The translations under genes and the position numbers were made by a program. This document shows, piece by piece, positions 1 through 64,000 of a stretch of 64,000 nt of DNA. Every line of letters starts with the position of its first letter. The first letter of the stretch is position 1. The notes beneath the pieces are model-generated. The model was not told where the DNA came from, did not search any database, and worked only from the letters and a program-made list of their open reading frames with translations. Origin of the DNA: Pseudonocardia sp. SCN 73-27 (GTDB taxonomy: Bacteria > Actinomycetota > Actinomycetes > Mycobacteriales > Pseudonocardiaceae); assembly GCA_001725415.1 (NCBI GenBank), contig MEGH01000014.1, positions 22,958-86,957 of the forward strand, in the 5' to 3' direction.

Positions 1-14
1 GGGCACCGAGGTGA
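1..14 (+). CDS. 3' end of an upstream gene (partial)
   Basis: A frame entering from the left edge ends in TGA at 12-14. This TGA overlaps the GTG at 11-13 in the GTGA arrangement typical of co-translated genes. Only three codons are visible, so the product cannot be named; an acyl-CoA dehydrogenase or other lipid enzyme is likely from the neighbours only. Confidence 0.35.
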
Positions 15-1201
15 GGCCCGAGGTGGGCGCCGCTCCGGCCGAGTTCGACGTGACCGAGGAGCAGCGGGAGCTGCGCGCCGCGCTCCGGCGGTTCTGCGCG
101 CAGCAGTCCGACGCGGCGGCGGTGCGCCGGCACATGGAGTCGGACACGGGATTCGACGCGACCGTGTGGTCGCGGCTGGGCCACGAGCTCGGCGTGCTGG
201 GGCTTGCGGTGCCCGAGGAGCTGGGCGGCGCCGGGGCCGGGCTCGTCGAGCAGGCGATCGTCGTCGAGGAGCTGGGCGCGGCGCTGCTCTGCGGGCCGGT
301 GCTGGGGACGATCGGGCTGGCGCTGCCGGCGCTGGTCGCGTCGTCGCCGGGGCCCTTGCGCGACGAGCTGGTGCCTCCGCTGGTGGAGGGTGTACGCACC
401 GCGACCCTGGCCGCGCCGGAGCGGGCCGGGCTGTTCGACCCGCACGCGATCACCGTCGGCGCGGTCCACGCGGGCGACGGGTGGGAGCTGACCGGGGTCG
501 TGCCGCAGGTCGTCGACGCCGCGGGCGCCGACGTGCTGCTCGTCGCCGCGAGCGGGCCCGAGGGCATCGCGCTGTTCGCGGTGTCGGGCACGGCGGAGCA
601 GGTCGAGACCGATCCGTTGACCACGCTGGACCTGACCCGGCGGCAGGCGACCGTCCGCTTGCGGGAGGCGCCTGCCCGGCTGCTGGCGGGTGCCGACGAG
701 ATCGACGCCGTACTCGGCCACGCCTTCTACACGGCCTCGGCGCTGCTCGCGGCGGAGCAGGTCGGTGGCGCGCAGCACCTGCTCGACGTGACCGTCGGCT
801 ACGCGAAGGAGCGGCTGCAGTTCGGCCGCCCGATCGGCTCGTTCCAGGCCGTCAAACACAGACTCGCCGACATGCTGGTCCTGGTCGAGCACGCCCGCTC
901 GGCCGCGGAGCACGCCGCGTGGGCGCTGCAGACCGGCTCCGACGACCCGTTCCTGGCCACGAGCATCGCCCAGGCGACGTGCTCGGACGCCTACTACCGG
1001 GTCGCCGCCGACGCGGTGCAGCTGCACGGCGGCATCGGGTTCACGTGGGAGCACGAGGCGCACCTGTACTTCAAACGCGCGGTGACCGACGCGGCGCTGC
1101 TGGGCGGGGCGGAGATCCACCGCGACCGCATCGCGGCGGCGGTGCTCGACCACGTCCGCGCCACACCCGGGGTGCCGCCGGTGGCGGACGGGCGCGCATG
1201 A
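11..1201 (+). CDS. acyl-CoA dehydrogenase family protein
   Basis: This 396-aa protein has the three-part fold of FAD-dependent acyl-CoA dehydrogenases, which introduce the alpha,beta double bond into acyl-CoA thioesters. The N-terminal helical part begins with FDVTEEQRELRAALRRF. The C-terminal helical domain carries RLQFGRPIGSFQAVKHRLAD near residue 270 and GGIGFTWEHEAHLYFKRA near residue 340. The GTG start is chosen because it overlaps an upstream stop; a later GTG at 50 is possible. The stop overlaps the ATG of the carboxylase at 1198, so the two are surely co-translated. The GFTWEHEAHLY motif is common in actinobacterial FadE paralogs and does not define chain length. The middle region lacks the canonical EPxxGSD motif, as in the small-subunit-like halves of heteromeric enzymes, so it may pair with the product of the gene upstream of the window. 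Confidence 0.85.
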   Translation: MRPEVGAAPAEFDVTEEQRELRAALRRFCAQQSDAAAVRRHMESDTGFDATVWSRLGHELGVLGLAVPEELGGAGAGLVEQAIVVEELGAALLCGPVLGTIGLALPALVASSPGPLRDELVPPLVEGVRTATLAAPERAGLFDPHAITVGAVHAGDGWELTGVVPQVVDAAGADVLLVAASGPEGIALFAVSGTAEQVETDPLTTLDLTRRQATVRLREAPARLLAGADEIDAVLGHAFYTASALLAAEQVGGAQHLLDVTVGYAKERLQFGRPIGSFQAVKHRLADMLVLVEHARSAAEHAAWALQTGSDDPFLATSIAQATCSDAYYRVAADAVQLHGGIGFTWEHEAHLYFKRAVTDAALLGGAEIHRDRIAAAVLDHVRATPGVPPVADGRA

Positions 1202-4200
1202 CCGTGCTCCCGAGCCGTGTCCTGGTCGCCAACCGTGGCGAGATCGCGATCCGGCTCCTGCGCTCCTGCGCCGAGCTGGGCGTCGAGGCCGTCGCGGTGT
1301 TCTCCGGTGACGACGCCGACGCCCCGCACGTGCGCACCGCCGCCGAGGCGGTGGCGCTGCCCGGTGAGGGCCCGGCGGCCTACCTCGACGTCGACGCGGT
1401 CGTCGCCGCGGCGCGGGAGTCCGGCTGCGACACCGTGCATCCCGGCTACGGCTTCCTGTCCGAGAACCCCACGCTCGTGCGGGCCTGCGGCGAGGCGGGA
1501 CTGACGTTCGTCGGCCCGTCCGCCGACGCCCTGGAACACTTCGGGGACAAGACCCGCGCCCGTTCTGTCGCGGCCGCGGCAGGTGTGCCGGTCCCGGAGG
1601 GCACCGACGGCCCGGTCGACCTCGACGGTGCGACGGCGTTCCTCGACGGCCTCGGTGACGGTGCGTCGGTGGTGCTCAAGGCCGTGTCCGGCGGCGGCGG
1701 GCGCGGCATCCGGCCGGTGCACGACCGCGCCGAGCTGCCCGCGGCGTACGCGTCGGCGGCCCGGGAGGCGGCCGCCGCGACCGGTGGGGGCGGCGTCTAC
1801 GTCGAGCGGCTCGTCGTCGACGCCCGGCACGTCGAGGTGCAGGTCGCGGGCGACGGCGAACGTGTCGTTGCGCTGGGCGACCGCGACTGCAGCGTGCAGC
1901 GCCGCCACCAGAAGCTCGTCGAGATCGCGCCCGCACCCGGGCTGTCCGGTGCCGTCCGGGAGCGGCTCGCCACGGCCGCGGAGGCGATCGTCGGGAGCGG
2001 CTACCGCGGCCTGGGGACGGTCGAGTTCCTGGTCACGGCTACCGACGAGGTCTGGTTCCTCGAGGTCAACCCCCGGCTGCAGGTCGAGCACCCCGTCACG
2101 GAGGAGGTCACCGGGCTCGACCTCGTCGCCACCGGGCTGAGGCTGGCCGCCGGCGCGACGCTCGCCGACCTCGGCCTGTCCGCGCGACCGCCCGCGCCGC
2201 GCGGCAGCGCGATCCAGCTGCGTGTCACCACCGAGACCGTCACGCCCGACGGCCTGTACCCGGCCGCGGGCACGATCACGGAGCTGGCGCTGCCGTCGGG
2301 ACGTGGGGTACGCGTCGACGCCGCCGCACACCCCGGCTACGCGACGAGCCCGCGCTTCGACCCGTTGCTGGCCAAGGTGATCGCGCGCGGCGCCGACCTC
2401 GGTGCGGCACTGGCCGTCGCCCGGCGGGCGCTCGCCGAGACCGTCGTCGGCGGCGTCGACACGACGGTGGGGCTGCTGCGCGCGCTGCTCGACGACCCGG
2501 CCTGGGCGCCGGGGGAGTCGGGGACGGACTTCCTCGACACGCACCTCTCCACGTTGGCGGCCGGGCTGGGCGTCGAGCCGGTCCCGGTCCCGGAGCCGGA
2601 CGGGACCCGAACCGTCACCGTTCCGACGACCGGCACCGTCGTGACCGTCGACGTCGGCGAGGGCGACGAGGTCGCGGCCGGCACCACACTGGTGGTGCTC
2701 GAGGCGATGAAGATGGAGCACCCCGTCGTCGCACCCACCGCCGGCATCGTCCGCCGGATCGACGTCGCGGTCGGCGACACCCCGCTCGCCGGCACCGCGG
2801 CCGTCCATCTCGAGGAACGCGAGACCGCCGGCGACACCGCCGCCGACGTCGCCGAGTTCGGCCCCGACCACGTTCGCGACGACCTCGACCAGGTGCTGCG
2901 CCGGCGGGCGATCGGGCTGGACGCCGCCCGTCCCGACGCCGTCGCCCGGCGTCGCCGCACGGGCAGGCGCACCGCCCGGGAGAACCTCGACGACCTCGTC
3001 GACCCCGGCACGTTCGTCGAGTACGGGGCGCTCGCGATCGCCGCGCAGCGCCGCCGCCGCACGGTCGACGACCTCGTCGAACGCACCCCCGCCGATGGTC
3101 TCGTCGCCGGCACCGCCGACGTCAGCGGCCACCAGGTCGTCGTGATGTCCTACGACTACACCGTCCTCGCCGGCACCCAGGGCGCGCACAACCACAAGAA
3201 GAAGGACCGTCTCTTCGAGCTGGCCGAGCAGCGGATGCTCCCGCTCGTCGTGTTCTGCGAGGGCGGCGGCGGCCGGCCGGGCGACACCGACGGCAGCTGG
3301 GTCTCGATGCTCGACGTACCCGCCTTCCACCTGTTCGGCCGGCTGTCGGGGCGGGTGCCGCTGGTCGGGATCGTGTCCGGCTACTGCTTCGCGGGCAACG
3401 CGGCGCTCGCCGGCTGCTGCGACGTCGTCATCGCCACCGAGGACGCCAACCTCGGTATGGGCGGCCCGGCGATGATCGAGGGCGGCGGGCTCGGCGTCGT
3501 CGAGCCCCGCGAGATCGGCCCGATGCGCGACCAGGTGCCCAACGGCGTCGTCGACGTCCTGGTCGCCGACGAGGCCGAGGCCGTCGACGTCGCGCGTCGC
3601 TACCTGTCGTACTTCCAAGGGCCGCAACAGGTCTGGGAGGCGCCGGACCAGCGGCTGCTGCGCCACGTCGTCCCCGAGAACCGGGTGCGGGTCTACGACG
3701 TGCGCGCCGTGATCGACGGGCTGGCCGACACCGGGTCGGTGCTGGAGCTGCGCCGAGGGTTCGCCGCCGGGATCGTCACCGCGCTCGTGCGGGTCGAGGG
3801 CCGCCCGATGGGGCTGCTCGCCAACGACCCCACCCATCTCGGCGGGGCGATCGACCGCGACGGCGCCGACAAGGCCGCCCGCTTCATGCAGCTCTGCGAC
3901 GCGTTCGGGCTGCCGATCGTCTCGCTGGTCGACACCCCGGGGTTCATGGTCGGGCCGGAGTCGGAGCGGACGGCGACGGTGCGGCACTTCTCGCGGATGT
4001 TCGTCGTCGGCGCCAACGTCGACGTCCCGATCGGGATGGTCGTGGTGCGCAAGTGCTACGGCCTCGGCGGGCAGTCGATGGGCGGCGGCTCGACGAAGGC
4101 GCCGCAGTTCTGCGTCGCGTGGCCGACGGGCGAGTTCGGCGGGATGGGCCTGGAGGGCGCGGTGCGGCTGGGCTTCCGCAAGGAGCTGGAGGCCGTCGAC

Positions 4201-4401
4201 GACCCGGTCGAGCGGGAGGCGTTGTACCGCAAGCTCGTCGCCGAGATGTACGAGCAGGGCAAGGCGACCAACACGGCGAGCGTCTTCGAGATCGACGACG
4301 TCATCGACCCGGTCGAGACGCGGCGCTGGATCGTGCAGGGCTTCCGCGGCTACGAGCCGCAGAGAATGGGTGCACGTCGCCCCAACGTCGACACCTGGTG
4401 A
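1198..4401 (+). CDS. fused biotin-dependent acyl-CoA carboxylase (BC-BCCP-CT)
   Basis: One 1067-aa chain carries all carboxylase parts. Biotin carboxylase is at about residues 5-450, with the glycine-rich ATP-grasp loop GGGGRGIR and the EVNPRLQVEHPVTEEVTG motif. A biotinyl domain has EAMKMEH, with Lys505 as the biotin site. A carboxyltransferase module follows from about 570 to the end and includes both CT halves (GGGGRPGD, GMGGPAMIEGGG, VDTPGFMVG). Most actinobacterial ACC/PCC enzymes split BC-BCCP and CT into separate subunits. The single-chain order matches the homomeric long-chain acyl-CoA carboxylase family described from Mycobacterium avium. The substrate cannot be read from sequence. 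It follows the acyl-CoA dehydrogenase with a 4-nt ATGA overlap. A hairpin lies just after the stop. Confidence 0.9.
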   Translation: MTVLPSRVLVANRGEIAIRLLRSCAELGVEAVAVFSGDDADAPHVRTAAEAVALPGEGPAAYLDVDAVVAAARESGCDTVHPGYGFLSENPTLVRACGEAGLTFVGPSADALEHFGDKTRARSVAAAAGVPVPEGTDGPVDLDGATAFLDGLGDGASVVLKAVSGGGGRGIRPVHDRAELPAAYASAAREAAAATGGGGVYVERLVVDARHVEVQVAGDGERVVALGDRDCSVQRRHQKLVEIAPAPGLSGAVRERLATAAEAIVGSGYRGLGTVEFLVTATDEVWFLEVNPRLQVEHPVTEEVTGLDLVATGLRLAAGATLADLGLSARPPAPRGSAIQLRVTTETVTPDGLYPAAGTITELALPSGRGVRVDAAAHPGYATSPRFDPLLAKVIARGADLGAALAVARRALAETVVGGVDTTVGLLRALLDDPAWAPGESGTDFLDTHLSTLAAGLGVEPVPVPEPDGTRTVTVPTTGTVVTVDVGEGDEVAAGTTLVVLEAMKMEHPVVAPTAGIVRRIDVAVGDTPLAGTAAVHLEERETAGDTAADVAEFGPDHVRDDLDQVLRRRAIGLDAARPDAVARRRRTGRRTARENLDDLVDPGTFVEYGALAIAAQRRRRTVDDLVERTPADGLVAGTADVSGHQVVVMSYDYTVLAGTQGAHNHKKKDRLFELAEQRMLPLVVFCEGGGGRPGDTDGSWVSMLDVPAFHLFGRLSGRVPLVGIVSGYCFAGNAALAGCCDVVIATEDANLGMGGPAMIEGGGLGVVEPREIGPMRDQVPNGVVDVLVADEAEAVDVARRYLSYFQGPQQVWEAPDQRLLRHVVPENRVRVYDVRAVIDGLADTGSVLELRRGFAAGIVTALVRVEGRPMGLLANDPTHLGGAIDRDGADKAARFMQLCDAFGLPIVSLVDTPGFMVGPESERTATVRHFSRMFVVGANVDVPIGMVVVRKCYGLGGQSMGGGSTKAPQFCVAWPTGEFGGMGLEGAVRLGFRKELEAVDDPVEREALYRKLVAEMYEQGKATNTASVFEIDDVIDPVETRRWIVQGFRGYEPQRMGARRPNVDTW

Positions 4402-4408
4402 CCCGACG

Positions 4409-4474
4409 ACGCCGAGTTCGACGTCGGACCGGTCCGGACCATGATCGAACCAGCCTCGAGGTCGAACTCGGCGT
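4409..4474. terminator. bidirectional hairpin between convergent genes
   Basis: A perfect 14-bp inverted repeat (ACGCCGAGTTCGAC at 4409-4422, its complement at 4461-4474) lies between the carboxylase stop and the end of the small membrane protein gene on the other strand. There is no T-tract, as is usual in high-GC actinomycetes. It would serve both converging transcripts. Confidence 0.7.
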
Positions 4475-4487
4475 GTCCCGTCGCTGT

Positions 4488-4733
4488 TCAGGCGATGATC
4501 AGGTACAGGCCGTAGCCGACGATCGCGGCGGCTGCGAGCAGGCAGACCGCGGCGATCGCGGTGCCGGCGGCCGGGCTCAGGCCCGGCTCGGCGCCGTCGT
4601 GCGGACCGCCGACGGGCTGCTTCGCCCGCGCCGAGAGCCCGACCAGGGCGACCGAGAGCAGGACGACGACGGCGACGCCGGCGGCCAGCGAGACGAGCGA
4701 GACGATGCCGAGGGAACCCCAGGCGATACTCAT
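4488..4733 (-). CDS. small two-helix membrane protein downstream of pit
   Basis: This 81-aa protein has two hydrophobic stretches, about residues 6-33 and 56-81, joined by a short hydrophilic loop with basic residues. It starts 17 nt after the phosphate transporter stop on the same strand, so it is probably co-transcribed. No enzymatic motif is visible. Small membrane proteins next to pit genes occur in other actinomycetes, for example beside Streptomyces pitH2. A role as an accessory of the transporter is inference. Confidence 0.75.
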   Translation of the reverse strand: MSIAWGSLGIVSLVSLAAGVAVVVLLSVALVGLSARAKQPVGGPHDGAEPGLSPAAGTAIAAVCLLAAAAIVGYGLYLIIA

Positions 4734-4750
4734 CGCGAGAACCTCCGGGC

Positions 4751-5887
4751 TCAGGACGCCGTCCCGGCGGGGACCTTCTCGCCGGGGGTCGGGACGTCGT
4801 TGACGTTGTCGGCGGTGACGGGCTTGCGACGCGAGATCGCGTAGATGCCGAGGCCGACCGCGAGGGCGACGACCGCGACGATGATCGTGCCGACGGTGCC
4901 GGTCGACGCGAGCCAGGCGGCGACGGCGCCGACGGCCGCGGCGGCGGGCAGCGTGAGCAGCCACGCGATCGCCATCTGCCCGGCGACGCCCCACTGGACC
5001 GACGCCAGCCGGCGCCCGGCCCCTGCGCCGAAGATCGAGCCGGTGGCGACCTGGGTCGTCGACAGCGCGAAGCCCAGGTGCGACGAGGTCAGGATGACCG
5101 CGGCGCTGGCCGACTCGGCGGCGAAGCCCTGCGGGGTCTGGATGTCGCTGACCCGCTTGCCGAGGGTCTGGATGATGCGCCAGCCGCCGAGGTAGGTGCC
5201 GAGCGCGATGGCGAGACCGGACGCGAGGATGACCCAGAACGGCGGGCCGGAGTTCGGCGCGAGCACGCCCGCGGTGATCAGGGTCAGGGTGATGATGCCC
5301 ATCGTCTTCTGGGCGTCGTTGGTGCCGTGCGCGAGCGCGACCATCGACGCGGAGACGATCTGGCCGAGCTTGAATCCCTTGGTGACGGTCCGTTCCTCGC
5401 CGCGCTTGGTGATGCGGTAGGCGAGGTATGTCGCGATGAGCGCGATGACGCCGGCGAGCAGTGGCGACAGGATCGCGGGCAGCACGACCTTGGTGACGAC
5501 GGTGCCGAAGTTGACCGCGCTCGCGCCGGCAGCGACGAGGGTGGCGCCGATCAGGCCGCCGAACAGGGCGTGCGAGGAGCTCGACGGCAGACCGAGCAGC
5601 CAGGTGAACAGGTTCCACAGGATTGCGCCGACGAGCCCCGCGAAGATCACCACAGGGGTGATCCTGGCTTCGTTCACGAGACCGCTGGAGATCGTCTTGG
5701 CGACCTCCACGGAGAGGAAGGCGCCGACCAGGTTGAGCACACCGGCCACGGCGACGGCAACCTTGGGGCGCAGGGCCCCGGTGGCGATGGAGGTGGCCAT
5801 CGCGTTCGCCGTGTCGTGGAAGCCGTTGGTGAAGTCGAAGATCAACGCGGTCACGATGACCACGACGACGATCACGGACAGATCCAC
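4751..5887 (-). CDS. pit: inorganic phosphate transporter, PiT family
   Basis: This 378-aa integral membrane protein moves phosphate, usually as a metal-phosphate complex, with a cation across the membrane. The two PHO4 family signatures are visible: DFTNGFHDTAN at residues 18-28 and GTNDAQKTMGIITL in the second half. Long hydrophobic segments fit about ten membrane helices. The GTG start at 5887 is preceded by a good GGGAGG ribosome site. Longer in-frame extensions upstream are not hydrophobic and would cross the promoter. The upstream region has two adjacent 11-nt repeats resembling a PHO box, suggesting induction at low phosphate as for Streptomyces pitH2. The small membrane protein follows 17 nt downstream. 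Confidence 0.93.
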   Translation of the reverse strand: MDLSVIVVVVIVTALIFDFTNGFHDTANAMATSIATGALRPKVAVAVAGVLNLVGAFLSVEVAKTISSGLVNEARITPVVIFAGLVGAILWNLFTWLLGLPSSSSHALFGGLIGATLVAAGASAVNFGTVVTKVVLPAILSPLLAGVIALIATYLAYRITKRGEERTVTKGFKLGQIVSASMVALAHGTNDAQKTMGIITLTLITAGVLAPNSGPPFWVILASGLAIALGTYLGGWRIIQTLGKRVSDIQTPQGFAAESASAAVILTSSHLGFALSTTQVATGSIFGAGAGRRLASVQWGVAGQMAIAWLLTLPAAAAVGAVAAWLASTGTVGTIIVAVVALAVGLGIYAISRRKPVTADNVNDVPTPGEKVPAGTAS

Positions 5888-5926
5888 GGAACCTCCCTCA
5901 TTCGGGTACAGCGGGACGCTACGGAC

Positions 5927-5948
5927 GGTGGGGGAACGGAAGGTGAAC
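5927..5948 (-). promoter_or_regulatory. candidate PHO box and promoter of pit
   Basis: Read on the minus strand, two contiguous 11-nt units, GTTCACCTTCC (5938-5948) and GTTCCCCCACC (5927-5937), match the direct-repeat layout of Streptomyces PhoP boxes. A TAGCGT -10 candidate lies at 5916-5921, so the repeats would cover the -35 region. The pit start is about 40 nt further on. Confidence 0.55.
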
Positions 5949-6088
5949 AGAGGGCGTCTTCCGGATGCCCGTCGGGCCGGGATCGAGGAACCGGACCCGT
6001 TGGGGCGCAACGAAATATGCCCGATATACGAGGATTGCCCGGTTGACCTGTGGTGGTGAGCGGGCGGGGCGGGTGGCACGGTGTGCGG

Positions 6089-7885
6089 ATGCGCTCGCTG
6101 CTGCTCTCGAGACGGGATCTCGACTTCCTGCTGAACGACTGGTTGCAGGTCGAGAAGCTGACGTCGCGACCCCGGTTCGCAGCCCACGACCGCGACACCT
6201 TCTCCGCCGTGCTCGACCTCGCCGAGGAGGTCGCGACCGAGCACTTCGCGCCCCACCGCAAGCTCTCCGACACCAGCGAGCCGGAGTTCGACGGCGAGCG
6301 TGTCCACCTGCCCGCCGAGGTCGGTGACGCCCTGCGCGTGCTCGCCGGCACCGGGATGATCGGCGCGGCGATGGACGAGTCCATCGGCGGCATGCAGCTG
6401 CCGCAGGTCGTCGCCCAGGCGTGCTTCCTGTGGCTGCACGCCGCGAACGTCGGCACCGCCGCCTACCCGTTCCTCACCGTCGCCAACGCGAACCTGCTGC
6501 TCGCGCACGGCTCACCCGAGCAGGTCGACACCTGGGTGCGGCCGATGCTGGAGGGCCGGTTCACCGGGACGATGTGCCTGTCGGAGCCGCAGGCCGGCTC
6601 GTCGCTGTCCGACGTCACCACCCGCGCCGAGGCCCGCCCCGACGGCACCCACCGCGTCACCGGCACCAAGATGTGGATTTCCGGCGGCGACCACGAGCTG
6701 TCGGAGAACATCGTCCACCTCGTGCTGGCACGCATCCCCGGCTCACCGCCCGGGGTCAAGGGCATCTCACTGTTCGTCGTGCCCCGGTTCCTCGTCGGCC
6801 CCGACGGCGCGGTCGGCGAGCGCAACGACGTCGTCCTCGCCGGGCTCAACCACAAGATGGGCTACCGCGGCACCGTCAACACGCTGCTGAACTTCGGCGA
6901 GGGCCGGTACACCCCCGGCGGCGAGCCCGGCGCCGTCGGCTACCTGGTGGGGGAGCCGAACCAGGGGCTCGCCCAGATGTTCCACATGATGAACGAGGCG
7001 CGCGTGGGCGTCGGAGGCGGCGCGACCGCGCTCGGCTACGCGGGGTACCTCCACGCCCTCGACTATGCACGGACCCGGCCGCAGGGCCGGCTGCCCGGGG
7101 CGAAGGACCCGACCTCGCCGCAGGTCCCGCTCGTCGCGCACGCCGACGTCCGACGGATGCTGCTGGCGGCGAAGAGCTGGGTCGAGGGGGCGCTCGCGCT
7201 CGTCCTCTACTGCGCGCGGCTGCTCGACGAGGAGCGCACCGCCGATGACGCGGCCGACCGCGCCCGCGCCCACCTGCTGCTGGAGGTGCTGACGCCGGTC
7301 GCGAAGAGCTGGCCGTCGCAGTGGTGCCTGGCCGCCAACGACCTCGCCATCCAGGTCCACGGCGGCTACGGCTACACCCGCGAGTACGACGTCGAGCAGC
7401 TCTACCGCGACAACCGGCTCAACGCCATCCACGAGGGCACCCACGGCATCCAGGCCATCGACCTGTTGGGGCGCAAGGTCGTCATGCAGGGCGGAGCCGG
7501 GCTCGCGCTGCTCGCCGAGACGATCCGGGCCACGACCGCGCGGGCCGCCCACGCCGACGGGACCGCCGCCGAGCTCGCGACGGCCCTCGACGCCGCGGTC
7601 GCCCGGATCGTCGACGTCACCGCGACGCTGTGGGCCGCAGGCGATCCCGAGGTGTCACTGGCCAACGCCTCGGTGTACCTGGAGGCGGTCGGACACGTCG
7701 TCGTCGGGTGGATGTGGCTGGAGCAGTTGCTCGCCGCCGGGGACCGGCCCGGGGACTTCCACGACGGCAAGCGCGCCGCCGCCCGCTTCTACCTGCGCCA
7801 CGAGCTCCCGCGCACCGGCCCATGGCTCGACCTGCTGGCGAGCGTCGACCGGACGACCGTAGACATGCGGGACGAGTGGTTCTGA
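6089..7885 (+). CDS. acyl-CoA dehydrogenase with extended C-terminal domain
   Basis: This 598-aa protein belongs to the long acyl-CoA dehydrogenase subgroup, which has an extra helical C-terminal domain. Motifs in order are CLSEPQAGSSLSDV (acyl/FAD site), KMWISGGDH, GGYGYTREYDVEQLYRDNR, and IHEGTHGIQAIDLLGRKV, whose Glu is in the position of the catalytic base in the IYEGT motif. It would oxidise an acyl-CoA, passing electrons to an electron-transfer flavoprotein. The ATG at 6089 is preferred because the family alignment begins with the RRDLDFLLNDWL segment; GTG codons at 6050 and 6083 are alternatives. It is divergent from pit and stands alone, with the convergent gene ending 5 nt after its stop. 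Confidence 0.88.
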   Translation: MRSLLLSRRDLDFLLNDWLQVEKLTSRPRFAAHDRDTFSAVLDLAEEVATEHFAPHRKLSDTSEPEFDGERVHLPAEVGDALRVLAGTGMIGAAMDESIGGMQLPQVVAQACFLWLHAANVGTAAYPFLTVANANLLLAHGSPEQVDTWVRPMLEGRFTGTMCLSEPQAGSSLSDVTTRAEARPDGTHRVTGTKMWISGGDHELSENIVHLVLARIPGSPPGVKGISLFVVPRFLVGPDGAVGERNDVVLAGLNHKMGYRGTVNTLLNFGEGRYTPGGEPGAVGYLVGEPNQGLAQMFHMMNEARVGVGGGATALGYAGYLHALDYARTRPQGRLPGAKDPTSPQVPLVAHADVRRMLLAAKSWVEGALALVLYCARLLDEERTADDAADRARAHLLLEVLTPVAKSWPSQWCLAANDLAIQVHGGYGYTREYDVEQLYRDNRLNAIHEGTHGIQAIDLLGRKVVMQGGAGLALLAETIRATTARAAHADGTAAELATALDAAVARIVDVTATLWAAGDPEVSLANASVYLEAVGHVVVGWMWLEQLLAAGDRPGDFHDGKRAAARFYLRHELPRTGPWLDLLASVDRTTVDMRDEWF

Positions 7886-7890
7886 GGGAG

Positions 7891-8379
7891 CTACCCCGCG
7901 GCGTCGAGGTCGCGCTCCACGCGGTCGAGTGCCGTGCGGATCGTCTCGCAGTAGCCGGCGGTCGCCTCGTCGTCGGGCAGGTCGCCCATCCGGGCCCGGG
8001 CGGCCTCGACGTGCTCACGCGCACGCTCGTGGTCGCCCAGGCGGCGCAGCACGTCGGCCAGGTTGAGGTGCAGCGACGGGTAGAACCCGGCGATGCGCAG
8101 CGACGGGTGGTGGGCCTGGGCGCTGTCGTCGCTCGCGCCGGCCGCCGCGGCGAGGGCCCGCTCGTCCCACATCAGCTCGGCGTGCGGGTCGGGCTGCACA
8201 TCGGCGGCGTAGTGGGCGAGCACGCAACGGTGGAAAGGGTCGCCGTCGGGCCCGGTCAGCTCGTCCCACAGCGCGTCGAACTCCGCCGCGGCGGCCTCGA
8301 CGTCGCCGCGGCGCGACCGCTCGACCGTCGCCGTGATGCGGTCCATGATCGGCGCGCCGGCTGTCGCTGTCTCGTCCAT
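7891..8379 (-). CDS. TPR-like hypothetical protein
   Basis: This 162-aa soluble protein is rich in Ala, Arg and Glu and is predicted almost wholly helical. The segment SLHLNLADVLRRLGDHERAREHVEAAR looks like a tetratricopeptide repeat, and an earlier GDVEAAAAEFDALWDEL segment resembles another. TPR helices generally bind other proteins. No catalytic motif is seen. The start at 8379 is the first ATG beyond a non-conserved extension; ATG 8346 is also possible. It ends 5 nt from the convergent dehydrogenase and begins 40 nt from the AIM24 cluster on the same strand, so it may be the last gene of that transcript. Function is unknown. Confidence 0.6.
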   Translation of the reverse strand: MDETATAGAPIMDRITATVERSRRGDVEAAAAEFDALWDELTGPDGDPFHRCVLAHYAADVQPDPHAELMWDERALAAAAGASDDSAQAHHPSLRIAGFYPSLHLNLADVLRRLGDHERAREHVEAARARMGDLPDDEATAGYCETIRTALDRVERDLDAAG

Positions 8380-8418
8380 GCTGCGGACGCTAGCGAGCAC
8401 CCCCGACAGAACCGACGA

Positions 8419-9186
8419 TCACCGCTCCCGTGCCAGCTGCTGCGCGATCACGCCCTGCAGGTGCTGCAGCCCCGGCGTGCCCAGCCCGCCGATCTGCGAC
8501 TCCAGCTGGCGCAGCAGGTGCGGGTCGTGCACGCCGGCCTCGCTCGACTGCAGCAGCACCGTCCCGGCGCCGGTGAAGTCGAACTGGCGCTCCTCGCCGG
8601 AGCTCGACCCGAGGAAGCCCATGGCGGACTGCAGGAACCCCGTCATCCAGGTCGCGTCGTAGTGGTGCGACGGCGACGGGCAGTCGGCCCAGCCGACGAG
8701 CGCCTGCGGGTCGACGCGGATCGGGGGCTCGGCGAAGATCACCGGCCCCGAGCTCGACGCCAGGAACTTGCCGGTGCCGATCAGCGTGAGGAACCCCGGG
8801 ACGATCGACTGCTTGAGCTCGAGGGTCTCGTCGAAGGCCAGCAGGTTCGACGCACGCAGCGTCAGGTTGCCGTCGTCGAGGTCGTAGCTGTTGATGTCGT
8901 AGCCGCGGTCGCCCAGGATCAGGTGCCCCGTGCCCGTCGCGACGACCCAGTCTCGGGTGTAGAGCGGCGCGGAGAACCGCGTCGCCACCAGGCCGCCGAT
9001 GCTGGCCGACGACAGGGGCTCGAAGCGGATCGGCTGCCCGCCGCGTCCGGGGTAGTACGCGATCATCCGGCCGGTCTGCATGAACAGCCGCCCGTCGAGG
9101 CGCACGCAGTAGGCGTAGTGGTTGCCGGGGACGTTGTCGTTGTCGGGCAACGTGTCCGGCGACAGGGGAGTGGTCGGGGTGCTCAT
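8419..9186 (-). CDS. AIM24 family protein (third of three)
   Basis: This 255-aa protein is the longest of three consecutive AIM24-family (TIM-barrel-free beta-sandwich, PF01987-type) proteins. Typical features are an N-terminal FMQTGRMIAYYPG segment, repeated glycine-rich strands such as TGTGHLILGDRGYDI, and a C-terminal strand ending in GAGTVLLQSSE. Family members occur in bacteria and in yeast mitochondria, where AIM24 affects cristae organisation; the bacterial role is not established. It has no signal peptide or membrane helix. The C-terminal tail after LLQSSE is an extra helical segment (LLRQLESQIGGLG) missing from the two neighbours. It follows the second AIM24 gene by 10 nt, so the trio forms one operon. 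Confidence 0.8.
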   Translation of the reverse strand: MSTPTTPLSPDTLPDNDNVPGNHYAYCVRLDGRLFMQTGRMIAYYPGRGGQPIRFEPLSSASIGGLVATRFSAPLYTRDWVVATGTGHLILGDRGYDINSYDLDDGNLTLRASNLLAFDETLELKQSIVPGFLTLIGTGKFLASSSGPVIFAEPPIRVDPQALVGWADCPSPSHHYDATWMTGFLQSAMGFLGSSSGEERQFDFTGAGTVLLQSSEAGVHDPHLLRQLESQIGGLGTPGLQHLQGVIAQQLARER

Positions 9187-9196
9187 CGGGGGACCC

Positions 9197-9847
9197 TCAG
9201 ATCTTCTGCTCGGACGCCTGGACGAACACGGTGCCGTGGCCGGTGAGCTTGAGCTGCACGGCCTCGCCGGAGCCGCGGCCGACGGCGTCGCGCCAGCTCG
9301 CGTTGAGTGAGATGTCGGCGGTCACCTGGCCGACGTGGGCGACGAACGCCTGCGGGTCGACGGTGGTGGTGACGCCGGGGCGGACGTCGAGGGCGATGGT
9401 GCCGCCGTGGGAGAGGACCGCGGCGGCGCCGACGCCGTGCAGCTGCGTGGTGAACAGGCCCTGCCCGCTGACCGCGCCGCGGACGGCGCCGCGCAGCCCG
9501 CCCTGGGAGCCGAGGAACACGACGGCCGACTGCAGGTGCGCGTCGTGGGCGACGAGCCGGTCGGCCTCGACGGTGAGCGGCCCGGACCCGTCGAGCTCGA
9601 CGACGGTGACGTGCAGTCCGCGGTGCCCGTAGTAGACGGTGCCGGTGCCCTGGGCGACCATCATCGGGACCTTCTCGCCGGACATCATGCGCCCGGCCAT
9701 GCCGCCGAGCCCGCCCTGCGCGGTGTGGACGGGTGCGAACCCGACGGCGCCGGTGTAGGCGAGCATCGCGCCGCGGCGGGCGAGGACCTCGCGGCCCGGG
9801 GCGACCTCGGCGGCGACGACCTTGTGGTTGATCTCGGTGAAGCCCAC
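9197..9847 (-). CDS. AIM24 family protein (second of three)
   Basis: This 216-aa paralog has the family pattern: RRGAMLAYTGAVGF near the N-terminus, GLGGMAGRMMSGEKVPMMVA, then GQGLFTTQLHGVGAAAVLSHGG and a final HGTVFVQASEQ strand. The GTG at 9847 is chosen because it lies 2 nt after the stop of the upstream AIM24 gene, an operonic spacing; the open frame runs much further upstream but only as antisense of other genes. It shares with the first paralog the ISLNASWRDAVGRGSGEA-like segment, so the two probably arose by tandem duplication. The product is cytoplasmic; function unknown. Confidence 0.8.
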   Translation of the reverse strand: MGFTEINHKVVAAEVAPGREVLARRGAMLAYTGAVGFAPVHTAQGGLGGMAGRMMSGEKVPMMVAQGTGTVYYGHRGLHVTVVELDGSGPLTVEADRLVAHDAHLQSAVVFLGSQGGLRGAVRGAVSGQGLFTTQLHGVGAAAVLSHGGTIALDVRPGVTTTVDPQAFVAHVGQVTADISLNASWRDAVGRGSGEAVQLKLTGHGTVFVQASEQKI

Positions 9848-9849
9848 GC

Positions 9850-10473
9850 TCAGCGCTCCTCGGGCTGGATGAAAACAATGCCCTTGCCGTCGAAGCGCAG
9901 GGAGAACGCCTCGCCGGATCCCTCCCCGACGACCGTGCGCCAGGAGACGTCGGTGACGAAGGTCTGGTCGAGGTGGCCCTGGCTGGCGATGAACGCGTCG
10001 GGGTCGACGACCAGCGGGTACTGCGGGGAGACCTCGAGCGCGATGGGTGGGCCGCCCGCCGAGAGCAGGGCGGCCGTGCCGTGGCCGGAGACGGTCGTCG
10101 TGAACAGGCCCTGGCCGGAGCTGGCGCCGCGCAGGCCGGAGAACGCGACGTCGGTGGACAGGCCGTCGGACAGTGCGAGGAGGCGCTCGGACTCGGCGCG
10201 CAGGGTGTCGCCGCCGAGCTCGACGAGCAGGATCTCCATGGCGTCCTTGGCGAACCGGACGACGCCGGTGCCGCTGCACTGCATGAGGGAGATCGACTCG
10301 CCGGTGGCGCGGCGCTTGAGGGCGGCGCGCAGGCCGTCGCCCCCGCCCATGCCGGCGCTCTTGAAGGTCACGTCGCCGTCGTAGGCGATCATCGATCCGG
10401 TCGCCGCGCGGACGGAGCCGCCGCGCAGGTCGACCTCCAGGATGCGGGTGCCGTGGAGCCGGAAGGGCTGCAT
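9850..10473 (-). CDS. AIM24 family protein (first of three)
   Basis: This 207-aa protein begins MQPFRLHGTRILEVDLRGG and contains ATGSMIAYDGDVTFKSAGMGG, SGQGLFTTTVSGHGTAALL and a terminal GKGIVFIQPEE strand, all standard for AIM24-like proteins. The ATG at 10473 fits the family start; the frame is open 41 codons further upstream but that stretch is Arg-rich and lies in the divergent promoter region. It is the promoter-proximal gene of the AIM24 trio and is divergent from the MFS exporter 175 nt away. Three tandem AIM24 paralogs are also known in streptomycetes; whether they form a hetero-oligomer is untested. Confidence 0.8.
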   Translation of the reverse strand: MQPFRLHGTRILEVDLRGGSVRAATGSMIAYDGDVTFKSAGMGGGDGLRAALKRRATGESISLMQCSGTGVVRFAKDAMEILLVELGGDTLRAESERLLALSDGLSTDVAFSGLRGASSGQGLFTTTVSGHGTAALLSAGGPPIALEVSPQYPLVVDPDAFIASQGHLDQTFVTDVSWRTVVGEGSGEAFSLRFDGKGIVFIQPEER

Positions 10474-10602
10474 GCCCGCGATCCTGGCACGGCCGTCCGG
10501 TTCGTCGCGGACGTCCCGCTCCGGCTGCGCCCACACGGGTGTTTGTGAGGGCCGACACCGGCGGAAACGGACCAATCGCATCGCTCGCTGATGCATTTTT
10601 TC

Positions 10603-10620
10603 TTAGTGTAAAGCAACTAA
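10603..10620. promoter_or_regulatory. candidate MarR operator upstream of the MFS exporter
   Basis: TTAGTGTAAAGCAACTAA is an 18-bp imperfect palindrome (TTAGT and ACTAA arms) in a strikingly AT-rich patch of this GC-rich region. It lies 29 nt before the exporter GTG. A MarR-family gene directly follows the exporter, and MarR proteins typically bind such 16-20 bp palindromes in their own promoters. Binding is inference. Confidence 0.5.
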
Positions 10621-10648
10621 ATGTTCGTGACGTAGGAGTTGGTGACAC

Positions 10649-13261
10649 GTGGCGCCTGCACGGTCGACGGTGCGGGAGATGGATCCCGGAGCCGCGGGAA
10701 CGAGGGGGGACGGGGCCGAACCCGATCCCCGCTACAAGTGGATCGCGCTGTCCAACACGACACTCGGCCTGCTGATGGCGACGATCAACTCCTCGATCGT
10801 CCTCATCGCGCTGCCGGACATCTTCCGGGGGATCGGCATCGACCCCCTCGGCCCCGGCAACACCAGCTACCTGCTGTGGATGATCATGGGCTTCCTGGTC
10901 GTCACCGCGGTGCTGGTCGTCGGCTTCGGCCGGCTCGGCGACATGTACGGCCGCGCCAGGATGTACAACCTGGGCTTCGCCGTCTTCACGATCTCGTCGA
11001 TCTTCCTGGCCGTGACCTGGCAGCACGGTGACGCCGCCGCTTGGTGGCTGATCATCTGGCGCATCATCCAGGGTGTCGGCGGCGCGTTCCTGATGGCCAA
11101 CTCGAGCGCGATCCTCACCGACGCGTTCCCCGTCCGCCAGCGCGGCATGGCGCTGGGCATCAGCGGTGTCGCCGCCATCGCCGGCTCGTTCCTCGGCCTG
11201 GTCATCGGCGGCCTCCTCGGCCCGGTGAACTGGCACCTCGTCTTCCTCGTGTCCGTGCCCTTCGGCGTCTTCGGCACGATCTGGGCCTACATCAAGCTGC
11301 GCGACACCGGCGAGCGCAAGCGCGCCAAGATGGACTGGTGGGGCAACGCGACCTTCGCGGTCGGCCTCATCGCGGTGCTCGTCGGCATCACCTACGGCAT
11401 CCAGCCCTACGGCGGCCACACCATGGGCTGGACGAGCCCGCTCGTGTTGTCCTGCATCATCGGCGGCGTCGTCGTCCTGATCGTCTTCGGGATCATCGAG
11501 ACCCGGGTCGCGGTGCCGCTGTTCGAGCTGTCGCTGTTCCGCAACCGCGCGTTCACCCTCGGCAACATCGCGAACCTGCTGGCCTCGCTCGGCCGCGGTG
11601 GCCTGCAGTTCATGCTGATCATCTGGCTGCAGGGCATCTGGCTGCCCCAGCACGGGTACTCCTTCGAGGAGACGCCGCTGTGGGCGGGCATCTACATGCT
11701 CCCGCTGACGATCGGTTTCCTCGTCGCCGCGCCGCTGTCGGGCGTCCTGTCCGACCGCTGGGGCACCCGCTGGTTCACCAGCGGCGGCATGATCATCTCG
11801 GCGGCGACGTTCCTGCTGCTGGAGCTGCTGCCCGTCGACTTCGACTACTGGGCGTTCGCCGCGCTGCTGCTCGCCAACGGCGTCGGCATGGGCCTGTTCT
11901 CCTCGCCCAACCGCGCCGAGATCATGAACAGCCTGCCCGCGGGCTCCCGCGGCGCCGGCGCCGGCATGACCGCCACGTTCCAGAACTCGGCGATGGTGCT
12001 CTCCATCGGGCTGTTCTTCAGCCTCATGATCGCGGGCCTGGCGACCAACCTGCCCGGCGTCATGCAGTCCGGCCTGCTCGAGCACGGCGTCCCGGCCGCG
12101 GACGCCTCGAACATCGCGAACCTGCCGCCCGTCGGCGTCCTGTTCGCCGCGTTCCTCGGCTACAACCCGATCCAGCAGCTGCTCGGCAACGTGCTGGGGT
12201 CCATCCCGCCGGACCAGGCCGCATTCCTCACCGGGCGCAGCTTCTTCCCGAACCTCATCTCGCAGCCGTTCTCCGACGGCCTCGCCGCCGCTTTCCTGTT
12301 CGCCGTCATCGCCTGTGTCGTCGCCGCCGTGGCGTCGTTCTTCACCGGCAGCCGGCGGGCGACCGAGGCCCGGCACGCCCAGGCCGCCCAGCGGGAGACC
12401 ATCGGTGCCGAGCTCGCCGCCATGGCGGGCGAGGCCGTCGGCGGGCCGAGCGAGATCGTCGACGGGTCCCGGCCCCGGCCTCGTGGCCCGATCCCGGCCG
12501 GTGAGCTGGTCGGACGGGTGCTCGCCGCCTACGGCACCGAGATCGGCGACGGCGTCGTCGTCGTGACCGCGGGCGACGGCAGCCAGGTGGGCCGTGCGGT
12601 GGTCGCGCCCGACGGCAGCTACGCCCTCAGCGGGCTCGCCCCCGGCACCTACACCGTCGTGGCGACGGCACCCGGCTTCCAGGCCGACGCCGTCGCGGTC
12701 ACCCTCAACGGCAGCGGCGTCGAACGCGACTTCAGCCTGCAGGGCGGCGGCACCGTCCGTGGCGTCGTCCACCCGGTGCTCGCCGGCGAGCCCGCCACGG
12801 TGCTGGCCACCGACTCGGCCGGGCGCGTCGTCGGCCGGGCCACCACGGAGGCCGACGGCACGTTCGCCCTTGCGGGGCTGCCGTCGGGGGAGACCACGCT
12901 GACCGCGAGCCTGCCCGGGCGGCGGCCCCGCGCGGCGACGGTACGTGTGGGCACCGGTGCCCCCGCGACCGTCGAGCTCGAGCTGGCCGACGCGCTCACC
13001 CGCCTCGGCGGCGTCGTCACCGGACCCGGCGGCATCCCGCTCGGCGGTGCCACGGTGACGGTGACCGACGACGACGGCCACGTCGTCGCCGCCGTCGCCA
13101 GTGGCCCGGGTGGGGAGTACGAGGTCGAGGGCCTGCGCCCGGGCTCGTACACGGTCACGGCGTCGTTCGGCGGTCCGGCGGCGCAGCGCGTCGACCTCGC
13201 CGGTGACGGTCCCGCCCACCTCGACCTGCGGCTCGGCGCCACGCCGGCCGCCGCAGGCTGA
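10649..13261 (+). CDS. DHA2-type MFS exporter fused to three carboxypeptidase-regulatory-like domains
   Basis: This 870-aa protein combines an H+-coupled drug/metabolite exporter with an unusual tail. Residues about 30-570 carry many hydrophobic helices, with MFS motif A-like GRLGDMYGRARMYN and the motif C-like GISGVAAIAGSFLGLVIGG, fitting the 14-helix DHA2 group. After an Arg-rich linker come three beta-sandwich repeats at about 614-698, 700-776 and 785-865. Each has the pattern GxVxxxxG...V..A..DGSYALSGLAPGTYTV typical of the CarboxypepD_reg/transthyretin-like fold. If the topology is standard, the tail is cytoplasmic, which is odd for a domain normally outside the cell. GTG 10649 has a TAGGAG site 10 nt upstream; ATG 10679 is an alternative. 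A MarR gene follows after 10 nt. Confidence 0.87.
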   Translation: MAPARSTVREMDPGAAGTRGDGAEPDPRYKWIALSNTTLGLLMATINSSIVLIALPDIFRGIGIDPLGPGNTSYLLWMIMGFLVVTAVLVVGFGRLGDMYGRARMYNLGFAVFTISSIFLAVTWQHGDAAAWWLIIWRIIQGVGGAFLMANSSAILTDAFPVRQRGMALGISGVAAIAGSFLGLVIGGLLGPVNWHLVFLVSVPFGVFGTIWAYIKLRDTGERKRAKMDWWGNATFAVGLIAVLVGITYGIQPYGGHTMGWTSPLVLSCIIGGVVVLIVFGIIETRVAVPLFELSLFRNRAFTLGNIANLLASLGRGGLQFMLIIWLQGIWLPQHGYSFEETPLWAGIYMLPLTIGFLVAAPLSGVLSDRWGTRWFTSGGMIISAATFLLLELLPVDFDYWAFAALLLANGVGMGLFSSPNRAEIMNSLPAGSRGAGAGMTATFQNSAMVLSIGLFFSLMIAGLATNLPGVMQSGLLEHGVPAADASNIANLPPVGVLFAAFLGYNPIQQLLGNVLGSIPPDQAAFLTGRSFFPNLISQPFSDGLAAAFLFAVIACVVAAVASFFTGSRRATEARHAQAAQRETIGAELAAMAGEAVGGPSEIVDGSRPRPRGPIPAGELVGRVLAAYGTEIGDGVVVVTAGDGSQVGRAVVAPDGSYALSGLAPGTYTVVATAPGFQADAVAVTLNGSGVERDFSLQGGGTVRGVVHPVLAGEPATVLATDSAGRVVGRATTEADGTFALAGLPSGETTLTASLPGRRPRAATVRVGTGAPATVELELADALTRLGGVVTGPGGIPLGGATVTVTDDDGHVVAAVASGPGGEYEVEGLRPGSYTVTASFGGPAAQRVDLAGDGPAHLDLRLGATPAAAG

Positions 13262-13271
13262 GGCGCGGGCC

Positions 13272-13751
13272 ATGGGTGTGGTGCCGGCGACGAGGCCGGC
13301 CACCACCTCGCCCGACGGGGAGACCGTCGCCGAGCTCGCAGGGCGGCTGCGCATCGCGCTGAGCAGGCTCAGCCACGCGCTGCGGGCCCCCGACGACCAG
13401 GAAGGTCTCACGCCGACCCGGATCGCGACGCTGTCGATCCTCGAGACCGCGGGTCCGTTGCGGGTGGGCGCGCTGGCCGAGCGGATCGGGATCAGCCCGC
13501 CGACGATGACCCGGCTCGTCGACTGTCTCGGCGAGCTGGACATGGTCCGCCGCGACCCCGATCCCGACGACCAACGGGCCACCCGGGTCAGCCTGTCCCC
13601 GCACGGGGCGGCGCTGCTCGTGGGGTTGCGGCACCGGGGGACCGGGATGCTCGCCCAGCGGATCGCCGACCTCGACGAGGACGCCCTCTCCACACTGGGC
13701 GACTCGGTCCCGCTCCTGGAACGTCTCGCGGAGTCGATGCTCCCGCACTAG
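13272..13751 (+). CDS. MarR-family transcriptional regulator
   Basis: This 159-aa winged-helix protein has the MarR DNA-binding pattern: LTPTRIATLSILETAGPLRVGALAERIGISPPTMTRLVDCLGELDMVRRDPDPDDQRATRVSLSP, where the RIGISPPTMTRLVD part is the recognition helix and DPDDQRA lies in the wing. MarR proteins are dimeric repressors often released by small phenolic or lipophilic ligands. It starts 10 nt after the exporter, so it likely represses the exporter operon through the palindrome upstream of that gene. The ligand is unknown. Confidence 0.88.
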   Translation: MGVVPATRPATTSPDGETVAELAGRLRIALSRLSHALRAPDDQEGLTPTRIATLSILETAGPLRVGALAERIGISPPTMTRLVDCLGELDMVRRDPDPDDQRATRVSLSPHGAALLVGLRHRGTGMLAQRIADLDEDALSTLGDSVPLLERLAESMLPH

Positions 13752-13761
13752 ACGACGTCAC

Positions 13762-13819
13762 CCGCGCGCAACCTCACTGCTGTGATCGCCCCCGGGGACG
13801 ACCGTGAGGTTGCGCGCGG
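13762..13819. repeat. perfect hairpin, member of a two-copy dispersed repeat; likely terminator
   Basis: A perfect 16-bp stem is formed by CCGCGCGCAACCTCAC (13762-13777) and its complement (13804-13819), with a 26-nt loop. It follows the MarR stop by 10 nt. Its arm GCGCAACCTCA recurs in the hairpin at 60454-60505, so this is a dispersed element as well as a probable terminator. Confidence 0.65.
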
Positions 13820-13868
13820 TTCGTCATGCGCGCCGGGAACCGTGTTGCCGCCGGCCGCGTCCGACGTC

Positions 13869-13886
13869 ACAGTCAACGCTGACTGT
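13869..13886. promoter_or_regulatory. 18-bp palindromic operator of the thiolase operon
   Basis: ACAGTCAACGCTGACTGT is a palindrome with perfect 7-bp arms around ACGC. A TAGCGT -10 candidate lies 8 nt downstream at 13895-13900, so the site would overlap the -35 region. The operon ends with a TetR gene (17096-17764), the likely ligand of this site. TetR operators commonly have this size and symmetry. The pairing is inference. Confidence 0.6.
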
Positions 13887-13955
13887 TCGGCTGCTAGCGT
13901 CGGGCCCGGCGGCGCGGCGGACGCCGCCGACACGGCTATGCGGTAGGAGGCGGAC

Positions 13956-15101
13956 GTGCGCGATGCGGTGATCGTCGAGGCGGTACGGACCCCGGTCGGC
14001 AAGCGCAACGGAGGACTGTCGGGCGTGCACCCGGCCGACCTGTCGGCACACGTGCTGCGGTCGCTCGCCGAGCGTTCCGGCGTCGACCCCGCGGTCGTCG
14101 ACGACGTCATCTGGGGCTGTGTCTCCCAGACCGGTGAGCAGACCTTCGACATCGGCCGCACCGCGGTCCTGTCGGCGGGCTGGCCCGAGACCGTCCCCGG
14201 CGTGACCGTCGACCGTCAGTGCGGGTCGAGCCAGCAGTCGGTCCACTTCGCGGCCGCCGGGTTGATCGCCGGTCAGTACGACGTCGTCGTCGCCGGTGGT
14301 GTCGAGTCGATGAGCCGGGTCCCGATGGGCTCCACCTTCGCCGACGCGAGCCCGTTCGGGGCCGACTTCGACGCCCGCTACGGCGGCGTGTTCCCGAACC
14401 AGGGCGTCGGCGCCGAGATGATCGCCGAGCGGTGGGGCTTCTCCCGCACCCAGGTCGACGAGTTCGCCCTGGTGAGCCACGACAAGGCCGCGACCGCGCA
14501 GGCCGACGGCCGCTTCGACGCTCAGATCGCCCCCGTCACCACGCCCGACGGCACCGTGATCTCGGCGGACGAGGGCATCCGCCGCGGCGGCACCCTGGAG
14601 AAGCTCGGCCAGCTCAAGACCGTCTTCAAGGCCGACGGCGTCGTCACCGCGGGCAACGCCTCGCAGATCTCCGACGGCTCCGCCGCCCTGCTCATGACCA
14701 CCTCGGAGAAGGCCGCCGAGCTGGGCCTGACCCCGATCGCCCGCGTCCACACCGCGGTCCTCGCCGCCGCCGACCCGGTGATCATGCTGACCGCGCCGAT
14801 GCCGGCCACCGAGAAGGCGCTGAAGCGATCCGGGCTCTCGCTCGACCAGATCGGCGTCTTCGAGGTCAACGAGGCGTTCGCGACGGTGCCGCTGGCCTGG
14901 CTGGCCGACATCGGCGCCGACCCCAAGACCCTCAACCCCAACGGCGGGGCCATCGCGCTCGGTCACCCCCTCGGCGGCTCCGGCGCCCGGATCATGACCA
15001 CGATGGTCCACCACATGCGCGACAACGGGATCCGCTACGGCCTGCAGACGATGTGCGAGGGCGGCGGCCAGGCCAACGCCACCATCATCGAGCTGCTCTG
15101 A
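13956..15101 (+). CDS. acetyl-CoA acetyltransferase (thiolase)
   Basis: This 381-aa enzyme cleaves 3-ketoacyl-CoA with CoA, or condenses acetyl-CoA, in beta-oxidation-type metabolism. Catalytic residues are visible: nucleophile Cys89 in DRQCGSSQQ, His337 in [10 protein letters not shown] and Cys367 in MCEGGGQAN, plus the NEAFA loop. Length fits the family. The GTG start has an AGGAGG site eight bases upstream. It heads an operon with an SDR dehydrogenase, an acyl-CoA dehydrogenase and a TetR regulator, which together cover the oxidation, the alcohol dehydrogenation and the thiolysis of a short or branched acyl-CoA. The hydratase step is not encoded here. Confidence 0.93.
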
Positions 15102-15129
15102 CGCCGACGAACCGGAAGTAGGACACCAC

Positions 15130-15891
15130 ATGGACGTGAACGGATCCGTCGCCCTGGTCACGGGCGGCGCGTCGGGCCTCGGCCTGGCCACCGCGGAGAA
15201 ACTGCTCGACGCCGGCGCGAAGGTCGTCATCCTCGACCTGCCCAACTCGCCGGGCGAGCAGGTCGCCGAGAAGCTGGGCGACAGCGTGCGGTTCGCCGCT
15301 GCCGACGTCCGCGACGAGGCCGCCGTGTCCGCGGCGCTCGACGTCGCCGCCGAGCTGGGCACGCTGCGCGTCGCCGTCAACTGTGCGGGCATCGGCCCGG
15401 CGGCCAAGACCGTCGGCAAGAACGGCCCGTTCCCGCTCGACCTGTTCACCCGCGTCATCGAGGTGAACCTGATCGGCTCCTTCAACGTCATCCGGCTCGC
15501 CGCCGAGCGCATGACGGCGGCCGACCCGGTCGACGGCGAGCGCGGCGTCATCATCAACACGGCGTCGGTCGCCGCGTTCGACGGCCAGATCGGGCAGGCC
15601 GCCTACTCGGCGTCGAAGGGCGGCATCGTCGGGCTGACGCTGCCGGTGGCCCGTGACCTGGCGAGCGCGATGATCCGTGTCGTGACGATCGCGCCCGGCC
15701 TGTTCGACACCCCGCTGCTCGCGAGCCTGCCCGAGGAGGCCCGGGACTCGCTGGGCAAGCAGGTGCCGCACCCGTCCCGGCTGGGTTCGCCGTCCGAGTA
15801 CGGTGCGCTGGCCGCGCACATCGTCGCCAACCCGATGCTCAACGGCGAGGTGATCCGCCTCGACGGCGCGATCCGGATGGCCCCCCGCTGA
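15130..15891 (+). CDS. SDR 3-hydroxyacyl-CoA dehydrogenase (HSD10-like)
   Basis: This 253-aa NAD-dependent short-chain dehydrogenase has the cofactor motif TGGASGLG at residues 11-18, the NCAGIG strand, and the catalytic Tyr159-x3-Lys163 in YSASKGG. The extended loop [17 protein letters not shown] followed by [31 protein letters not shown] is typical of type II 3-hydroxyacyl-CoA dehydrogenases (17beta-HSD10 group), which oxidise the hydroxyl of branched or short 3-hydroxyacyl-CoAs. It starts 28 nt after the thiolase and precedes the dehydrogenase by 56 nt, matching its proposed step in the same degradation route. Confidence 0.88.
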
Positions 15892-15947
15892 CCTGCTGTT
15901 GCTGCTGACCCTCTTGCACTGCTGACCCCGGACCGAGGAGGACCGCG

Positions 15948-17099
15948 ATGAGGCGCACCCTGTTCGAGGACGACCACGAGGCGTTCCGCGACTCGTTCCG
16001 CAAGTTCGTGCAGGCCGAGATCGTGCCGCACCACGACGAGTGGGAGCAGGCCGGGATCGTCCCGCGCGAGCTGTTCGCCACCGCCGGGAAGTCGGGCTTC
16101 CTCGGGATCGAGATCCCCGAGGAGTACGGCGGCGGCGGGGTGCGCGACTTCCGGTTCAACGCAGTCATGGACGAGGAGCTCATGGGCTGCGGCGCCGCCG
16201 CGGCGGGGCTGGGCCTGTCGTTGCACAACGACATCTGCCTGCCCTACTTCATGGCCTACTGCAACGACGAGCAGCGGGCCCGGTGGCTGCCCGGCATCGC
16301 CTCCGGCGAGCTGATCACCGCGATCGCGATGACGGAGCCGGGCATCGGCTCGGACCTCGCGTCGATGTCGACGACGGCGATCCGTGACGGCGACCACTAC
16401 GTCGTCAACGGCGCCAAGACGTTCATCACCAACGGCATCAACGCCGACCTGGTCATCACCGCGGTGAAGACCGACCCGGCGGAGAAGCACAAGGGCATGT
16501 CGCTGGTGGTGCTCGAGCGCGGCATGGAGGGCTTCGAGCGGGGCCGCAACCTCGACAAGCTCGGCCAGCACGCCCAGGACACGGCCGAGCTGTCGTTCAC
16601 CGACGTCCGCGTGCCGGTGACCAACCTGCTGGGCGACCAGGAGGGGCAGGGCTTCGCCCAGCTCGTCGGCAACCTGCCGCAGGAGCGGCTGTCGATCGGT
16701 TACGCGGCCGTGGCGTCGGCCCGCTATGCGCTCGACCTGACGCTCGAGTACGTCAAGGAGCGCAAGGCGTTCGGGAAGCCGATCGGGTCGTTCCAGAACT
16801 CGCGGTTCGTGCTCGCCGAGCTCGACACCGAGATCGACATCGCCCAGCACTACGTCGACGCGTGCGTGCGCGCCCTCGACGCGGGCGAGCTGACCGCGGC
16901 CGACGCCAGCAAGGCGAAGTACTGGTGCACCGAGCTGCAGGGCCGCGTCGTCGACAAGTGCCTGCAGCTGTTCGGCGGCTACGGCTACATGACGGAGTAC
17001 CCGATCGCCCGGGCGTTCGCCGACGCCCGCATCACGCGGATCTACGGCGGCACCACCGAGATCATGAAGGAAGTCATCGGGCGGTCGCTGGGCCTGTGA
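15948..17099 (+). CDS. acyl-CoA dehydrogenase
   Basis: This 383-aa FAD enzyme has all standard motifs: AMTEPGIGSDLASMSTTA, NGAKTFITNG, YVKERKAFGKPIGSFQN, FGGYGYMTEYPIARAFAD and RIYGGTTEIMKEVIG. The last motif has Gly where short and medium-chain enzymes place the catalytic Glu (IYEGT), so the base probably sits elsewhere, as in the long-chain/isovaleryl type. That suggests a branched or long substrate. A strong GAGGAGG site precedes the ATG. Its stop overlaps the GTG of the TetR gene. Confidence 0.9.
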   Translation: MRRTLFEDDHEAFRDSFRKFVQAEIVPHHDEWEQAGIVPRELFATAGKSGFLGIEIPEEYGGGGVRDFRFNAVMDEELMGCGAAAAGLGLSLHNDICLPYFMAYCNDEQRARWLPGIASGELITAIAMTEPGIGSDLASMSTTAIRDGDHYVVNGAKTFITNGINADLVITAVKTDPAEKHKGMSLVVLERGMEGFERGRNLDKLGQHAQDTAELSFTDVRVPVTNLLGDQEGQGFAQLVGNLPQERLSIGYAAVASARYALDLTLEYVKERKAFGKPIGSFQNSRFVLAELDTEIDIAQHYVDACVRALDAGELTAADASKAKYWCTELQGRVVDKCLQLFGGYGYMTEYPIARAFADARITRIYGGTTEIMKEVIGRSLGL

Positions 17100-17764
17100 C
17101 CCCTCCGCCGCCCGACGCCGGCCCCCTGCTCGACCCCGCTGCGGCGGGACCGGGCACGGGGCTGCGCACGCGCGCCCAGCGCGCGGAGGACGGGCGGGCC
17201 CGGATTCTCGACGCGGCCGTCGGCTGCCTCGTCGCGGAGGGCTACGCCGGCGCGTCGACGCTGGCGATCCAGGCGGCGGCCGACGTGTCGCGCGGGCGGC
17301 TGCTGCACCACTTCCCGTCGCGGGACCTGCTGCTGGTCGCAGCGGCGCAACACCTTGCGACGCAACGGGTCCGCGACACCGAGGACCGGGTCCTCGCGCT
17401 CGTCGGGTCCGAGGTGCGCGGCGGCGACCGGATCGACCGAGTCGTCGAGGCGCTCTGGGCGTCGTTCCACGAACAGCACTTCTGGGCGGCCCAGGAGCTC
17501 TGGACGGCCGCCCGCACCCACCCCGAGATCGCCGCCGCGTTGCTGCCGGAGGAGCGCCGGCTCGGCGGGGTGATCCGGGCATCCATCGCACGGATGCTGG
17601 GGGAGCCCTACTCCTCGCATCCGCGGTTCCGCCAAGTGCGTGATCTTCTGCTCACGAGCATGCGCGGCGCGGCCCTCACCTACGCCTTCGACAGTCGCGA
17701 CGCCGCCTCGGATCCGATGGTCGCGCAGTGGCAGGACCTGGTCAGGACGCTGCTCTCCGACTGA
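17096..17764 (+). CDS. TetR-family transcriptional regulator
   Basis: This 222-aa protein has an N-terminal TetR helix-turn-helix (ARILDAAVGCLVAEGYAGASTLAIQAAADVSRGRLLHHFPSRDLLL, about residues 35-80) and a helical ligand-binding domain. The GTG start overlaps the preceding dehydrogenase stop (GTGA). Because it is co-translated with the beta-oxidation genes and a palindrome precedes the operon, autoregulation of that operon with an acyl-CoA as inducer is a reasonable hypothesis. The ligand is not predictable. Confidence 0.85.
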   Translation: MTPPPPDAGPLLDPAAAGPGTGLRTRAQRAEDGRARILDAAVGCLVAEGYAGASTLAIQAAADVSRGRLLHHFPSRDLLLVAAAQHLATQRVRDTEDRVLALVGSEVRGGDRIDRVVEALWASFHEQHFWAAQELWTAARTHPEIAAALLPEERRLGGVIRASIARMLGEPYSSHPRFRQVRDLLLTSMRGAALTYAFDSRDAASDPMVAQWQDLVRTLLSD

Positions 17765-17857
17765 GCCCCGACTCCCGTTCCTCGTGCACGGTCGGTGACG
17801 GCTCGTGTCGTCCTGTGGAACAGGTCACTCGGATGGCTCTCGGAGTGGTCCCCCTGC

Positions 17858-17876
17858 TTTAGTTAGCCTGCCCTTA
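17858..17876 (+). promoter_or_regulatory. IdeR/DmdR-type iron box
   Basis: The 19-mer TTTAGTTAGCCTGCCCTTA matches the IdeR consensus TTAGGTTAGSCTAACCTAA at about 14 of 19 positions. Its core AGTTAGCCTGCCCTTA is repeated exactly at 20111-20126 before the siderophore-binding lipoprotein gene. The regulator IdeR is encoded in this window at 35612-36334. It precedes a fragmentary frame and the formyltransferase, implying derepression under iron limitation. Confidence 0.7.
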
Positions 17877-17932
17877 GGCAAGGAATGGCGACCATGCCCC
17901 GTTCGTCCTGAACGGGTCGCGGAAGGATGGCG

Positions 17933-18028
17933 ATGTCGACCTGTGCTCCCCCAGGTCCCGCCGGCCGGTTGCGCATCGGCCGCGACTACCGCGTCGAGAC
18001 CGACCCGGAGCTGCGCGGCGCGAGCTGA
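17933..18028 (+). pseudogene. remnant of a siderophore ornithine/lysine N-hydroxylase (probable internal deletion)
   Basis: A 31-codon frame with a GGAAGG ribosome site starts at ATG 17933. Its second half, GRLRIGRDYRVETDPEL, strongly resembles the conserved region near the C-terminus of L-ornithine N5-monooxygenases (CchB/PvdA/IucD family), which continue from here to a GLSxxLLS motif that is absent. The flavin and NADPH motifs are also missing. The first ten residues could be the original N-terminus, so an internal deletion is the simplest reading. It lies between an iron box and a siderophore-type formyltransferase, where cchB-like genes often stand. A short regulatory leader peptide is the alternative; the frame cannot encode an active enzyme. 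Confidence 0.55.
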
Positions 18029-18048
18029 GCGGCGCACCTGCCGAACCT

Positions 18049-18076
18049 CGGCGGGCCCGGCATCCCGGGCCCGCCG
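18049..18076 (+). terminator. strong GC hairpin before the formyltransferase
   Basis: CGGCGGGCCCGG and CCGGGCCCGCCG form a perfect 12-bp stem with loop CATC. It lies 20 nt after the remnant stop and 49 nt before the formyltransferase ATG. It could be an intrinsic terminator or attenuator that reduces read-through from the iron-box promoter. Confidence 0.5.
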
Positions 18077-18125
18077 TCGCACGTCCCGGTACCGCGCCGG
18101 GGCCGAGGAACGAGGAGATGTCCGC

Positions 18126-19079
18126 ATGCGCGTGGTGTGCTTCGGCTACATGACGTGGGGGCGCCGCACCATCGAGGCCGTGCTCGACGCCGGCCACGAG
18201 GTGCCGCTGGTCGTGACCCACCCCGACGGCACCGACGCCTACGAGAAGATCTTCAACGAGTCCGTCGCCGAACTCGCCGCCGACCACGGCATCCCGCTGC
18301 TGGTGCGCAACCGTGCCGAGGACGTCGAGGTCACGGCAGCGATCACCGCTGCTGAGGCAGACGTCATGGTGGTGTCCAACTGGCGCACCTGGCTGCCGCC
18401 CGAGGTCTACTCGATCCCGCGGCTGGGCACGCTCAACGTCCATGACGCGCTGCTGCCCGCCTACGCCGGGTTCGCGCCGTTGAACTGGGCGCTGATCAAC
18501 GACGAGGCCGAGGTCGGCGTCACGGCGCACATGATGAACGCCGAGTTCGACGCGGGCGACGTCGTGCTGCAGTGGGCGACCCCGATCAGCGACGACGACA
18601 CGATCGTCGAGCTGTTCGACCGCACGCTCGCGATGTTCGGCCCGATCACCGTGGAAGGTCTCGCGCTGCTGGAGTCGGGGCGCACCGACTGGCCGGCGCA
18701 GGACCGCCGTCGCGCCTCGTACTTCCACCGGCGCACCGACGAGGAGAACCGCATCGACTGGGCCTGGCCGGCGCGTGACATCTTCAACCTGGTCCGCGCC
18801 CAGGTCGACCCCTATCCGAACTCGTACTGCTACCGCGGTACCGAGCGGATCCGCATCCTGTCGGCGTCGGTCACCGACGACGCGGTCGGCGGCACCCCGG
18901 GCCGGGTCCTGATCCGGCGCGGGACGGGCGTCGTCGTCGTCGCGGGCGCCGACGCCCGCCGCGGCCGCAACCCGGGGGTGCTGATCCACCGGGTGCGGCT
19001 CGACGACGGCCGCGAGCTCGACGCCGCCGACTACTTCCCGCGGATGGGCGAGTACCTGACCGCCCACCCGCGGGAGTAG
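18126..19079 (+). CDS. formyltransferase, siderophore hydroxyornithine type
   Basis: This 317-aa protein belongs to the 10-formyltetrahydrofolate-dependent formyltransferase family. The catalytic trio is visible as Asn and His in NVHDALLPAYAGFAPLNWAL and Asp in FDAGDVVLQW, followed by a C-terminal OB-like domain. It resembles methionyl-tRNA formyltransferase, but context favours siderophore synthesis: an iron box upstream, a siderophore-binding lipoprotein gene converging, and the remnant of an N-hydroxylase. Such enzymes (for example CchA of coelichelin) formylate N5-hydroxyornithine. A GAGGAG site precedes the ATG. Without an intact hydroxylase nearby, its present substrate is uncertain. 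If no other fmt gene existed in the genome it would have to be reconsidered as the housekeeping enzyme. Confidence 0.75.
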   Translation: MRVVCFGYMTWGRRTIEAVLDAGHEVPLVVTHPDGTDAYEKIFNESVAELAADHGIPLLVRNRAEDVEVTAAITAAEADVMVVSNWRTWLPPEVYSIPRLGTLNVHDALLPAYAGFAPLNWALINDEAEVGVTAHMMNAEFDAGDVVLQWATPISDDDTIVELFDRTLAMFGPITVEGLALLESGRTDWPAQDRRRASYFHRRTDEENRIDWAWPARDIFNLVRAQVDPYPNSYCYRGTERIRILSASVTDDAVGGTPGRVLIRRGTGVVVVAGADARRGRNPGVLIHRVRLDDGRELDAADYFPRMGEYLTAHPRE

Positions 19080-19080
19080 C

Positions 19081-20064
19081 TCAGGTTCCCTGGTAGGCCT
19101 GGGCCAGCTGGGGGACCACCGCGTCGAGTGCCGTCGGCAGGCTCAGCGGGCTGCCGAAGCCGAGCGCGGACGCCACGTCGGTGTCGAACCCACCGAGGTA
19201 GACGACGTGGCCGTTCTTCACCGCGTTCAGGCCCTGGAACAGCCGGTCGCCCGCGAGCTGCTCGCGGGTGGGCCCGAAGACGACGATCGCGTCCTTGTCG
19301 ATCTCGGAGATCCGTTCCGGGCTCAGCGGCGTGGGGTCGCCCTTGCCGCCCACGTCGAGACCGAGGCCGGTGAACACCTGGGTCCGCAGGTCGTCGGTGC
19401 CGAGCTTGTAGATCTGACCGTCGATGACGAAGTCGATGCCGAGGGTCTTGCCGGCGAACCGAGGGTTGTCGGCGCGGGCCTTCGCGAACCGGGCCTCGAC
19501 GTCGGCGACCGCCTGCTCGGCCTGCGCGCTGCGGCCCAGGACCTTGCCGGTCAGCCGGGTCTGGTCCTGCCAGCCCATCGCCGCGTTGTCGGCGGTGGGC
19601 TGGGCGACGACCGGCGCGATCCGCGACAGCGTGTCGTAGTCGCTCTGGGTCATGAACGAGTAGATGCCGAGGATCAGGTCCGGCTGCAGCGCGGCGACGC
19701 GTTCGACATCGATCTCGGTGCCGCCGACCTGCGGCGGGTCGGCGCCGTTGAGCGCGGCCTGCGCCCAGGGGCGCTTCGACTCGTCGTACTCGCCGATGTT
19801 GTCGCGGACACCGACCGGCACGACCCCGAGGGCGAGCGCGAAGTCGACGTCGTTGAACCCGACGGTGACGACGCGCGTCGGCTCGGCGGGGATCGTGGTC
19901 TCGCCGAAGGCGTGCCGGATGGTCACGGGGAACGTGGCGGCGCCGGGTGGCGCGGAGCCGGGTGGTGCGGTGCTGGGCTGTTCGCTGCTGGAGCAGGCGG
20001 CGAGCGCGACGGCCAGGACGGCGGTGAGCGCGGCCGCCAGCAGGCGGACGGGGGAGCGGGTCAT
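19081..20064 (-). CDS. iron-siderophore ABC transporter substrate-binding lipoprotein
   Basis: This 327-aa exported lipoprotein begins with a signal peptide ending in the lipobox ALAAC (Cys24), followed by a Ser/Pro-rich spacer. The rest is a FecB/FhuD-like periplasmic-binding fold: TIPAEPTRVVTVGFNDVDFALALGVVPVG, VERVAALQPDLILG, and a C-terminal DAIVVFGPT...AVKNGHVVYLG. It would capture ferric hydroxamate siderophores at the cell surface and pass them to a permease not encoded here. ATG 20064 follows a GGGAGG site; ATG 20076 is less likely. The iron box at 20111-20126 lies about 47 nt upstream. The stop lies 1 nt from the convergent formyltransferase stop. Confidence 0.88.
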   Translation of the reverse strand: MTRSPVRLLAAALTAVLAVALAACSSSEQPSTAPPGSAPPGAATFPVTIRHAFGETTIPAEPTRVVTVGFNDVDFALALGVVPVGVRDNIGEYDESKRPWAQAALNGADPPQVGGTEIDVERVAALQPDLILGIYSFMTQSDYDTLSRIAPVVAQPTADNAAMGWQDQTRLTGKVLGRSAQAEQAVADVEARFAKARADNPRFAGKTLGIDFVIDGQIYKLGTDDLRTQVFTGLGLDVGGKGDPTPLSPERISEIDKDAIVVFGPTREQLAGDRLFQGLNAVKNGHVVYLGGFDTDVASALGFGSPLSLPTALDAVVPQLAQAYQGT

Positions 20065-20110
20065 GGGGCCTCCCATCGACGGTGAGTGGTTCGTCCCTTC
20101 CGTCCGCTGA

Positions 20111-20126
20111 AGTTAGCCTGCCCTTA
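20111..20126 (-). promoter_or_regulatory. IdeR/DmdR-type iron box of the lipoprotein gene
   Basis: The 16-mer AGTTAGCCTGCCCTTA is identical to the core of the iron box at 17861-17876. It sits 47 nt upstream of the lipoprotein ATG and its end coincides with the TAA stop (20124-20126) of the decarboxylase gene, so the box is embedded in the end of the upstream gene. Confidence 0.7.
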
Positions 20127-21620
20127 TGGCTGTGGTGGCACGCAGGTCCCCCGAACCGCCGCGGCCTCGGCCCGCAGCCGGTCCCACAGGGCCTCGACGT
20201 GCGGCGCCTCCGTGGCGACGCCTCCGACGGCGATCCTGATCACGTACCGCTGGTCGAGGACCGTGTGGGTGACGAACGCGGCACCGGAGGCGTTGACGCG
20301 TTCCAGCACGGCCCGGGTGGTCGCGTCGTCGGCGTCCCCGTCGGCCGTGGTGAACCGCAGGCACACGAGCCCGAGGGTCGGCGGCGCCGCGAGGACGACG
20401 CCCGGCTCGGCGCGCACCCGGGCAGCGAGGTCGACCGCGGCGGCGACGTGCCCGCGCAAGTGCGCCCGCAGCCCCTCCAGTCCCAGCGCGTGCACGACCG
20501 CCCACAGCTTGAGCGCCCGGAACCTCCGGCCCAGCGGCACCTGCCAGTCCCGGAAGTCGACGACCGCGCCCGACTCCGACGCGGCGTTGCGCAGGTACTC
20601 CGGCGTCACCGACAACGCCGCGGGCAGGGCCGTCGCGTCGCGCACCCACAGCAGGGACGCGTCGAACGCCGTGAGCAGCCACTTGTGGGCGTCCGTGCAG
20701 AACGAGTCGGCCAGATCGACCCCGTCGATCACGTGCCGCAACTCGGGGCACAGCCCGGCGACACCCGCCCACGCGGCGTCGACGTGCAGCCACGCGCCGT
20801 GGGCCGCCGCCACCGGCGCGATGGCGCGGACCGGGTCGACCGCGCCCGTGCCCGTCGTCCCGACGGTCGCGCACACCAGTACGGGGCGCAGCCCGGCGGC
20901 GACGTCGGCGGCCATGGCGTCGGCGAGCGCCGCGGGCGACATGGCCTGCGTCCCCGCCACGGCGTCGACGACGCACAGCGCCCGCGCCCCCAGTCCTGCG
21001 ACCCGCACAGCCTTGGCCAGCGACGAGTGCGTCTCCGCGGTGACGTAGACGCGTTCGCGGCCGTCGACGCCCGTGTCCCGCCAGCCGGGGGCCGCGCGGT
21101 GCAGCGCGGCGAGCAGCGCCACGAGTGCCGCCGACGACGCCGAGTCCTGCACGACCCCGCCGCCCCCGCCGGCGACGGTGAACGCCGCGCAGAGACCGAG
21201 GGCGTGGGCGAACCCGTCGAGCAGGACCTGCTCGGTCTCGGTGGCGGCGGGGGAGGTGGACCAGAGCATCCCCTGGGCGCCGAGGCCGCCCGAGAGCAGG
21301 TCGCCGAGCAGCGACGCCATCGAGGCGTTGGCGGGGAAGTAGCCGAAGAACGCGGGGTGCTGCCAGTGAGTGCTGCCGGGGACGACGACGCGGTCGATCT
21401 CCCCGAGCAGCGTCTCGAGGGGCTGTGCCGCCTCGGGCAGCCGGCGGCCGGGGAACGCCGCCGCGGGTCCGGTCAGTGCCGCGGCGACGTCGCCGGGCGC
21501 AACGGGCGGGACGACCGGGAGGCCGGGCAGGGCGTCGCGGTGGTCGGCGATCCAGTCGACGAACGCGTGGCCGAGGCGGCGGAACTCCTCGGGCGTCAGG
21601 TCCCGCGCGGGCACGGTCAC
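20124..21620 (-). CDS. PLP-dependent aromatic-amino-acid-type decarboxylase (group II)
   Basis: This 498-aa enzyme belongs to the group II PLP decarboxylases, which turn L-amino acids into amines. It shows HWQHPAFFGYFPANASMAS (substrate pocket typical of aromatic amino acid decarboxylases), AGGGGGVVQDSASSAALVALL, HVDAAWAGVAGLCPE, and the cofactor lysine Lys313 in FCTDAHKWLL. The GTG at 21620 has GGAG eight bases upstream; GTG 21614 and 21629 are alternatives. The siderophore lysine decarboxylase DesA belongs to the same superfamily, but the HWQHPAFFGYFPAN pattern favours an aromatic substrate. It is divergent from an MFS exporter and upstream of the iron-regulated lipoprotein. Confidence 0.85.
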   Translation of the reverse strand: MTVPARDLTPEEFRRLGHAFVDWIADHRDALPGLPVVPPVAPGDVAAALTGPAAAFPGRRLPEAAQPLETLLGEIDRVVVPGSTHWQHPAFFGYFPANASMASLLGDLLSGGLGAQGMLWSTSPAATETEQVLLDGFAHALGLCAAFTVAGGGGGVVQDSASSAALVALLAALHRAAPGWRDTGVDGRERVYVTAETHSSLAKAVRVAGLGARALCVVDAVAGTQAMSPAALADAMAADVAAGLRPVLVCATVGTTGTGAVDPVRAIAPVAAAHGAWLHVDAAWAGVAGLCPELRHVIDGVDLADSFCTDAHKWLLTAFDASLLWVRDATALPAALSVTPEYLRNAASESGAVVDFRDWQVPLGRRFRALKLWAVVHALGLEGLRAHLRGHVAAAVDLAARVRAEPGVVLAAPPTLGLVCLRFTTADGDADDATTRAVLERVNASGAAFVTHTVLDQRYVIRIAVGGVATEAPHVEALWDRLRAEAAAVRGTCVPPQP

Positions 21621-21658
21621 GGTGATCACTCCGGACGGTCGATGGTCGGCGCAATGGT

Positions 21659-21664
21659 TAGGGT
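21659..21664 (+). promoter_or_regulatory. -10 element for a leaderless MFS transcript
   Basis: TAGGGT (TANNNT form) lies 6 nt before the GTG start at 21671, and no ribosome site is present, so the mRNA probably begins at the start codon. The overlapping TTAGGGTTGCCAA (21658-21670) is also a weak match to the iron box. Confidence 0.45.
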
Positions 21665-21670
21665 TGCCAA

Positions 21671-22858
21671 GTGTCCGACACGTCCGGAGGAGCCGTCGAT
21701 CCGGACGTCCCCGACGGTGCCGCCCGGCTCCGGCTGCTCCAGCTCTCCGCGCTGACCAGCACCGTCGACCGGTTCGCCATCGCGCCACTTCTCGTCGAGA
21801 TCGCCCGCGGGTTCGACGCCTCGCTCGTCGCCGTCGCCGGCGTCGCCAGCGGCTACTTCCTCGCCTACGGCCTGATGCAGCTGGTCTGGGGCCTGCTCAG
21901 CGACCGGCTCGGGCGCGTCCGCGTCATGCGCGTCGCGCTCGCCGGGCTGGCCGTCGCCGGGCTCGCCTCGGTCCTCGCACCGAACCTCGCGGTGCTCGCC
22001 GTGTCGCGGGTCGTCGCCGGCGGTACCGCCGCCGCTCTCATCCCGACGACGCTCGTCTACGTCGGCGCCACCTGGCCCATTGCGGTCCGCCAACGGCCGT
22101 TGTCCGACCTGCTCGCCGCCTCGGCCGTCGGGACCGCGGTGGCGACGATCGGCGCCGGCCTCGTCGCCGAGCTCGTCGGCTGGCGGGCCGTCTTCGGGCT
22201 GACCGGCGCCGCCGCCGTCGTCCTGTGGTGGGCGCTGCGCCGCCTGCCCGAGCCCGACCGCCCCGACCCCGGGCCGCCGCTGCGACCGCTCAAGCTGGTC
22301 GTCCGGAGTGGCTGGGCCTGGGTGGTGCTGACGCTCGCGCTCGTCGAGGGTGCCGTCGCGCTCGGCACGCTCACCTACCTCGCGCCGTCGCTGCAGGACC
22401 AGGGCTGGTCGCCGGCGGTGGCGGGGCTCGTCGCCGCCGGCTACGGCATCGGCGCCCTCGCCACCTCACGGGTGGTGCGCCGCCTCGTCGGCCGGGTGCC
22501 ACCGGCCGGGCTCGCCGCCGTCGGCGGTGCCGTGCTGGCCGTCACCTGGGTGCCGACGACGATCTCCGTGACCGTCGTGACCGTGCTCGCGTCGGGCCTG
22601 CTGCTCGGTATCGCGTGGGCGTTCCTGCACACCACGCTGCAGACGTGGGCCACCGAGGTCGTGCCGCAGGCCCGGGCCGCGGCCGTCGCCCTCTTCGTGA
22701 CGGTCCTGTTCCTCGGCAGCTCCGTCGGCACCGCGGTCGTCGCCCCGCTGGCCGACGCCGGCGCGTTCGGCACCGTCTTCACGATCGCGCTGGTGGTGTC
22801 GGTGCCGCTCGCGGTCGTCGCCGTCATCGCCCGGGCCCGCTACGCGCGGGTCGCGTGA
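21671..22858 (+). CDS. MFS transporter
   Basis: This 395-aa protein has about twelve hydrophobic helices and the MFS motif A between helices 2 and 3 (GLLSDRLGRVRVMRVAL), placing it with the 12-helix major facilitator group (DHA1-like or EmrD-like exporters). It is divergent from the amino acid decarboxylase with starts only 51 bp apart, an arrangement that suggests export of the amine product, or of a siderophore given the surrounding iron genes. The GTG start appears leaderless. The substrate is unknown. Confidence 0.87.
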   Translation: MSDTSGGAVDPDVPDGAARLRLLQLSALTSTVDRFAIAPLLVEIARGFDASLVAVAGVASGYFLAYGLMQLVWGLLSDRLGRVRVMRVALAGLAVAGLASVLAPNLAVLAVSRVVAGGTAAALIPTTLVYVGATWPIAVRQRPLSDLLAASAVGTAVATIGAGLVAELVGWRAVFGLTGAAAVVLWWALRRLPEPDRPDPGPPLRPLKLVVRSGWAWVVLTLALVEGAVALGTLTYLAPSLQDQGWSPAVAGLVAAGYGIGALATSRVVRRLVGRVPPAGLAAVGGAVLAVTWVPTTISVTVVTVLASGLLLGIAWAFLHTTLQTWATEVVPQARAAAVALFVTVLFLGSSVGTAVVAPLADAGAFGTVFTIALVVSVPLAVVAVIARARYARVA

Positions 22859-22913
22859 TCCGGGTGGGGCGTCTCACGACGTGACCCGCGCCCGGGTCCG
22901 GCAGAGTGGCCCC

Positions 22914-23669
22914 ATGATCGCAGCACAGAACGAGCGCAGGGTGGCGCTCGTCACGGGCGGCTCCCGCGGGATCGGACTCGACATCGCGCGCCGTCTCGCC
23001 GGGGAGGGCTTCGCCGTCACCGTCGCCGCCCGCAAGGAGGCCGGTGTCGCCGCCGCCGTTGCGCATATCGAGGACGAGACCGGGGCACCCGCGTTCGGCG
23101 TCGCCGCCGACATGGCCGACGAGGGCGCCCTCGGCAGGCTCGCCGCGCAGCACACCGACCGCTTCGGGCGCCTCGACGTCCTCGTCCTCGCCGCCGGGCT
23201 CGGCGCCGAGGAGCCCGTCGCCGCGATCCGCACGAAGGCCTACGACCTCCAGATGAACGTGAACCTGCGCGCGCCCGTGCTGCTCGTGCGCGAGCTGCTG
23301 CCGCTGCTGCGCACGACAGCCGCCGCGCACCCGGAGCGCGGCAGCCGCGTCGTGGCGCTCTCGTCGATCACCGGTGTCGCCGCCGAGGCAGGTCTCTCGG
23401 TCTACGGCGCGACGAAGGCGGCGTTGCTCTCGTTCTGCGAGACGTTGTCGCTCGAGGAATCCGGGAACGGCGTGAACGCAACCGCCGTGGCCCCCGGATA
23501 CGTCGACACCGACATGACGTCACATCTGCACGGACGGATCGAACGCGAGTCGATGCTGGGGGTCTCCGACGTCAGCGAAATGGTGCTCGGGCTGACGCGA
23601 CTCTCGGCTCGCGCGGTGGTGCCGAGCATCGTGATCAGTCGAGCAGGTTCACAGCTCTGGCGCGCCTGA
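22914..23669 (+). CDS. SDR oxidoreductase (FabG-like)
   Basis: This 251-aa short-chain dehydrogenase has TGGSRGIG at residues 14-21, the LAAGLG strand, and the catalytic Ser/Tyr/Lys set in SSITGVAAEAGLSVYGATKAALLSF. These enzymes reduce carbonyls or oxidise alcohols with NAD(P). The AAARKE segment after the second strand contains Arg-Lys, as in NADPH-preferring members. The C-terminus (SIVISRAGSQLWRA) is shorter and less conserved than in FabG, so fatty-acid synthesis is not implied. ATG 22914 is preferred over GTG 22881. It stands alone, converging on lsr2. Confidence 0.82.
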   Translation: MIAAQNERRVALVTGGSRGIGLDIARRLAGEGFAVTVAARKEAGVAAAVAHIEDETGAPAFGVAADMADEGALGRLAAQHTDRFGRLDVLVLAAGLGAEEPVAAIRTKAYDLQMNVNLRAPVLLVRELLPLLRTTAAAHPERGSRVVALSSITGVAAEAGLSVYGATKAALLSFCETLSLEESGNGVNATAVAPGYVDTDMTSHLHGRIERESMLGVSDVSEMVLGLTRLSARAVVPSIVISRAGSQLWRA

Positions 23670-23762
23670 GAACGTGACCGCCGGTAACACCCACGTACCG
23701 CGGATCGGTATTTGCTCGGTGAATGAGACGTACCGGTGCGCCGATGTGTGCGCCGGATCGGT

Positions 23763-24089
23763 TCAGTGGTTCTTGCGGTAGGCCTCGAGAACATTGGTGG
23801 GGATCCGGCCGCGCTCGGAGATCTTCATACCCTGCCCGAGGGCCCATTCGCGGACCGCCTGGTTCTGCTCACGGTCGGACGTGGGCCGCGCCACGCTCGA
23901 CCCCGAACGCCGCGACGGAGCACGACGTGCGGCATTGATGAACGGGTCGAGAGCAGCACGCAGACGCTTCACGTTCGCGGAGGACAGGTCGATCTCGTAG
24001 GACTTCCCGTCGAGGGCGAACTCGACCTGCTCGTCGGCCTCGGAGCCGTCGAGGTCGTCCACCAGCGTCACCGTCGTCTGCTTCGCCAC
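23763..24089 (-). CDS. lsr2: Lsr2 nucleoid-associated protein
   Basis: This 108-aa protein is an H-NS-like bridging protein that silences AT-rich, often foreign, DNA. The N-terminal oligomerisation domain starts KQTTVTLVDDLDGSEADEQVEFALDGKSYEIDL; the C-terminal DNA-binding domain has NQAVREWALGQGMKISERGRIP, with the RGR minor-groove motif. A variable basic linker (ARRAPSRRSGSS) joins them. The GTG start follows a GAAGGG site. The stop codon of a 23-codon frame lies 10 nt upstream, suggesting coupling. It converges with an SDR gene. Lsr2 is typical of actinomycetes and may have paralogs elsewhere in this genome. Confidence 0.93.
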   Translation of the reverse strand: MAKQTTVTLVDDLDGSEADEQVEFALDGKSYEIDLSSANVKRLRAALDPFINAARRAPSRRSGSSVARPTSDREQNQAVREWALGQGMKISERGRIPTNVLEAYRKNH

Positions 24090-24099
24090 GGGTAACCCT

Positions 24100-24171
24100 T
24101 CACGATGTAACAGGGCATGCAGACAACTCCGGGCGGAACGGGGTTTCCAACGGAGTGCTGTGCATGCGCAT
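24100..24171 (-). CDS. candidate 23-aa small ORF upstream of lsr2
   Basis: An ATG at 24171 has an AGGAAG ribosome site 5 nt upstream, and the frame ends in TGA at 24100-24102, 10 nt before the lsr2 GTG; the lsr2 ribosome site begins in that stop. The peptide begins MRMHSTPLETPFRPEL and ends with one Cys near the C-terminus. It has no similarity that I recognise. It could be a regulatory leader peptide, or chance. Translation would couple to lsr2. Confidence 0.4.
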   Translation of the reverse strand: MRMHSTPLETPFRPELSACPVTS

Positions 24172-24420
24172 GATTTCTTCCTCGGGTAATCGTAATGGAG
24201 TCCGCTGCCGAATGTCGAATGGGGGTCGGCCCGACTCGCCGAGTCCTGAGTGCGCGTGGCCGGCATCCGTGCGGAGCGCGACTGTTCTGTACCGCGTTCC
24301 CGCAGGAAGTCACCCGGTGCGCGGCACAGAACACCCCGCGTACCGGAGGTGTGCCGCGTCACGCGCACCGAGCGCATCCGGCTAATCCGGATGAATGGCG
24401 GCGCGGACCCCGGGAAAGGG
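24172..24420. other. upstream region of lsr2, no gene seen
   Basis: Together with the small ORF this is a 331-base stretch without an annotated large gene. It is AT-richer near 24170-24215 (CATTACGATTACC on the minus strand), consistent with an lsr2 promoter. The remainder up to the hydrolase stop contains no recognised coding pattern, RNA gene or repeat. Confidence 0.4.
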
Positions 24421-25548
24421 TCAGCCGATCGTGGTCCACCAGTCGTCGATGCGCGGCGGGTCGAGCAGGTCCACACGTTGTCCCGGGCGCGGCACGACCA
24501 GCGGGATTCCCGCCGATTGCGCCGCACGTGACAGCCGCCGCACGGGCTCGGACCAGCCGTGGAATGCGAGGTTGAACGTCGCCCAGTGGACGGGGACGAG
24601 TAATCCGCCGCACAGATCGGCGTGTGCGCGAACGGATTCCTCCGGGTTCATGTGGATGTCGGGCCAGCTCGCGTCGTATGCGCCCACGGGCAACAAGGTG
24701 GCGTCGAACGGGCCGAAGCGGACACCGGCGTCGGCGAATGCCGTGGTGTATCCGGTGTCGCCGCCGAAGTAGACACGCCGCGTCGGTCCCGCGATCGCCC
24801 ACGATGCCCATTGCGTCGTGTTGCGCGCGAACAACCGTCCCGAGAAGTGCCGTGCCCGCGCACACGTGATCTCCAGGCCTGCGACATCCGTCGCGGCGTC
24901 CCAGTCGAGCTCACGGACCCGGTCGTCCGGGACGCCCCAGCGCCGCAGGTGTGCGCCGATCCCCAGCGGCACCACGAACACCGCCGACGTCCCCCGCGCC
25001 AGCCGCACCACCGTCGCCATGTCGAGGTGGTCGTAGTGGTCGTGCGACACCACGACGACGTCGACCGGCGGCAGCGACTCCAGCGGCACCGGCACCGGGT
25101 GCAGCCGCCGCGGTCCGACCCGCGACGACGGCGACACCCGTTCGCCCCACACCGGGTCGGCCAGCACACGGACCCCGTCGACCTCCAGCAGCGCCGACGA
25201 GTGTCCGAACCAGGTCACCGCCAGCTCGCCCGCCCGGGCAGGGGCCGGCTCGTCGACCAGCGGGACAGGGCCCGACGGCGTGCCCAGCGACCCGCGCGTC
25301 GCCACCTTCACCAGCAGCGACCGGACGCTGCCCGGCGCGATCTGCACACCCGGCTCGGCGTTGGCGAACCGGCCGTCGCGGGCGTGCGGGGACGACGCCG
25401 CGCGAGCGCGCAGCTCCGCGTCGGGCGCGCCCACCGCGAGCGGGACCCCGCGGGCGGCGCGGACGGTGCGGGCAGCCCCGACGAGCAGGCCACCGACGAG
25501 CAGTGTTCGGACGACGGCCGGCACCGGCCGGCGACGCGCGGGGGTCAC
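24421..25548 (-). CDS. membrane-anchored metallo-beta-lactamase-fold hydrolase (NAPE-PLD/UlaG-like)
   Basis: This 375-aa protein has an N-terminal hydrophobic helix (about residues 8-30, VRTLLVGGLLVGAARTV) and a metallo-beta-lactamase domain from about residue 100. Metal ligands are in SHDHYDHLD, FGGDTGY and VPVHWATFNLA. The WFGHSSALLEVDGVRVLADPVW opening is characteristic of the group containing N-acyl-phosphatidylethanolamine phospholipase D and UlaG-like lactonases. The substrate in bacteria is usually unknown; a phosphodiester or lactone is expected. GTG 25548 is the only plausible start; it lacks a strong ribosome site. It lies 41 nt downstream of the papain-like gene on the same strand. 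Confidence 0.82.
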   Translation of the reverse strand: MTPARRRPVPAVVRTLLVGGLLVGAARTVRAARGVPLAVGAPDAELRARAASSPHARDGRFANAEPGVQIAPGSVRSLLVKVATRGSLGTPSGPVPLVDEPAPARAGELAVTWFGHSSALLEVDGVRVLADPVWGERVSPSSRVGPRRLHPVPVPLESLPPVDVVVVSHDHYDHLDMATVVRLARGTSAVFVVPLGIGAHLRRWGVPDDRVRELDWDAATDVAGLEITCARARHFSGRLFARNTTQWASWAIAGPTRRVYFGGDTGYTTAFADAGVRFGPFDATLLPVGAYDASWPDIHMNPEESVRAHADLCGGLLVPVHWATFNLAFHGWSEPVRRLSRAAQSAGIPLVVPRPGQRVDLLDPPRIDDWWTTIG

Positions 25549-25589
25549 GCGGATCAGCCTACGGACGCGCGACCCGCGGGCCGCGGCCG

Positions 25590-26354
25590 TCAGCGGCCAC
25601 CGACGCTCACGGCGATCTCGCCGCCCAGCCGGAAACCCCCCGTCAGCGGGAGCCGGTCGCCCGACCAGAACCGGCCCGGGTCGTACCAGTTCGGGCGGCG
25701 CTCGGAGTCGAGCAGCCCCATCTCCTCGTAGGTCACCGCGACGACCTCCGCGCAGTACGCGGTCTCCAGGCCGGGCTCGGCGAGCGCCACGTCCGGGGCA
25801 GCGCCGTCGAGGGCGTCGGTGTCCGCGTAGGTACGGCGCAGCACGTCGAGCACCCGGCCCTGCACCAGGTCGCGCAGCGTGGCCGTGGCCTCGTCGCGGG
25901 CCCGCGCCACCGCCTTCGCCGCACCCGGCATCCGCCCGCGTGCCCACCGCGTCGCGAGCCGCGCCGTCGACGGGAACGGGGTGCCGTCCAGGCGCGCCAC
26001 CGTCCGAAGCGCCGCGTCCTCGTGCTCCCGGCCGAGCATCGGCTCCAGCTGCCGCAGCCAGGCCCGCTGCCCGTACCGCTCGTGCCAGGTGACGACGGCA
26101 TCGCGCAGGTCGTGCAGCTGCACACCCCGCTGGTGGCGGCCCGTCCACACGTCGGGCAACGACCTGCCCAGCTCGGCGTGCCACATCAGCGGCGGCAGGT
26201 CCTCCACCACGATCGCCATCCCGACGTGGTTGACCGGCGAGTTCGTGAGGTTCTGGATCGCGCGGTCGGCGCCGCTGCGGCCCCGGAACAGCCACACGTC
26301 CCCGGTGCGGGTCAGGTCGACGGCGCTGCCGAGGGAGATCATGGTGCCGGTCAC
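25590..26354 (-). CDS. permuted papain-like (NlpC/P60 superfamily, YiiX-like) protein
   Basis: This protein of about 254 aa has the circularly permuted papain-like arrangement. A histidine motif comes first (TGDVWLFRGRSGADRAIQNLTNSPVNHVGMAIV, near residues 20-55) and the cysteine comes late (ETAYCAEVVAVTYEEMGLL, near residue 205). Such proteins are amidases, acyltransferases or peptidases. There is no signal peptide in the preferred version, so the site of action is uncertain. Starts are ambiguous: GTG 26354 follows a TAGGGT -10 candidate by 8 nt (leaderless), ATG 26342 is shorter, and ATG 26390 would overlap the divergent gene start. Confidence 0.65.
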   Translation of the reverse strand: MTGTMISLGSAVDLTRTGDVWLFRGRSGADRAIQNLTNSPVNHVGMAIVVEDLPPLMWHAELGRSLPDVWTGRHQRGVQLHDLRDAVVTWHERYGQRAWLRQLEPMLGREHEDAALRTVARLDGTPFPSTARLATRWARGRMPGAAKAVARARDEATATLRDLVQGRVLDVLRRTYADTDALDGAAPDVALAEPGLETAYCAEVVAVTYEEMGLLDSERRPNWYDPGRFWSGDRLPLTGGFRLGGEIAVSVGGR

Positions 26355-26388
26355 GGCCGCATACCCTAGGGCCCGGAGGTGTCGATCC

Positions 26389-26571
26389 ATGCGCTGGTGG
26401 AAGTGGGCAGGACTGGCCGGGCTCGCCGGGGTGGCCGCGACGGGCGTCGTCGCGGCACGTGACGAACGGCGGCGCCGCGCCTACACCCCCGACGAGATCC
26501 GGGAGCGGCTGCAGGCCCGCGTCGCCGAGGCCGTGGAGAGGGACCCATCGGAGACCCCGCCGGAACGGTGA
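26389..26571 (+). CDS. small single-helix membrane protein
   Basis: This 60-aa protein has one hydrophobic helix (WAGLAGLAGVAATGVVAA, about residues 6-23) followed by a highly charged tail (RDERRRRAYTPDEIRERLQARVAEAVER). A GGAGG site lies 10 nt upstream of ATG 26389, which supports real translation. It is divergent from the papain-like gene and 45 nt upstream of the acyl-CoA ligase. The C-tail is likely cytoplasmic by the positive-inside rule. Function is unknown; similar small proteins are common in actinomycetes. Confidence 0.7.
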   Translation: MRWWKWAGLAGLAGVAATGVVAARDERRRRAYTPDEIRERLQARVAEAVERDPSETPPER

Positions 26572-26616
26572 GGATCACATCCGGCAGGGGCCCGCGATTC
26601 TGGCAGTGTCCGGAGG

Positions 26617-28185
26617 ATGCAGCCCGACCTCTCGTTCGAGCCGTTGACACCGGTGTCCTACCTCGATCGGGCCGCCGCCGCGCACGGTGACCGCGTCGCC
26701 GTCGTCGACGGGGACCTCCGGCTGACCTACCGGCAGCTCCACGACCGCTGCCGCCGCCTCGCGGGCGGGCTCGCCCCGCTGGCCGAGGGCCGGCCGGTCG
26801 CGTTCCTCGCGCCCAACACCCATGTGCTGCTGGAGTCGAACTTCGGGGTGCCGTGGGCCGGGTCGCCGCTCGTCGCGATCAACACGCGACTCTCGGCGGG
26901 CGAGGTCGCCTACATCCTCGAGCACTCCCGCGCCGCGGTGCTGGTCCACGACCCCGTCTTCGACCCGCTGGTCGACGACGCGTTCTCGCGGCTGTCGGGG
27001 ACGGCGCCGGCGCGGGTCCGGGCGGGGGAGGAGTACGAATCCCTCCTCGCCGGGGCCGACCCGCTCGCGCGCACCCCCGACGACGAACGGTCGCTGCTGT
27101 CGATCAACTACACCTCCGGCACGACCGGGCGGCCCAAGGGCGTCATGTACCACCACCGGGGCGCCTACCTGCAGGCATTGGCGATGGTCGGGCACACCGG
27201 GCTGTCGCCGTCGACGGTGCACCTGTGGACGCTACCGATGTTCCACTGCAACGGCTGGTGCTTCCCCTGGGCGGTCACCGCCGCCGCGGGAACTCACGTG
27301 TGCCTGGAGAAGGTCGACCCCGCGCGGGTGTGGCAGCTCGTCCGCGAGGAGGGCGTCACCCACCTGAACGGCGCCCCGACCGTCCTGTCGATGCTCGCCT
27401 ACGCCGACGAGGCCGGCGACGGGGTGCCCGGCGACCGCGTCGTCAAGGTCGCGACCGGTGGGGCGCCGCCCTCGCCCGCGATCCTGCGTCGGATGGCCGA
27501 GCTCGGTTTCGACGTCACCCACCTCTACGGCCTCACCGAGACCTTCGGGCCGGCCATGATCTGCGACTGGCGCCCCGAGTGGAACGGCCTCGACGGCGGC
27601 GAGCAGGCCCGGCTCAAGGCCCGCCAGGGCGTCGGCAACATGATCTCCTGTGCGATCCGCGTCGTCGACGAGAACGGCGGCGACCAGCCCGCCGACGGGA
27701 GCTCGGTCGGGCAGATCGCCTTGCGCGGCAACAACGTCATGCTCGGCTACCTCGACGACCCGGAGGCCACCGCCGCCGCGGCCCCCGACGGCTGGTTCCG
27801 CACCGGCGACCTCGGCGTCATGCACCCCGACGGCTACGTCGAGCTCCGCGACCGCTCGAAGGACGTGATCATCTCCGGCGGGGAGAACATCGCCAGCGTG
27901 GAGGTCGAGCAGGCCATTGCCGAGCATCCCGCGGTGCTGGAGGTCGCCGTCATCGCGGTACCCGACGACCGCTGGGGCGAGGTCCCCGCCGCCTACGTCA
28001 CCCTGCACGCGGGGGCCTCGGCGACCGAGGAGGAGATCGTCGAGCACGTGCGCGACAGGTTGGCCCGGTTCAAGGCGCCCAAGACCGTGGTGTTCGGGGA
28101 GCTGCCCAAGACCTCCACCGGAAAGATCCAGAAGTTCGTACTCCGCGACAAGGCCTGGGCCGGCGTGGAGCGGCGTATCCGATGA
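26617..28185 (+). CDS. acyl-CoA ligase (AMP-binding, fatty-acyl type)
   Basis: This 522-aa adenylate-forming enzyme activates a carboxylic acid with ATP and loads it on CoA. Motifs in order are the P-loop YTSGTTGRPKG at about residue 165, LYGLTETFGPAMIC, GWFRTGDLGVMHPDGYVELRDRSKDVIISGGENI, and the C-terminal lysine in LPKTSTGKIQKF. The HxxGW-type motif MFHCNGWCFPW is characteristic of the medium-chain/FadD-like and dimethylsulfoniopropionate-type ligases. Length is normal. It is followed 137 nt later by the large ferredoxin oxidoreductase on the same strand. The acid used is not determined. Confidence 0.9.
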   Translation: MQPDLSFEPLTPVSYLDRAAAAHGDRVAVVDGDLRLTYRQLHDRCRRLAGGLAPLAEGRPVAFLAPNTHVLLESNFGVPWAGSPLVAINTRLSAGEVAYILEHSRAAVLVHDPVFDPLVDDAFSRLSGTAPARVRAGEEYESLLAGADPLARTPDDERSLLSINYTSGTTGRPKGVMYHHRGAYLQALAMVGHTGLSPSTVHLWTLPMFHCNGWCFPWAVTAAAGTHVCLEKVDPARVWQLVREEGVTHLNGAPTVLSMLAYADEAGDGVPGDRVVKVATGGAPPSPAILRRMAELGFDVTHLYGLTETFGPAMICDWRPEWNGLDGGEQARLKARQGVGNMISCAIRVVDENGGDQPADGSSVGQIALRGNNVMLGYLDDPEATAAAAPDGWFRTGDLGVMHPDGYVELRDRSKDVIISGGENIASVEVEQAIAEHPAVLEVAVIAVPDDRWGEVPAAYVTLHAGASATEEEIVEHVRDRLARFKAPKTVVFGELPKTSTGKIQKFVLRDKAWAGVERRIR

Positions 28186-28322
28186 CGGGCCTGTGAGGCG
28201 CTCACGGCGCCTGCGCCGTTGCGCTGATCGGAACGGGCGTTCCGCGGATCCGGGCCCGCGGTGAGAAGGTGGGGACGCCGTCACGACGACGTCGACGGCG
28301 TCCCGACCGGCGAGGTGGACGC

Positions 28323-31300
28323 ATGACCCTGCAGGACAGCGGGCCGCGGGAGACCGGGCCGCGGGAGACCGGGCCGCGGGAGACCGTGGACTTCTCCCTG
28401 ACCGACCGCTACCGCCCCGGCACCGGCCCCGTGCTGCTCACCGGCGTGCAGGCCATCGCGCGGCTGCTCGTCGAACAGCACGCCGCCGACACCCGCGCGG
28501 GGCTGCGCACCGCGTCGTTCGTGTCCGGGTACCAGGGCTCCCCGCTCGGCGGCCTGGACAAGACGCTCGCCGCCGCGCCGGAGCTCGTCGACACCGCTGG
28601 GCTGACGTTCGTGCCGGGCGTCAACGAGGAGCTCGCCGCCACCGCGATCTGGGGCAGCCAGGTCGAGGTGCCCGGCCACGGCCGGACCGTCGACGGGGTC
28701 GTCGGCCTCTGGTACGGCAAGGCCCCCGGCGTCGACCGGGCCGGCGACCCCATGCGCCACGGCAACATGTGCGGCGCCCACCCGGCCGGCGGCGTCCTCG
28801 TGCTGGCCGGCGACGACCCGAGCTGCAAGTCGTCGACCATCCCCTGCATCTCCGAGCGGACTCTCTTCGGCTACGGCCTGCCCGTCCTCTACCCCGAGAG
28901 CGCCGCCGACATCGTGCGGCTCGGCCGCTACGGCGTCGCGCTGTCGCGGGCGTCGGGCATGTGGGTCGGCATGAAGATCACCGCCGACGTCGCCGACGGC
29001 GTCTGGACGCTCGACGCCGACTGCGGCGACGTCGACATCACCGTGCCGGCCATCGAGTGGGAGGGCCGGCCCTGGGAGTACCGGCAGGTCCCGGCGCTGG
29101 TCCCACCCGGCTCGCTCGACGCCGAGGCGCAGCTGTACGGGCCGCGGCGCGCCATGGTCGAGGCGTTCCTCGAGGCCAACCCGGTCAACACCGTCGAGCT
29201 CGACACTCCCGATGCGTGGCTGGGGATCGTGGCCGCGGGAAAGGCGTTCACCGACATCCACCAGGCGCTGCGCGACCTCGGGCTCGACGACGACGGCTGC
29301 CGCCGCGCCGGCATCCGGCTGCTGCGCATGGGCATGGTCTCGCCGGTGCAGCGCAGCATCGTGCGCGAGTTCGCCGAGGGTCTCGACACCGTGCTCGTCG
29401 TCGAGGAGAAGACGCCGTTCCTCGAGACGGGGGTGCGGGACGCGCTGTACGGGTCGGCGTCGGCGCCGGTCGTGGTGGGTTCTCTCGACGGTGACGGCCG
29501 CCCCCTGGTGCCGGTCGCGGGGGAGCTGACCGCGGGGGTGCTGGCGGGGCCGTTGCGGCGGGTGCTGTCTCCCCGGGTCCCCCTCCCGGCTCCTGCGCGG
29601 GTCCCGGCCCCGCTCGAGCTGCTCCCGGTGGCCCGCACTCCGTACTTCTGCTCGGGTTGTCCGCACAACCGGTCGACGGTCGTCCCCGAGGGTGCGGTCG
29701 CCGGTGGCGGCATCGGCTGCCACGCCATGGTCGCGTTGACGCACCGGCCGGTCAGCGAGGTCTCGTCGATCACGCAGATGGGCGGCGAGGGCGCGCAGTG
29801 GATCGGGCAGTCGCCCTTCACCGACGCCAGGCACATGTACCAGAACATGGGCGACGGAACCTTCGCCCACTCCGGGCAGCTCGCCGTCCAGGCCTGTGTC
29901 GCCGCCGGGGTGTCGATCACCTACAAGCTGCTCTACAACCGCGCCGTCGCCATGACCGGCGGGCAGGACGCCGAGGGCGGGCTCGAGGTCCCCGCGCTCG
30001 CGGCGAAGCTGCTGGCCGAGGGCGTCTCCAGGGTGCTGGTGTGTGCCGACGAACCCGCCCGCTACCGCTCGCTCCCGCCGCTGCCGCGCGGCGTCGACCT
30101 CTGGCACCGCGACCGCTTCGACGAGGCCCAGCGCGTGCTGGGGGAGACCGAGGGCGTCACCGTCCTGATCTACGACCAGCGGTGCGCCGCCGAGTCCCGG
30201 CGCCTGCGCAAGCGCGGCGAGCTCGCCGTCCGGCCGATGCGCGTCGTGATCAACGAGGAGGTGTGCGAGGGCTGCGGCGACTGCGGCGTCAAGAGCAACT
30301 GCCTGTCGGTGCAGCCCGTCGAGACCTCGCTCGGGCGCAAGACGCGCATCGACCAGTCGTCGTGCAACACCGACTACTCGTGTCTCGACGGGGACTGCCC
30401 GTCGTTCGTGACCGTCCTGTCGTCCGGGACCCGCGCCGCTGCCGGCGAACGGCCCACGCCGCCCGCAGTGCCGGATGCCGTCCTCGCCCCGGCCGGGGAC
30501 GTCTTCCTCGCCGGCATCGGCGGGACCGGGATCGTGACCGTCAACCAGGTCCTCGCGTCGGCCGCCGTCCATCAGGGCCTGGCCGTGCACGGCGTCGACC
30601 AGACCGGGCTGTCGCAGAAGGCCGGACCCGTCGTCTCGCACCTGCGGGTCGCCGCGTCGGAGGCCGCGCTCGGGCCCGCCAACCGCGTCGGACCCGCCCA
30701 GGCCCGCTGCTACCTGGCGTTCGACGCGCTCGTCGGCGCCGACGCGCGGAACCTCGGGTACGCGTCCGTGGACGGGACGACGGCTGTGGTCTCGGTGTCG
30801 CCGATGCCCACGGGGGCCATGGTTCGCGACGCGTCGGTCACCGCCCCTGACGTGGAAGCCCTCGTCGCGCGGATCGCCGGGCGGTGCGCCGACGTCGTGC
30901 GGCTCGACGCCTCCGGGGCCGCCGTCGCGCTCTTCGGCGACGCCATGCCCGCCAACATGCTGCAACTCGGCGCCGCCTGTCAGGCCGGTGCGCTGCCCAT
31001 CAGCGCCGAGGCCATCGAGTGGGCGATCCGGCTCAACGGTGTGGCCGTCGCCGTCAACACCGCCGCGTTCCGCTGGGGACGTGTGGCGGTGGCGGACCCG
31101 GCGGCGTTCGAGGCCGCAGTCCGTCCGTCCTCCGAGGTGTCCCCGCCCCGGGTGCCGCCGGCCGGGCTCGGCCTCGACGCGCTCCCCTCCTCGGTGCGCG
31201 AGATCGCCGAGGACCGGGCCGCGCGGCTCGTCGGCTTCCAAGCGGCGCGGACCGCCCGCGACTACGCGGCCGTCGTCCGCGAGGCGTGGGAGGCCGAGCA

Positions 31301-31835
31301 GGCCGCCGGGGGAGGGGGTGCGTTCGCCGAGGCCGTCGCCCGCGGCCTCTACAAGCTCACCGCCTACAAGGACGAGTACGAGGTCGCCCGGCTGCTCACC
31401 GACCCCGCCTTCGAGGCGGCCCTCGCCGCCGAGGTCCCGGACGGCACCGGCATGCGCTACCGGCTGCACCCGCCCGTCCTGCGCGCCGCGGGCCGGTCGA
31501 AGAAGATCGCGTTCGGGCCGTGGATGCGGCCGGTGCTGCGGACGCTCGCCCGCGGCAAGGTGCTGCGCACGACACCACTCGACCCCTTCGGCCGGACCGC
31601 CGTCCGCAGGGTCGAACGCGCCCTGCGCGACGAGTACCGCGCGACCGTCCGGGGGCTCGCCGCGTCACTCACCGCCGAGTCGCTGCCGACGGCCGTCGAG
31701 GTCGCCCGCACACCCGATCTCGTCCGCGGGTACGAGGACGTCAAGCTCGCCGCCGTCGAGCGCTACCGGGCGCGACGGGCCGAGCTCGGCCATCCCGTCT
31801 CCCGACTTGACGGGGGCGACCCGGCCCGTTCCTGA
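28323..31835 (+). CDS. indolepyruvate ferredoxin oxidoreductase-like fused enzyme
   Basis: This 1170-aa protein contains the alpha, ferredoxin and gamma parts of a 2-oxoacid:ferredoxin oxidoreductase in one chain. An N-terminal thiamine-dependent pyrimidine-binding part (SFVSGYQGSPLGGLD) is followed by a second part with CSGCPHNRSTVVPEG and GIGCHAM. A cysteine cluster at about residues 648-660 (CEGCGDCGVKSNC) fits an Fe-S site. A gamma domain starts AGIGGTGIVTVNQVL at about residue 730. The enzyme would oxidatively decarboxylate an aryl- or branched 2-oxoacid to acyl-CoA, using ferredoxin, in the cytoplasm. The N-terminus has three exact GPRET repeats. It follows an acyl-CoA ligase. Confidence 0.9.
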   Translation: MTLQDSGPRETGPRETGPRETVDFSLTDRYRPGTGPVLLTGVQAIARLLVEQHAADTRAGLRTASFVSGYQGSPLGGLDKTLAAAPELVDTAGLTFVPGVNEELAATAIWGSQVEVPGHGRTVDGVVGLWYGKAPGVDRAGDPMRHGNMCGAHPAGGVLVLAGDDPSCKSSTIPCISERTLFGYGLPVLYPESAADIVRLGRYGVALSRASGMWVGMKITADVADGVWTLDADCGDVDITVPAIEWEGRPWEYRQVPALVPPGSLDAEAQLYGPRRAMVEAFLEANPVNTVELDTPDAWLGIVAAGKAFTDIHQALRDLGLDDDGCRRAGIRLLRMGMVSPVQRSIVREFAEGLDTVLVVEEKTPFLETGVRDALYGSASAPVVVGSLDGDGRPLVPVAGELTAGVLAGPLRRVLSPRVPLPAPARVPAPLELLPVARTPYFCSGCPHNRSTVVPEGAVAGGGIGCHAMVALTHRPVSEVSSITQMGGEGAQWIGQSPFTDARHMYQNMGDGTFAHSGQLAVQACVAAGVSITYKLLYNRAVAMTGGQDAEGGLEVPALAAKLLAEGVSRVLVCADEPARYRSLPPLPRGVDLWHRDRFDEAQRVLGETEGVTVLIYDQRCAAESRRLRKRGELAVRPMRVVINEEVCEGCGDCGVKSNCLSVQPVETSLGRKTRIDQSSCNTDYSCLDGDCPSFVTVLSSGTRAAAGERPTPPAVPDAVLAPAGDVFLAGIGGTGIVTVNQVLASAAVHQGLAVHGVDQTGLSQKAGPVVSHLRVAASEAALGPANRVGPAQARCYLAFDALVGADARNLGYASVDGTTAVVSVSPMPTGAMVRDASVTAPDVEALVARIAGRCADVVRLDASGAAVALFGDAMPANMLQLGAACQAGALPISAEAIEWAIRLNGVAVAVNTAAFRWGRVAVADPAAFEAAVRPSSEVSPPRVPPAGLGLDALPSSVREIAEDRAARLVGFQAARTARDYAAVVREAWEAEQAAGGGGAFAEAVARGLYKLTAYKDEYEVARLLTDPAFEAALAAEVPDGTGMRYRLHPPVLRAAGRSKKIAFGPWMRPVLRTLARGKVLRTTPLDPFGRTAVRRVERALRDEYRATVRGLAASLTAESLPTAVEVARTPDLVRGYEDVKLAAVERYRARRAELGHPVSRLDGGDPARS
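28341..28385 (+). repeat. three exact 15-nt tandem repeats in the N-terminus
   Basis: GGGCCGCGGGAGACC occurs three times without change at 28341-28355, 28356-28370 and 28371-28385, encoding GPRET three times just after the start codon of the oxidoreductase. Exact identity indicates recent expansion by slippage. Confidence 0.95.
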
Positions 31836-32218
31836 TCTCGCGCAGGTCAGCACCACGACCGGTTCACGGACGACGACCGGTCGTCCGGTGTGGCGCCCGT
31901 CCCGTCAGTACTGCAGAGGGCAACCGATCGTCACTCTGCGTACCTGTGAATCGGCGCTTTACCCACCCTGAAACGGTGAACGGCCGGGGAATGCGACGGC
32001 GTGTCTGCTCGACGCGCCGATCCGGCCGCTCACCGCGTCACTCGATCCGGTTGCCTCAGCAACGTCCCGGATCGGCAACCAGCCCGGTCTGCCCGGGCTA
32101 ACGTCCCTCTCGGATCGCATCACGGCGCGGTCACGGAACGGACACGGATCGAACCCCCGATCGATCCACCCGCCCCCACGGGACGTCCGGCCGCGGCGCA
32201 GGATCCGGAAGGAAAGTC
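31836..32218 (+). other. structured 383-nt region upstream of the M23 peptidase
   Basis: No gene is seen. The part before the peptidase holds two neat hairpins: a two-part stem GATCCGG/CCGGATC enclosing TTGC/GCAA (32044-32073) and AGCCCGG/CCGGGCT (32081-32099). The length and the secreted cell-wall enzyme downstream recall cis-regulatory leaders such as the c-di-AMP (ydaO) riboswitch of actinomycetes, but I do not recognise its conserved core here. A long 5' UTR is the safe reading. Confidence 0.35.
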
Positions 32219-33112
32219 GTGTCACGGCATCGCTCCCCCAGTGGCCGTCGCGCGCACCCGAGGTCCCCGTGGCCCGTCCTCGCGACGGGCCCGGGGGCCG
32301 GCGGTGCGCACCGCGCCACGTCCATGTCAGGCGCGCTCCCCGCGCGTATCCTCGCGACCGTCGTCGCCGGCGGCGCCGTCGCCGTCACGGCCCAGGCCGT
32401 GCACAGCGGCGCCCTGTCGCCGCCCGACGTCACGGCGCTGCTGCGCACCGGTACGTCCGTCGGTGGCTCCTCCGGCGCCCTCGGTGCGGACGAGCCGGCC
32501 GCCGTCTCCGCGCCCGTCACCGGTGCCGACGTCGTGGCGCTGGCCTCCGACGACACGCCCGCGATCTCGCCCGACGTCCTGCACGTCGTCTCCGAGCGCG
32601 GTGCCGACCTCGTCGCCTCCACCCAGCAGCAGGTCGACGCCGCCCTGGCCCGGCAGGCCGCCGCGCAGCAGGCCGTCGCCGCGAAGGCTGCCGAGGAGGC
32701 CCAGGCCAAGGCGGAGGAGGCCGAGCGCGCGGTGCAGATCGTCACCGGCCGCGTCAGCTCCGGCTTCGGCATGCGCGGCGGCGTGATGCACGCGGGGCTC
32801 GACATCGCGGCGCCCATCGGCACCCCGATCCGCGTCCCGCTCGACGGCGTCGTCATCAGCTCCGGGCCGGCCAGCGGCTTCGGCCTCTGGGTCCGTGTCC
32901 AGCACGCCGACGGCACGATCACCGTCTACGGCCACATCAACCGGTCGATGGTGCAGGTCGGGCAGAAGGTGACCGCCGGGCAGCAGATCGCCGAGGTCGG
33001 CAACCGCGGCCAGTCCACCGGCCCGCACCTGCACATCGAGGTCCAGACCCCCGGCGGGCAGAAGATCGACCCCCGCGGCTGGCTCAACTCGCACGGTTTC
33101 CGCTACCAGTGA
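32219..33112 (+). CDS. secreted M23-family peptidase
   Basis: This 297-aa protein is a zinc endopeptidase of the M23/LytM type that acts on peptidoglycan. An Arg-rich N-terminus with a hydrophobic stretch (ILATVVAGGAVAVTAQAV, about residues 45-62) indicates export. An alanine-rich helical linker (about 140-180, likely coiled coil) precedes the catalytic domain. Zinc ligands are visible as His191-x3-Asp195 in HAGLD and His270-x-His272 in HLHIEV, so the active site is complete. The GTG start follows a GGAAGGAAAG site. It stands alone with a long structured upstream region. Confidence 0.9.
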   Translation: MSRHRSPSGRRAHPRSPWPVLATGPGAGGAHRATSMSGALPARILATVVAGGAVAVTAQAVHSGALSPPDVTALLRTGTSVGGSSGALGADEPAAVSAPVTGADVVALASDDTPAISPDVLHVVSERGADLVASTQQQVDAALARQAAAQQAVAAKAAEEAQAKAEEAERAVQIVTGRVSSGFGMRGGVMHAGLDIAAPIGTPIRVPLDGVVISSGPASGFGLWVRVQHADGTITVYGHINRSMVQVGQKVTAGQQIAEVGNRGQSTGPHLHIEVQTPGGQKIDPRGWLNSHGFRYQ

Positions 33113-33409
33113 CGGTGGCTCCCGCCTCCCGACGGGCGCCGAGTTCTGCGTGAGGATGGTCCGGCGCGGCGCGTGACCGGCGTGGTGTCGAGTTGGGCGC
33201 GTCCTTCGCGGTGTCAGGGGCGGGTCGCCGCAGGGTGGGCGCAGTCCCCCTCGCAGCTCACCAGCGCGCACCGACACTCTCCGGTGCGACCCGCACCGGA
33301 CGACCCGGATCATCCACATCGCGGGTCTGGCGGCCGTCCGTGACCCGGTTGTCCACAGGGGCCTCGACAGCCGGCTGCGGGCGTCGGCCGGCGTCCGCAC
33401 GATGGCGCC

Positions 33410-34451
33410 ATGACCTCCGCAGGACCCTCCCGTTCGGCCCGTCATCCCGCCGGCCGCCGCCGTGCGCCCACCTCGGTACGCGGGCCGGGCGAGCTCGTCG
33501 CCGCCGTCCCCGTGCTGCTCGGGTTCCATCCCGAGCGCTCGCTGGTCGTGGTCTCCACGCACGGCCCGGGCCTGCGCACCGTCGGGGTCACGCTGCGCGC
33601 CGACCTTCCCGATCCGGCCACGGCCGACGACGTGGGTGAGCTGTGCGAGATGGTCGCGCGCAGTCTCGTCGACGCCGCCGGTCCCGGGCCGCTCGGCGCG
33701 GCCGTCGTCGTCGTGGGCGACCCGGTCGACGGCGGCGCCCCGCCGGGCGTGCCCGCTCTCGTCGAGACAACGGCGGGGGCGCTGCTCGCCGCCGGGGTGA
33801 GCGTCGTCGGGACGCGGGTGTGGGCCGCCTCGACCACCGCCGGTGCGGCGTGGGCCTGCACCGCGCCGTGCGACTGCACCGGGACCGTCGCCCACGCCGA
33901 CGCGCTGCCGCTCACCGCAGCGGCCGTCGTCGTGGGCGCCGTCGTGCGCGCCTCCCGGGCGGAGATCGTCGCCTCGCTGCAGGCACCCGACGCCGACGGG
34001 CTGCGCCGGCGCGCCGCGCTGTTCGACCGCGAGCTGGAGCTGCGCGCGGCGCGCCGCGACGAGACGGCCCGGACGGCCACGCTGGAGTCCGCGCTCACGG
34101 CCACCGCCGCCGGCACCCTCGTCCTCGACGACGCAACCGTGCTCGACCTCGCCGTCGCGCTGCAGACGCCGGGGGTGCGCGACGCGGCACTGCGCGACTG
34201 CATCGGACCCCGCGCGGCGGTGGCCGAGCAGCTGTGGGCCGCGCTCGTCCGCGAGATGCCCGAGCCGGAGTCGGCCGAGGCGGCGGCGCTGCTCGCCGTC
34301 GCCGCCCTCGGCCGCGGCGACGGGGCGCTCGCCAACATCGCGGTCGACAGGGCCCGTCAGGCATGGCCCGGGCACCGGCTCGCCGAGGCGCTGGCCGAGG
34401 CGCTCGGCAACGGTTTCGGTCCGGGCCTGGCTGGCCGACGGCCTGTCATGA
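33410..34451 (+). CDS. DUF4192 protein with probable frameshift near the C-terminus
   Basis: The frame from ATG 33410 encodes a typical DUF4192 protein: GELVAAVPVLLGFHPERSLVVVST at the N-terminus, alternating strands and helices, and RGDGALANIAVDRARQAWPGHRLAEALAEAL near the end. The domain has no established function. The frame does not stop at the expected place: it runs open, antisense to galE and ideR, into the deacetylase gene at 36473. One base out of phase, the codons VRAWLADGLS and a TGA at 34449-34451 give a natural family-like ending. A single-base indel near 34411-34435 therefore explains the data. It may be a real mutation or a sequencing error. The end given assumes the shift. Confidence 0.7.
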
Positions 34452-34489
34452 CCCCTGCGACGGTCCCGCGCCCGGAGAGCGTGCAGGGT

Positions 34490-35452
34490 TCAGGCCTGCT
34501 GCCGCTCCTGTGCGAAGCGCCATGCGTCGCCGACCATGTCGGCCAGCGTGGTCCGGGTGGGTGCCCAGCCCAGCTCGGTGCGCGCCCGCTCGCTGGAGGC
34601 GACCAGGACGGCCGGATCGCCCGCCCGGCGCGGCGCCACGGCGGCCGGGATCGGGTGCCCGGTGACCTCGCGGCAGGCCTCGACCACCTCGCGCACAGAG
34701 AAGCCGTGACCGTTGCCCAGGTTGTAGATCGCGTGCACCCCCGGCGTCGCCCGGTCCAGGGCGCGCAGGTGCGCGTCGGCCAGGTCGTCGACGTGGATGT
34801 AGTCGCGCACGCAGGTGCCGTCCGGGGTGTCCCAGTCGTCGCCGAACATCTGCACCGACTCCCGTGCCCCGGCCGCGACCTGCAGGACGATCGGGATCAG
34901 GTGCGTCTCGACGGTGTGCCGCTCGCCGAACCGGTCGTGGGCGCCGGCGACGTTGAAGTACCGCAGGCTCGTCGCGGCCAGGCCGTGCGCGGCCGCGTAG
35001 GAGCTGATCATGTGGTCGATCGCGAGCTTGCTGGCGCCGTACGGGTTGGTCGGGCGGGTGGGGGAGTCCTCGCGGATCGGAACGCTCTCGGGCTCGCCGT
35101 AGGTCGCGGCGGTCGAGGAGAACACCAGCCGCGGCGTGCCGTGGGTGCGGATCGCCTCCAGCAGCCGCAGCGTCGTCACGACGTTGCCCTGCCAGTAGAT
35201 CTCCGGCTTCTGCACCGACTCCCCGACCAGCGAGCGCGCCGCGAAGTGCAGCACCCCGTCGAAGCCCTCGCCCAGCAGGTCGCCCGCGGCCTCAGCGAGG
35301 TCGGCCTCCACGAACCGGGCGCCGTCGGGGACGGCGTCACGGTGCCCGGTCGACAGGTCGTCGAGGACGACGACGTCGTGGCCGGCCTCCAACAGATGGG
35401 CGGCGCACACGCTGCCCACGTAGCCCGCCCCACCCGTGACCAGCAGCTTCAC
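34490..35452 (-). CDS. galE: UDP-glucose 4-epimerase
   Basis: This 320-aa NAD-dependent epimerase interconverts UDP-glucose and UDP-galactose, supplying galactose for cell-wall arabinogalactan in these bacteria. Motifs are the NAD site TGGAGYVGS at residues 7-15, [21 protein letters not shown], catalytic Tyr-x3-Lys in NPYGASKLA, and YFNVAGAH. Length is normal. GTG 35452 has a GGAGGA site. It lies downstream of ideR on the same strand after 159 nt; the dtxR/ideR-galE neighbourhood is conserved in corynebacteria and relatives. Confidence 0.95.
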
Positions 35453-35611
35453 ACGATCCTCCTCGCACGGCGACACCCGGAGGCCGTCGTCCGCGCGAAC
35501 GGGCCGGCGACGGCGCACGCAGACGCTCTCACGCCGCGGCGACGACCCACCGGCGGGGGACCGCAGCCCTGTGCCGAGCCGCAGCTGCGCCCGGCCCACG
35601 GTCCTCGGAGG

Positions 35612-36334
35612 TCAGCGTGCGCGGACGAGCACCGCGTGGGCGATGAGCGGCGCGACCGACGACTCCTCGTCGTCCGCCACGACCGGGACCGAGTCGCCGA
35701 AGCGGGAGATCGAGCGCACCTCGACCTCGCGGCCGGGGACGATCCCCGCCAGCTTCAGCTCACCCATCAGGTCGGCGTCGACCTGGACGTGCTCGGCGAT
35801 CCGGCGCACCTCGACCTTGCCCCCGCCGCGACGCGCGAACTCGTCGAGACGCTGCAGCCCGACTTCGAGCGGCGGCGGGGCCGCAGCGTTCGACGGGCCC
35901 GTCAGATCCTGCGGCTCGGACAGCTCGCCCAGCCCCGGGATCGGGTTGCCGTAGGGGGAGATGGTCGGGTTGTCGAGCAGCGCGATGAGCTTGCGCTCCA
36001 CGGCGTCGCTCATCACGTGCTCCCAGCGGCACGCCTCGGCGTGGACGAGCTCCCACTCCAGACCGATGACATCGGTGAGCAGGCGCTCGGCCAGGCGGTG
36101 CTTGCGCATCACGGAGATCGCGCGCGAGCGTCCGGACTCGGTCAGCTCGAGGTGACGGTCGCCCGCCACGACGACGAGACCGTCGCGCTCCATCCGCGCC
36201 ACGGTCTGGCTGACGGTGGGACCGCTCTGCCCGAGGCGCTCGGCGATCCGCGCGCGCAGCGGGACGACACCCTCTTCCTCGAGCTCGTAGATCGTCCGGA
36301 GGTACATCTCGGTGGTATCGATCAGATCGTTCAC
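35612..36334 (-). CDS. ideR: iron-dependent regulator IdeR/DtxR
   Basis: This 240-aa repressor binds Fe2+ and then represses siderophore and iron-uptake genes through 19-bp boxes. The winged helix ([29 protein letters not shown]) is followed by a dimerisation domain with all metal ligands in canonical places: Met10, Cys102, Glu105, His106 and His79, Glu83, His98. A C-terminal SH3-like domain (about 165-240) is complete. Three candidate target boxes lie in this window (17858, 20111, 50979). It starts 138 nt from the divergent deacetylase gene. Confidence 0.95.
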
Positions 36335-36472
36335 GGGTCGGCCCCTTCGTGTCCGGTGGCCATACTATCGGTGCAACGTCGTCGGCAGCGTCGGCGCATC
36401 CCGGCCGGTCAGCCGCGACTTCCGGCGCGTGGGCCGAGCCGTCGCGGCGCGGCTGGCATACGGTCGGCAACC

Positions 36473-37642
36473 ATGAGCGCCAGCAGCGCGGCAGTCGTGT
36501 GGACCCCGGGGTTCCTCGACTACCAACTCTCCGAGGACCATCCGCTCAATCCCGTCCGTCTCGATCTCACGATGCGCCTCGCGCGCGGCCTCGGAGTGCT
36601 CGACGACGTCGAGCTCCTGGAGCCCGAACCGGCCACCGACGACGACCTCACGCGCGTGCACTCGCCGTCCTATCTGACCGCGGTGCGTTCGGCCCCCGAG
36701 CTGCCCTTCGGGGTCGGCCACGGCCTCGGGACCAGCGACAACCCGGTTTTCTTCGGCATGCACGAGTCGAGCGCGCTCATCGCGGGCGGGTCGCTGCTCG
36801 CGGCGCAGCGCATCGCGGCGGGGGCCGACCGGGCCGTCAACATCGCGGGCGGGCTGCACCACGCCATGCGCGACCGGGCCGCGGGCTTCTGCGTCTACAA
36901 CGACTGCGCCGTGGCCATCCAGTGGCTGCTCGACCAGGGCTACGAGCGGATCGCCTACGTCGACGTCGACGTCCACCACGGCGACGGGGTCCAGGCGGCG
37001 TTCTACGACGACCCGCGCGTGCTCACGGTCTCGATGCACCAGCACCCGCTCACGCTGTGGCCCGGCACGGGCTGGGCCAGTGAGCTCGGCACCGGCGACG
37101 GCGCCGGGTACGCGGTCAACGTGCCCCTCGCACCCGGCACGGGCGACGCGGGCTGGCTGCGGGCGTTCGAGGCGATCGTGCCGTCGCTGCTGGCGTCGTT
37201 CCAGCCGCAGGTGCTGGTCAGCGAGTGCGGCGCCGACACCCACTCCGACGACCCGCTGGCCAACCTCGAGCTGTCGGTCGACGGGCAGCGCGCGATCTAC
37301 CGGCGGATGCGCGAGCTCGCCGACACGACCGCAGGCGGCAAGTGGCTCGTCCTCGGCGGCGGCGGGTACTCGCTGTTCCGCGTCGTGCCGCGGTCGTGGA
37401 CGCACCTGCTGGGGGTCGTGCTCGACCGCGACGTCGAGCCGAACCGGCCGTTGCCGGCCGACTGGATCGCCCACGCCGCGACCCTCACGGGCCGCCCGCT
37501 GCCCACCGACATGAGCGACGGCGCCGACCCGTCGTTCGAACCATGGGGCGGCGACTTCGCCGCCGTCGACCCGACGATCGTCGAGGTCCGCCGCGCCGTG
37601 TTCCCGCTGCACGGCCTCGACCCGGACGACCCCCGTGACTGA
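36473..37642 (+). CDS. acuC: AcuC-type class I histone deacetylase-like protein
   Basis: This 389-aa zinc hydrolase resembles AcuC and class I histone deacetylases, which remove acetyl groups from lysines of proteins such as acetyl-CoA synthetase. The active-site pair His129-His130 is in GGLHHAM, GFCVYNDCAVAI follows, and the zinc ligands Asp166 and His168 are in YVDVDVHHGDG. The second Asp is in ECGADTHSDDPL, and the final GGGGYS loop is present. Catalytic residues are thus complete. The last 8 nt overlap the start of the acetyltransferase gene, so the two are translationally coupled. Confidence 0.92.
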   Translation: MSASSAAVVWTPGFLDYQLSEDHPLNPVRLDLTMRLARGLGVLDDVELLEPEPATDDDLTRVHSPSYLTAVRSAPELPFGVGHGLGTSDNPVFFGMHESSALIAGGSLLAAQRIAAGADRAVNIAGGLHHAMRDRAAGFCVYNDCAVAIQWLLDQGYERIAYVDVDVHHGDGVQAAFYDDPRVLTVSMHQHPLTLWPGTGWASELGTGDGAGYAVNVPLAPGTGDAGWLRAFEAIVPSLLASFQPQVLVSECGADTHSDDPLANLELSVDGQRAIYRRMRELADTTAGGKWLVLGGGGYSLFRVVPRSWTHLLGVVLDRDVEPNRPLPADWIAHAATLTGRPLPTDMSDGADPSFEPWGGDFAAVDPTIVEVRRAVFPLHGLDPDDPRD

Positions 37643-40475
37643 GCCGACCGCCGGCACGGCGAGCGACCCCACGGTGACGCCCCCGTTCGGCACGCCCGTG
37701 ACCGATCCCGGCTACCCGCGACACTGGGAGGCCGACGTCGTCGCCTCCGATGGCGGCATCCTGCACCTGCGCCCGATCCTGCCCGCCGACGCCGACGCGC
37801 TGCTCGCCTTCCACGCCCGGCTGTCCGAGCGCACCCGCTACCTGCGCTACTTCGGCCCCTACCCGCGCATCCCCCAGCGCGACCTCGAACGGTTCACCAC
37901 GGTCGACCATCACCGCCGCGTGGCGTTCGTCTGCCTGCTGGGCGACGAGATCGTCGCCGTCGGGCGCTACGAGGGACTCGGCGACGCACCGGGCGGGTCG
38001 GCCGAGGTCGCGTTCGTCGTGCGCGACGACCATCAGGGCCGCGGCCTCGGCTCGATCCTGCTGGAGCACCTCGCCGCGGCGGCCCGGGAGAGCGGCGTGC
38101 GCCGGTTCGAGGCGGAGGTGCTCGTCGAGAACCACACGATGGTCCGGGTGTTCCGCGACGCCGGCTACCAGGTCAGCCGCGCCTACGACGGCGGCGTGCT
38201 GCACCTGGAGTTCGACATCGACCCCACCGAGCGGTCGCTCGCCGTACGCGACGCCCGGGAGCAGGCGGCCGAGGCGCGCAGCGTGCACAACGTGCTGCAC
38301 CCGCGCTCGGTCGCGGTCATCGGCGCCTCGACCGACCCGTCGAAGATCGGGCACGCCGTCTTCCTCAACCTGTTGCGCGGCAACTTCGGCGGAGCCGTCT
38401 ACCCGGTCAACCCGGACGCCCCGTCGGTGCGCGGGGTGCGGGCCTACGCGTCGGTCACCGACATCCCCGACGAGGTCGACCTCGCCGTCGTGGCCGTCCC
38501 CGCGGCCGGCATCGACGAGGTCATGGACTCCTGCCTCGCGAAGGGTGTCAAGGCGCTGATCGTCGTCAGCTCCGGGTTCGCCGACGCAGGCACCCACGGT
38601 CTCGTCGCCGAGCGCCGCATGGTGCAGTCCGCGCGGGCGCACGGGATGCGCGTCGTCGGGCCCAACGCGCTCGGCGTCGCGAACACCGCGTCGTCGGTGC
38701 GGCTCAACGCCACCCTCGCCCCGACCCTGCCCGGCGCCGGCCGGGTCGGGTTCTTCTCGCAGTCCGGTGCGCTGGGCATCGCGCTGCTGCAGACGGCCAC
38801 CCGTCGCGGCCTCGGCTTCTCGACGTTCGTCTCCGCCGGCAACCGCGCCGACGTCTCCGGCAACGACCTGCTGCAGTACTGGCAGAGCGACCCCGACACC
38901 GACGTCGTCCTCCTCTATCTGGAGACGTTCGGCAACCCGCGCAAGTTCGGGAGGCTCGCCCGCCGCCTGGCGCGCACCACCCCGGTGGTGGCGGTGAAGA
39001 GCGGACGCCGGGTGCCGCTGCCGCTGCGGTCCTCCCGCGCGGTGCCGATCGACGACTCCAGCGTCCAGGCCCTGTTCGAGCAGTCCGGCGTGATCCGGGT
39101 CGAGACGGTCGCGCAGCTGTTCGACACCGGACTGCTGCTCGCGCACCAGCCCCTGCCTGCGGGGCCGCGGGTCGCCGTCGTCGGGAACTCGACGGCGCTC
39201 GGTGTGCTCGTCGCCGACGGTCTCGCCGACGAGGGCCTCGACCTCGTCGGCGACCCGGTCGACGTGGGCGCTGCCGCCCGGCCGGAGGAGTTCGCGGCCG
39301 CGGTGTCGGCGGCGATCGGCTCCGACGACGTCGACGCGCTGGTCGCGGTGTTCGTCCCACCGGTCGCGACCGACGGCGCCCCCTACGCGCGGGCGCTGCG
39401 GGAGGCCGTCGCGGGATCGGGCAAGCCGGTGGTCACGACGTTCCTGGCCGGCGACGAGATCCCCGACGAGCTCGCCGAACGCGGCATCGACGGTTCGCCC
39501 GGCCCGGGCTCGGTGCCCAGCTACGCGAGCCCGGAGCGCGCGGTCGCGGCACTGTCACGCGTGGTGCGCTACGCCCGCTGGCGGGCCACGCCGCTCGGCG
39601 AGTTCGTGACCCCGGAGGGCACCCGCACCGACGAGGCGCGCGAGCTCGTGGCCCGGTTCGGCGCAGCCACCGGCCCCGGCCCGGACATTGCAAGCCCGGA
39701 CACTGCAAGCCCGGACACTGCAAGCCCGGACACTGCAAGCCCGGACGCTGCAAGCCCGGACGCTGCAGGCCCGGACGCCGCAGGCGGCGGTGTGGGTGCG
39801 GGGGTCGAGCTGGCCGACGACGAGGTCATCGCGATCCTCGACTGCTACGGCATCGGTGTCGCGCCGTTCCGGCTGGTGTCGTCGTCCGACGAGGCCGTCG
39901 CCGCGGCGGGCGAGCTCGGGTACCCGGTGGCGATCAAGTCGGCGGCGCCGCGCTGGCGGCACCGCTCCGACCTGGTCGGGGTGCGGCTCGACCTGGACGG
40001 GCCCGACGCCGTCGGCGCGGCCTACGCCGCACTGGTCGCCGAGACGGGGGAGCATCAGGTCTACGTCCAGGTGATGGCGCCGCGCGGTATGTCGTGCGTG
40101 CTGGAGGTGGTCGACGACCCGTCGTTCGGCTCGCTGCTGTCGTTCGGCCTGTCGGGGCTCGCGACCGAGCTGCTGGGCGACCGCGCGTTCCGGGTGCTGC
40201 CTGTCTCGACTGCCGACGCCGCCGCGCTCGTCCGCGCACCCCGCGCCGCGCCGCTGCTGGCCGGCTACCGCGGCGACCCCCCGGTGCGGCTCGAGGCCCT
40301 GGAGGATCTCGTGCTGCGGCTGGGGACGTTGGCCGAGCAGCTGCCGGAGGTCCGGTCGGTGGTGCTCGACCCGGCGATCGCGAGCCCCGACGGTGTCGTC
40401 GTCACGGGCGCCCGGATGGTGCTGGGCCCGCCCCCGACGCGTGACGACGGGGGTGGTCCCCGCCGCCTCGGCTGA
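37635..40475 (+). CDS. Pat-type GNAT / acyl-CoA-synthetase-like acetyltransferase
   Basis: This 946-aa protein has an N-terminal GNAT domain (about 40-195; acetyl-CoA loop DDHQGRGLGSILLEHL) followed by an NDP-forming acyl-CoA synthetase-like region. That region holds a CoA-binding domain (about 215-310), ligase-CoA domains with FFSQSGALGIALLQ, and an ATP-grasp-like C-terminus (about 720-935). The combination defines Pat-type protein lysine acetyltransferases that acetylate and inhibit acyl-CoA synthetases. In enteric Pat the GNAT domain is C-terminal; here it is N-terminal as in several actinobacterial enzymes. It overlaps acuC by 8 nt, so writer and eraser are co-translated. Seven 15-nt repeats encode the linker at about residues 684-718. 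Confidence 0.9.
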   Translation: MTEPTAGTASDPTVTPPFGTPVTDPGYPRHWEADVVASDGGILHLRPILPADADALLAFHARLSERTRYLRYFGPYPRIPQRDLERFTTVDHHRRVAFVCLLGDEIVAVGRYEGLGDAPGGSAEVAFVVRDDHQGRGLGSILLEHLAAAARESGVRRFEAEVLVENHTMVRVFRDAGYQVSRAYDGGVLHLEFDIDPTERSLAVRDAREQAAEARSVHNVLHPRSVAVIGASTDPSKIGHAVFLNLLRGNFGGAVYPVNPDAPSVRGVRAYASVTDIPDEVDLAVVAVPAAGIDEVMDSCLAKGVKALIVVSSGFADAGTHGLVAERRMVQSARAHGMRVVGPNALGVANTASSVRLNATLAPTLPGAGRVGFFSQSGALGIALLQTATRRGLGFSTFVSAGNRADVSGNDLLQYWQSDPDTDVVLLYLETFGNPRKFGRLARRLARTTPVVAVKSGRRVPLPLRSSRAVPIDDSSVQALFEQSGVIRVETVAQLFDTGLLLAHQPLPAGPRVAVVGNSTALGVLVADGLADEGLDLVGDPVDVGAAARPEEFAAAVSAAIGSDDVDALVAVFVPPVATDGAPYARALREAVAGSGKPVVTTFLAGDEIPDELAERGIDGSPGPGSVPSYASPERAVAALSRVVRYARWRATPLGEFVTPEGTRTDEARELVARFGAATGPGPDIASPDTASPDTASPDTASPDAASPDAAGPDAAGGGVGAGVELADDEVIAILDCYGIGVAPFRLVSSSDEAVAAAGELGYPVAIKSAAPRWRHRSDLVGVRLDLDGPDAVGAAYAALVAETGEHQVYVQVMAPRGMSCVLEVVDDPSFGSLLSFGLSGLATELLGDRAFRVLPVSTADAAALVRAPRAAPLLAGYRGDPPVRLEALEDLVLRLGTLAEQLPEVRSVVLDPAIASPDGVVVTGARMVLGPPPTRDDGGGPRRLG
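39684..39788 (+). repeat. seven-copy 15-nt tandem repeat in the Pat linker
   Basis: Units of GACACTGCAAGCCCG run from 39684 to 39788. Copies 2-4 are identical, copies 1, 5 and 6 differ at one or two bases, and the seventh is degenerate. They encode the disordered SPDTA repeats between the ligase-like and ATP-grasp-like parts. In-frame length lets copy number change without harm. Confidence 0.95.
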
Positions 40476-40492
40476 GTCCGGACGTACACGTC

Positions 40493-41014
40493 GTGTGGGC
40501 GACCGGGCACGCCCCGTTCTGTACCGTGTGTCCGTTCCCAGCCAACCTGTCCGTTTCGTATGAGTTGTTCGCGTGGGGCACTCAATCGGGTGAGCCGCAC
40601 GTTCCCCGGGCATGGCGATCCGACAGCCCCTCGAGCTGCTACTCGTGGGGCGAGACGGTGATCTCGGCACGAGACGTCGTCGCGGTGTACGACGACGTGC
40701 TCACGGGGCTGTCACCGGCGAGCCGCGCCGTGGTCCTCGACGCGCTCGGTGCCGCGACCCCCGAGGGCGCGGACGGGTTCGACCAGGCGTTCGGCCTGCT
40801 CGACCCGGAGCAGGGCGGCGGTGCCGACGCGAAGCAGGGCTGGATGTACCTCGGGACGGATCTGTACCTGCACAGCACGGGGCTGGTCGGGACGGACGAC
40901 CGGTTCGTCGTCGCGGTGCTGACGGTGGGCCCGGCGTCGGCGGGCGCGGACGTCGGGCGCAGGGTCGGCGACCAGGCGGTCGCGGCGGCCCTCGCACCTC
41001 TGGACGCCGCCTGA
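40493..41014 (+). pseudogene. C-terminal remnant of a serine hydrolase (beta-lactamase-like)
   Basis: The frame from about 40640 on (CYSWGETVISARDVVAVYDDVLTGL, then AKQGWMYLGTDLYLHSTGLVGTDDRFVVAVLT) matches the C-terminal part of exported actinobacterial serine hydrolases related to class A beta-lactamases, including the KxGW box. The export signal and the SxxK nucleophile domain, normally about 150 or more residues before this point, are absent; instead the frame begins in non-conserved sequence 17 nt after the Pat gene. It is best read as a 5'-deleted pseudogene. A small functional protein is possible but less likely. Confidence 0.6.
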
Positions 41015-41111
41015 CCAGTCCCTCCCCGGGTTCGACCTGACGCTGGTCCCGGGACGGGGACCAGTCCGACGTCGAGCTCGGCGAGCGTCGCCGCGCGGCG
41101 CGACACGGACC

Positions 41112-41145
41112 GCCTGCGGTCGGCTACCCCCAGCCGGCCGCAGGC
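41112..41145. terminator. 14-bp hairpin between convergent genes
   Basis: A 14-bp stem (41112-41125 with 41132-41145, one G-T wobble, six-base loop) lies between the hydrolase remnant and the fumarase stop. A smaller 8-bp hairpin (CTGGTCCC/GGGACCAG, 41043-41064) precedes it. Together they should stop both converging transcripts. Confidence 0.7.
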
Positions 41146-41190
41146 ACCGTCACGTCGGAAGCGCCGTGGGCGCCCGTGCGTGGAGAGCCG

Positions 41191-42849
41191 TCAGCGGCGG
41201 AAGCCCACCTGCAGCGTGGGCTGCGAGGTCGAGGCGAAGAAGTCCTCACCCTTGTCGTCGACCACGATGAACGCGGGGAAGTCCTCGACCTCGATCTTCC
41301 AGACCGCCTCCATGCCCAGCTCCGGGTACTCGAGCACGTCGACCTTGCGGATGCAGTCCTGCGCGAGCCGGGCGGCGGGGCCGCCGATGGAGCCGAGGTA
41401 GAACCCGCCGTGGGCGGCGCAGGCGTCGGTGACCTGCTTGGAGCGGTTGCCCTTGGCCAGCATGACCAGTGACCCGCCGGCGGCCTGGAACTGTTCGACG
41501 TAGGAGTCCATGCGGCCGGCGGTGGTGGGGCCGAAGGAGCCGGAGGCGTAGCCGTCGGGCGTCTTGGCCGGGCCGGCGTAGTAGACGGGGTGGTCGCGCA
41601 AGTACTGCGGCATCGGCTCACCGGCGTCGAGACGCTCGGCGATCTTGGCGTGCGCGATGTCGCGGGCGACGACGAGCGGACCGGTGAGCGACACCCGGGT
41701 CTTGACGGGCAGGGTCGACAGCTGGGCGCGGATCTCGTCCATGGGCCGGTTGAGGTCGACGCGGACGACCTCGTCGGACAGGTCGTCGGCCTCGGTGTCG
41801 GGCAGGTACCGGGCGGGGTCGCGTTCGAGCTGCTCGAGGAACACGCCGTCGGCGGTGATCTTGGCCTTGGCCTGGCGGTCGGCGGAGCAGGAGACGGCGA
41901 TGCCGACGGGCAACGACGCGCCGTGGCGGGGGAGCCGGATGACGCGGACGTCGTGGCAGAAGTACTTGCCGCCGAACTGGGCGCCGATGCCGAAGTTGCG
42001 GGTGAGCTCGAGGACCTGCTGTTCGAGGTCGCGGTCGCGGTAGGCCGAACCGTCGCCCGGCGCCTCCGACGGCAGCGAGTCGAGGTGGCGGGCCGAGGCC
42101 AGCTTCGCGACCTTCAGCGTGAACTCCGCCGACATGCCGCCGACGACGATCGCCAGGTGGTAGGGCGGGCAGGCGGCGGTGCCGAGGGAGCGGAGCTTCT
42201 CGTCGAGGAACCGGGCGAGCTTCGCCGGGTTCAGCAGCGCCTTGGTCTCCTGGTAGAGGAAGGTCTTGTTGGCCGAGCCGCCGCCCTTGGCCATCACCAG
42301 GAACTCGTACTTGGGCTTCTCGCCGGGCGCCGAGTAGAGCTCGACCTGGGCAGGCAGGTTGGTGCCGGTGTTCTTCTCGTCCCAGAACGACGTCGGCGCC
42401 ATCTGCGAGTAGCGCAGGTTCAGCTCGTCGTAGGCCTCGTAGATGCCGCGGGAGATGGCGCGCTCGTCGTCACCGCCGGTGAGCACGGTCTCGGTGCGCT
42501 TGGCGACGACGATCGCGGTGCCCGTGTCCTGGCACATCGGCAGGACGCCACCGGCGGAGACGCAGGCGTTGCGCAGCAGGTCGGTCGCGACGAAGCGGTC
42601 GTTGGCCGACGCCTCGGGGTCGTCGACGATCGCGCGCAGCTGGGCAAGGTGCGAGGGGCGCAGCAGGTGCTGGATGTCGGTGACGGCCTGCTTGACGAGC
42701 GAGGTGATCGTCGTGGGGTCGACCTGCAGGAACGTGCGGCCGCCCAGTTCGGGCGCGGTGACCACGGTCCCCGGGTCGAGGTCGAGCCGTCGGTACTCGG
42801 TGTCGTCCGGGCCGAGCGGGAGCACGTCGATGTGGTGGAACTCGGGCAT
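41191..42849 (-). CDS. class I fumarate hydratase
   Basis: This 552-aa enzyme hydrates fumarate to malate in the citric acid cycle. It belongs to the oxygen-sensitive 4Fe-4S class I family (FumA/FumB type), not to the fumarase C family. The three cluster cysteines are Cys106 in MCQDTGTA, Cys227 in [13 protein letters not shown] and Cys321 in SCSADRQAK, with spacing like known enzymes. The alpha and beta parts are fused in one chain, with [20 protein letters not shown] in the C-terminal part. The ATG appears leaderless. It is divergent from the molybdenum hydroxylase. Confidence 0.93.
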
Positions 42850-42855
42850 GGGAGG

Positions 42856-42861
42856 ACCGTA
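42856..42861 (-). promoter_or_regulatory. -10 element of a leaderless fumarase transcript
   Basis: TACGGT lies 6 nt before the fumarase ATG on the minus strand, and the six bases between (CCTCCC) cannot act as a ribosome site. This fits the TANNNT-N6-7-start pattern of leaderless actinobacterial mRNAs. Confidence 0.5.
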
Positions 42862-43067
42862 CTCAGCAGAACGGGCCGGCGACGTGGTCGGGAGGTCGGA
42901 CCGGCCCCCGACCGGTCCGACCTCCCAGGGGACGCGACCGCCGGGGTGGGCCGGAGTCGCGGTGTCCGCGGGCGGATCGCCCTGTGCCCCACCCTCCCTG
43001 ACCTGGTCCGAGCCGTCAACCCGGCCGGTGTGGTGCAACAGGCACGGCCGTGACGGGGATCCGGTCG

Positions 43068-43073
43068 TAATGT
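43068..43073 (+). promoter_or_regulatory. -10 element of a leaderless molybdenum hydroxylase transcript
   Basis: TAATGT lies 7 nt before ATG 43081, with no Shine-Dalgarno sequence in between. It supports ATG 43081 over the in-frame GTG at 43072. Confidence 0.5.
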
Positions 43074-43080
43074 GCGACAC

Positions 43081-45456
43081 ATGGCTGGATCCCTGCTGGG
43101 CACCGCAGTCCGTCGTGTCGAGGACCCGGAACTGCTCACCGGTCGCGGAACGTACGTCGGCAACCTTCCGATCGAGGGGTTGCTGCACGTCGCTTTCGTC
43201 CGTTCCCCACTCGCTCACGCCGTCGTGACCGGGATCGACACGTCGGAGGCCGCTGCGGCCCCGGGTGTCGTGGCGGTCTACACGGCGTCCGACATCGATC
43301 TACCGGCCCACCACGGGCTGATGCCGGTCAACCCGGAGATTCCGCGGCCACCGCTGGCGACGGACCGGGTCAGGTTCGTCGGCGAGGTCGTCGCGATGAT
43401 CGTCGCCGAGTCGAAGGCGGCGGCGGTCGACGCCGTCGAGCTCGTCGAGGTCGACTACGACCCGCTCGACGCGGTCGTCGACCCCGAGGAGGCGCTGGAG
43501 GCCGGTGCGCCGCTTGCGTTCCCGGAGCGCGGTACCAACCTGACGACGGGGTTGCGCTCGGGCGGGGCGGACCCGCTCGACGGTGCCGACGTCGTCGTCC
43601 GGGCACGGATGGTCAACCAGCGCCTGGCCGTGGTTCCCATGGAGGGCAACGCGATCGTCGTCGATCCGCGTGGCGACGAGGGCCACGACCTCGTCGTGCA
43701 CGTGTCGACGCAGATGCCGCACGGCTTCCACGCGCAGCTGTGCGGGCTGTTCAAGCTGGACAAGGAGCGGACCCGGGTCGTCGCGCCGCACGTCGGCGGC
43801 GGGTTCGGCGGCAAGGCGGGCATGATCGCCGAGCACACGGCGGCGGTCGGGGCGGCTCTCGCGCTCGGGCGTCCGGTGTCGTGGGTGGAGACGCGCTCGG
43901 AGAACCTCGTCTCGATGCCGCACGGGCGCGACCAGATCGGCTACTACGAGCTGGGCGTGACCCGCGAGGGCCGCTTCACCGGGATGCGGGCGAGGGTCGT
44001 CGGCAACGGCGGCGCGTACGCGTGGTTCGGCGGGGCGCTGCCGATGAACATGACCTACGTGATGGCGCCGGGCGTCTACGACATCCCGGCGGTGGGCTAC
44101 GACTCGGTCGTGGCGATGACGAACACGACGCCGATGGGCGCCTTCCGTGGCGCGGGCCGGCCGGAGGCGGCGGCGCACCTGGAGCGCATCGTCGACATCG
44201 CGGCTGCCGAGCTGGGCATGGACCCGGCGGAGCTGCGGCGGCGCAACTTCCTCGACCCGGACGCGTTCCCGCTGACGACGGTCGTCGGCGCGGCGTACGA
44301 CGTCGGCGACTACGACCTGCCGCTGCGGGAAGCGTTGCGGTTGGCCGACTACGAGGCCCTGCGTGAGGAGCAGAAGCTCCGGCGGGACTCGGGCGACCCG
44401 GTGCAGCTGGGCATCGGGATGAGCGTCTACGTCGAGATCACGGCTGGTGGTGGCGGCACCGAGTTCGGCTCGGTGCGGGTGCACCCCGACGGCAGCGCGA
44501 CGGTGTCGGCGGGTACGTCGGGTCACGGCCAGGGGCACGCGACGGCGTTCGCGATGATCGCCTCGGACACACTCGGGATCCCGATGGAGCGCATCAGCTT
44601 CGTGCAGTCCGACACCGCGCTGGTCCCGCGCGGTGGCGGTACGGGCGGGTCGCGGTCGCTGCAGATGGGCGGTTCCGCGGTCTCCGCGGCGGCCGACGAC
44701 GTGCTCGTCCAGGCCCGGCGCCGGGCCGCGGAGCTGCTGGAGGCGGCCGCCGACGACGTGACGCTCGTCGACGGCAACGGCAGCGCGTCGGTCTTCGGCG
44801 TCGCCGGGGTGCCGACGGCGACGGTGTCGTGGGACCAGGTCGCCGCCGCGGCGTCGGATGCGGGGGAGGAGCTCTTCGCGGGGCTGGACGCCCGCCAGGA
44901 GGGGGCGACGTTCCCGTTCGGGGCGCACGTGTCGGTCGTGGAGGTCGACACCGACACGGGACGCGTCACGATGCGCCGCCACATCGCCGTCGACGACTGC
45001 GGCCGCATCCTCAACCCCCTGCTCGTGGAGGGCCAGCAGCACGGCGGGCTGGCTCAGGGCATCGCGCAGGCGTTGTACGAGGAGATCGTCTACGACGACC
45101 AGGGGCAGCCGACCACGGCGACGCTCGCCGACTACCGGATGCCCACGGCGGCCGATCTCATCAGCTTCGAGACGGCCACGACCGAGACCCCGACGCCGAT
45201 GAACGTGCTGGGGGCCAAGGGGATCGGCGAGTCGGCGACGGTCGGGTCGACGCCCGCGGTGCAGAACGCCGTCGTCGACGCGGTGAGTCACCTCGGGGTG
45301 CGCCACATCGACCTGCCGTGCACCCCGGAACGGGTGTGGCGGGCCGTGCACGACGCGAAGGCCGGCAACGCGGCCGACCCGTGGCGCGAGCCGCCCGCGG
45401 TGTTCGCCGACCTCCCGGTGCGTGGCGGGGAGGCGGAGGAGACGGGCGCGATCTGA
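43081..45456 (+). CDS. molybdenum hydroxylase large subunit (aldehyde oxidase/xanthine dehydrogenase family)
   Basis: This protein of about 791 aa is the molybdopterin-binding large subunit of a xanthine oxidase-family hydroxylase. It opens with the a/b hammerhead region ([26 protein letters not shown]). Cofactor segments are [58 protein letters not shown] and [21 protein letters not shown], where Glu717 is the catalytic base position. The AYxCSFR loop of true carbon monoxide dehydrogenase is absent. The FAD and Fe-S subunits that normally accompany it are not adjacent; the enzyme may use distant partners. The substrate could be an aldehyde or an aromatic heterocycle. Confidence 0.88.
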
Positions 45457-45573
45457 GCGGTCCGCGTCCGCGGGGCGAGCTGGGTCGATCAAGGCGGCGC
45501 GAATCACACAGGCCTCGCGCCGGGCTCTCGCGCGGGCGGCCGTGAAGCCGTACGCGTGTCCTACCAGGACGTC

Positions 45574-45600
45574 GCCGGTCGGGACCACGTCCCGACCGGC
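45574..45600. terminator. perfect 12-bp hairpin after the molybdenum hydroxylase
   Basis: GCCGGTCGGGAC and GTCCCGACCGGC form a perfect stem with loop CAC. A second small stem GCGGTCC/GGACCGC follows. It lies in the 254-nt gap between the hydroxylase and the FAH-family gene, which holds no other recognised feature. Confidence 0.7.
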
Positions 45601-45710
45601 GGTCCGGGGTGCCGCGGACCGCCGGTCGAAGATCGTCGACGGCCACCCCTCCTCGGCAGGAGGGCCTCAGGAGGGGGAGACTGCCGGGCGTCCCGCACCG
45701 AGGAGGAACG

Positions 45711-46544
45711 ATGAGACTGGCCACCATCCGCACCGCGACGGGGACCCGCGCGGTCCGTGTCGACGAGAGCAGTGCGGTGGAGACCGGGGACGCCGACGTG
45801 CGCGCCCTGCTCGAGCACCCGGACTGGGCCCAGCGTGCCGCGACCGCGGCCGGCCCGTCGCACCCGGTCGCAGAGCTCGACTACGCGCCGCTCGTCCCGA
45901 GCCCGGAGAAGATCATCTGCGCCGGTCTCAACTACCGCGACCACGTCCTCGAGATGGGCAACGAGCTGCCCGAGTACCCGACGCTGTTCGCCAAGTACGC
46001 GCCCGCCCTCGTCGGCGCGCACGACGACGTCGTGCTGCCCGCGGTGTCGGACAACGCCGACTGGGAGTGCGAGCTCACCGTCGTGATCGGGTCGTCGGTG
46101 CGCCACGCCGACGACGCCGCCGCGGAGGCCGCGATCGCCGGCTACACCGTGATGAACGACGTCAGCATCCGCGACTACCAGCGTCGCACGGGACAGTTCC
46201 TGCAGGGCAAGACGTTCGAGCGCAGCACCCCGCTGGGCCCGTGGCTCGTCACCCCCGACGAGCTGCCGGCGGGCGGCTGGCGCATCACCACCGAGCTCGA
46301 CGGCGAGACCGTGCAGTCGTCCACCACCGACCAGCTCGTGTTCTCCGCGGTCGACCTCGTCAAGTACGTCTCGGCGATCATCACGCTCAACCCCGGCGAC
46401 GTCATCGCGACCGGCACCCCCGGCGGGGTCGGCGCGGCGCGCACCCCGCAGCGCTGGCTCGTCGACGGCACGGTGATGGTGACGACCGTCGCGGGCGTCG
46501 GACAGCTGCGCAACGTGTGCCGCAAGGAGACGATCTCGTCGTGA
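45711..46544 (+). CDS. fumarylacetoacetate hydrolase family protein (probable fumarylpyruvate hydrolase)
   Basis: This 277-aa protein has the FAH C-terminal fold: KIICAGLNYRDHVLEMG, DWECELTVVIG with the metal-binding acidic residues, GYTVMNDVSIRDYQRR, GKTFERSTPLGPWLVTPDE, and NPGDVIATGTPGGVG. Members cleave C-C bonds in diketo acids. A GAGGAGG site precedes the ATG. The next gene, overlapping by 4 nt, encodes a maleylpyruvate isomerase-type protein, so hydrolysis of fumarylpyruvate to fumarate and pyruvate (end of the gentisate route) is the most likely role. No gentisate dioxygenase is in the window. Confidence 0.85.
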   Translation: MRLATIRTATGTRAVRVDESSAVETGDADVRALLEHPDWAQRAATAAGPSHPVAELDYAPLVPSPEKIICAGLNYRDHVLEMGNELPEYPTLFAKYAPALVGAHDDVVLPAVSDNADWECELTVVIGSSVRHADDAAAEAAIAGYTVMNDVSIRDYQRRTGQFLQGKTFERSTPLGPWLVTPDELPAGGWRITTELDGETVQSSTTDQLVFSAVDLVKYVSAIITLNPGDVIATGTPGGVGAARTPQRWLVDGTVMVTTVAGVGQLRNVCRKETISS

Positions 46545-47263
46545 CCCCGCCGGTCGAGGTGTCGCTCGCGTGGGCGGGCGACGGCGCGGCACACCTGCGT
46601 GGCCTGATGAACCGGCTCGGTGACGACGCGTTCGCCGCGCCGTCGGCGCTGCCGGGCTGGACCCGCGCGCACGTGCTCACCCACGTCGCCCGCAACGCCG
46701 ACGCCATGATCAACCTGCTGACGTGGGCGAAGTCGGGCGTCGAGACGCCGGCGTACGCGAGCGACGACCAGCGCGACGCCGACATCGCCGCCGGTGCCAC
46801 GCGCACCCCGGCGGAGATCCGTGCCGACGTGGAGGAGACGTCGGACCGGCTGTCGCACGTCGTGAAGAAGATGCCGGAGGAGGCCTGGTCGGTCACCGTG
46901 CGCCACCGCGACGGCACCGAGCTGCCGGCGAGCCGGGTCCCCTGGATGCGGGCCCGCGAGATGTGGGTCCATGCGGTCGACCTCGACGCGGGCGCCTCGT
47001 TCGCCGACATGCCCGTGCCCATGGCCGTCGAGCTGGTCGACGATGTCGCGGCGGACCTGTCGCGTCGTCCCGGCATCCCCGCGATCCGGCTCGTGGCCGC
47101 CGAGGACGGCCGCGAGTGGACGGTCGGGGACGTGTCGGGCCCGGCGGTGCGGGTGGTCGGGCCGCTGGCCGACCTGGCGGCCTGGCTGTCCGGGCGCGGC
47201 CGCAGCCGCGCCGTGCGCCGCGACGACGGCACGGCCCCGCCGGACCTGCCCGGCTGGCTGTAG
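46541..47263 (+). CDS. maleylpyruvate isomerase family, mycothiol-dependent
   Basis: This 240-aa protein has the DinB-like four-helix N-terminal domain of mycothiol-dependent enzymes: LPGWTRAHVLTHVARNADAMINLLTWA, with the metal-binding His, and later WMRAREMWVHAVDLDAG with the Glu and His ligands. A C-terminal SCP2-like part follows (AIRLVAAEDGREWTV). Mycothiol is the actinobacterial thiol, which matches the host. It would isomerise maleylpyruvate to fumarylpyruvate, the substrate of the preceding hydrolase. The GTG start overlaps the TGA of that gene. Confidence 0.87.
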   Translation: MTPPVEVSLAWAGDGAAHLRGLMNRLGDDAFAAPSALPGWTRAHVLTHVARNADAMINLLTWAKSGVETPAYASDDQRDADIAAGATRTPAEIRADVEETSDRLSHVVKKMPEEAWSVTVRHRDGTELPASRVPWMRAREMWVHAVDLDAGASFADMPVPMAVELVDDVAADLSRRPGIPAIRLVAAEDGREWTVGDVSGPAVRVVGPLADLAAWLSGRGRSRAVRRDDGTAPPDLPGWL

Positions 47264-47276
47264 GGGCCCGGAGGAC

Positions 47277-47335
47277 ACGACGCGGCCCGTCCCTGCGCCC
47301 GGCGACCAGTCGGGCGCGGCGACGGGCCGCGTCGT
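47277..47335. terminator. nested hairpin between convergent genes
   Basis: A perfect 15-bp stem (ACGACGCGGCCCGTC at 47277-47291 with its complement at 47321-47335) encloses a second stem GCGCCCG/CGGGCGC. It lies between the isomerase stop and the Cys-rich protein gene on the other strand. Confidence 0.75.
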
Positions 47336-47389
47336 TCGTGCTCCTGAGCCGTTCCCCGCCGTCGGCGTCACCAGTGCCGACGGCCGGAC

Positions 47390-48124
47390 TCAGGCGCCTT
47401 CCTGCTCGTCCGACTCGCGGGTGCGGGTCAGGTCGTCGAGACGCTTCTGCACCTCGTCGAGCCTGGCCTGCAGGAGCGCGAGCTCCGCGCCGAGGACGGC
47501 GACCGCCCCCGACGACTCCGCGCCCACGAGGGACTCCGCGCCGGGGAGACCTGCGAGCGGGGCGACCGGTCCCGCCGCGCTGGGTTCCGCCGTCACGGTG
47601 ATCGTGCCTCCGCTGAGCCTGCCGAAACCGTCCGCGGTGAGGACGGGCCGGTCACCGACGCAGGTCGAGCAGATCGGGAGCAGCTTGCGCCACCCGAGGC
47701 TCCCCGTTCCGGAGTCGGACAGGACCGAGGCGGATCGCCCGCACTCGCACCTGCCCAGCTCGACCGTCCGCACCCGCTGACGCGAGTAGCGCAGGCCGCG
47801 CTCGTACCGGCGGTACCTGCCGGAGACGGCGACCTCGAGGAGGACGGCTCCGCGGTAGTCCGGTTCGCACGCCAGGTCTCGGGCGGCCCCGGCGTCGCTG
47901 AAACAGTAGAACCCGCAGTCACACCAGCGGGACGGGCAGCTGTGCCGGGATCCGTGCACGCAGATGGCGTCGTCGATCGCGCGGTAGACATGTGCGCGAC
48001 CGAGTGTCACCCCGCTGAAGCCGGTCGCGGTGCCGTCTGCCGACAGCATCGGGTAGGCCAGCTTGAATCCCGGGAGCGGCTTGTCCGACTGTTCGCGTGG
48101 GACGCGAGCGGCCGGCCACACCAT
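47390..48124 (-). CDS. Cys-rich protein with C-terminal coiled coil, unrecognised family
   Basis: This 244-aa protein is not one I recognise. Its first half has a dense cysteine and histidine group, CVHGSRHSCPSRWCDCGFYC, then CECGRS and CSTCVGD further on, consistent with two or more metal (zinc) sites. The middle alternates strands (RGAVLLEVAVSGRYRRYERG). The last 35 residues form a regular heptad pattern, LGAELALLQARLDEVQKRLDDL, typical of a coiled coil. There is no signal peptide. The ATG at 48124 lies 5 nt after the stop of the 54-aa gene, so both are made from one message. The pair may act together; a regulator or a scaffold role is speculation. Confidence 0.7.
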   Translation of the reverse strand: MVWPAARVPREQSDKPLPGFKLAYPMLSADGTATGFSGVTLGRAHVYRAIDDAICVHGSRHSCPSRWCDCGFYCFSDAGAARDLACEPDYRGAVLLEVAVSGRYRRYERGLRYSRQRVRTVELGRCECGRSASVLSDSGTGSLGWRKLLPICSTCVGDRPVLTADGFGRLSGGTITVTAEPSAAGPVAPLAGLPGAESLVGAESSGAVAVLGAELALLQARLDEVQKRLDDLTRTRESDEQEGA

Positions 48125-48129
48125 GTGGA

Positions 48130-48294
48130 TCAGACCCTGGCGTGCCGCTCGACGCGAACGTCGGTCCGCTCGTCGGTGGCAGGGGCCTCGGTGCGCGCGT
48201 TCTCGGGCTCGGTGTGGGCCTCGGCGGACACGACCTTCGGCTCGGCGTCGAGGTCGACGGCCACACCCTCGGCGATCTTGCGACCCAGCTTCAT
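48130..48294 (-). CDS. 54-aa hydrophilic protein, first gene of an unassigned operon
   Basis: A very good AGGAGG ribosome site 5 nt upstream supports translation from ATG 48294. The peptide begins MKLGRKIAEGVAVDLDAEPK and continues as a disordered stretch rich in Glu, Ala, Thr and Arg, with no Cys. The AEGVAVDLDAEPKVVSAE segment is acidic. It is too short for any domain I know. An AT-rich AATATCGT element lies upstream at about 48310-48330. It is followed 5 nt later by the Cys-rich protein. Precursor peptide, partner protein or regulator are all possible. Confidence 0.65.
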   Translation of the reverse strand: MKLGRKIAEGVAVDLDAEPKVVSAEAHTEPENARTEAPATDERTDVRVERHARV

Positions 48295-48739
48295 GATTCC
48301 TCCTGAGACCAGAACGATATTGCTTCGTGACCTCAATGTGGACCCGTCCCGGGCACTTGTCCAGTCGGGCGCGACGCGGCCCACTTCTCGTCCGGACAGG
48401 GCGCCCACCTGGGAACCTTCGCCCGCGGGGATACGCCCCCGGGAACCGGCCCGGCACCCCGACCCGCGGTCGGGGCCGTGATGATCTCGTGACCGTTGCG
48501 CCGCAGCAGGACCTCGCCCGACGTCGGTCGACACGGGCTCCGGCGCCGGGGCCGGACGCCGCCGTGCACGGGCCCGCTCACCGCACCGCCTCATCGGGCC
48601 GGTGATCCGCGACACGCTGTGCGACACGCCTGTGTCGGCGCACCGCGCCCGGGCGTGTCGCAGGCGCTCGACGACACGCCGGGAAGGGCCGGACGCGCAT
48701 GGCGTGTCGCCCGGCCGCTGATCGTGACACCCTCGCGCC
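48295..48739. other. 445-nt divergent intergenic region
   Basis: No gene is seen. The left part carries the promoter of the 54-aa gene (AT-rich patch near 48310-48330). A 7-bp hairpin CCCCGAC/GTCGGGG lies at 48457-48475. The right 130 nt before the RNB gene hold a cluster of GCGACACGC motifs (separate entry). Confidence 0.5.
48609..48710. repeat. cluster of five GCGACACGC motifs
   Basis: GCGACACGC occurs at 48609-48617 and 48621-48629, its complement GCGTGTCGC at 48653-48661 and 48702-48710, and ACGACACGC at 48671-48679. The last two pairs could form hairpins (for example CGACACGCC with GGCGTGTCG). The array ends 30 nt before the RNase start, so it may be an operator array or two stem-loops. 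The binding factor is unknown. Confidence 0.6.
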
Positions 48740-50161
48740 GTGCCCGCCGAGCCCGCCGCCGCGACCGTGCAACCCGACTTCGACGCCGTGCGGGCGGAGT
48801 TCGCGCTGCCCGCGGAGTTCCCCGCCGACGTCCTCGCCGAGGCGTCCCGCGCCGCCGCCGACGGCGTCCCCACGGTCGGGCCCGGCCGCCGCGACGCGAC
48901 CGACGTCGAGCTCGTGACGATCGACCCGCCCGGCTCGAAGGACCTCGACCAGGCCGTCGGCGTCGTGGCGCACGGCGACGGCTTCCGGGTGCACTACGCG
49001 ATCGCCGACCTGGCGGCCGTCGTCGCCCCGGGCAGCGTGCTCGACGAGGAGGTCCGCCGCCGCGGGCAGACCGTCTACCTGCCCGACGGTGCGGTGCCGT
49101 TGCACCCGCCCGTGCTGTCGGAGGGCGCGGCCAGCCTCCTCCCCGACGGGCCGCGCCCCGCGGTGCTGTGGACCATCGACCTCGACGCGACCGGCGAGCG
49201 GACCGCCGTCACCGTCGAGCGGGCCGTCGTGCAGTCGCGGGCACAGCTGGACTACGGCGGCGTGCAGGCCGAGCTGGACGGCGGTCGTCCGCTCCCGGAG
49301 GCGATCGCGTTGCTGCCCACCGTCGGACGGCTGCGTCGCGAGCTGGCCGTGGAGCGCGGTGCGGTCGAGCTGGAGCTGCCCGAGCAGGAGGTCGTTCCCG
49401 ACGGCGCCGGGGGCTGGACGGTCCGCGCCCGCGTGCGCGTGGACGTCGACACCTGGAACGCGGAGATCTCGCTGCTCACCGGGACCGCCGCGGCCTCGCT
49501 CATGCTCGACGCGGGCGTCGGCGTGCTGCGCACGTTGCCGGCCCCGGACGCCGACGCGGTGGAGGCGTTCCGTGCCGTCGCCGCCGCGCTGGGCGTCGAC
49601 TGGCCCGCCGGCACCACCCCCGCCCGGTTCCTCGCCGGGCTCCCGCTGGACACGCCGCACGGGCTGGCGCTGCGCCGGGCCGCGACGACCTTGCTGCGCG
49701 GCGCCGGCTACGCGGCCTTCGACGGCCCCGACGCGCCCCCGCCCGCCGATCCGGGGCACGGCGGCATCGGCGCCCCCTACGCCCACGTGACCGCGCCTCT
49801 GCGGCGGCTCGTCGACCGCTACGGCACCGAGGTGTGTCTCGCGGTGGCCGCGGGCGAGCCCGTGCCTGGGTGGGTGCGCGAGGCGCTGCCCGGCCTACCC
49901 GCGCTGATGGCCGCGTCGGACACGGTGGCGGGCAAGGTCGACCGGGCCTGCGTCGACCGCACCGAGGCCGCGCTGCTGGCTGGGCGCATCGGTGAGCGCG
50001 TCGAGGTCGTCGTGCTGCGCGAGGAGCCGGGCGAGGTCTACCTGCTCGACCCGCCGGTGCTGGCGCGCTGCCACGGGACGCTGCGGCTGGGGGAGCGGAT
50101 CGCCGCGCGGCTGACGACGGCCGAGCCCGCGACGGGCCGGGTCGAGTTCACGGCGGAGTGA
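48740..50161 (+). CDS. RNB-domain ribonuclease (RNase II/R family)
   Basis: This 473-aa protein carries an RNB catalytic domain: TIDPPGSKDLDQAVGVVAHGDGFRVHYAIADLAAVV has the clustered aspartates that bind magnesium, and AHVTAPLRRLVDRYGTE is the usual late motif. Proteins of this length lack the N-terminal cold-shock and C-terminal S1 domains of full RNase R, so RNA binding must be more limited. It would degrade single-stranded RNA 3' to 5'. The GTG start has no clear ribosome site. It is preceded by the GCGACACGC motif cluster, and its stop lies 3 nt from the convergent nitroreductase stop. Confidence 0.88.
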   Translation: MPAEPAAATVQPDFDAVRAEFALPAEFPADVLAEASRAAADGVPTVGPGRRDATDVELVTIDPPGSKDLDQAVGVVAHGDGFRVHYAIADLAAVVAPGSVLDEEVRRRGQTVYLPDGAVPLHPPVLSEGAASLLPDGPRPAVLWTIDLDATGERTAVTVERAVVQSRAQLDYGGVQAELDGGRPLPEAIALLPTVGRLRRELAVERGAVELELPEQEVVPDGAGGWTVRARVRVDVDTWNAEISLLTGTAAASLMLDAGVGVLRTLPAPDADAVEAFRAVAAALGVDWPAGTTPARFLAGLPLDTPHGLALRRAATTLLRGAGYAAFDGPDAPPPADPGHGGIGAPYAHVTAPLRRLVDRYGTEVCLAVAAGEPVPGWVREALPGLPALMAASDTVAGKVDRACVDRTEAALLAGRIGERVEVVVLREEPGEVYLLDPPVLARCHGTLRLGERIAARLTTAEPATGRVEFTAE

Positions 50162-50164
50162 GTC

Positions 50165-50788
50165 TCAGGTCAGCCAGGTGATCGCGGGCTCGACGACGGG
50201 ACGCGGCGCCGGCCGTGTGGTCGGCGTGCCCAGGTAGATCCAGCCGGTGACGTCCTCGTGGTCGGCCAGCCCCAGGTGGGCCCGGACCTTGGGTGCCTCG
50301 CCGAACCAGCCGGTGCGCCAGATCGCGCCGTAGCCGAGCTCGTCGGCGGCCAGCACGACGCCGTGCGCGACACACGCCGCGGTGGCGCGCTGCTCCCACG
50401 CGGGGATGGTCGGGTGCGGCTGCGGGGCGGCCACGACGACGACGATCGTCGGCGCCCGGTGTGCCTTGGCACGCACGCGGTCGAGCTCGGCGTCGGTGGC
50501 GTCGGGCTCGCGCTCGGCGTGGGCGTCGGCCAGCGCGTCGCCCAGTGCGGCGCGCGCCGCACTGTCGACGACGATGAAGCGGTACGGCTTGAGCCGCCCG
50601 TGGTCGGGGGCCGACATCGCGGCCGACATCATCGCCCGCAGCTCGCCGGGGGCGGGCGCGGGCGTGGTGAGGCCCGCGCTGGACCGACGCTCGCGCAGCC
50701 CGGTCAGCACGGCCTCGGCAGGCGCCGAGGTGGGCTCGTCGCTCCTCGGCGCGGTTCCGGCTCTCGGTCCGGTGTCGGCTCTCGTCAC
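50165..50788 (-). CDS. YdjA-like nitroreductase family flavoprotein
   Basis: This 207-aa FMN protein resembles Escherichia coli YdjA: RRSSAGLTTPAPAPGELRAMMSAAMSAPDHGRLKPYRFIVV at the N-terminus (after a short Arg/Thr-rich start), then RAPTIVVVVAAPQPH and HGVVLAADELGYGAIWRTG. The family reduces nitro or quinone compounds with NAD(P)H, though the natural substrate of YdjA is unknown. GTG 50788 is chosen because further upstream codons are not conserved. An iron-box-like site lies 190 nt upstream in the shared divergent region, and could act on either gene. Confidence 0.85.
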   Translation of the reverse strand: MTRADTGPRAGTAPRSDEPTSAPAEAVLTGLRERRSSAGLTTPAPAPGELRAMMSAAMSAPDHGRLKPYRFIVVDSAARAALGDALADAHAEREPDATDAELDRVRAKAHRAPTIVVVVAAPQPHPTIPAWEQRATAACVAHGVVLAADELGYGAIWRTGWFGEAPKVRAHLGLADHEDVTGWIYLGTPTTRPAPRPVVEPAITWLT

Positions 50789-50942
50789 GTGTCGTGCTCC
50801 GGTCGGTCGGGAGAAGCTCGTGCGCCGCAGGGGGGTGCGGCAGGGCGTCGCGTGCGGTGTCGCGGCTGGTCCCGCCGCGCCCCGGCGCTGTGTCCGGCCG
50901 GTGGGCCGAACGCCGGCGCCGCCCGGGATCGTGGCCCGGACC

Positions 50943-50954
50943 GACACGCGTGTC
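50943..50954. promoter_or_regulatory. 12-bp perfect palindrome GACACGCGTGTC
   Basis: GACACGCGTGTC lies between the divergent nitroreductase and GCS2-type genes. It contains the GACACGC core seen in the motif cluster at 48609-48710, so the same protein may recognise both. No binder is known. Confidence 0.4.
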
Positions 50955-50978
50955 CGGCTGGGTCCCGCCGGAATAGCG

Positions 50979-50993
50979 TAAGGCTACCCTTAA
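50979..50993 (-). promoter_or_regulatory. candidate IdeR iron box in the divergent region
   Basis: On the minus strand TTAAGGGTAGCCTTA fits the pattern TAAGGGYAGSCTWA shared with the boxes at 17858 and 20111. It lies 135 nt before the GCS2-type gene and 190 nt before the nitroreductase. It is weaker support than the other two because no iron-uptake gene follows directly. Confidence 0.45.
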
Positions 50994-51057
50994 TTTCCGC
51001 TGGGTGCGTCATTCCTGCGCGTGGTCACCGTCCGGGCGCGTTCTGTGGCCACTTTCG

Positions 51058-51093
51058 TCCCATCAGTCCCACCAGTCCCATTGGTCCCACCGG
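51058..51093 (+). repeat. four 9-nt direct repeats TCCCAYYRG
   Basis: TCCCATCAG, TCCCACCAG, TCCCATTGG and TCCCACCGG run head to tail at 51058-51093, ending 35 nt before the preferred GTG of the GCS2-type gene. They are in the 340-nt intergenic region, which otherwise contains the palindrome and the iron-box-like site. Short direct repeats like this can bind activators or arise by slippage. Confidence 0.6.
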
Positions 51094-51128
51094 TCGTGCA
51101 CCGGTGGCTGCTCTTCGAGGAGTTCCGG

Positions 51129-52250
51129 GTGGTCCGACACCCGTCCGAGCGTTCCTTCCGTTACGGGATCGAACACGAGTGCGCGCTCCTACGCGCCGAC
51201 GGCACCTTCGCCGATTTCACCCGGCTGGGGTTCGACGAGGCACAGGCCCTCGTCGATGCCCTGCCGGAGGACCCGGCCGACCTCGCCGACCTGCGCGTCG
51301 GCGACCAGGGCATCAAACGGAAGCGGTGGTACGTCGAGGGATTCGAGCGCTTCGACGACGACGGCGGGCTCGTCCGCTGCGACCCCAAGGGCATCGAGAT
51401 CCGCACCCGCATCCACGACACCGTCGACGGCGCCGTCGACGCCCTGCGGGCCGACCAGCGGGCACTCGACGACGTCGCCGCCGCGGCCGGCTTCACGACC
51501 GTCGCCATCGGGTTCAACCCGCTGCGCTCCAGCTATCCCGTCGTCCCGCCCTACAACGCCTGGGAGCTCCGCCACCGGACCGGCTCGCCGGAGGAGCGCA
51601 CCGCCCACCTGCACATGGTCACCTACGGCCCCGACCTCAACCTGTCGTGCGAGGGCATCGGCGTGGACGAACTGGTCGACGTGGGCGCCAAGCTCACCCA
51701 CTACAGCCCGTGGCTGGTGCCGCTGTCGTTCTCGTCGCCGTTCCGGGACGGCGCCGTGTGGGGCGGACTGTCGGCGCGCACCGCGGTGCGCACGGGTGCG
51801 CGGCCGGCGGCGATGGTGTTCCTCGACGGCGTGGCCGACCGCGACCGGATGCTCGACACCGACCCGTCGCTGACCCAGCCCGCGCGGCTGCCCGCCGAGG
51901 TGGGGCGCATCGAGTTCAAGGCCTTCGACGCCTGCCCCGACCCGCAGCTCTACGGCGAGCTGCTGAGCCTGCTCACCGGCCTGGTGCTGGACACGACGCT
52001 CGACGGCCGCGCCCTGGTCCCCGACACGGCGGCCCACCAGCGCGCCGCCGTCGCGGGGCTCGCCGACCCGTGGGTGGCCGACGGCACCGCGGCGCTCCTC
52101 GCGGCGGCCCGGGCGGCGCTGGCCGGCCGCGACGACGACCTGGCCCGGCTCGACCGCCTCGACCGGCGGGTGGCGGCGAAGAACTGCCCGGCCGTCGACA
52201 TGTTGGCGTGCTTCGCCGACGGCCACCCCGTCGCAGGCCTGCGTCCGTAG
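51129..52250 (+). CDS. GCS2-type glutamate-cysteine ligase family protein
   Basis: This 373-aa protein belongs to the carboxylate-amine ligases of the glutamate-cysteine ligase 2 family (YbdK/EgtA relatives). Visible motifs are FRYGIEHECALLRADG at the N-terminus, a metal-binding FGIEHE-type core, IGFNPLRSSYPVVPPYNAWELRHRTG, and RTAHLHMVTYGPDLNLS. Such enzymes make gamma-glutamyl amide bonds with ATP. The product is not determined; ergothioneine-type gamma-glutamylcysteine or another small thiol is possible. GTG 51129 has a GAGGAG site 6 nt upstream; earlier starts cross the repeat region. A perfect hairpin follows the stop. Confidence 0.8.
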   Translation: MVRHPSERSFRYGIEHECALLRADGTFADFTRLGFDEAQALVDALPEDPADLADLRVGDQGIKRKRWYVEGFERFDDDGGLVRCDPKGIEIRTRIHDTVDGAVDALRADQRALDDVAAAAGFTTVAIGFNPLRSSYPVVPPYNAWELRHRTGSPEERTAHLHMVTYGPDLNLSCEGIGVDELVDVGAKLTHYSPWLVPLSFSSPFRDGAVWGGLSARTAVRTGARPAAMVFLDGVADRDRMLDTDPSLTQPARLPAEVGRIEFKAFDACPDPQLYGELLSLLTGLVLDTTLDGRALVPDTAAHQRAAVAGLADPWVADGTAALLAAARAALAGRDDDLARLDRLDRRVAAKNCPAVDMLACFADGHPVAGLRP

Positions 52251-52255
52251 AGCCT

Positions 52256-52295
52256 GTGAGCGGTAATGGTCGCCGGAGCGACCATTACCGCTCAC
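52256..52295. terminator. perfect 18-bp hairpin with tetraloop
   Basis: GTGAGCGGTAATGGTCGC pairs perfectly with its complement around the loop CGGA. It fills the 50-nt gap between the GCS2-type gene and panB, which converge here. The arms are more AT-rich than the surroundings. It should terminate both transcripts. Confidence 0.85.
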
Positions 52296-52300
52296 GAGGG

Positions 52301-53179
52301 TCAGCTGTAGGAGTGGTCCGCGTCCGGGTACTCGCCGCCGCGGACGTCCGCCGCATACGCCTTCGCGGCGTCCAGCAGGATCGAGCCCATGTCGGCGTAG
52401 GGCTTCACGAAGCGCGGCTTGTGCCCACGGTTCATGCCCGCCATGTCCGACCACACCAGGACCTGCGCGTCGCAGTCCGGGCCGGCGCCGATGCCGATCG
52501 TCGGGATCACGAGCTCGGCCGTCACGCGCTTGGCGACATCGGCGGGCACCATCTCCAGCACGACCGCGAACGCCCCGGCCGCCTGCAGCGCGAGCGCGTC
52601 CTCGATCAGCCGCTCACCCGCGTCGCCGCGGCCCTGGATGCGGAAGCCGCCCAGGGCGTGCTCGCTCTGCGGGGTGAACCCGAGGTGGGCCATGACCGGG
52701 ATGCCGGAGCCGGCGAGCGCGTCGACCTGCGGGGCGAACCGGGCCCCGCCCTCGAGCTTGACGGCGTGCGCGCCGCCCTCCTTCATGAACCGGATGCCGG
52801 TCTCCAGCGCCTGGCCGGCCGAGACCTGGTAGCTGCCGAACGGCAGATCGGCGACGACCAGCGCGTGCGGCGCCCCACGGACGACGGCCTTCACCAGCGG
52901 CATCAGCTCGTCGACGGTGACGGGGATGGTGTTGTCGTAGCCGTAGACGTTGTTGCCGGCGGAGTCGCCGACGAGCAGGACCGGGATGCCGGCCTCGTCG
53001 AAGATCTCCGCGGAGTAGCGATCGTAGGCGGTGAGCATCGGCCAGCGCTCGCCCCGCTGCTTCATCTCGGCGAGGTGGTGGAGGCGGGTGCGCTTGGGGC
53101 GGGCCGTGGTGCGGTAGGGCGACTCCTCGGCGGGTTCGCCCGCTCGACCGGTCGCAGGGGTGTGCTCGGCAGCAGACAT
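52301..53179 (-). CDS. panB: 3-methyl-2-oxobutanoate hydroxymethyltransferase
   Basis: This 292-aa enzyme transfers a hydroxymethyl group from methylenetetrahydrofolate to 2-oxoisovalerate, the first committed step of pantothenate synthesis. Family motifs are [65 protein letters not shown] and [21 protein letters not shown]. The N-terminal 30 residues before [16 protein letters not shown] are a Pro/Ala/Thr-rich extension without known role. ATG 53179 follows a GGGAGGA site. It is divergent from the TAP-like hydrolase. Confidence 0.95.
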
Positions 53180-53402
53180 CGTCGTCCGTCCTCCCTCGAG
53201 GCCCGCGTCACGGGTCCCCGGGTCGTCAGGGGCTGGTACGGCGAAGCCTGACACCGCGGACGTCCCGGGCGCTGCGCCGGGCGACCCAGGTCACACAGTG
53301 ACCTGCACCCCTCGGCGACCTGCACCCCTGCGCCTCGCTCCCTCGGGGGACGTGGTGGGGGAGTCGCCACGGTGCGCAGCCGGTCGCTGGCATGCTGGCA
53401 CG

Positions 53403-54998
53403 GTGTCGTCCCCGGTACCCCGTCGCGCACTCCGTACGCCCCTCGGAATCCTCGCCGTCCTGCTCGCGGCGGTGCTGACCGCGGCGTGCACCAGCGCGAC
53501 GACCGGTGCCGCGTCCGACGCGGCGGCGGGCAGCGACCCGGTGCTGAAGTCGTTCTACGACCAGAAGCTGTCGTGGGGCTCGTGCGCCCAGTTCGCGTCG
53601 TCGGCCGACCAGGAGAAGACCTTCACCGCGCCGGGGCTCGACTGCGCGGCGCTGCGTGTCCCGCTCGACTACGCGAACCCGGACGGCCGGACCGCCGACA
53701 TCGCGGTCCTGCGGCACAAGGCCACCGACCAGGCCAACCGGATCGGCTCGCTGCTGGTCAACCCCGGCGGCCCGGGCGGCTCGGGCATCGAGTTCGCCGC
53801 GTCGCTGGGCACCGGCGCGAAGACGCCCGCGTCGGTGCTGGCCCGGTTCGACCTCGTCGGGTTCGACCCGCGCGGCGTCGGCGCGAGCACACCCGCGATC
53901 GACTGTCTCGACGACAAGCAGAACGACGCCGAGCGCGCCGACGACGACACGGACCCGTCGCCGGCGGGCGTCGCCGAGACGGAGGCGGAGAACAAGCGGT
54001 TCGTGCAGGGCTGCGTCACCAAGACCGGTGTCGACGTGCTGGCCAACGTCGGCACGCGTGACGTCGTCAAGGACATGGACGTGCTGCGCGCGGTACTGGG
54101 CGACCAGAAGCTCACCTACGCGGGCTTCTCCTACGGCACCCGGATCGGCTCGACCTACGCCGAGGCGTTCCCGCAGAACGTCCGCGCGCTGGTGCTCGAC
54201 GGCGCGCTCGACCCGCAGCAGACGACGATCGACCGCACGGTCGACCAGAACGCGGGCTTCCAGGGCGCGTTCGACGCCTTCGCGAAGTGGTGCGCCGCGC
54301 AGACGACGCCGTGCCCGCTGGGACAGGACCCGGCGAAGGCGACGACGGTGTGGCTGTCGCTGGTGCGTCCGCTGATCGACGACCCGCTGCCCGCCGGTGC
54401 CGGCCGCACGCTGGGCTGGAACGACGCGCAGACCGGCATCTCGCAGGCGCTGTACGTGTCGGCGGCCTACCCGATCCTGTCGCGCGGCATCGCCGACCTG
54501 GCGCGGGGCAATGGCACGATCCTGCTGCGCCTGGCCGACCTGTACTACGACCGCGACGCCTCGGGCCACTACTCCAACATGCTGGAGGCGTTCACGGCGA
54601 TCAGCTGTGTCGACGAGCAGCAGATCACCGACCGCGCCCAGATCGACGCGCAGAACCGCAAGGTCGACGAGGTGGCGCCGTTCCGCAGCACGGGCAAGGG
54701 CCCGGTCGACGCGCTGGACCCGTGCGCGTTCTGGCCGGTGAAGCCGACGAGCCAGCCGCACGTGCCGAAGGTCGACGGCCTGCCGCCGACGGTCGTCGTC
54801 TCCGTCACCGGCGACCCGGCCACGCCGTACCAGGCCGGTGTGGACCTGGCGAAGGCGCTCGGCGGGCGGCTGATCAAGGTCGACGGCGACCAGCACACGG
54901 CGTCGCTGCAGGGCAACGCGTGCGTCGACAACGCGGTCGCGGCCTACCTGACCGACCTGACGTTGCCCGCCGAGGGCCTCGAGTGCAGGCTGTCGTGA
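53403..54998 (+). CDS. secreted TAP-like alpha/beta-hydrolase (lipoprotein)
   Basis: This 531-aa protein has a signal peptide with the lipobox LTAAC (Cys29), so it is anchored outside the membrane. The hydrolase core shows the oxyanion motif NPGGPGGSGIEFA, the nucleophile Ser243 in GFSYGTRIG, a late acid in VTGDPATP and His in GDQHTAS, the Ser-Asp-His set of the tripeptidyl aminopeptidase family. It would cleave short peptides outside the cell. GTG 53403 is the only start that gives the signal peptide. A promoter may lie in the 223-nt divergent gap with panB. It precedes glnA2 by 88 nt. Confidence 0.9.
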   Translation: MSSPVPRRALRTPLGILAVLLAAVLTAACTSATTGAASDAAAGSDPVLKSFYDQKLSWGSCAQFASSADQEKTFTAPGLDCAALRVPLDYANPDGRTADIAVLRHKATDQANRIGSLLVNPGGPGGSGIEFAASLGTGAKTPASVLARFDLVGFDPRGVGASTPAIDCLDDKQNDAERADDDTDPSPAGVAETEAENKRFVQGCVTKTGVDVLANVGTRDVVKDMDVLRAVLGDQKLTYAGFSYGTRIGSTYAEAFPQNVRALVLDGALDPQQTTIDRTVDQNAGFQGAFDAFAKWCAAQTTPCPLGQDPAKATTVWLSLVRPLIDDPLPAGAGRTLGWNDAQTGISQALYVSAAYPILSRGIADLARGNGTILLRLADLYYDRDASGHYSNMLEAFTAISCVDEQQITDRAQIDAQNRKVDEVAPFRSTGKGPVDALDPCAFWPVKPTSQPHVPKVDGLPPTVVVSVTGDPATPYQAGVDLAKALGGRLIKVDGDQHTASLQGNACVDNAVAAYLTDLTLPAEGLECRLS

Positions 54999-55072
54999 CC
55001 GCCGGGCCACCCCGTCGGCGTGATGTCGCCGGGACCGACCGGCGACGAAACATTCCCGTAACAGCCCGTTCC

Positions 55073-55078
55073 TAGGCT
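55073..55078 (+). promoter_or_regulatory. -10 element of a leaderless glnA2 transcript
   Basis: TAGGCT lies 8 nt before ATG 55087 with no ribosome site in between. It favours ATG 55087 over GTG 55081 and matches the start of Mycobacterium tuberculosis GlnA2 (MDRQ). Confidence 0.45.
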
Positions 55079-55086
55079 CGGTGACC

Positions 55087-56430
55087 ATGGATCGTCAGCA
55101 GGAGTTCGTGCTCCGCACGCTCGAGGAACGCGACATCCGCTTCGTGCGGCTGTGGTTCACCGACGTGCTCGGCTACCTCAAGTCGGTGGCCGTGGCACCG
55201 GCCGAGCTCGAGGGCGCGTTCGCCGAGGGCATCGGTTTCGACGGCTCCGCGATCGAGGGCTTCGCCCGGATCTACGAGTCCGACATGGTGGCCCGCCCCG
55301 ATCCCTCGACGTTCCAGGTGCTGCCGTGGGAGACCGCGAGCGGTGAGCACTACTCGGCGCGCATGTTCTGCGACATCGCGATGCCCGACGGCTCGCCGTC
55401 GTGGGCCGATCCGCGCCACGTCCTGCGCCGGGCGCTGTCGAAGGCCGGCGAGATGGGCTTCACCTGCTACGTCCACCCCGAGATCGAGTTCTACCTGCTG
55501 CGCGACCTGCCGTCCGACGGCACGCCCCCCGTCGCGGCGGACAACGGCGGCTACTTCGACCAGGCCTCCCACGACGTGGCGCCGCATTTCCGGCGCAACG
55601 CGATCGAGACGCTGGAGTCGATGGGCATCTCCGTCGAGTTCAGCCACCACGAGGGCGGGCCCGGCCAGCAGGAGATCGACCTGCGCTACGCCGACGCGCT
55701 GACGATGGCGGACAACATCATGACGTTCCGCTACGTCGTGAAGGAGGTCGCGATCACGCAGGGTGTGCGGGCGTCGTTCATGCCGAAGCCGTTCTCCGAC
55801 CACCCGGGCTCGGCGATGCACACCCACTTCTCGCTGTTCGAGGGCGACCGCAACGCCTTCCACGACCCGGACGACCCGTACGAGCTGTCCGACACGGGCA
55901 AGGCGTTCGTCGCCGGGGTGCTGCGGCACGCTCGCGAGATGAGTGCCGTCACCAACCAGTTCGTGAACTCCTACAAGCGGCTGATCACCGGTGGCGAAGC
56001 GCCGACGGCGGTGTCGTGGGGGCACGCGAACCGATCGGCGCTGGTGCGGGTGCCGATGTACTCGCCGGGCAAGCAGTCGACGCGGCGGGTGGAGATCCGC
56101 ACGCTCGACAGCGCCTGCAACCCGTACCTGGCGTTCGCGGTGATCCTCGGGGCCGGGCTGCAGGGTGTGCAGAAGGGCTACGAGCTGCCGACGCCCACCG
56201 AGGACGACGTCTGGTCGCTCACCGAGACCGAGCGGCGCGCGATGGGCTACGAGACGTTGCCGCAGAACCTCACCGAGGCGTTGACGGCGATGGAGCACTC
56301 GGAGCTGGTCGCGGAGGTCCTGGGCGAGCACGTGTTCGACTTCTTCCTGCGCAACAAGCGTCAGGAGTGGGACGGGTACCGCCGCCAGGTCACGCCCTAC
56401 GAGCTGGCGACCTACCTGCCGATCCTCTGA
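55087..56430 (+). CDS. glnA2: glutamine synthetase, GlnA2 type
   Basis: This 447-aa enzyme joins ammonia to glutamate using ATP. The sequence follows mycobacterial GlnA2 closely: MDRQQEFVLRTLEERDIRFV, FDGSAIEGFARIYESDMV, HPEIEFYLL, KPFSDHPGSAMHTHFSLF, NSYKRL and RVEIRTLDSACNPYLAF. All active-site segments are present. The region KGYELPTPTED replaces the NLYDLPPE adenylylation context of GlnA1, so regulation by GlnE is doubtful for this paralog. It begins the glnA2-GNAT-glnE cluster, an order close to mycobacteria, where glnE adjoins glnA2. Confidence 0.95.
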   Translation: MDRQQEFVLRTLEERDIRFVRLWFTDVLGYLKSVAVAPAELEGAFAEGIGFDGSAIEGFARIYESDMVARPDPSTFQVLPWETASGEHYSARMFCDIAMPDGSPSWADPRHVLRRALSKAGEMGFTCYVHPEIEFYLLRDLPSDGTPPVAADNGGYFDQASHDVAPHFRRNAIETLESMGISVEFSHHEGGPGQQEIDLRYADALTMADNIMTFRYVVKEVAITQGVRASFMPKPFSDHPGSAMHTHFSLFEGDRNAFHDPDDPYELSDTGKAFVAGVLRHAREMSAVTNQFVNSYKRLITGGEAPTAVSWGHANRSALVRVPMYSPGKQSTRRVEIRTLDSACNPYLAFAVILGAGLQGVQKGYELPTPTEDDVWSLTETERRAMGYETLPQNLTEALTAMEHSELVAEVLGEHVFDFFLRNKRQEWDGYRRQVTPYELATYLPIL

Positions 56431-56477
56431 CGGAAATGGATGGCCCCGGCGCCGGTCGCCGGGGCACCATCCGGTCC

Positions 56478-57383
56478 GTGGACGTCAGGCTGCACGACAC
56501 CGACGATGCCGGCACCGAGGGGTGGCGGCGGCTCGCGCTGCCGGTGCTCGAGTCCGACCCGCACGCCAACACCGTCGCGCTCACGGCGCTGGCCGAACCG
56601 GCGGGCGGCGGGCACGGTGTCGACACGCTGCTGACCGTCCACGACCGAGACCGGGTCGTCGGTGCGGCGCTGCGGTTCGCCGGGTTCGCGCTGCTCGTGT
56701 CGGGCCTCCCGCCGCAGGCCGCCGCCGCGGTCGCCGACACCCTCGGCGACACCCCGATGGCCGACCGCGGCCTGTTCGGCGCGGCACCGGCCGCCGACGC
56801 CTTCGCCGCCGCGCGCAGCGCCCGCACGGGTGAGACCCCGGTGACCGACGTCGAGATGCGGCTGTGGGTCCTCGATGGCCTCGTGCCGCCCGCCGGCGTC
56901 GGCGGAACCGCGCGGGCCGCCGTCGACGGCGACGGCCCGATGCTCGCGCAGTGGTTGCGCGCCTTCGCCGCCGACGTCGCCGTCGACCACCCCGGACGTC
57001 CCGACCCGGACGGCGACGAGGCGCCGGCGGACGGCCCGGACCCGGCGACGCTCGTCGCGGAGCACCGGGCCATGGGCCGTGACGTCGTCGTGTGGGAGGA
57101 CGCGGGGACGCCGGTGGCCTTCGCCGTCGGCCGGGGGCCGGCGGCGGGCGCGGCGCGGATCGGGCCCGTCTACACCCCGCCCGAGCACCGCGGTCACGGT
57201 TACGCCTCCGCAGTCACCGCCGCGGCGACCGCACGGGCGCTCGCCGCGGGCGCGCGCGACGTCGTGCTGTTCACCGACGTCGCCGCCGACGTCCCGAACC
57301 GCATCTACGCCCGCATCGGCTACGTCCCCGCCGGGCTGCACCGTGAGGTGCGGCTGGTCCCGGCACACGCTCCCGCGCGATAG
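56478..57383 (+). CDS. GNAT family N-acetyltransferase
   Basis: This 301-aa protein has a C-terminal GNAT domain with the acetyl-CoA loop PVYTPPEHRGHGYASAVTAAATARAL at about 225-250, followed by DVVLFTDVAADVPNRIYARIGYVPAG, the usual end. Its N-terminal 150 residues form a second, degenerate GNAT-like half (ANTVALTALAE...VVGAALRFAGFALLVSGL), as in some two-domain actinobacterial acetyltransferases. The substrate is unknown. GTG 56478 is chosen for fit to the fold; ATG 56436 adds 14 residues. It lies between glnA2 and glnE on the same strand. Confidence 0.82.
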   Translation: MDVRLHDTDDAGTEGWRRLALPVLESDPHANTVALTALAEPAGGGHGVDTLLTVHDRDRVVGAALRFAGFALLVSGLPPQAAAAVADTLGDTPMADRGLFGAAPAADAFAAARSARTGETPVTDVEMRLWVLDGLVPPAGVGGTARAAVDGDGPMLAQWLRAFAADVAVDHPGRPDPDGDEAPADGPDPATLVAEHRAMGRDVVVWEDAGTPVAFAVGRGPAAGAARIGPVYTPPEHRGHGYASAVTAAATARALAAGARDVVLFTDVAADVPNRIYARIGYVPAGLHREVRLVPAHAPAR

Positions 57384-57399
57384 GGCAGGATCGGCGATC

Positions 57400-60300
57400 G
57401 TGGCGGATCGCAGCGGCGGCACCTCGCTGGCCCGGCTCGGGCTCGTCGAGCACTGGACGGCACCGACGCTGGAGAAGCTCGGCTGGTGGTCCGGCGACGG
57501 GCCCGTCGCCGGGGCCGAGGAGATCATGTGGGCGCTGGCCCGCAGCCCCGATCCGCATCTCGCGCTGCGCACCGTCGAACGCCTCGCCGACGCCGCGTCC
57601 ACCTGGTCGGCGATCGACGCAGAGCTGCGCACCGACGTCGGGCTGCGGGCGCGGCTGTTCGCGCTGATGGGGTCGTCGACGGCGCTGGGCGACCATCTCG
57701 TGGCCCATCCCGACCGGTGGACGCTGCTCGCCGACACCCCGGACCGCCAGGACCCGCCGCCGGACCGGGCGCGGCGCACGGCGAACCTGTTGCGCGCCGT
57801 GGGCGCCGACCCCGACGCGACCCCGGCCGGCGCCCCGGGCGGGTCGGCGGCCGCGCTGACCGGGTCCGACGCCGTCACGGCGCTGCGCACCGCCTACCGT
57901 GACGAGCTGCTCGGGCTGGCGGGCGCCGACCTCGCCGCGGTCGGTGACGCGTCGCTGCCCGTCATGGAGGTCGACGACGTCGCGGCCCAGCTCGCCGACC
58001 TGGCGCTGGCCGCCCTGCACGCAGCCCTGGCCGTCGCGGTCGCGGAGAACGAGCCCGAGCCCGACGCCCGGCTCGCCGTCATCGCGATGGGCAAGACCGG
58101 CGGCTACGAGCTCAACTACGTCTCCGACGTCGATGTCGTGTTCGTCGCCGAACCCGCCGACGCCACCGCGACCCGCATCGCCAGCCGGATGATGCGCGTC
58201 GCCGGCGAGGCCTGCTTCGAGATCGACGCCAACCTGCGCCCCGAGGGCAGGCAGGGCGCGCTCGTGCGCACCCTGGAGGGCCACGCCACCTACTACCGGC
58301 GCTGGGCCAAGACCTGGGAGTTCCAGGCCCTGCTCAAGGCCCGCCCGGCCGCAGGCGACCCCGAGCTGGGCCAGGCCTACCTCGACACCGTGTCGCCGAT
58401 GGTGTGGAAGGCCGCCGAGCGGGAGGACTTCGTCGTCGACGTGCAGGCGATGCGCCGCCGCGTCGAGGAGCACGTGCGCCCCGACCACGCCGAGCGCGAG
58501 CTGAAGCTGGGCCGCGGCGGGCTGCGCGACGTCGAGTTCGCGGTGCAGCTGCTGCAGCTCGTTCACGGCCGCACCGACACCGAGATCCGCTCGCCCTCGA
58601 CGCTGAAGGCCCTGGAGGCGTTGGCGGGCAACGGCTACATCGGCCGTGACGACGGCGCGAACCTCGCCGCCTCCTACCGGTTCCTGCGGCTGCTGGAGCA
58701 CCGGCTGCAGCTGCAGCGCATGCGCCGCACCCACCTCCTGCCGGCCGAGGACGACACCGAGGCGCTGCGCTGGCTCGCCCGCGCGGCCCGGCTGCGCCAC
58801 GACGGCCGCCGCGACGTCGTCGGGGTCCTGCTCGACGAGTGGCACCGCAACGCGCGCCGGGTGCGCAGGCTGCACGAGAAGCTCTTCTACCGTCCGCTGC
58901 TCGACTCGGTGTCGCGGTTGCCCGCCGACGCCGTCACGATGTCGGCCGACGCCGCGAAGGCCCGGCTGCAGGCACTCGGCTGGGCCTCGCCGGAGGGCGC
59001 GCTCAACCACCTGCGCGCCCTGACCGGCGGGGTGTCGCGGGCCGCGCAGATCCAGCACACACTGCTGCCGGTGCTGCTGGAGGACCTCGCCGACAGTCCC
59101 GATCCCGACCGCGGTCTGCTGTCCTACCGCAAGGTCTCCGAGGCGCTCGCGCTCACTCCCTGGTACCTACGGCTGCTGCGCGACGAAGGTGCTGTCGCGC
59201 AACGGCTCATGCGGCTGCTGGGCACGTCGCTGCTGGTGCCCGACCTGCTGGTGCGCGCGCCGGAGGTGCTGCGGCTGCTCGCGCTCCCGGGCGCCGGGCG
59301 GCCCGACGAGCTCACGCGCGACCCCGCCGACGTCGCCGCCTCCCTGCTGACGACGGTCGGTCGGCAGAACGCGCTCGACCAGGCCGTCGGGTCCGCGCGG
59401 TCGCTGCGCCGCCACGAGATGCTGCGCGTGGCGTGCGCCGACCTGCTCGGCCTGCTGCCCGTCGGTGACGTGTGCGAGGCACTGTCGTCGGTGTGGTGCG
59501 CGGTGCTCTCCGCGACGCTCGACGCCGCGGTCAAGCAGCACACCACCTCGGGTCCCGCGCCCGCGCGGATCGCCGTGATCGGCATGGGCCGCCTCGGCGG
59601 TGCGGAGCTGGGGTACGGCAGCGACGCCGACGTGCTGTTCGTGTGCGAGTCCCTCGACGACGGGTCCGACGCCGACTCCGCCGCGGTCAAGTGGGCGACG
59701 CAGGTCGCGGAGACGGTGCGGCGCAGCCTCGGCTCGCCCAGTCCCGACCCGGCTCTCGTCGTCGACGCCGACCTGCGCCCCGAGGGCCGCCAGGGCGCCC
59801 TGGTGCGGACGTTGCGTTCCTACCGCGAGTACTACGCCCGCTGGGCCGAGGTGTGGGAGGCCCAGGCTCTGCTGCGGGCCCGACCCATCGCCGGCGACCG
59901 GGGGCTGGGGGAGCGGTTCGTCGAGATGATCGACCCCATCCGCTACCCGGCCGACGGCCTGCCCACCGCCGCGGTCACCGAGATCCGGCGGATCAAGGCC
60001 CGTGTCGACGCGGAGCGGCTGCCCCGGGGCGCCGACCGCAGCACCCACACGAAGCTGGGTCACGGCGGGCTCGCCGACGTCGAGTGGACCGTGCAGCTGC
60101 TGCAGCTGCAGCACGCCGGCGACGTCCCCGAGCTGCGGACGACCTCCACCCTCGCCGGGCTGCGCGAGGCCGCCGCCGCGGGGCTGCTCACCGCCGACGA
60201 CGCTGCCGAGCTCACCAGCGGCTGGACGACGGCCACCCGGGCCCGCAACGCCGTCATGCTGGTCAAGGGCAAGCCGGGCGACCAGCTGCCCCGGTCCGGG

Positions 60301-60432
60301 CGTGAGCTCGCCGCCGTCGCCAGCGCGCTGGGCTACCCGCCGGGCGGCGACCCCGGCGTGTTCCTCGACGACTACCGCCGCACCACCCGCCGCGCGCGCG
60401 CCGTCGTCGAACGGGTCTTCTACGGCTGGTGA
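57400..60432 (+). CDS. glnE: bifunctional glutamine synthetase adenylyltransferase/deadenylase
   Basis: This 1010-aa enzyme adds and removes AMP on a tyrosine of glutamine synthetase, tuning it to nitrogen supply. Two nucleotidyltransferase halves are present: the first with AMGKTGGYELNYVSDVDVVFV and DANLRPEGRQGALVRTL, the second with GMGRLGGAELGYGSDADVLFV and DADLRPEGRQGALVRTL. The paired DxD motifs are intact in both. GTG 57400 follows an AGGA site and gives a length near the family norm. It follows the GNAT gene by 16 nt. A hairpin repeat marks its end. Its target, a GlnA1-type enzyme, must lie elsewhere. Confidence 0.94.
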   Translation: MADRSGGTSLARLGLVEHWTAPTLEKLGWWSGDGPVAGAEEIMWALARSPDPHLALRTVERLADAASTWSAIDAELRTDVGLRARLFALMGSSTALGDHLVAHPDRWTLLADTPDRQDPPPDRARRTANLLRAVGADPDATPAGAPGGSAAALTGSDAVTALRTAYRDELLGLAGADLAAVGDASLPVMEVDDVAAQLADLALAALHAALAVAVAENEPEPDARLAVIAMGKTGGYELNYVSDVDVVFVAEPADATATRIASRMMRVAGEACFEIDANLRPEGRQGALVRTLEGHATYYRRWAKTWEFQALLKARPAAGDPELGQAYLDTVSPMVWKAAEREDFVVDVQAMRRRVEEHVRPDHAERELKLGRGGLRDVEFAVQLLQLVHGRTDTEIRSPSTLKALEALAGNGYIGRDDGANLAASYRFLRLLEHRLQLQRMRRTHLLPAEDDTEALRWLARAARLRHDGRRDVVGVLLDEWHRNARRVRRLHEKLFYRPLLDSVSRLPADAVTMSADAAKARLQALGWASPEGALNHLRALTGGVSRAAQIQHTLLPVLLEDLADSPDPDRGLLSYRKVSEALALTPWYLRLLRDEGAVAQRLMRLLGTSLLVPDLLVRAPEVLRLLALPGAGRPDELTRDPADVAASLLTTVGRQNALDQAVGSARSLRRHEMLRVACADLLGLLPVGDVCEALSSVWCAVLSATLDAAVKQHTTSGPAPARIAVIGMGRLGGAELGYGSDADVLFVCESLDDGSDADSAAVKWATQVAETVRRSLGSPSPDPALVVDADLRPEGRQGALVRTLRSYREYYARWAEVWEAQALLRARPIAGDRGLGERFVEMIDPIRYPADGLPTAAVTEIRRIKARVDAERLPRGADRSTHTKLGHGGLADVEWTVQLLQLQHAGDVPELRTTSTLAGLREAAAAGLLTADDAAELTSGWTTATRARNAVMLVKGKPGDQLPRSGRELAAVASALGYPPGGDPGVFLDDYRRTTRRARAVVERVFYGW

Positions 60433-60453
60433 GTCGCCCGGCACGACAACCGG

Positions 60454-60505
60454 GCGCAACCTTCATTGCTGTCCCGGGGCCACCCGGACAGCAATGAGGT
60501 TGCGC
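60454..60505. repeat. long hairpin, second copy of the dispersed repeat; likely terminator
   Basis: The arms 60454-60474 and 60486-60505 form a 20-bp stem with one bulged T and an 11-nt loop. The arm GCGCAACCTTCATTGCTGT resembles the start of the hairpin at 13762-13819 (GCGCAACCTCACTGCTGT). It lies between glnE and the convergent DUF5685 gene, so it likely terminates both. Confidence 0.75.
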
Positions 60506-60525
60506 GCGTCGGGGGGCCGGTCGGG

Positions 60526-61674
60526 TCAGCAGTTGCAGTCGCAGCAGTCGCACGAGCAGTCCCCGCAGTCGGAGCACCCGTCGCAGCAGTCGCAACAGTC
60601 GCAGTTGTGACACAGGCCCTGGCGCGGCTGACCGCTCCACGGGCCGGGGAACTCGTCGGCACAGCACACCTGGCAGGTGCAGAACAGACCGATCGCGGCG
60701 GCGCAGCCGGCCAGCAGCCCCCGGCGGTCGCCGAACCTGTTGCGGTCGCCGGGCTCGTCGGGGCCGTCGCGGTGCTTGGTGAGGTCGACCTTGTCGGGAT
60801 CGGTACCCGGCCCGCCGCCCGCGTGGGCGAACGCGTGGCCCACCGCCCGGTCGAGCTCGTGCACCAGCAACCGGTGCGTGAGCCGCGGCCGCGCCCACTC
60901 GACGTCGTCGAGCGCGAGCCGCACGCCCAGCACGGCGTCATCGGCGAGCCGGCGCGCCGTCACGAGATCGGTGCCGGTGGCGGTCAGCGGGTTCCAGGCG
61001 CCGACGGCGTCGTCCTCGGCCTTGTCGGACACCGCGTCGAGCAGGTGCGCGAGCCGGCCGAACAGCCGACCCGCCTCGGCCAGCGGCGCGACGTTGCCCG
61101 GACGGTCCGCCAGGATCGCCGTGTGCGCGAACGCCGCCCCCGTCGCGGTCTCGGTCGGTTCGGTCGCGGCGAGCAGCCCCGCCGCACCCCGGCCGGCCGA
61201 CAGCTCGACGGCGGGCTGGCGCGCGACCGCGTCCAGCAGGACCCCCGCGTCGAACCCGAGCGCGACCGACCCGCTGCGCGCCTGGCTCGCCCAGCGCCGC
61301 GACAGCGCCGTGGCCGCCGTCGCGACCGGGCGCCGGGCCATCGCGCCGTCGCCGTCGGCCGCGTGGTCGGCGAGCTTCGCCGACGCCAGCACCAGCGACA
61401 CCGCCGCCGCCAGCCGGGCCCCGTCACCGTTGGCGACACCCGCCGTGCGGAACCCGCGCAGCGGACACGGCCCCGCCGTGCGCCGTCGCGGCTCGGACGG
61501 CGTCTGCGCGTCGACGAGGACCGAGATCACCAGCCCGTCGTAGTTGGTGACGGTGCGCGCCAACTGGCCGTGCTCGTCGCGCAGGGCGAGGCACAGGCCG
61601 CACAGATGACCGGTCCAGTCCGCCTTCAGCCCACCGGGGAGGCTGTGCCGGCACGGCCGCAAGATCCCGAACAC
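60526..61674 (-). CDS. DUF5685 family protein with Cys-rich tail
   Basis: This 382-aa protein belongs to the actinobacterial DUF5685 family. It begins VFGILRPCRHSLP, followed by HLCGLCLALRDEHGQLARTVTNYDGL, both with conserved cysteines, and a long helical body with regular HAADG and HAF histidines. The last 50 residues are extraordinary: about 20 cysteines with Asp and Gly between them (for example CDCCDCCDGCSDCGDCSCD), a possible metal-binding tail. No function is established. The GTG start has a TATGCT -10 element 6 nt upstream and is probably leaderless. It is divergent from the LysE exporter. Confidence 0.82.
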   Translation of the reverse strand: MFGILRPCRHSLPGGLKADWTGHLCGLCLALRDEHGQLARTVTNYDGLVISVLVDAQTPSEPRRRTAGPCPLRGFRTAGVANGDGARLAAAVSLVLASAKLADHAADGDGAMARRPVATAATALSRRWASQARSGSVALGFDAGVLLDAVARQPAVELSAGRGAAGLLAATEPTETATGAAFAHTAILADRPGNVAPLAEAGRLFGRLAHLLDAVSDKAEDDAVGAWNPLTATGTDLVTARRLADDAVLGVRLALDDVEWARPRLTHRLLVHELDRAVGHAFAHAGGGPGTDPDKVDLTKHRDGPDEPGDRNRFGDRRGLLAGCAAAIGLFCTCQVCCADEFPGPWSGQPRQGLCHNCDCCDCCDGCSDCGDCSCDCCDCNC

Positions 61675-61680
61675 CGGCGC

Positions 61681-61686
61681 AGCATA
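61681..61686 (-). promoter_or_regulatory. -10 element of a leaderless DUF5685 transcript
   Basis: TATGCT on the minus strand lies 6 nt before the GTG at 61674, and there is no ribosome site. This supports the start chosen for that gene. Confidence 0.45.
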
Positions 61687-61758
61687 AGCAGCACCGACCT
61701 CGCACGACCGACGGTGCGCCCACCGGTAAGCGCGTCGCGCCGGGCGCCCGGCCGGGGC

Positions 61759-61764
61759 TACCGT
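61759..61764 (+). promoter_or_regulatory. -10 element of a leaderless LysE transcript
   Basis: TACCGT lies 7 nt before GTG 61772. No ribosome site is visible, so translation probably starts at the 5' end of the message. Confidence 0.45.
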
Positions 61765-61771
61765 GCGGGAC

Positions 61772-62419
61772 GTGCCGACCCTCGGGAACTCCCTCGCCTT
61801 CATGCTCGGCGCGCTCGTGCTCGTGGTCATCCCCGGGCCCAGCGTGCTGTTCATCGTCGGTCGCGCGCTCGCGCACGGACGCCGCGCCGCGCTGCTCTCC
61901 GTGGCCGGCAACGGCACCGGCGTCGCGGTCCTCGTGGTGGCAGTGGCGTTCGGGGCGGGCGAGATCGCCGAGCGGTCCGTCGTCGCCTACACGGTCCTCA
62001 AGCTCGCCGGCGCGGCCTACCTGATCTACCTCGGCGTCCGCACCTGGCTCTCCCGTGGCGACGTCATGGCCGCGATGACCGGCACCGGCGGGGGAGCGGA
62101 GGCCGCCGCGCACCGGCGCGTGTTCCTGCAGGGCGTGCTGGTCGGCGTCACCAACCCCAAGGCGATCGTCCTGCTCGCCGCGGTGCTGCCGCAGTTCACC
62201 GACCCCGCCGCCGGCAGCCCCGCGGCCCAGATGCTGGTCCTCGGCCTGGCCTTCGTGGTGCTCGCGGCCGTCTGCGACAGCATCTGGGGCCTCGTCGCCG
62301 GCGCCGCCCGGACCTGGCTCGCCACGTCACCCGCTCGCATGCGCCGCCTCGGCGGCACCGGCGGCGTACTGATGATCCTGATGGGCGCCGGTCTCGCGAT
62401 CAGCGGCCGCAAGGACTGA
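61772..62419 (+). CDS. LysE family amino-acid exporter
   Basis: This 215-aa membrane protein has the LysE/RhtB layout: a first helix ending in the signature VIPGPSVLFIVGRALAHGRRAALLSVAGNGTGV, then about five more hydrophobic helices. The family exports amino acids or related small molecules by proton exchange. The region VTNPKAIVLLAAVLPQF is also typical. GTG 61772 is preferred from the leaderless promoter; GTG 61763 is 3 codons earlier. It converges with the glutamate-type permease operon, and the 5-nt gap leaves no terminator. Substrate is unknown. Confidence 0.88.
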   Translation: MPTLGNSLAFMLGALVLVVIPGPSVLFIVGRALAHGRRAALLSVAGNGTGVAVLVVAVAFGAGEIAERSVVAYTVLKLAGAAYLIYLGVRTWLSRGDVMAAMTGTGGGAEAAAHRRVFLQGVLVGVTNPKAIVLLAAVLPQFTDPAAGSPAAQMLVLGLAFVVLAAVCDSIWGLVAGAARTWLATSPARMRRLGGTGGVLMILMGAGLAISGRKD

Positions 62420-62424
62420 CGGCC

Positions 62425-63324
62425 TCAGGCGACCGCGCCGCCACCGCCCTGGGCCTGCGCGGCCGAGATCTCGCCGTCGGCACGGGCCTTCTCCTTCGGG
62501 TCGACGTCGCCACCGCGCGGGGAGCGGCGGAGCCGTCGCTCGAGCAGGTGCGCGATGCCCGACAGGATGAGGCACAGGATGATGTAGATGACCGCGATGA
62601 CCATCGCGACCTGCAGGATCGGTGCGCCGAGCTGACCCTGGCTGCCCAGGAAACGCGCCTGGTAGAGCAGCTCCGGGTACAGGATGATGAACCCCAGTGC
62701 CGTGTCCTTCAGGACGACGACGAGCTGGCTGACGATCGTCGGCATCATCGCCCGCAGCGACTGCGGCAGCAGGACGTTCGTCATGACCTCGGTCTTGCGC
62801 AGGCCCAGCGCGTAGGCGGCCTCGCTCTGACCACGCGGCAGCGCTCGCACACCGGCGCGGAAGACCTCCGCGAGCACGGAGCCGTTGTAGAGCATCAGGC
62901 CGAGCACCAGCGACCAGTACGTCGACAGGTTCAGGCCGAGGGTCTGCGAGACACCGAAGTACAGGATGAAGATCAGGATCAGCAGCGGGACGGCGCGGAA
63001 GAACTCGACGATCGCCGTCGACGGGCCTCGCAGCCACGCGTGCTCGGACAGCCGGCCGGCGGCGAAGAGCGCACCGAAGGCCAGCGACAGCACCGCCGCC
63101 ACCGCGAAGGCACTGAGCGTGTTGAGCAGCGCCTCCAGGATCAGGACCTGGATGGCCTTGAACTGCAGCCACTCCCACAGCCGCGGGTCGAACTGGCCCG
63201 TCGCGGCGAGCCGGTAGACGACGAAGGCCAGGATGCCGAGCACGACGACCGTGCCGACGACACCGATGATGCTGTTGCGGACCTTGGCGCGGGGGCCGGG
63301 GACGTCGTACAGGACCGAGGTCAC
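62425..63324 (-). CDS. gluD: glutamate-type ABC transporter permease (GluD-like)
   Basis: This 299-aa membrane protein is the second permease of a polar amino acid ABC importer. The binding-protein-dependent motif EAAYALGLRKTEVMTNVLLPQSLRAMMPTIVSQ, for docking with the ATPase, lies in the middle, and several hydrophobic helices surround it. The long, charged C-terminus (RSPRGGDVDPKEKARADGE) is cytoplasmic. GTG 63324 overlaps the stop of the first permease gene by 4 nt. By similarity to the corynebacterial GluABCD system it imports glutamate. Binding protein and ATPase genes lie beyond the right edge. Confidence 0.88.
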   Translation of the reverse strand: MTSVLYDVPGPRAKVRNSIIGVVGTVVVLGILAFVVYRLAATGQFDPRLWEWLQFKAIQVLILEALLNTLSAFAVAAVLSLAFGALFAAGRLSEHAWLRGPSTAIVEFFRAVPLLILIFILYFGVSQTLGLNLSTYWSLVLGLMLYNGSVLAEVFRAGVRALPRGQSEAAYALGLRKTEVMTNVLLPQSLRAMMPTIVSQLVVVLKDTALGFIILYPELLYQARFLGSQGQLGAPILQVAMVIAVIYIILCLILSGIAHLLERRLRRSPRGGDVDPKEKARADGEISAAQAQGGGGAVA

Positions 63325-63968
63325 TTCGCCACGCTCCAACGGCGGTCGAGGTTGCGCTGCAGCAACGTCAGCGGGACGACGAGGATGAGGAAGCCCAGCG
63401 CGATCCAGAGCAGGCCGACGAGGACGTTGTAGCCGTTCTCCGACAGCTCCTGGTAGATGCCGCCCGCCTGGAACACCGAGAAGCCCGACGCGATCGTCGT
63501 GTTCTTCAGCAGCGCGATCTGGACGTTGGTCAGCGGGGGGACGACGGCGCGGATCGCCTGGGGCATGACGATCACCGTCAAGGTCTGGCCGAAGCCGAAC
63601 CCGAGCGCGCGCGAGGCCTCGGCCTGGCCGACCGGGACGGTGTTGATACCCGACCGGAGCACCTCGCACACGAACGCGGCCGTGTAGATGATCAGGCCGA
63701 TGCTGGCCCGGGTGAAGAACGAGAGGTCGACGATCTCGAGGCGCGGGTAGGCGAACGCGAAGAAGAAGAGGATCAGCGTGAGCGGGGTGTTGCGGATCAG
63801 GTTCACGTAGATCGTGCCGAAGGCCCGCAGGATCGGCACGGGACTGACCCGCATACCCGCCACGATCGCGCCCAGGATCAGCGACCCCACCCCGGCGATC
63901 AGGAAGAGCTCGATCGTGCCGAGGAAGGCGCGGCCGTACAGGCCAAGGTTGTCGAGCAGGACGTTCAT
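63321..63968 (-). CDS. gluC: glutamate-type ABC transporter permease (GluC-like)
   Basis: This 215-aa membrane protein is the first permease of the same amino acid importer. The ATPase-docking loop QAEASRALGFGFGQTLTVIVMPQAIRAVVPPLTNVQ is intact. ATG 63968 is preceded by a GAGGAG site about 15 bases upstream, with a minus-strand TGA at 63984-63986 that may be the end of an upstream binding-protein gene. Its stop overlaps the start of the second permease, so the two are co-translated. The substrate is inferred as glutamate or a similar polar amino acid. Confidence 0.88.
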   Translation of the reverse strand: MNVLLDNLGLYGRAFLGTIELFLIAGVGSLILGAIVAGMRVSPVPILRAFGTIYVNLIRNTPLTLILFFFAFAYPRLEIVDLSFFTRASIGLIIYTAAFVCEVLRSGINTVPVGQAEASRALGFGFGQTLTVIVMPQAIRAVVPPLTNVQIALLKNTTIASGFSVFQAGGIYQELSENGYNVLVGLLWIALGFLILVVPLTLLQRNLDRRWSVAK

Positions 63969-64000
63969 CGACGCATCGGCTCCTCACGCCGGAGGCGGGG

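Follow-up and report, generated by a model that had tools for sequence, protein, structure and literature searches.

How did a siderophore locus come to keep its iron box, its formyltransferase gene and its uptake gene around a frame of only 31 codons, at a position where two close relatives carry a full-length hydroxylase gene? CchA and CchB of coelichelin are such a formyltransferase/hydroxylase pair. The question arises on contig C14 of the draft genome of Pseudonocardia sp. SCN 73-27 (G000; 99 contigs, 6.95 Mb, 99.99% complete), within a stretch of 64,000 nucleotides that we call the window. A preliminary description of the window had seen in the frame a decayed siderophore hydroxylase gene, left by an internal deletion in a strain that lost its own siderophore and uses those of others.

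Results

The 31-codon frame compared with intact hydroxylase genes

The frame encodes a 31-residue peptide followed by a stop codon (Table 1). It is preceded by a GGAAGG run resembling a ribosome site and by a second in-frame ATG at 17927, two codons upstream of its start. Residues 10-28 are identical at 15 of 19 positions to residues 361-379 of a hydroxylase encoded on contig C50 of the same genome, in which the counterpart of the retained segment is GRLSINRDYRVATDPALR. This alignment scored 74, against a best score of 49 among 2000 shuffles of the peptide. When 3590 fragments of the window were scored in the same way, a clipped copy of the remnant frame itself came out on top (59), followed by a fragment at 47. 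The peptide matched 0 Pfam families and 0 NCBIfam families, because PF13434 stops at residue 341 of the intact C50 hydroxylase, N-terminal to the retained segment; the search against PF13434 that had been recommended for the 31 residues is thus blind to this remnant.

Its identity could be settled because intact genes of relatives were available for comparison. At the position of the remnant, P. sulfidoxydans NBRC 16205 (L081; G023) carries a hydroxylase gene of 455 codons and Pseudonocardia sp. N23 (L096; indexed as G084 and, because contig positions nearly coincide, taken to be G068) one of 452 codons, where the preliminary description had expected about 430. In both, the gene lies between matching TetR and formyltransferase genes, and its promoter, start and stop region match those of the window; the gene order at the locus is alike in P. 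sulfidoxydans and the window. The TetR orthologues are 92% identical in P. sulfidoxydans and 83% in N23. Residues 1-11 of the remnant pair with the start of the P. sulfidoxydans gene and residues 9-28 with its C-terminal part, such that the 17 codons after the first 11 correspond to residues 383-399 and the last four, stop included, align with the native gene end. The deleted codons 12-382 include the whole PF13434 region of the P. sulfidoxydans protein (residues 16-361), and the remnant contains neither the FAD- nor the NADPH-binding domain. The C-terminal motif of the GLSxxLLS type is also missing (GLSSTLLS in the C50 protein, GISSTLLS in P. sulfidoxydans). Synteny and both retained segments indicate descent from a member of the PF13434 family. 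These sequence comparisons identify the frame as the pseudogene relic of an L-ornithine N5-hydroxylase gene under iron regulation, and its predicted 31-residue product cannot have hydroxylase activity.

Table 1 Features of the remnant locus in the window and the site of the C50 cluster
Feature	Position	Strand	Basis or remark
TetR-type regulator gene	17096..17764	+	Pfam TetR_N; 5' neighbour of the remnant
Iron box TTAGTTAGCCTGCCCTTA ahead of the remnant	17859..17876	+	exact pattern match
31-codon remnant of an L-ornithine N-hydroxylase gene	17933..18028	+	retained start and C-terminal segments of the intact P. sulfidoxydans gene
First 11 hydroxylase codons, kept	17933..17965	+	alignment with L081 and L096
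Junction of deletion 1, near CCCGCCGGC/CCCGCGGGC	17965..17966	+	alignment with intact genes
17 kept codons of the C-terminal region (RLRIGRDYRVETDPELR)	17966..18016	+	
Junction of deletion 2 at GAGCTGCGC, then native stop region	18008..18017	+	exact point ambiguous within the repeat
GC-rich hairpin in the spacer between remnant and formyltransferase gene	18050..18075	+	perfect; similar one in P. sulfidoxydans
CchA/Rft-like formyltransferase gene, 317 aa, intact	18126..19079	+	Formyl_trans_N and Formyl_trans_C; no internal stops
Siderophore-type substrate-binding protein gene	19081..20076	-	Peripla_BP_2; convergent with the formyltransferase gene
Iron box 5' of the binding-protein gene	20109..20126	-	pattern read on the + strand, 2 mismatches
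C50 cluster site (L043/L097)	contig C50 13857-34509		

Two in-frame deletions behind an intact iron box

Alignment with the intact genes places one deletion after the first 11 codons (about 371 codons when measured against the P. sulfidoxydans gene, 370 against that of N23), and another of about 53 codons after the 17 C-terminal codons; both keep the reading frame. The promoter, the ribosome site, these two coding segments and the native stop region survived. The proposal of an internal deletion that spared the promoter, the first codons and a C-terminal piece was therefore right as to what remains, but the loss took two events instead of one, and translation ends in the native stop region. 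Short similar stretches stand at both junctions (CCCGCCGGC/CCCGCGGGC and GAGCTGCGC). They were spotted by eye in the alignment, and matches this short are frequent in GC-rich DNA of such kind. Slippage or recombination between short repeats might have been the route of deletion; when the intact P. sulfidoxydans gene was scanned for repeats, the deletion endpoints were not among the best 20 of 24 families.

The iron box, which we take to be an operator of the IdeR/DmdR type, belongs to a pattern with a mean of 0.00 matches in 100 shuffles. A matching box precedes the intact hydroxylase gene in P. sulfidoxydans and N23, and the formyltransferase gene in P. dioxanivorans CB1190. The remnant and the formyltransferase gene are separated by a spacer of 97 bases. 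The predicted folding of this spacer as a whole has a z-score of -3.35, and that of its P. sulfidoxydans counterpart -1.31.

The formyltransferase gene and its neighbours

The formyltransferase gene (FT) is 95% identical in P. sulfidoxydans and 73-95% identical across named relatives. Its product has the N- and C-terminal Formyl_trans domains and the catalytic Asn-His-Asp triad named in PMC4786211; the corresponding N-V-H and E-F-D-A-G-D motifs were picked out by eye. No NCBIfam model scored above its cut-off on this protein, and the putative activity on N5-hydroxyornithine is suggested by gene context. G000 holds one close FT at E <= 1e-60, that of the window, the next FT-like match reaching 57 bits. 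Compared with its P. sulfidoxydans orthologue the gene has a pairwise dN/dS of 0.15, and with that of N23 one of 0.18. The window branch counts 10 synonymous and 8 replacement codon changes, whereas the P. sulfidoxydans branch counts 17 synonymous and 3 replacement changes (Fisher p = 0.07), which hints at a slight relaxation; together these sequence measures are compatible with a constraint that is ongoing and would be slightly relaxed.

The uptake gene was likewise said to have outlived the hydroxylase gene, and the binding-protein gene is indeed intact, with 95% identity in P. sulfidoxydans. In N23 it is broken (L096 6971-7380): residues 274-331 alone align, and the other frames are shifted, next to an intact hydroxylase gene and an intact FT. 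The locus thus decays piecemeal, in more than one direction among relatives. The binding-protein gene adjoins a pyridoxal-dependent decarboxylase gene (window 20124-21788, minus strand), whose P. sulfidoxydans and N23 counterparts show 84-86% identity.

A second hydroxylase at the head of an NRPS cluster

A search of G000 with the P. sulfidoxydans hydroxylase at E <= 1e-20 returned the C50 copy, 69% identical, as its sole match. This other hydroxylase gene is intact and heads a siderophore NRPS cluster of about 20.6 kb. An iron-box-like sequence precedes it. The cluster runs from a siderophore-interacting-protein-like gene through the hydroxylase, MbtH-like, binding-protein-like and NRPS genes to an exporter gene, the names of the three "-like" genes being given by eye. 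The NRPS gene encodes 4829 residues without internal stops, including five condensation-type and four adenylation domains, and all condensation-domain matches of G000 lie on C50. In the last two modules (A3 and A4) the adenylation code is DMEVVLLINK, with Glu at position 239, the code positions being assigned by motif. PMC4786211 links Glu at position 239 to oxidised ornithine. Formyl-hydroxyornithine is a putative building block of the C50 product, as judged from the FT found in the homologous cluster of G031.

The genes flanking the C50 cluster are 20.65 kb apart in G000; the interval between them measures 642 bases in P. sulfidoxydans, and in P. dioxanivorans CB1190 it measures 496. The 642-base gap holds a frame with a thioesterase-like match barely above the Pfam cut-off, and the 496-base gap a reversed MbtH-like gene; an older NRPS cluster may have left both as relics. 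The corresponding interval of N23 spans 59.5 kb with a different NRPS (G068:C28:67890-127423), so the site is variable. G031 has the flanking genes side by side on contig C65 and a homologous cluster on C87. From the fetched loci we chose 27 hydroxylase rows for a tree, in which the C50 hydroxylase clusters with those of G031, G073 and G003 (support 100/99), and those of P. sulfidoxydans and N23 stand apart (100/100); the C50 gene therefore did not arise by copying the deleted one. Taken together, the sequences support well that, compared with P. sulfidoxydans and P. dioxanivorans, the cluster has been inserted, and it was probably acquired. Two short stretches near the cluster (L097 17783-17828 and L043 10946-11068) have dozens of matches on both strands of P. 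sulfidoxydans contigs and look like dispersed palindromic repeat families.

The C50 and G031 clusters are collinear, at 76% over 15.4 kb, 78% over 3.4 kb and 80% over 1.5 kb. Between its NRPS and exporter genes G031 has an FT that is 73% identical to the window FT, and in C50 this slot is empty: the NRPS-exporter spacing between the aligned blocks is 96 bases in C50 and 986 in G031. The C50 NRPS ends in GGLT-stop and the G031 FT in GGYLT-stop, a likeness of four residues that is possibly the scar of a lost FT. FT and an exporter gene are consecutive and co-oriented in G018, G006, G071 and G083, and in other genomes the two are neighbours but divergent (e.g. G033, G013, G026, G075, G079 and G060). 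The order NRPS-FT-exporter was seen in G031 only, so the FT at C50 was either lost or never arrived.

Hydroxylase genes at the locus and elsewhere in relatives

In P. dioxanivorans CB1190 the iron box leads directly into the FT gene, with no remnant-like frame in between. No hydroxylase gene was found in 12.95 kb around this FT, and the sole one detected in the genome lies more than 3 Mb away from FT and about 6 kb or less from an NRPS region, an arrangement that fits either loss or original absence of a local hydroxylase. P. sulfidoxydans and N23, both with the local gene, have no second hydroxylase at E <= 1e-20. Among the four relatives compared closely, the local hydroxylase gene is the sole one in the two genomes that have it, and in the two that lack it a hydroxylase gene lies near an NRPS; this amounts to a pattern and not to a proof.

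Discussion

Proposed assembly of one siderophore from two loci

We consider it probable that the remnant arose by two in-frame deletions, that the C50 hydroxylase replaced the resident one and that the window FT was kept and serves the C50 cluster. The set of genes in G000 is complete only across loci, with hydroxylase and NRPS on C50 and FT on C14. It is well supported that the hydroxylase of the C50 cluster made the resident one redundant. The resident FT, in turn, would have been retained because the C50 cluster has none. Under iron starvation the window FT may then formylate hydroxyornithine supplied by the C50 hydroxylase, and a single siderophore would be assembled from the products of C14 and C50. 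The sequences are at present best explained by a G000 siderophore that would depend on C14 and C50 alike. A tentative extension, which we rate as possible but clearly less likely, is that of reciprocal loss: the C50 cluster would have entered with both hydroxylase and FT, the resident locus would have lost the hydroxylase and the newcomer the FT, leaving the two mutually dependent.

Loss of the strain's own siderophore, with uptake only of those made by others, would suit the missing local hydroxylase and the intact binding-protein gene, as the preliminary description had supposed. Against it stand the intact hydroxylase and NRPS on C50, together with MbtH-like, binding-protein and exporter genes, and the constraint still acting on FT (dN/dS of 0.15 against P. 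sulfidoxydans); we regard it as improbable, the FT being best explained as serving C50. Rather unlikely, by our estimate, is that the FT is a mere leftover heading for loss and without a present role. The somewhat raised replacement ratio on the window branch (10:8 against 17:3, p = 0.07) and the piecemeal decay of the locus in relatives, such as the broken binding-protein gene of N23, would agree with this, but the FT frame is full-length and stop-free with both domains, its iron box is intact, and in P. dioxanivorans an FT likewise persists behind an iron box with no local hydroxylase.

The 31-codon frame itself could be functional, either as a small peptide or as a translated leader that would hold ribosomes on the FT transcript and so avert polarity. 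Both deletions are in frame, which would happen about 1 in 9 times at random, and promoter, ribosome site and stop region are all kept. However, when 62 genus genomes were searched at the DNA level with the 291-base remnant query (12 candidates scored per genome), only G000 matched it in full, P. sulfidoxydans and G068 giving piecewise matches, so the same short frame in relatives, which had been named in advance as the result that would speak for a genuine peptide, was not found in this set. The 97 bases and the strong hairpin before FT also argue against a leader, as does the P. dioxanivorans FT, which follows its iron box directly; a functional frame hence seems to us very unlikely. Least credible is an assembly error concealing a whole hydroxylase gene. 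G000 is a draft in 99 contigs, but two separate junctions fall within the gene and the kept pieces follow their original order; no other place in the assembly contains the missing stretch, the 69% C50 copy being the sole match at E <= 1e-20; and the assembly is 99.99% complete.

Relation to known systems

P. sulfidoxydans and N23 resemble the CchA/CchB arrangement in that a hydroxylase gene and then a formyltransferase gene follow an iron box. The window differs from it, since only 31 codons stand for the hydroxylase gene and the locus has no NRPS next to it, all condensation domains being on C50. The rhodochelin system, in which the formyltransferase Rft acts from a distant locus, is a precedent for such supply in trans. 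PMC5550956 describes an NRPS cluster for rhodochelin of Rhodococcus jostii RHA1 with further genes outside it, and cites a 2011 paper whose title says that rhodochelin requires three independent gene clusters. G000 is similar in having siderophore genes, formyltransferase included, spread over separate loci, with supply in trans being presumed for G000. Unlike rhodochelin, G000 displays the remnant of a deleted local hydroxylase gene and a probable cluster acquisition. At a siderophore cheater locus described in PMC12971057, Bordetella petrii kept transporters and an NRPS fragment. The window is comparable in having a broken biosynthetic gene beside a retained uptake gene, but G000 keeps a complete-looking biosynthetic cluster elsewhere.

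Scattered siderophore genes are already known, and the window locus adds a well-resolved case in which familiar processes are at work; it does not represent a novel kind of system. It offers a dated, stepwise view of how biosynthetic genes become scattered: across four relatives, a single site shows the hydroxylase whole, cut down to 31 codons or missing, together with a replacement-bearing cluster that has arrived or is absent. Genome mining that proceeds cluster by cluster would label the window locus a remnant and overlook the possible dependence of C50 on the window FT.

Separation of these genes extends to further members of the genus. G034, G022, G009 and G080 each have FT and hydroxylase on one contig with 250 kb or more between them, so split loci are not rare. 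FT was found in 38 of 62 genus genomes and the hydroxylase in 50 of 60, which means that some hydroxylase-bearing genomes manage without such an FT. In G030 (C90:145498-148509) the hydroxylase appears as two separate matches and the adjoining exporter match is partial; this locus may also be decaying.
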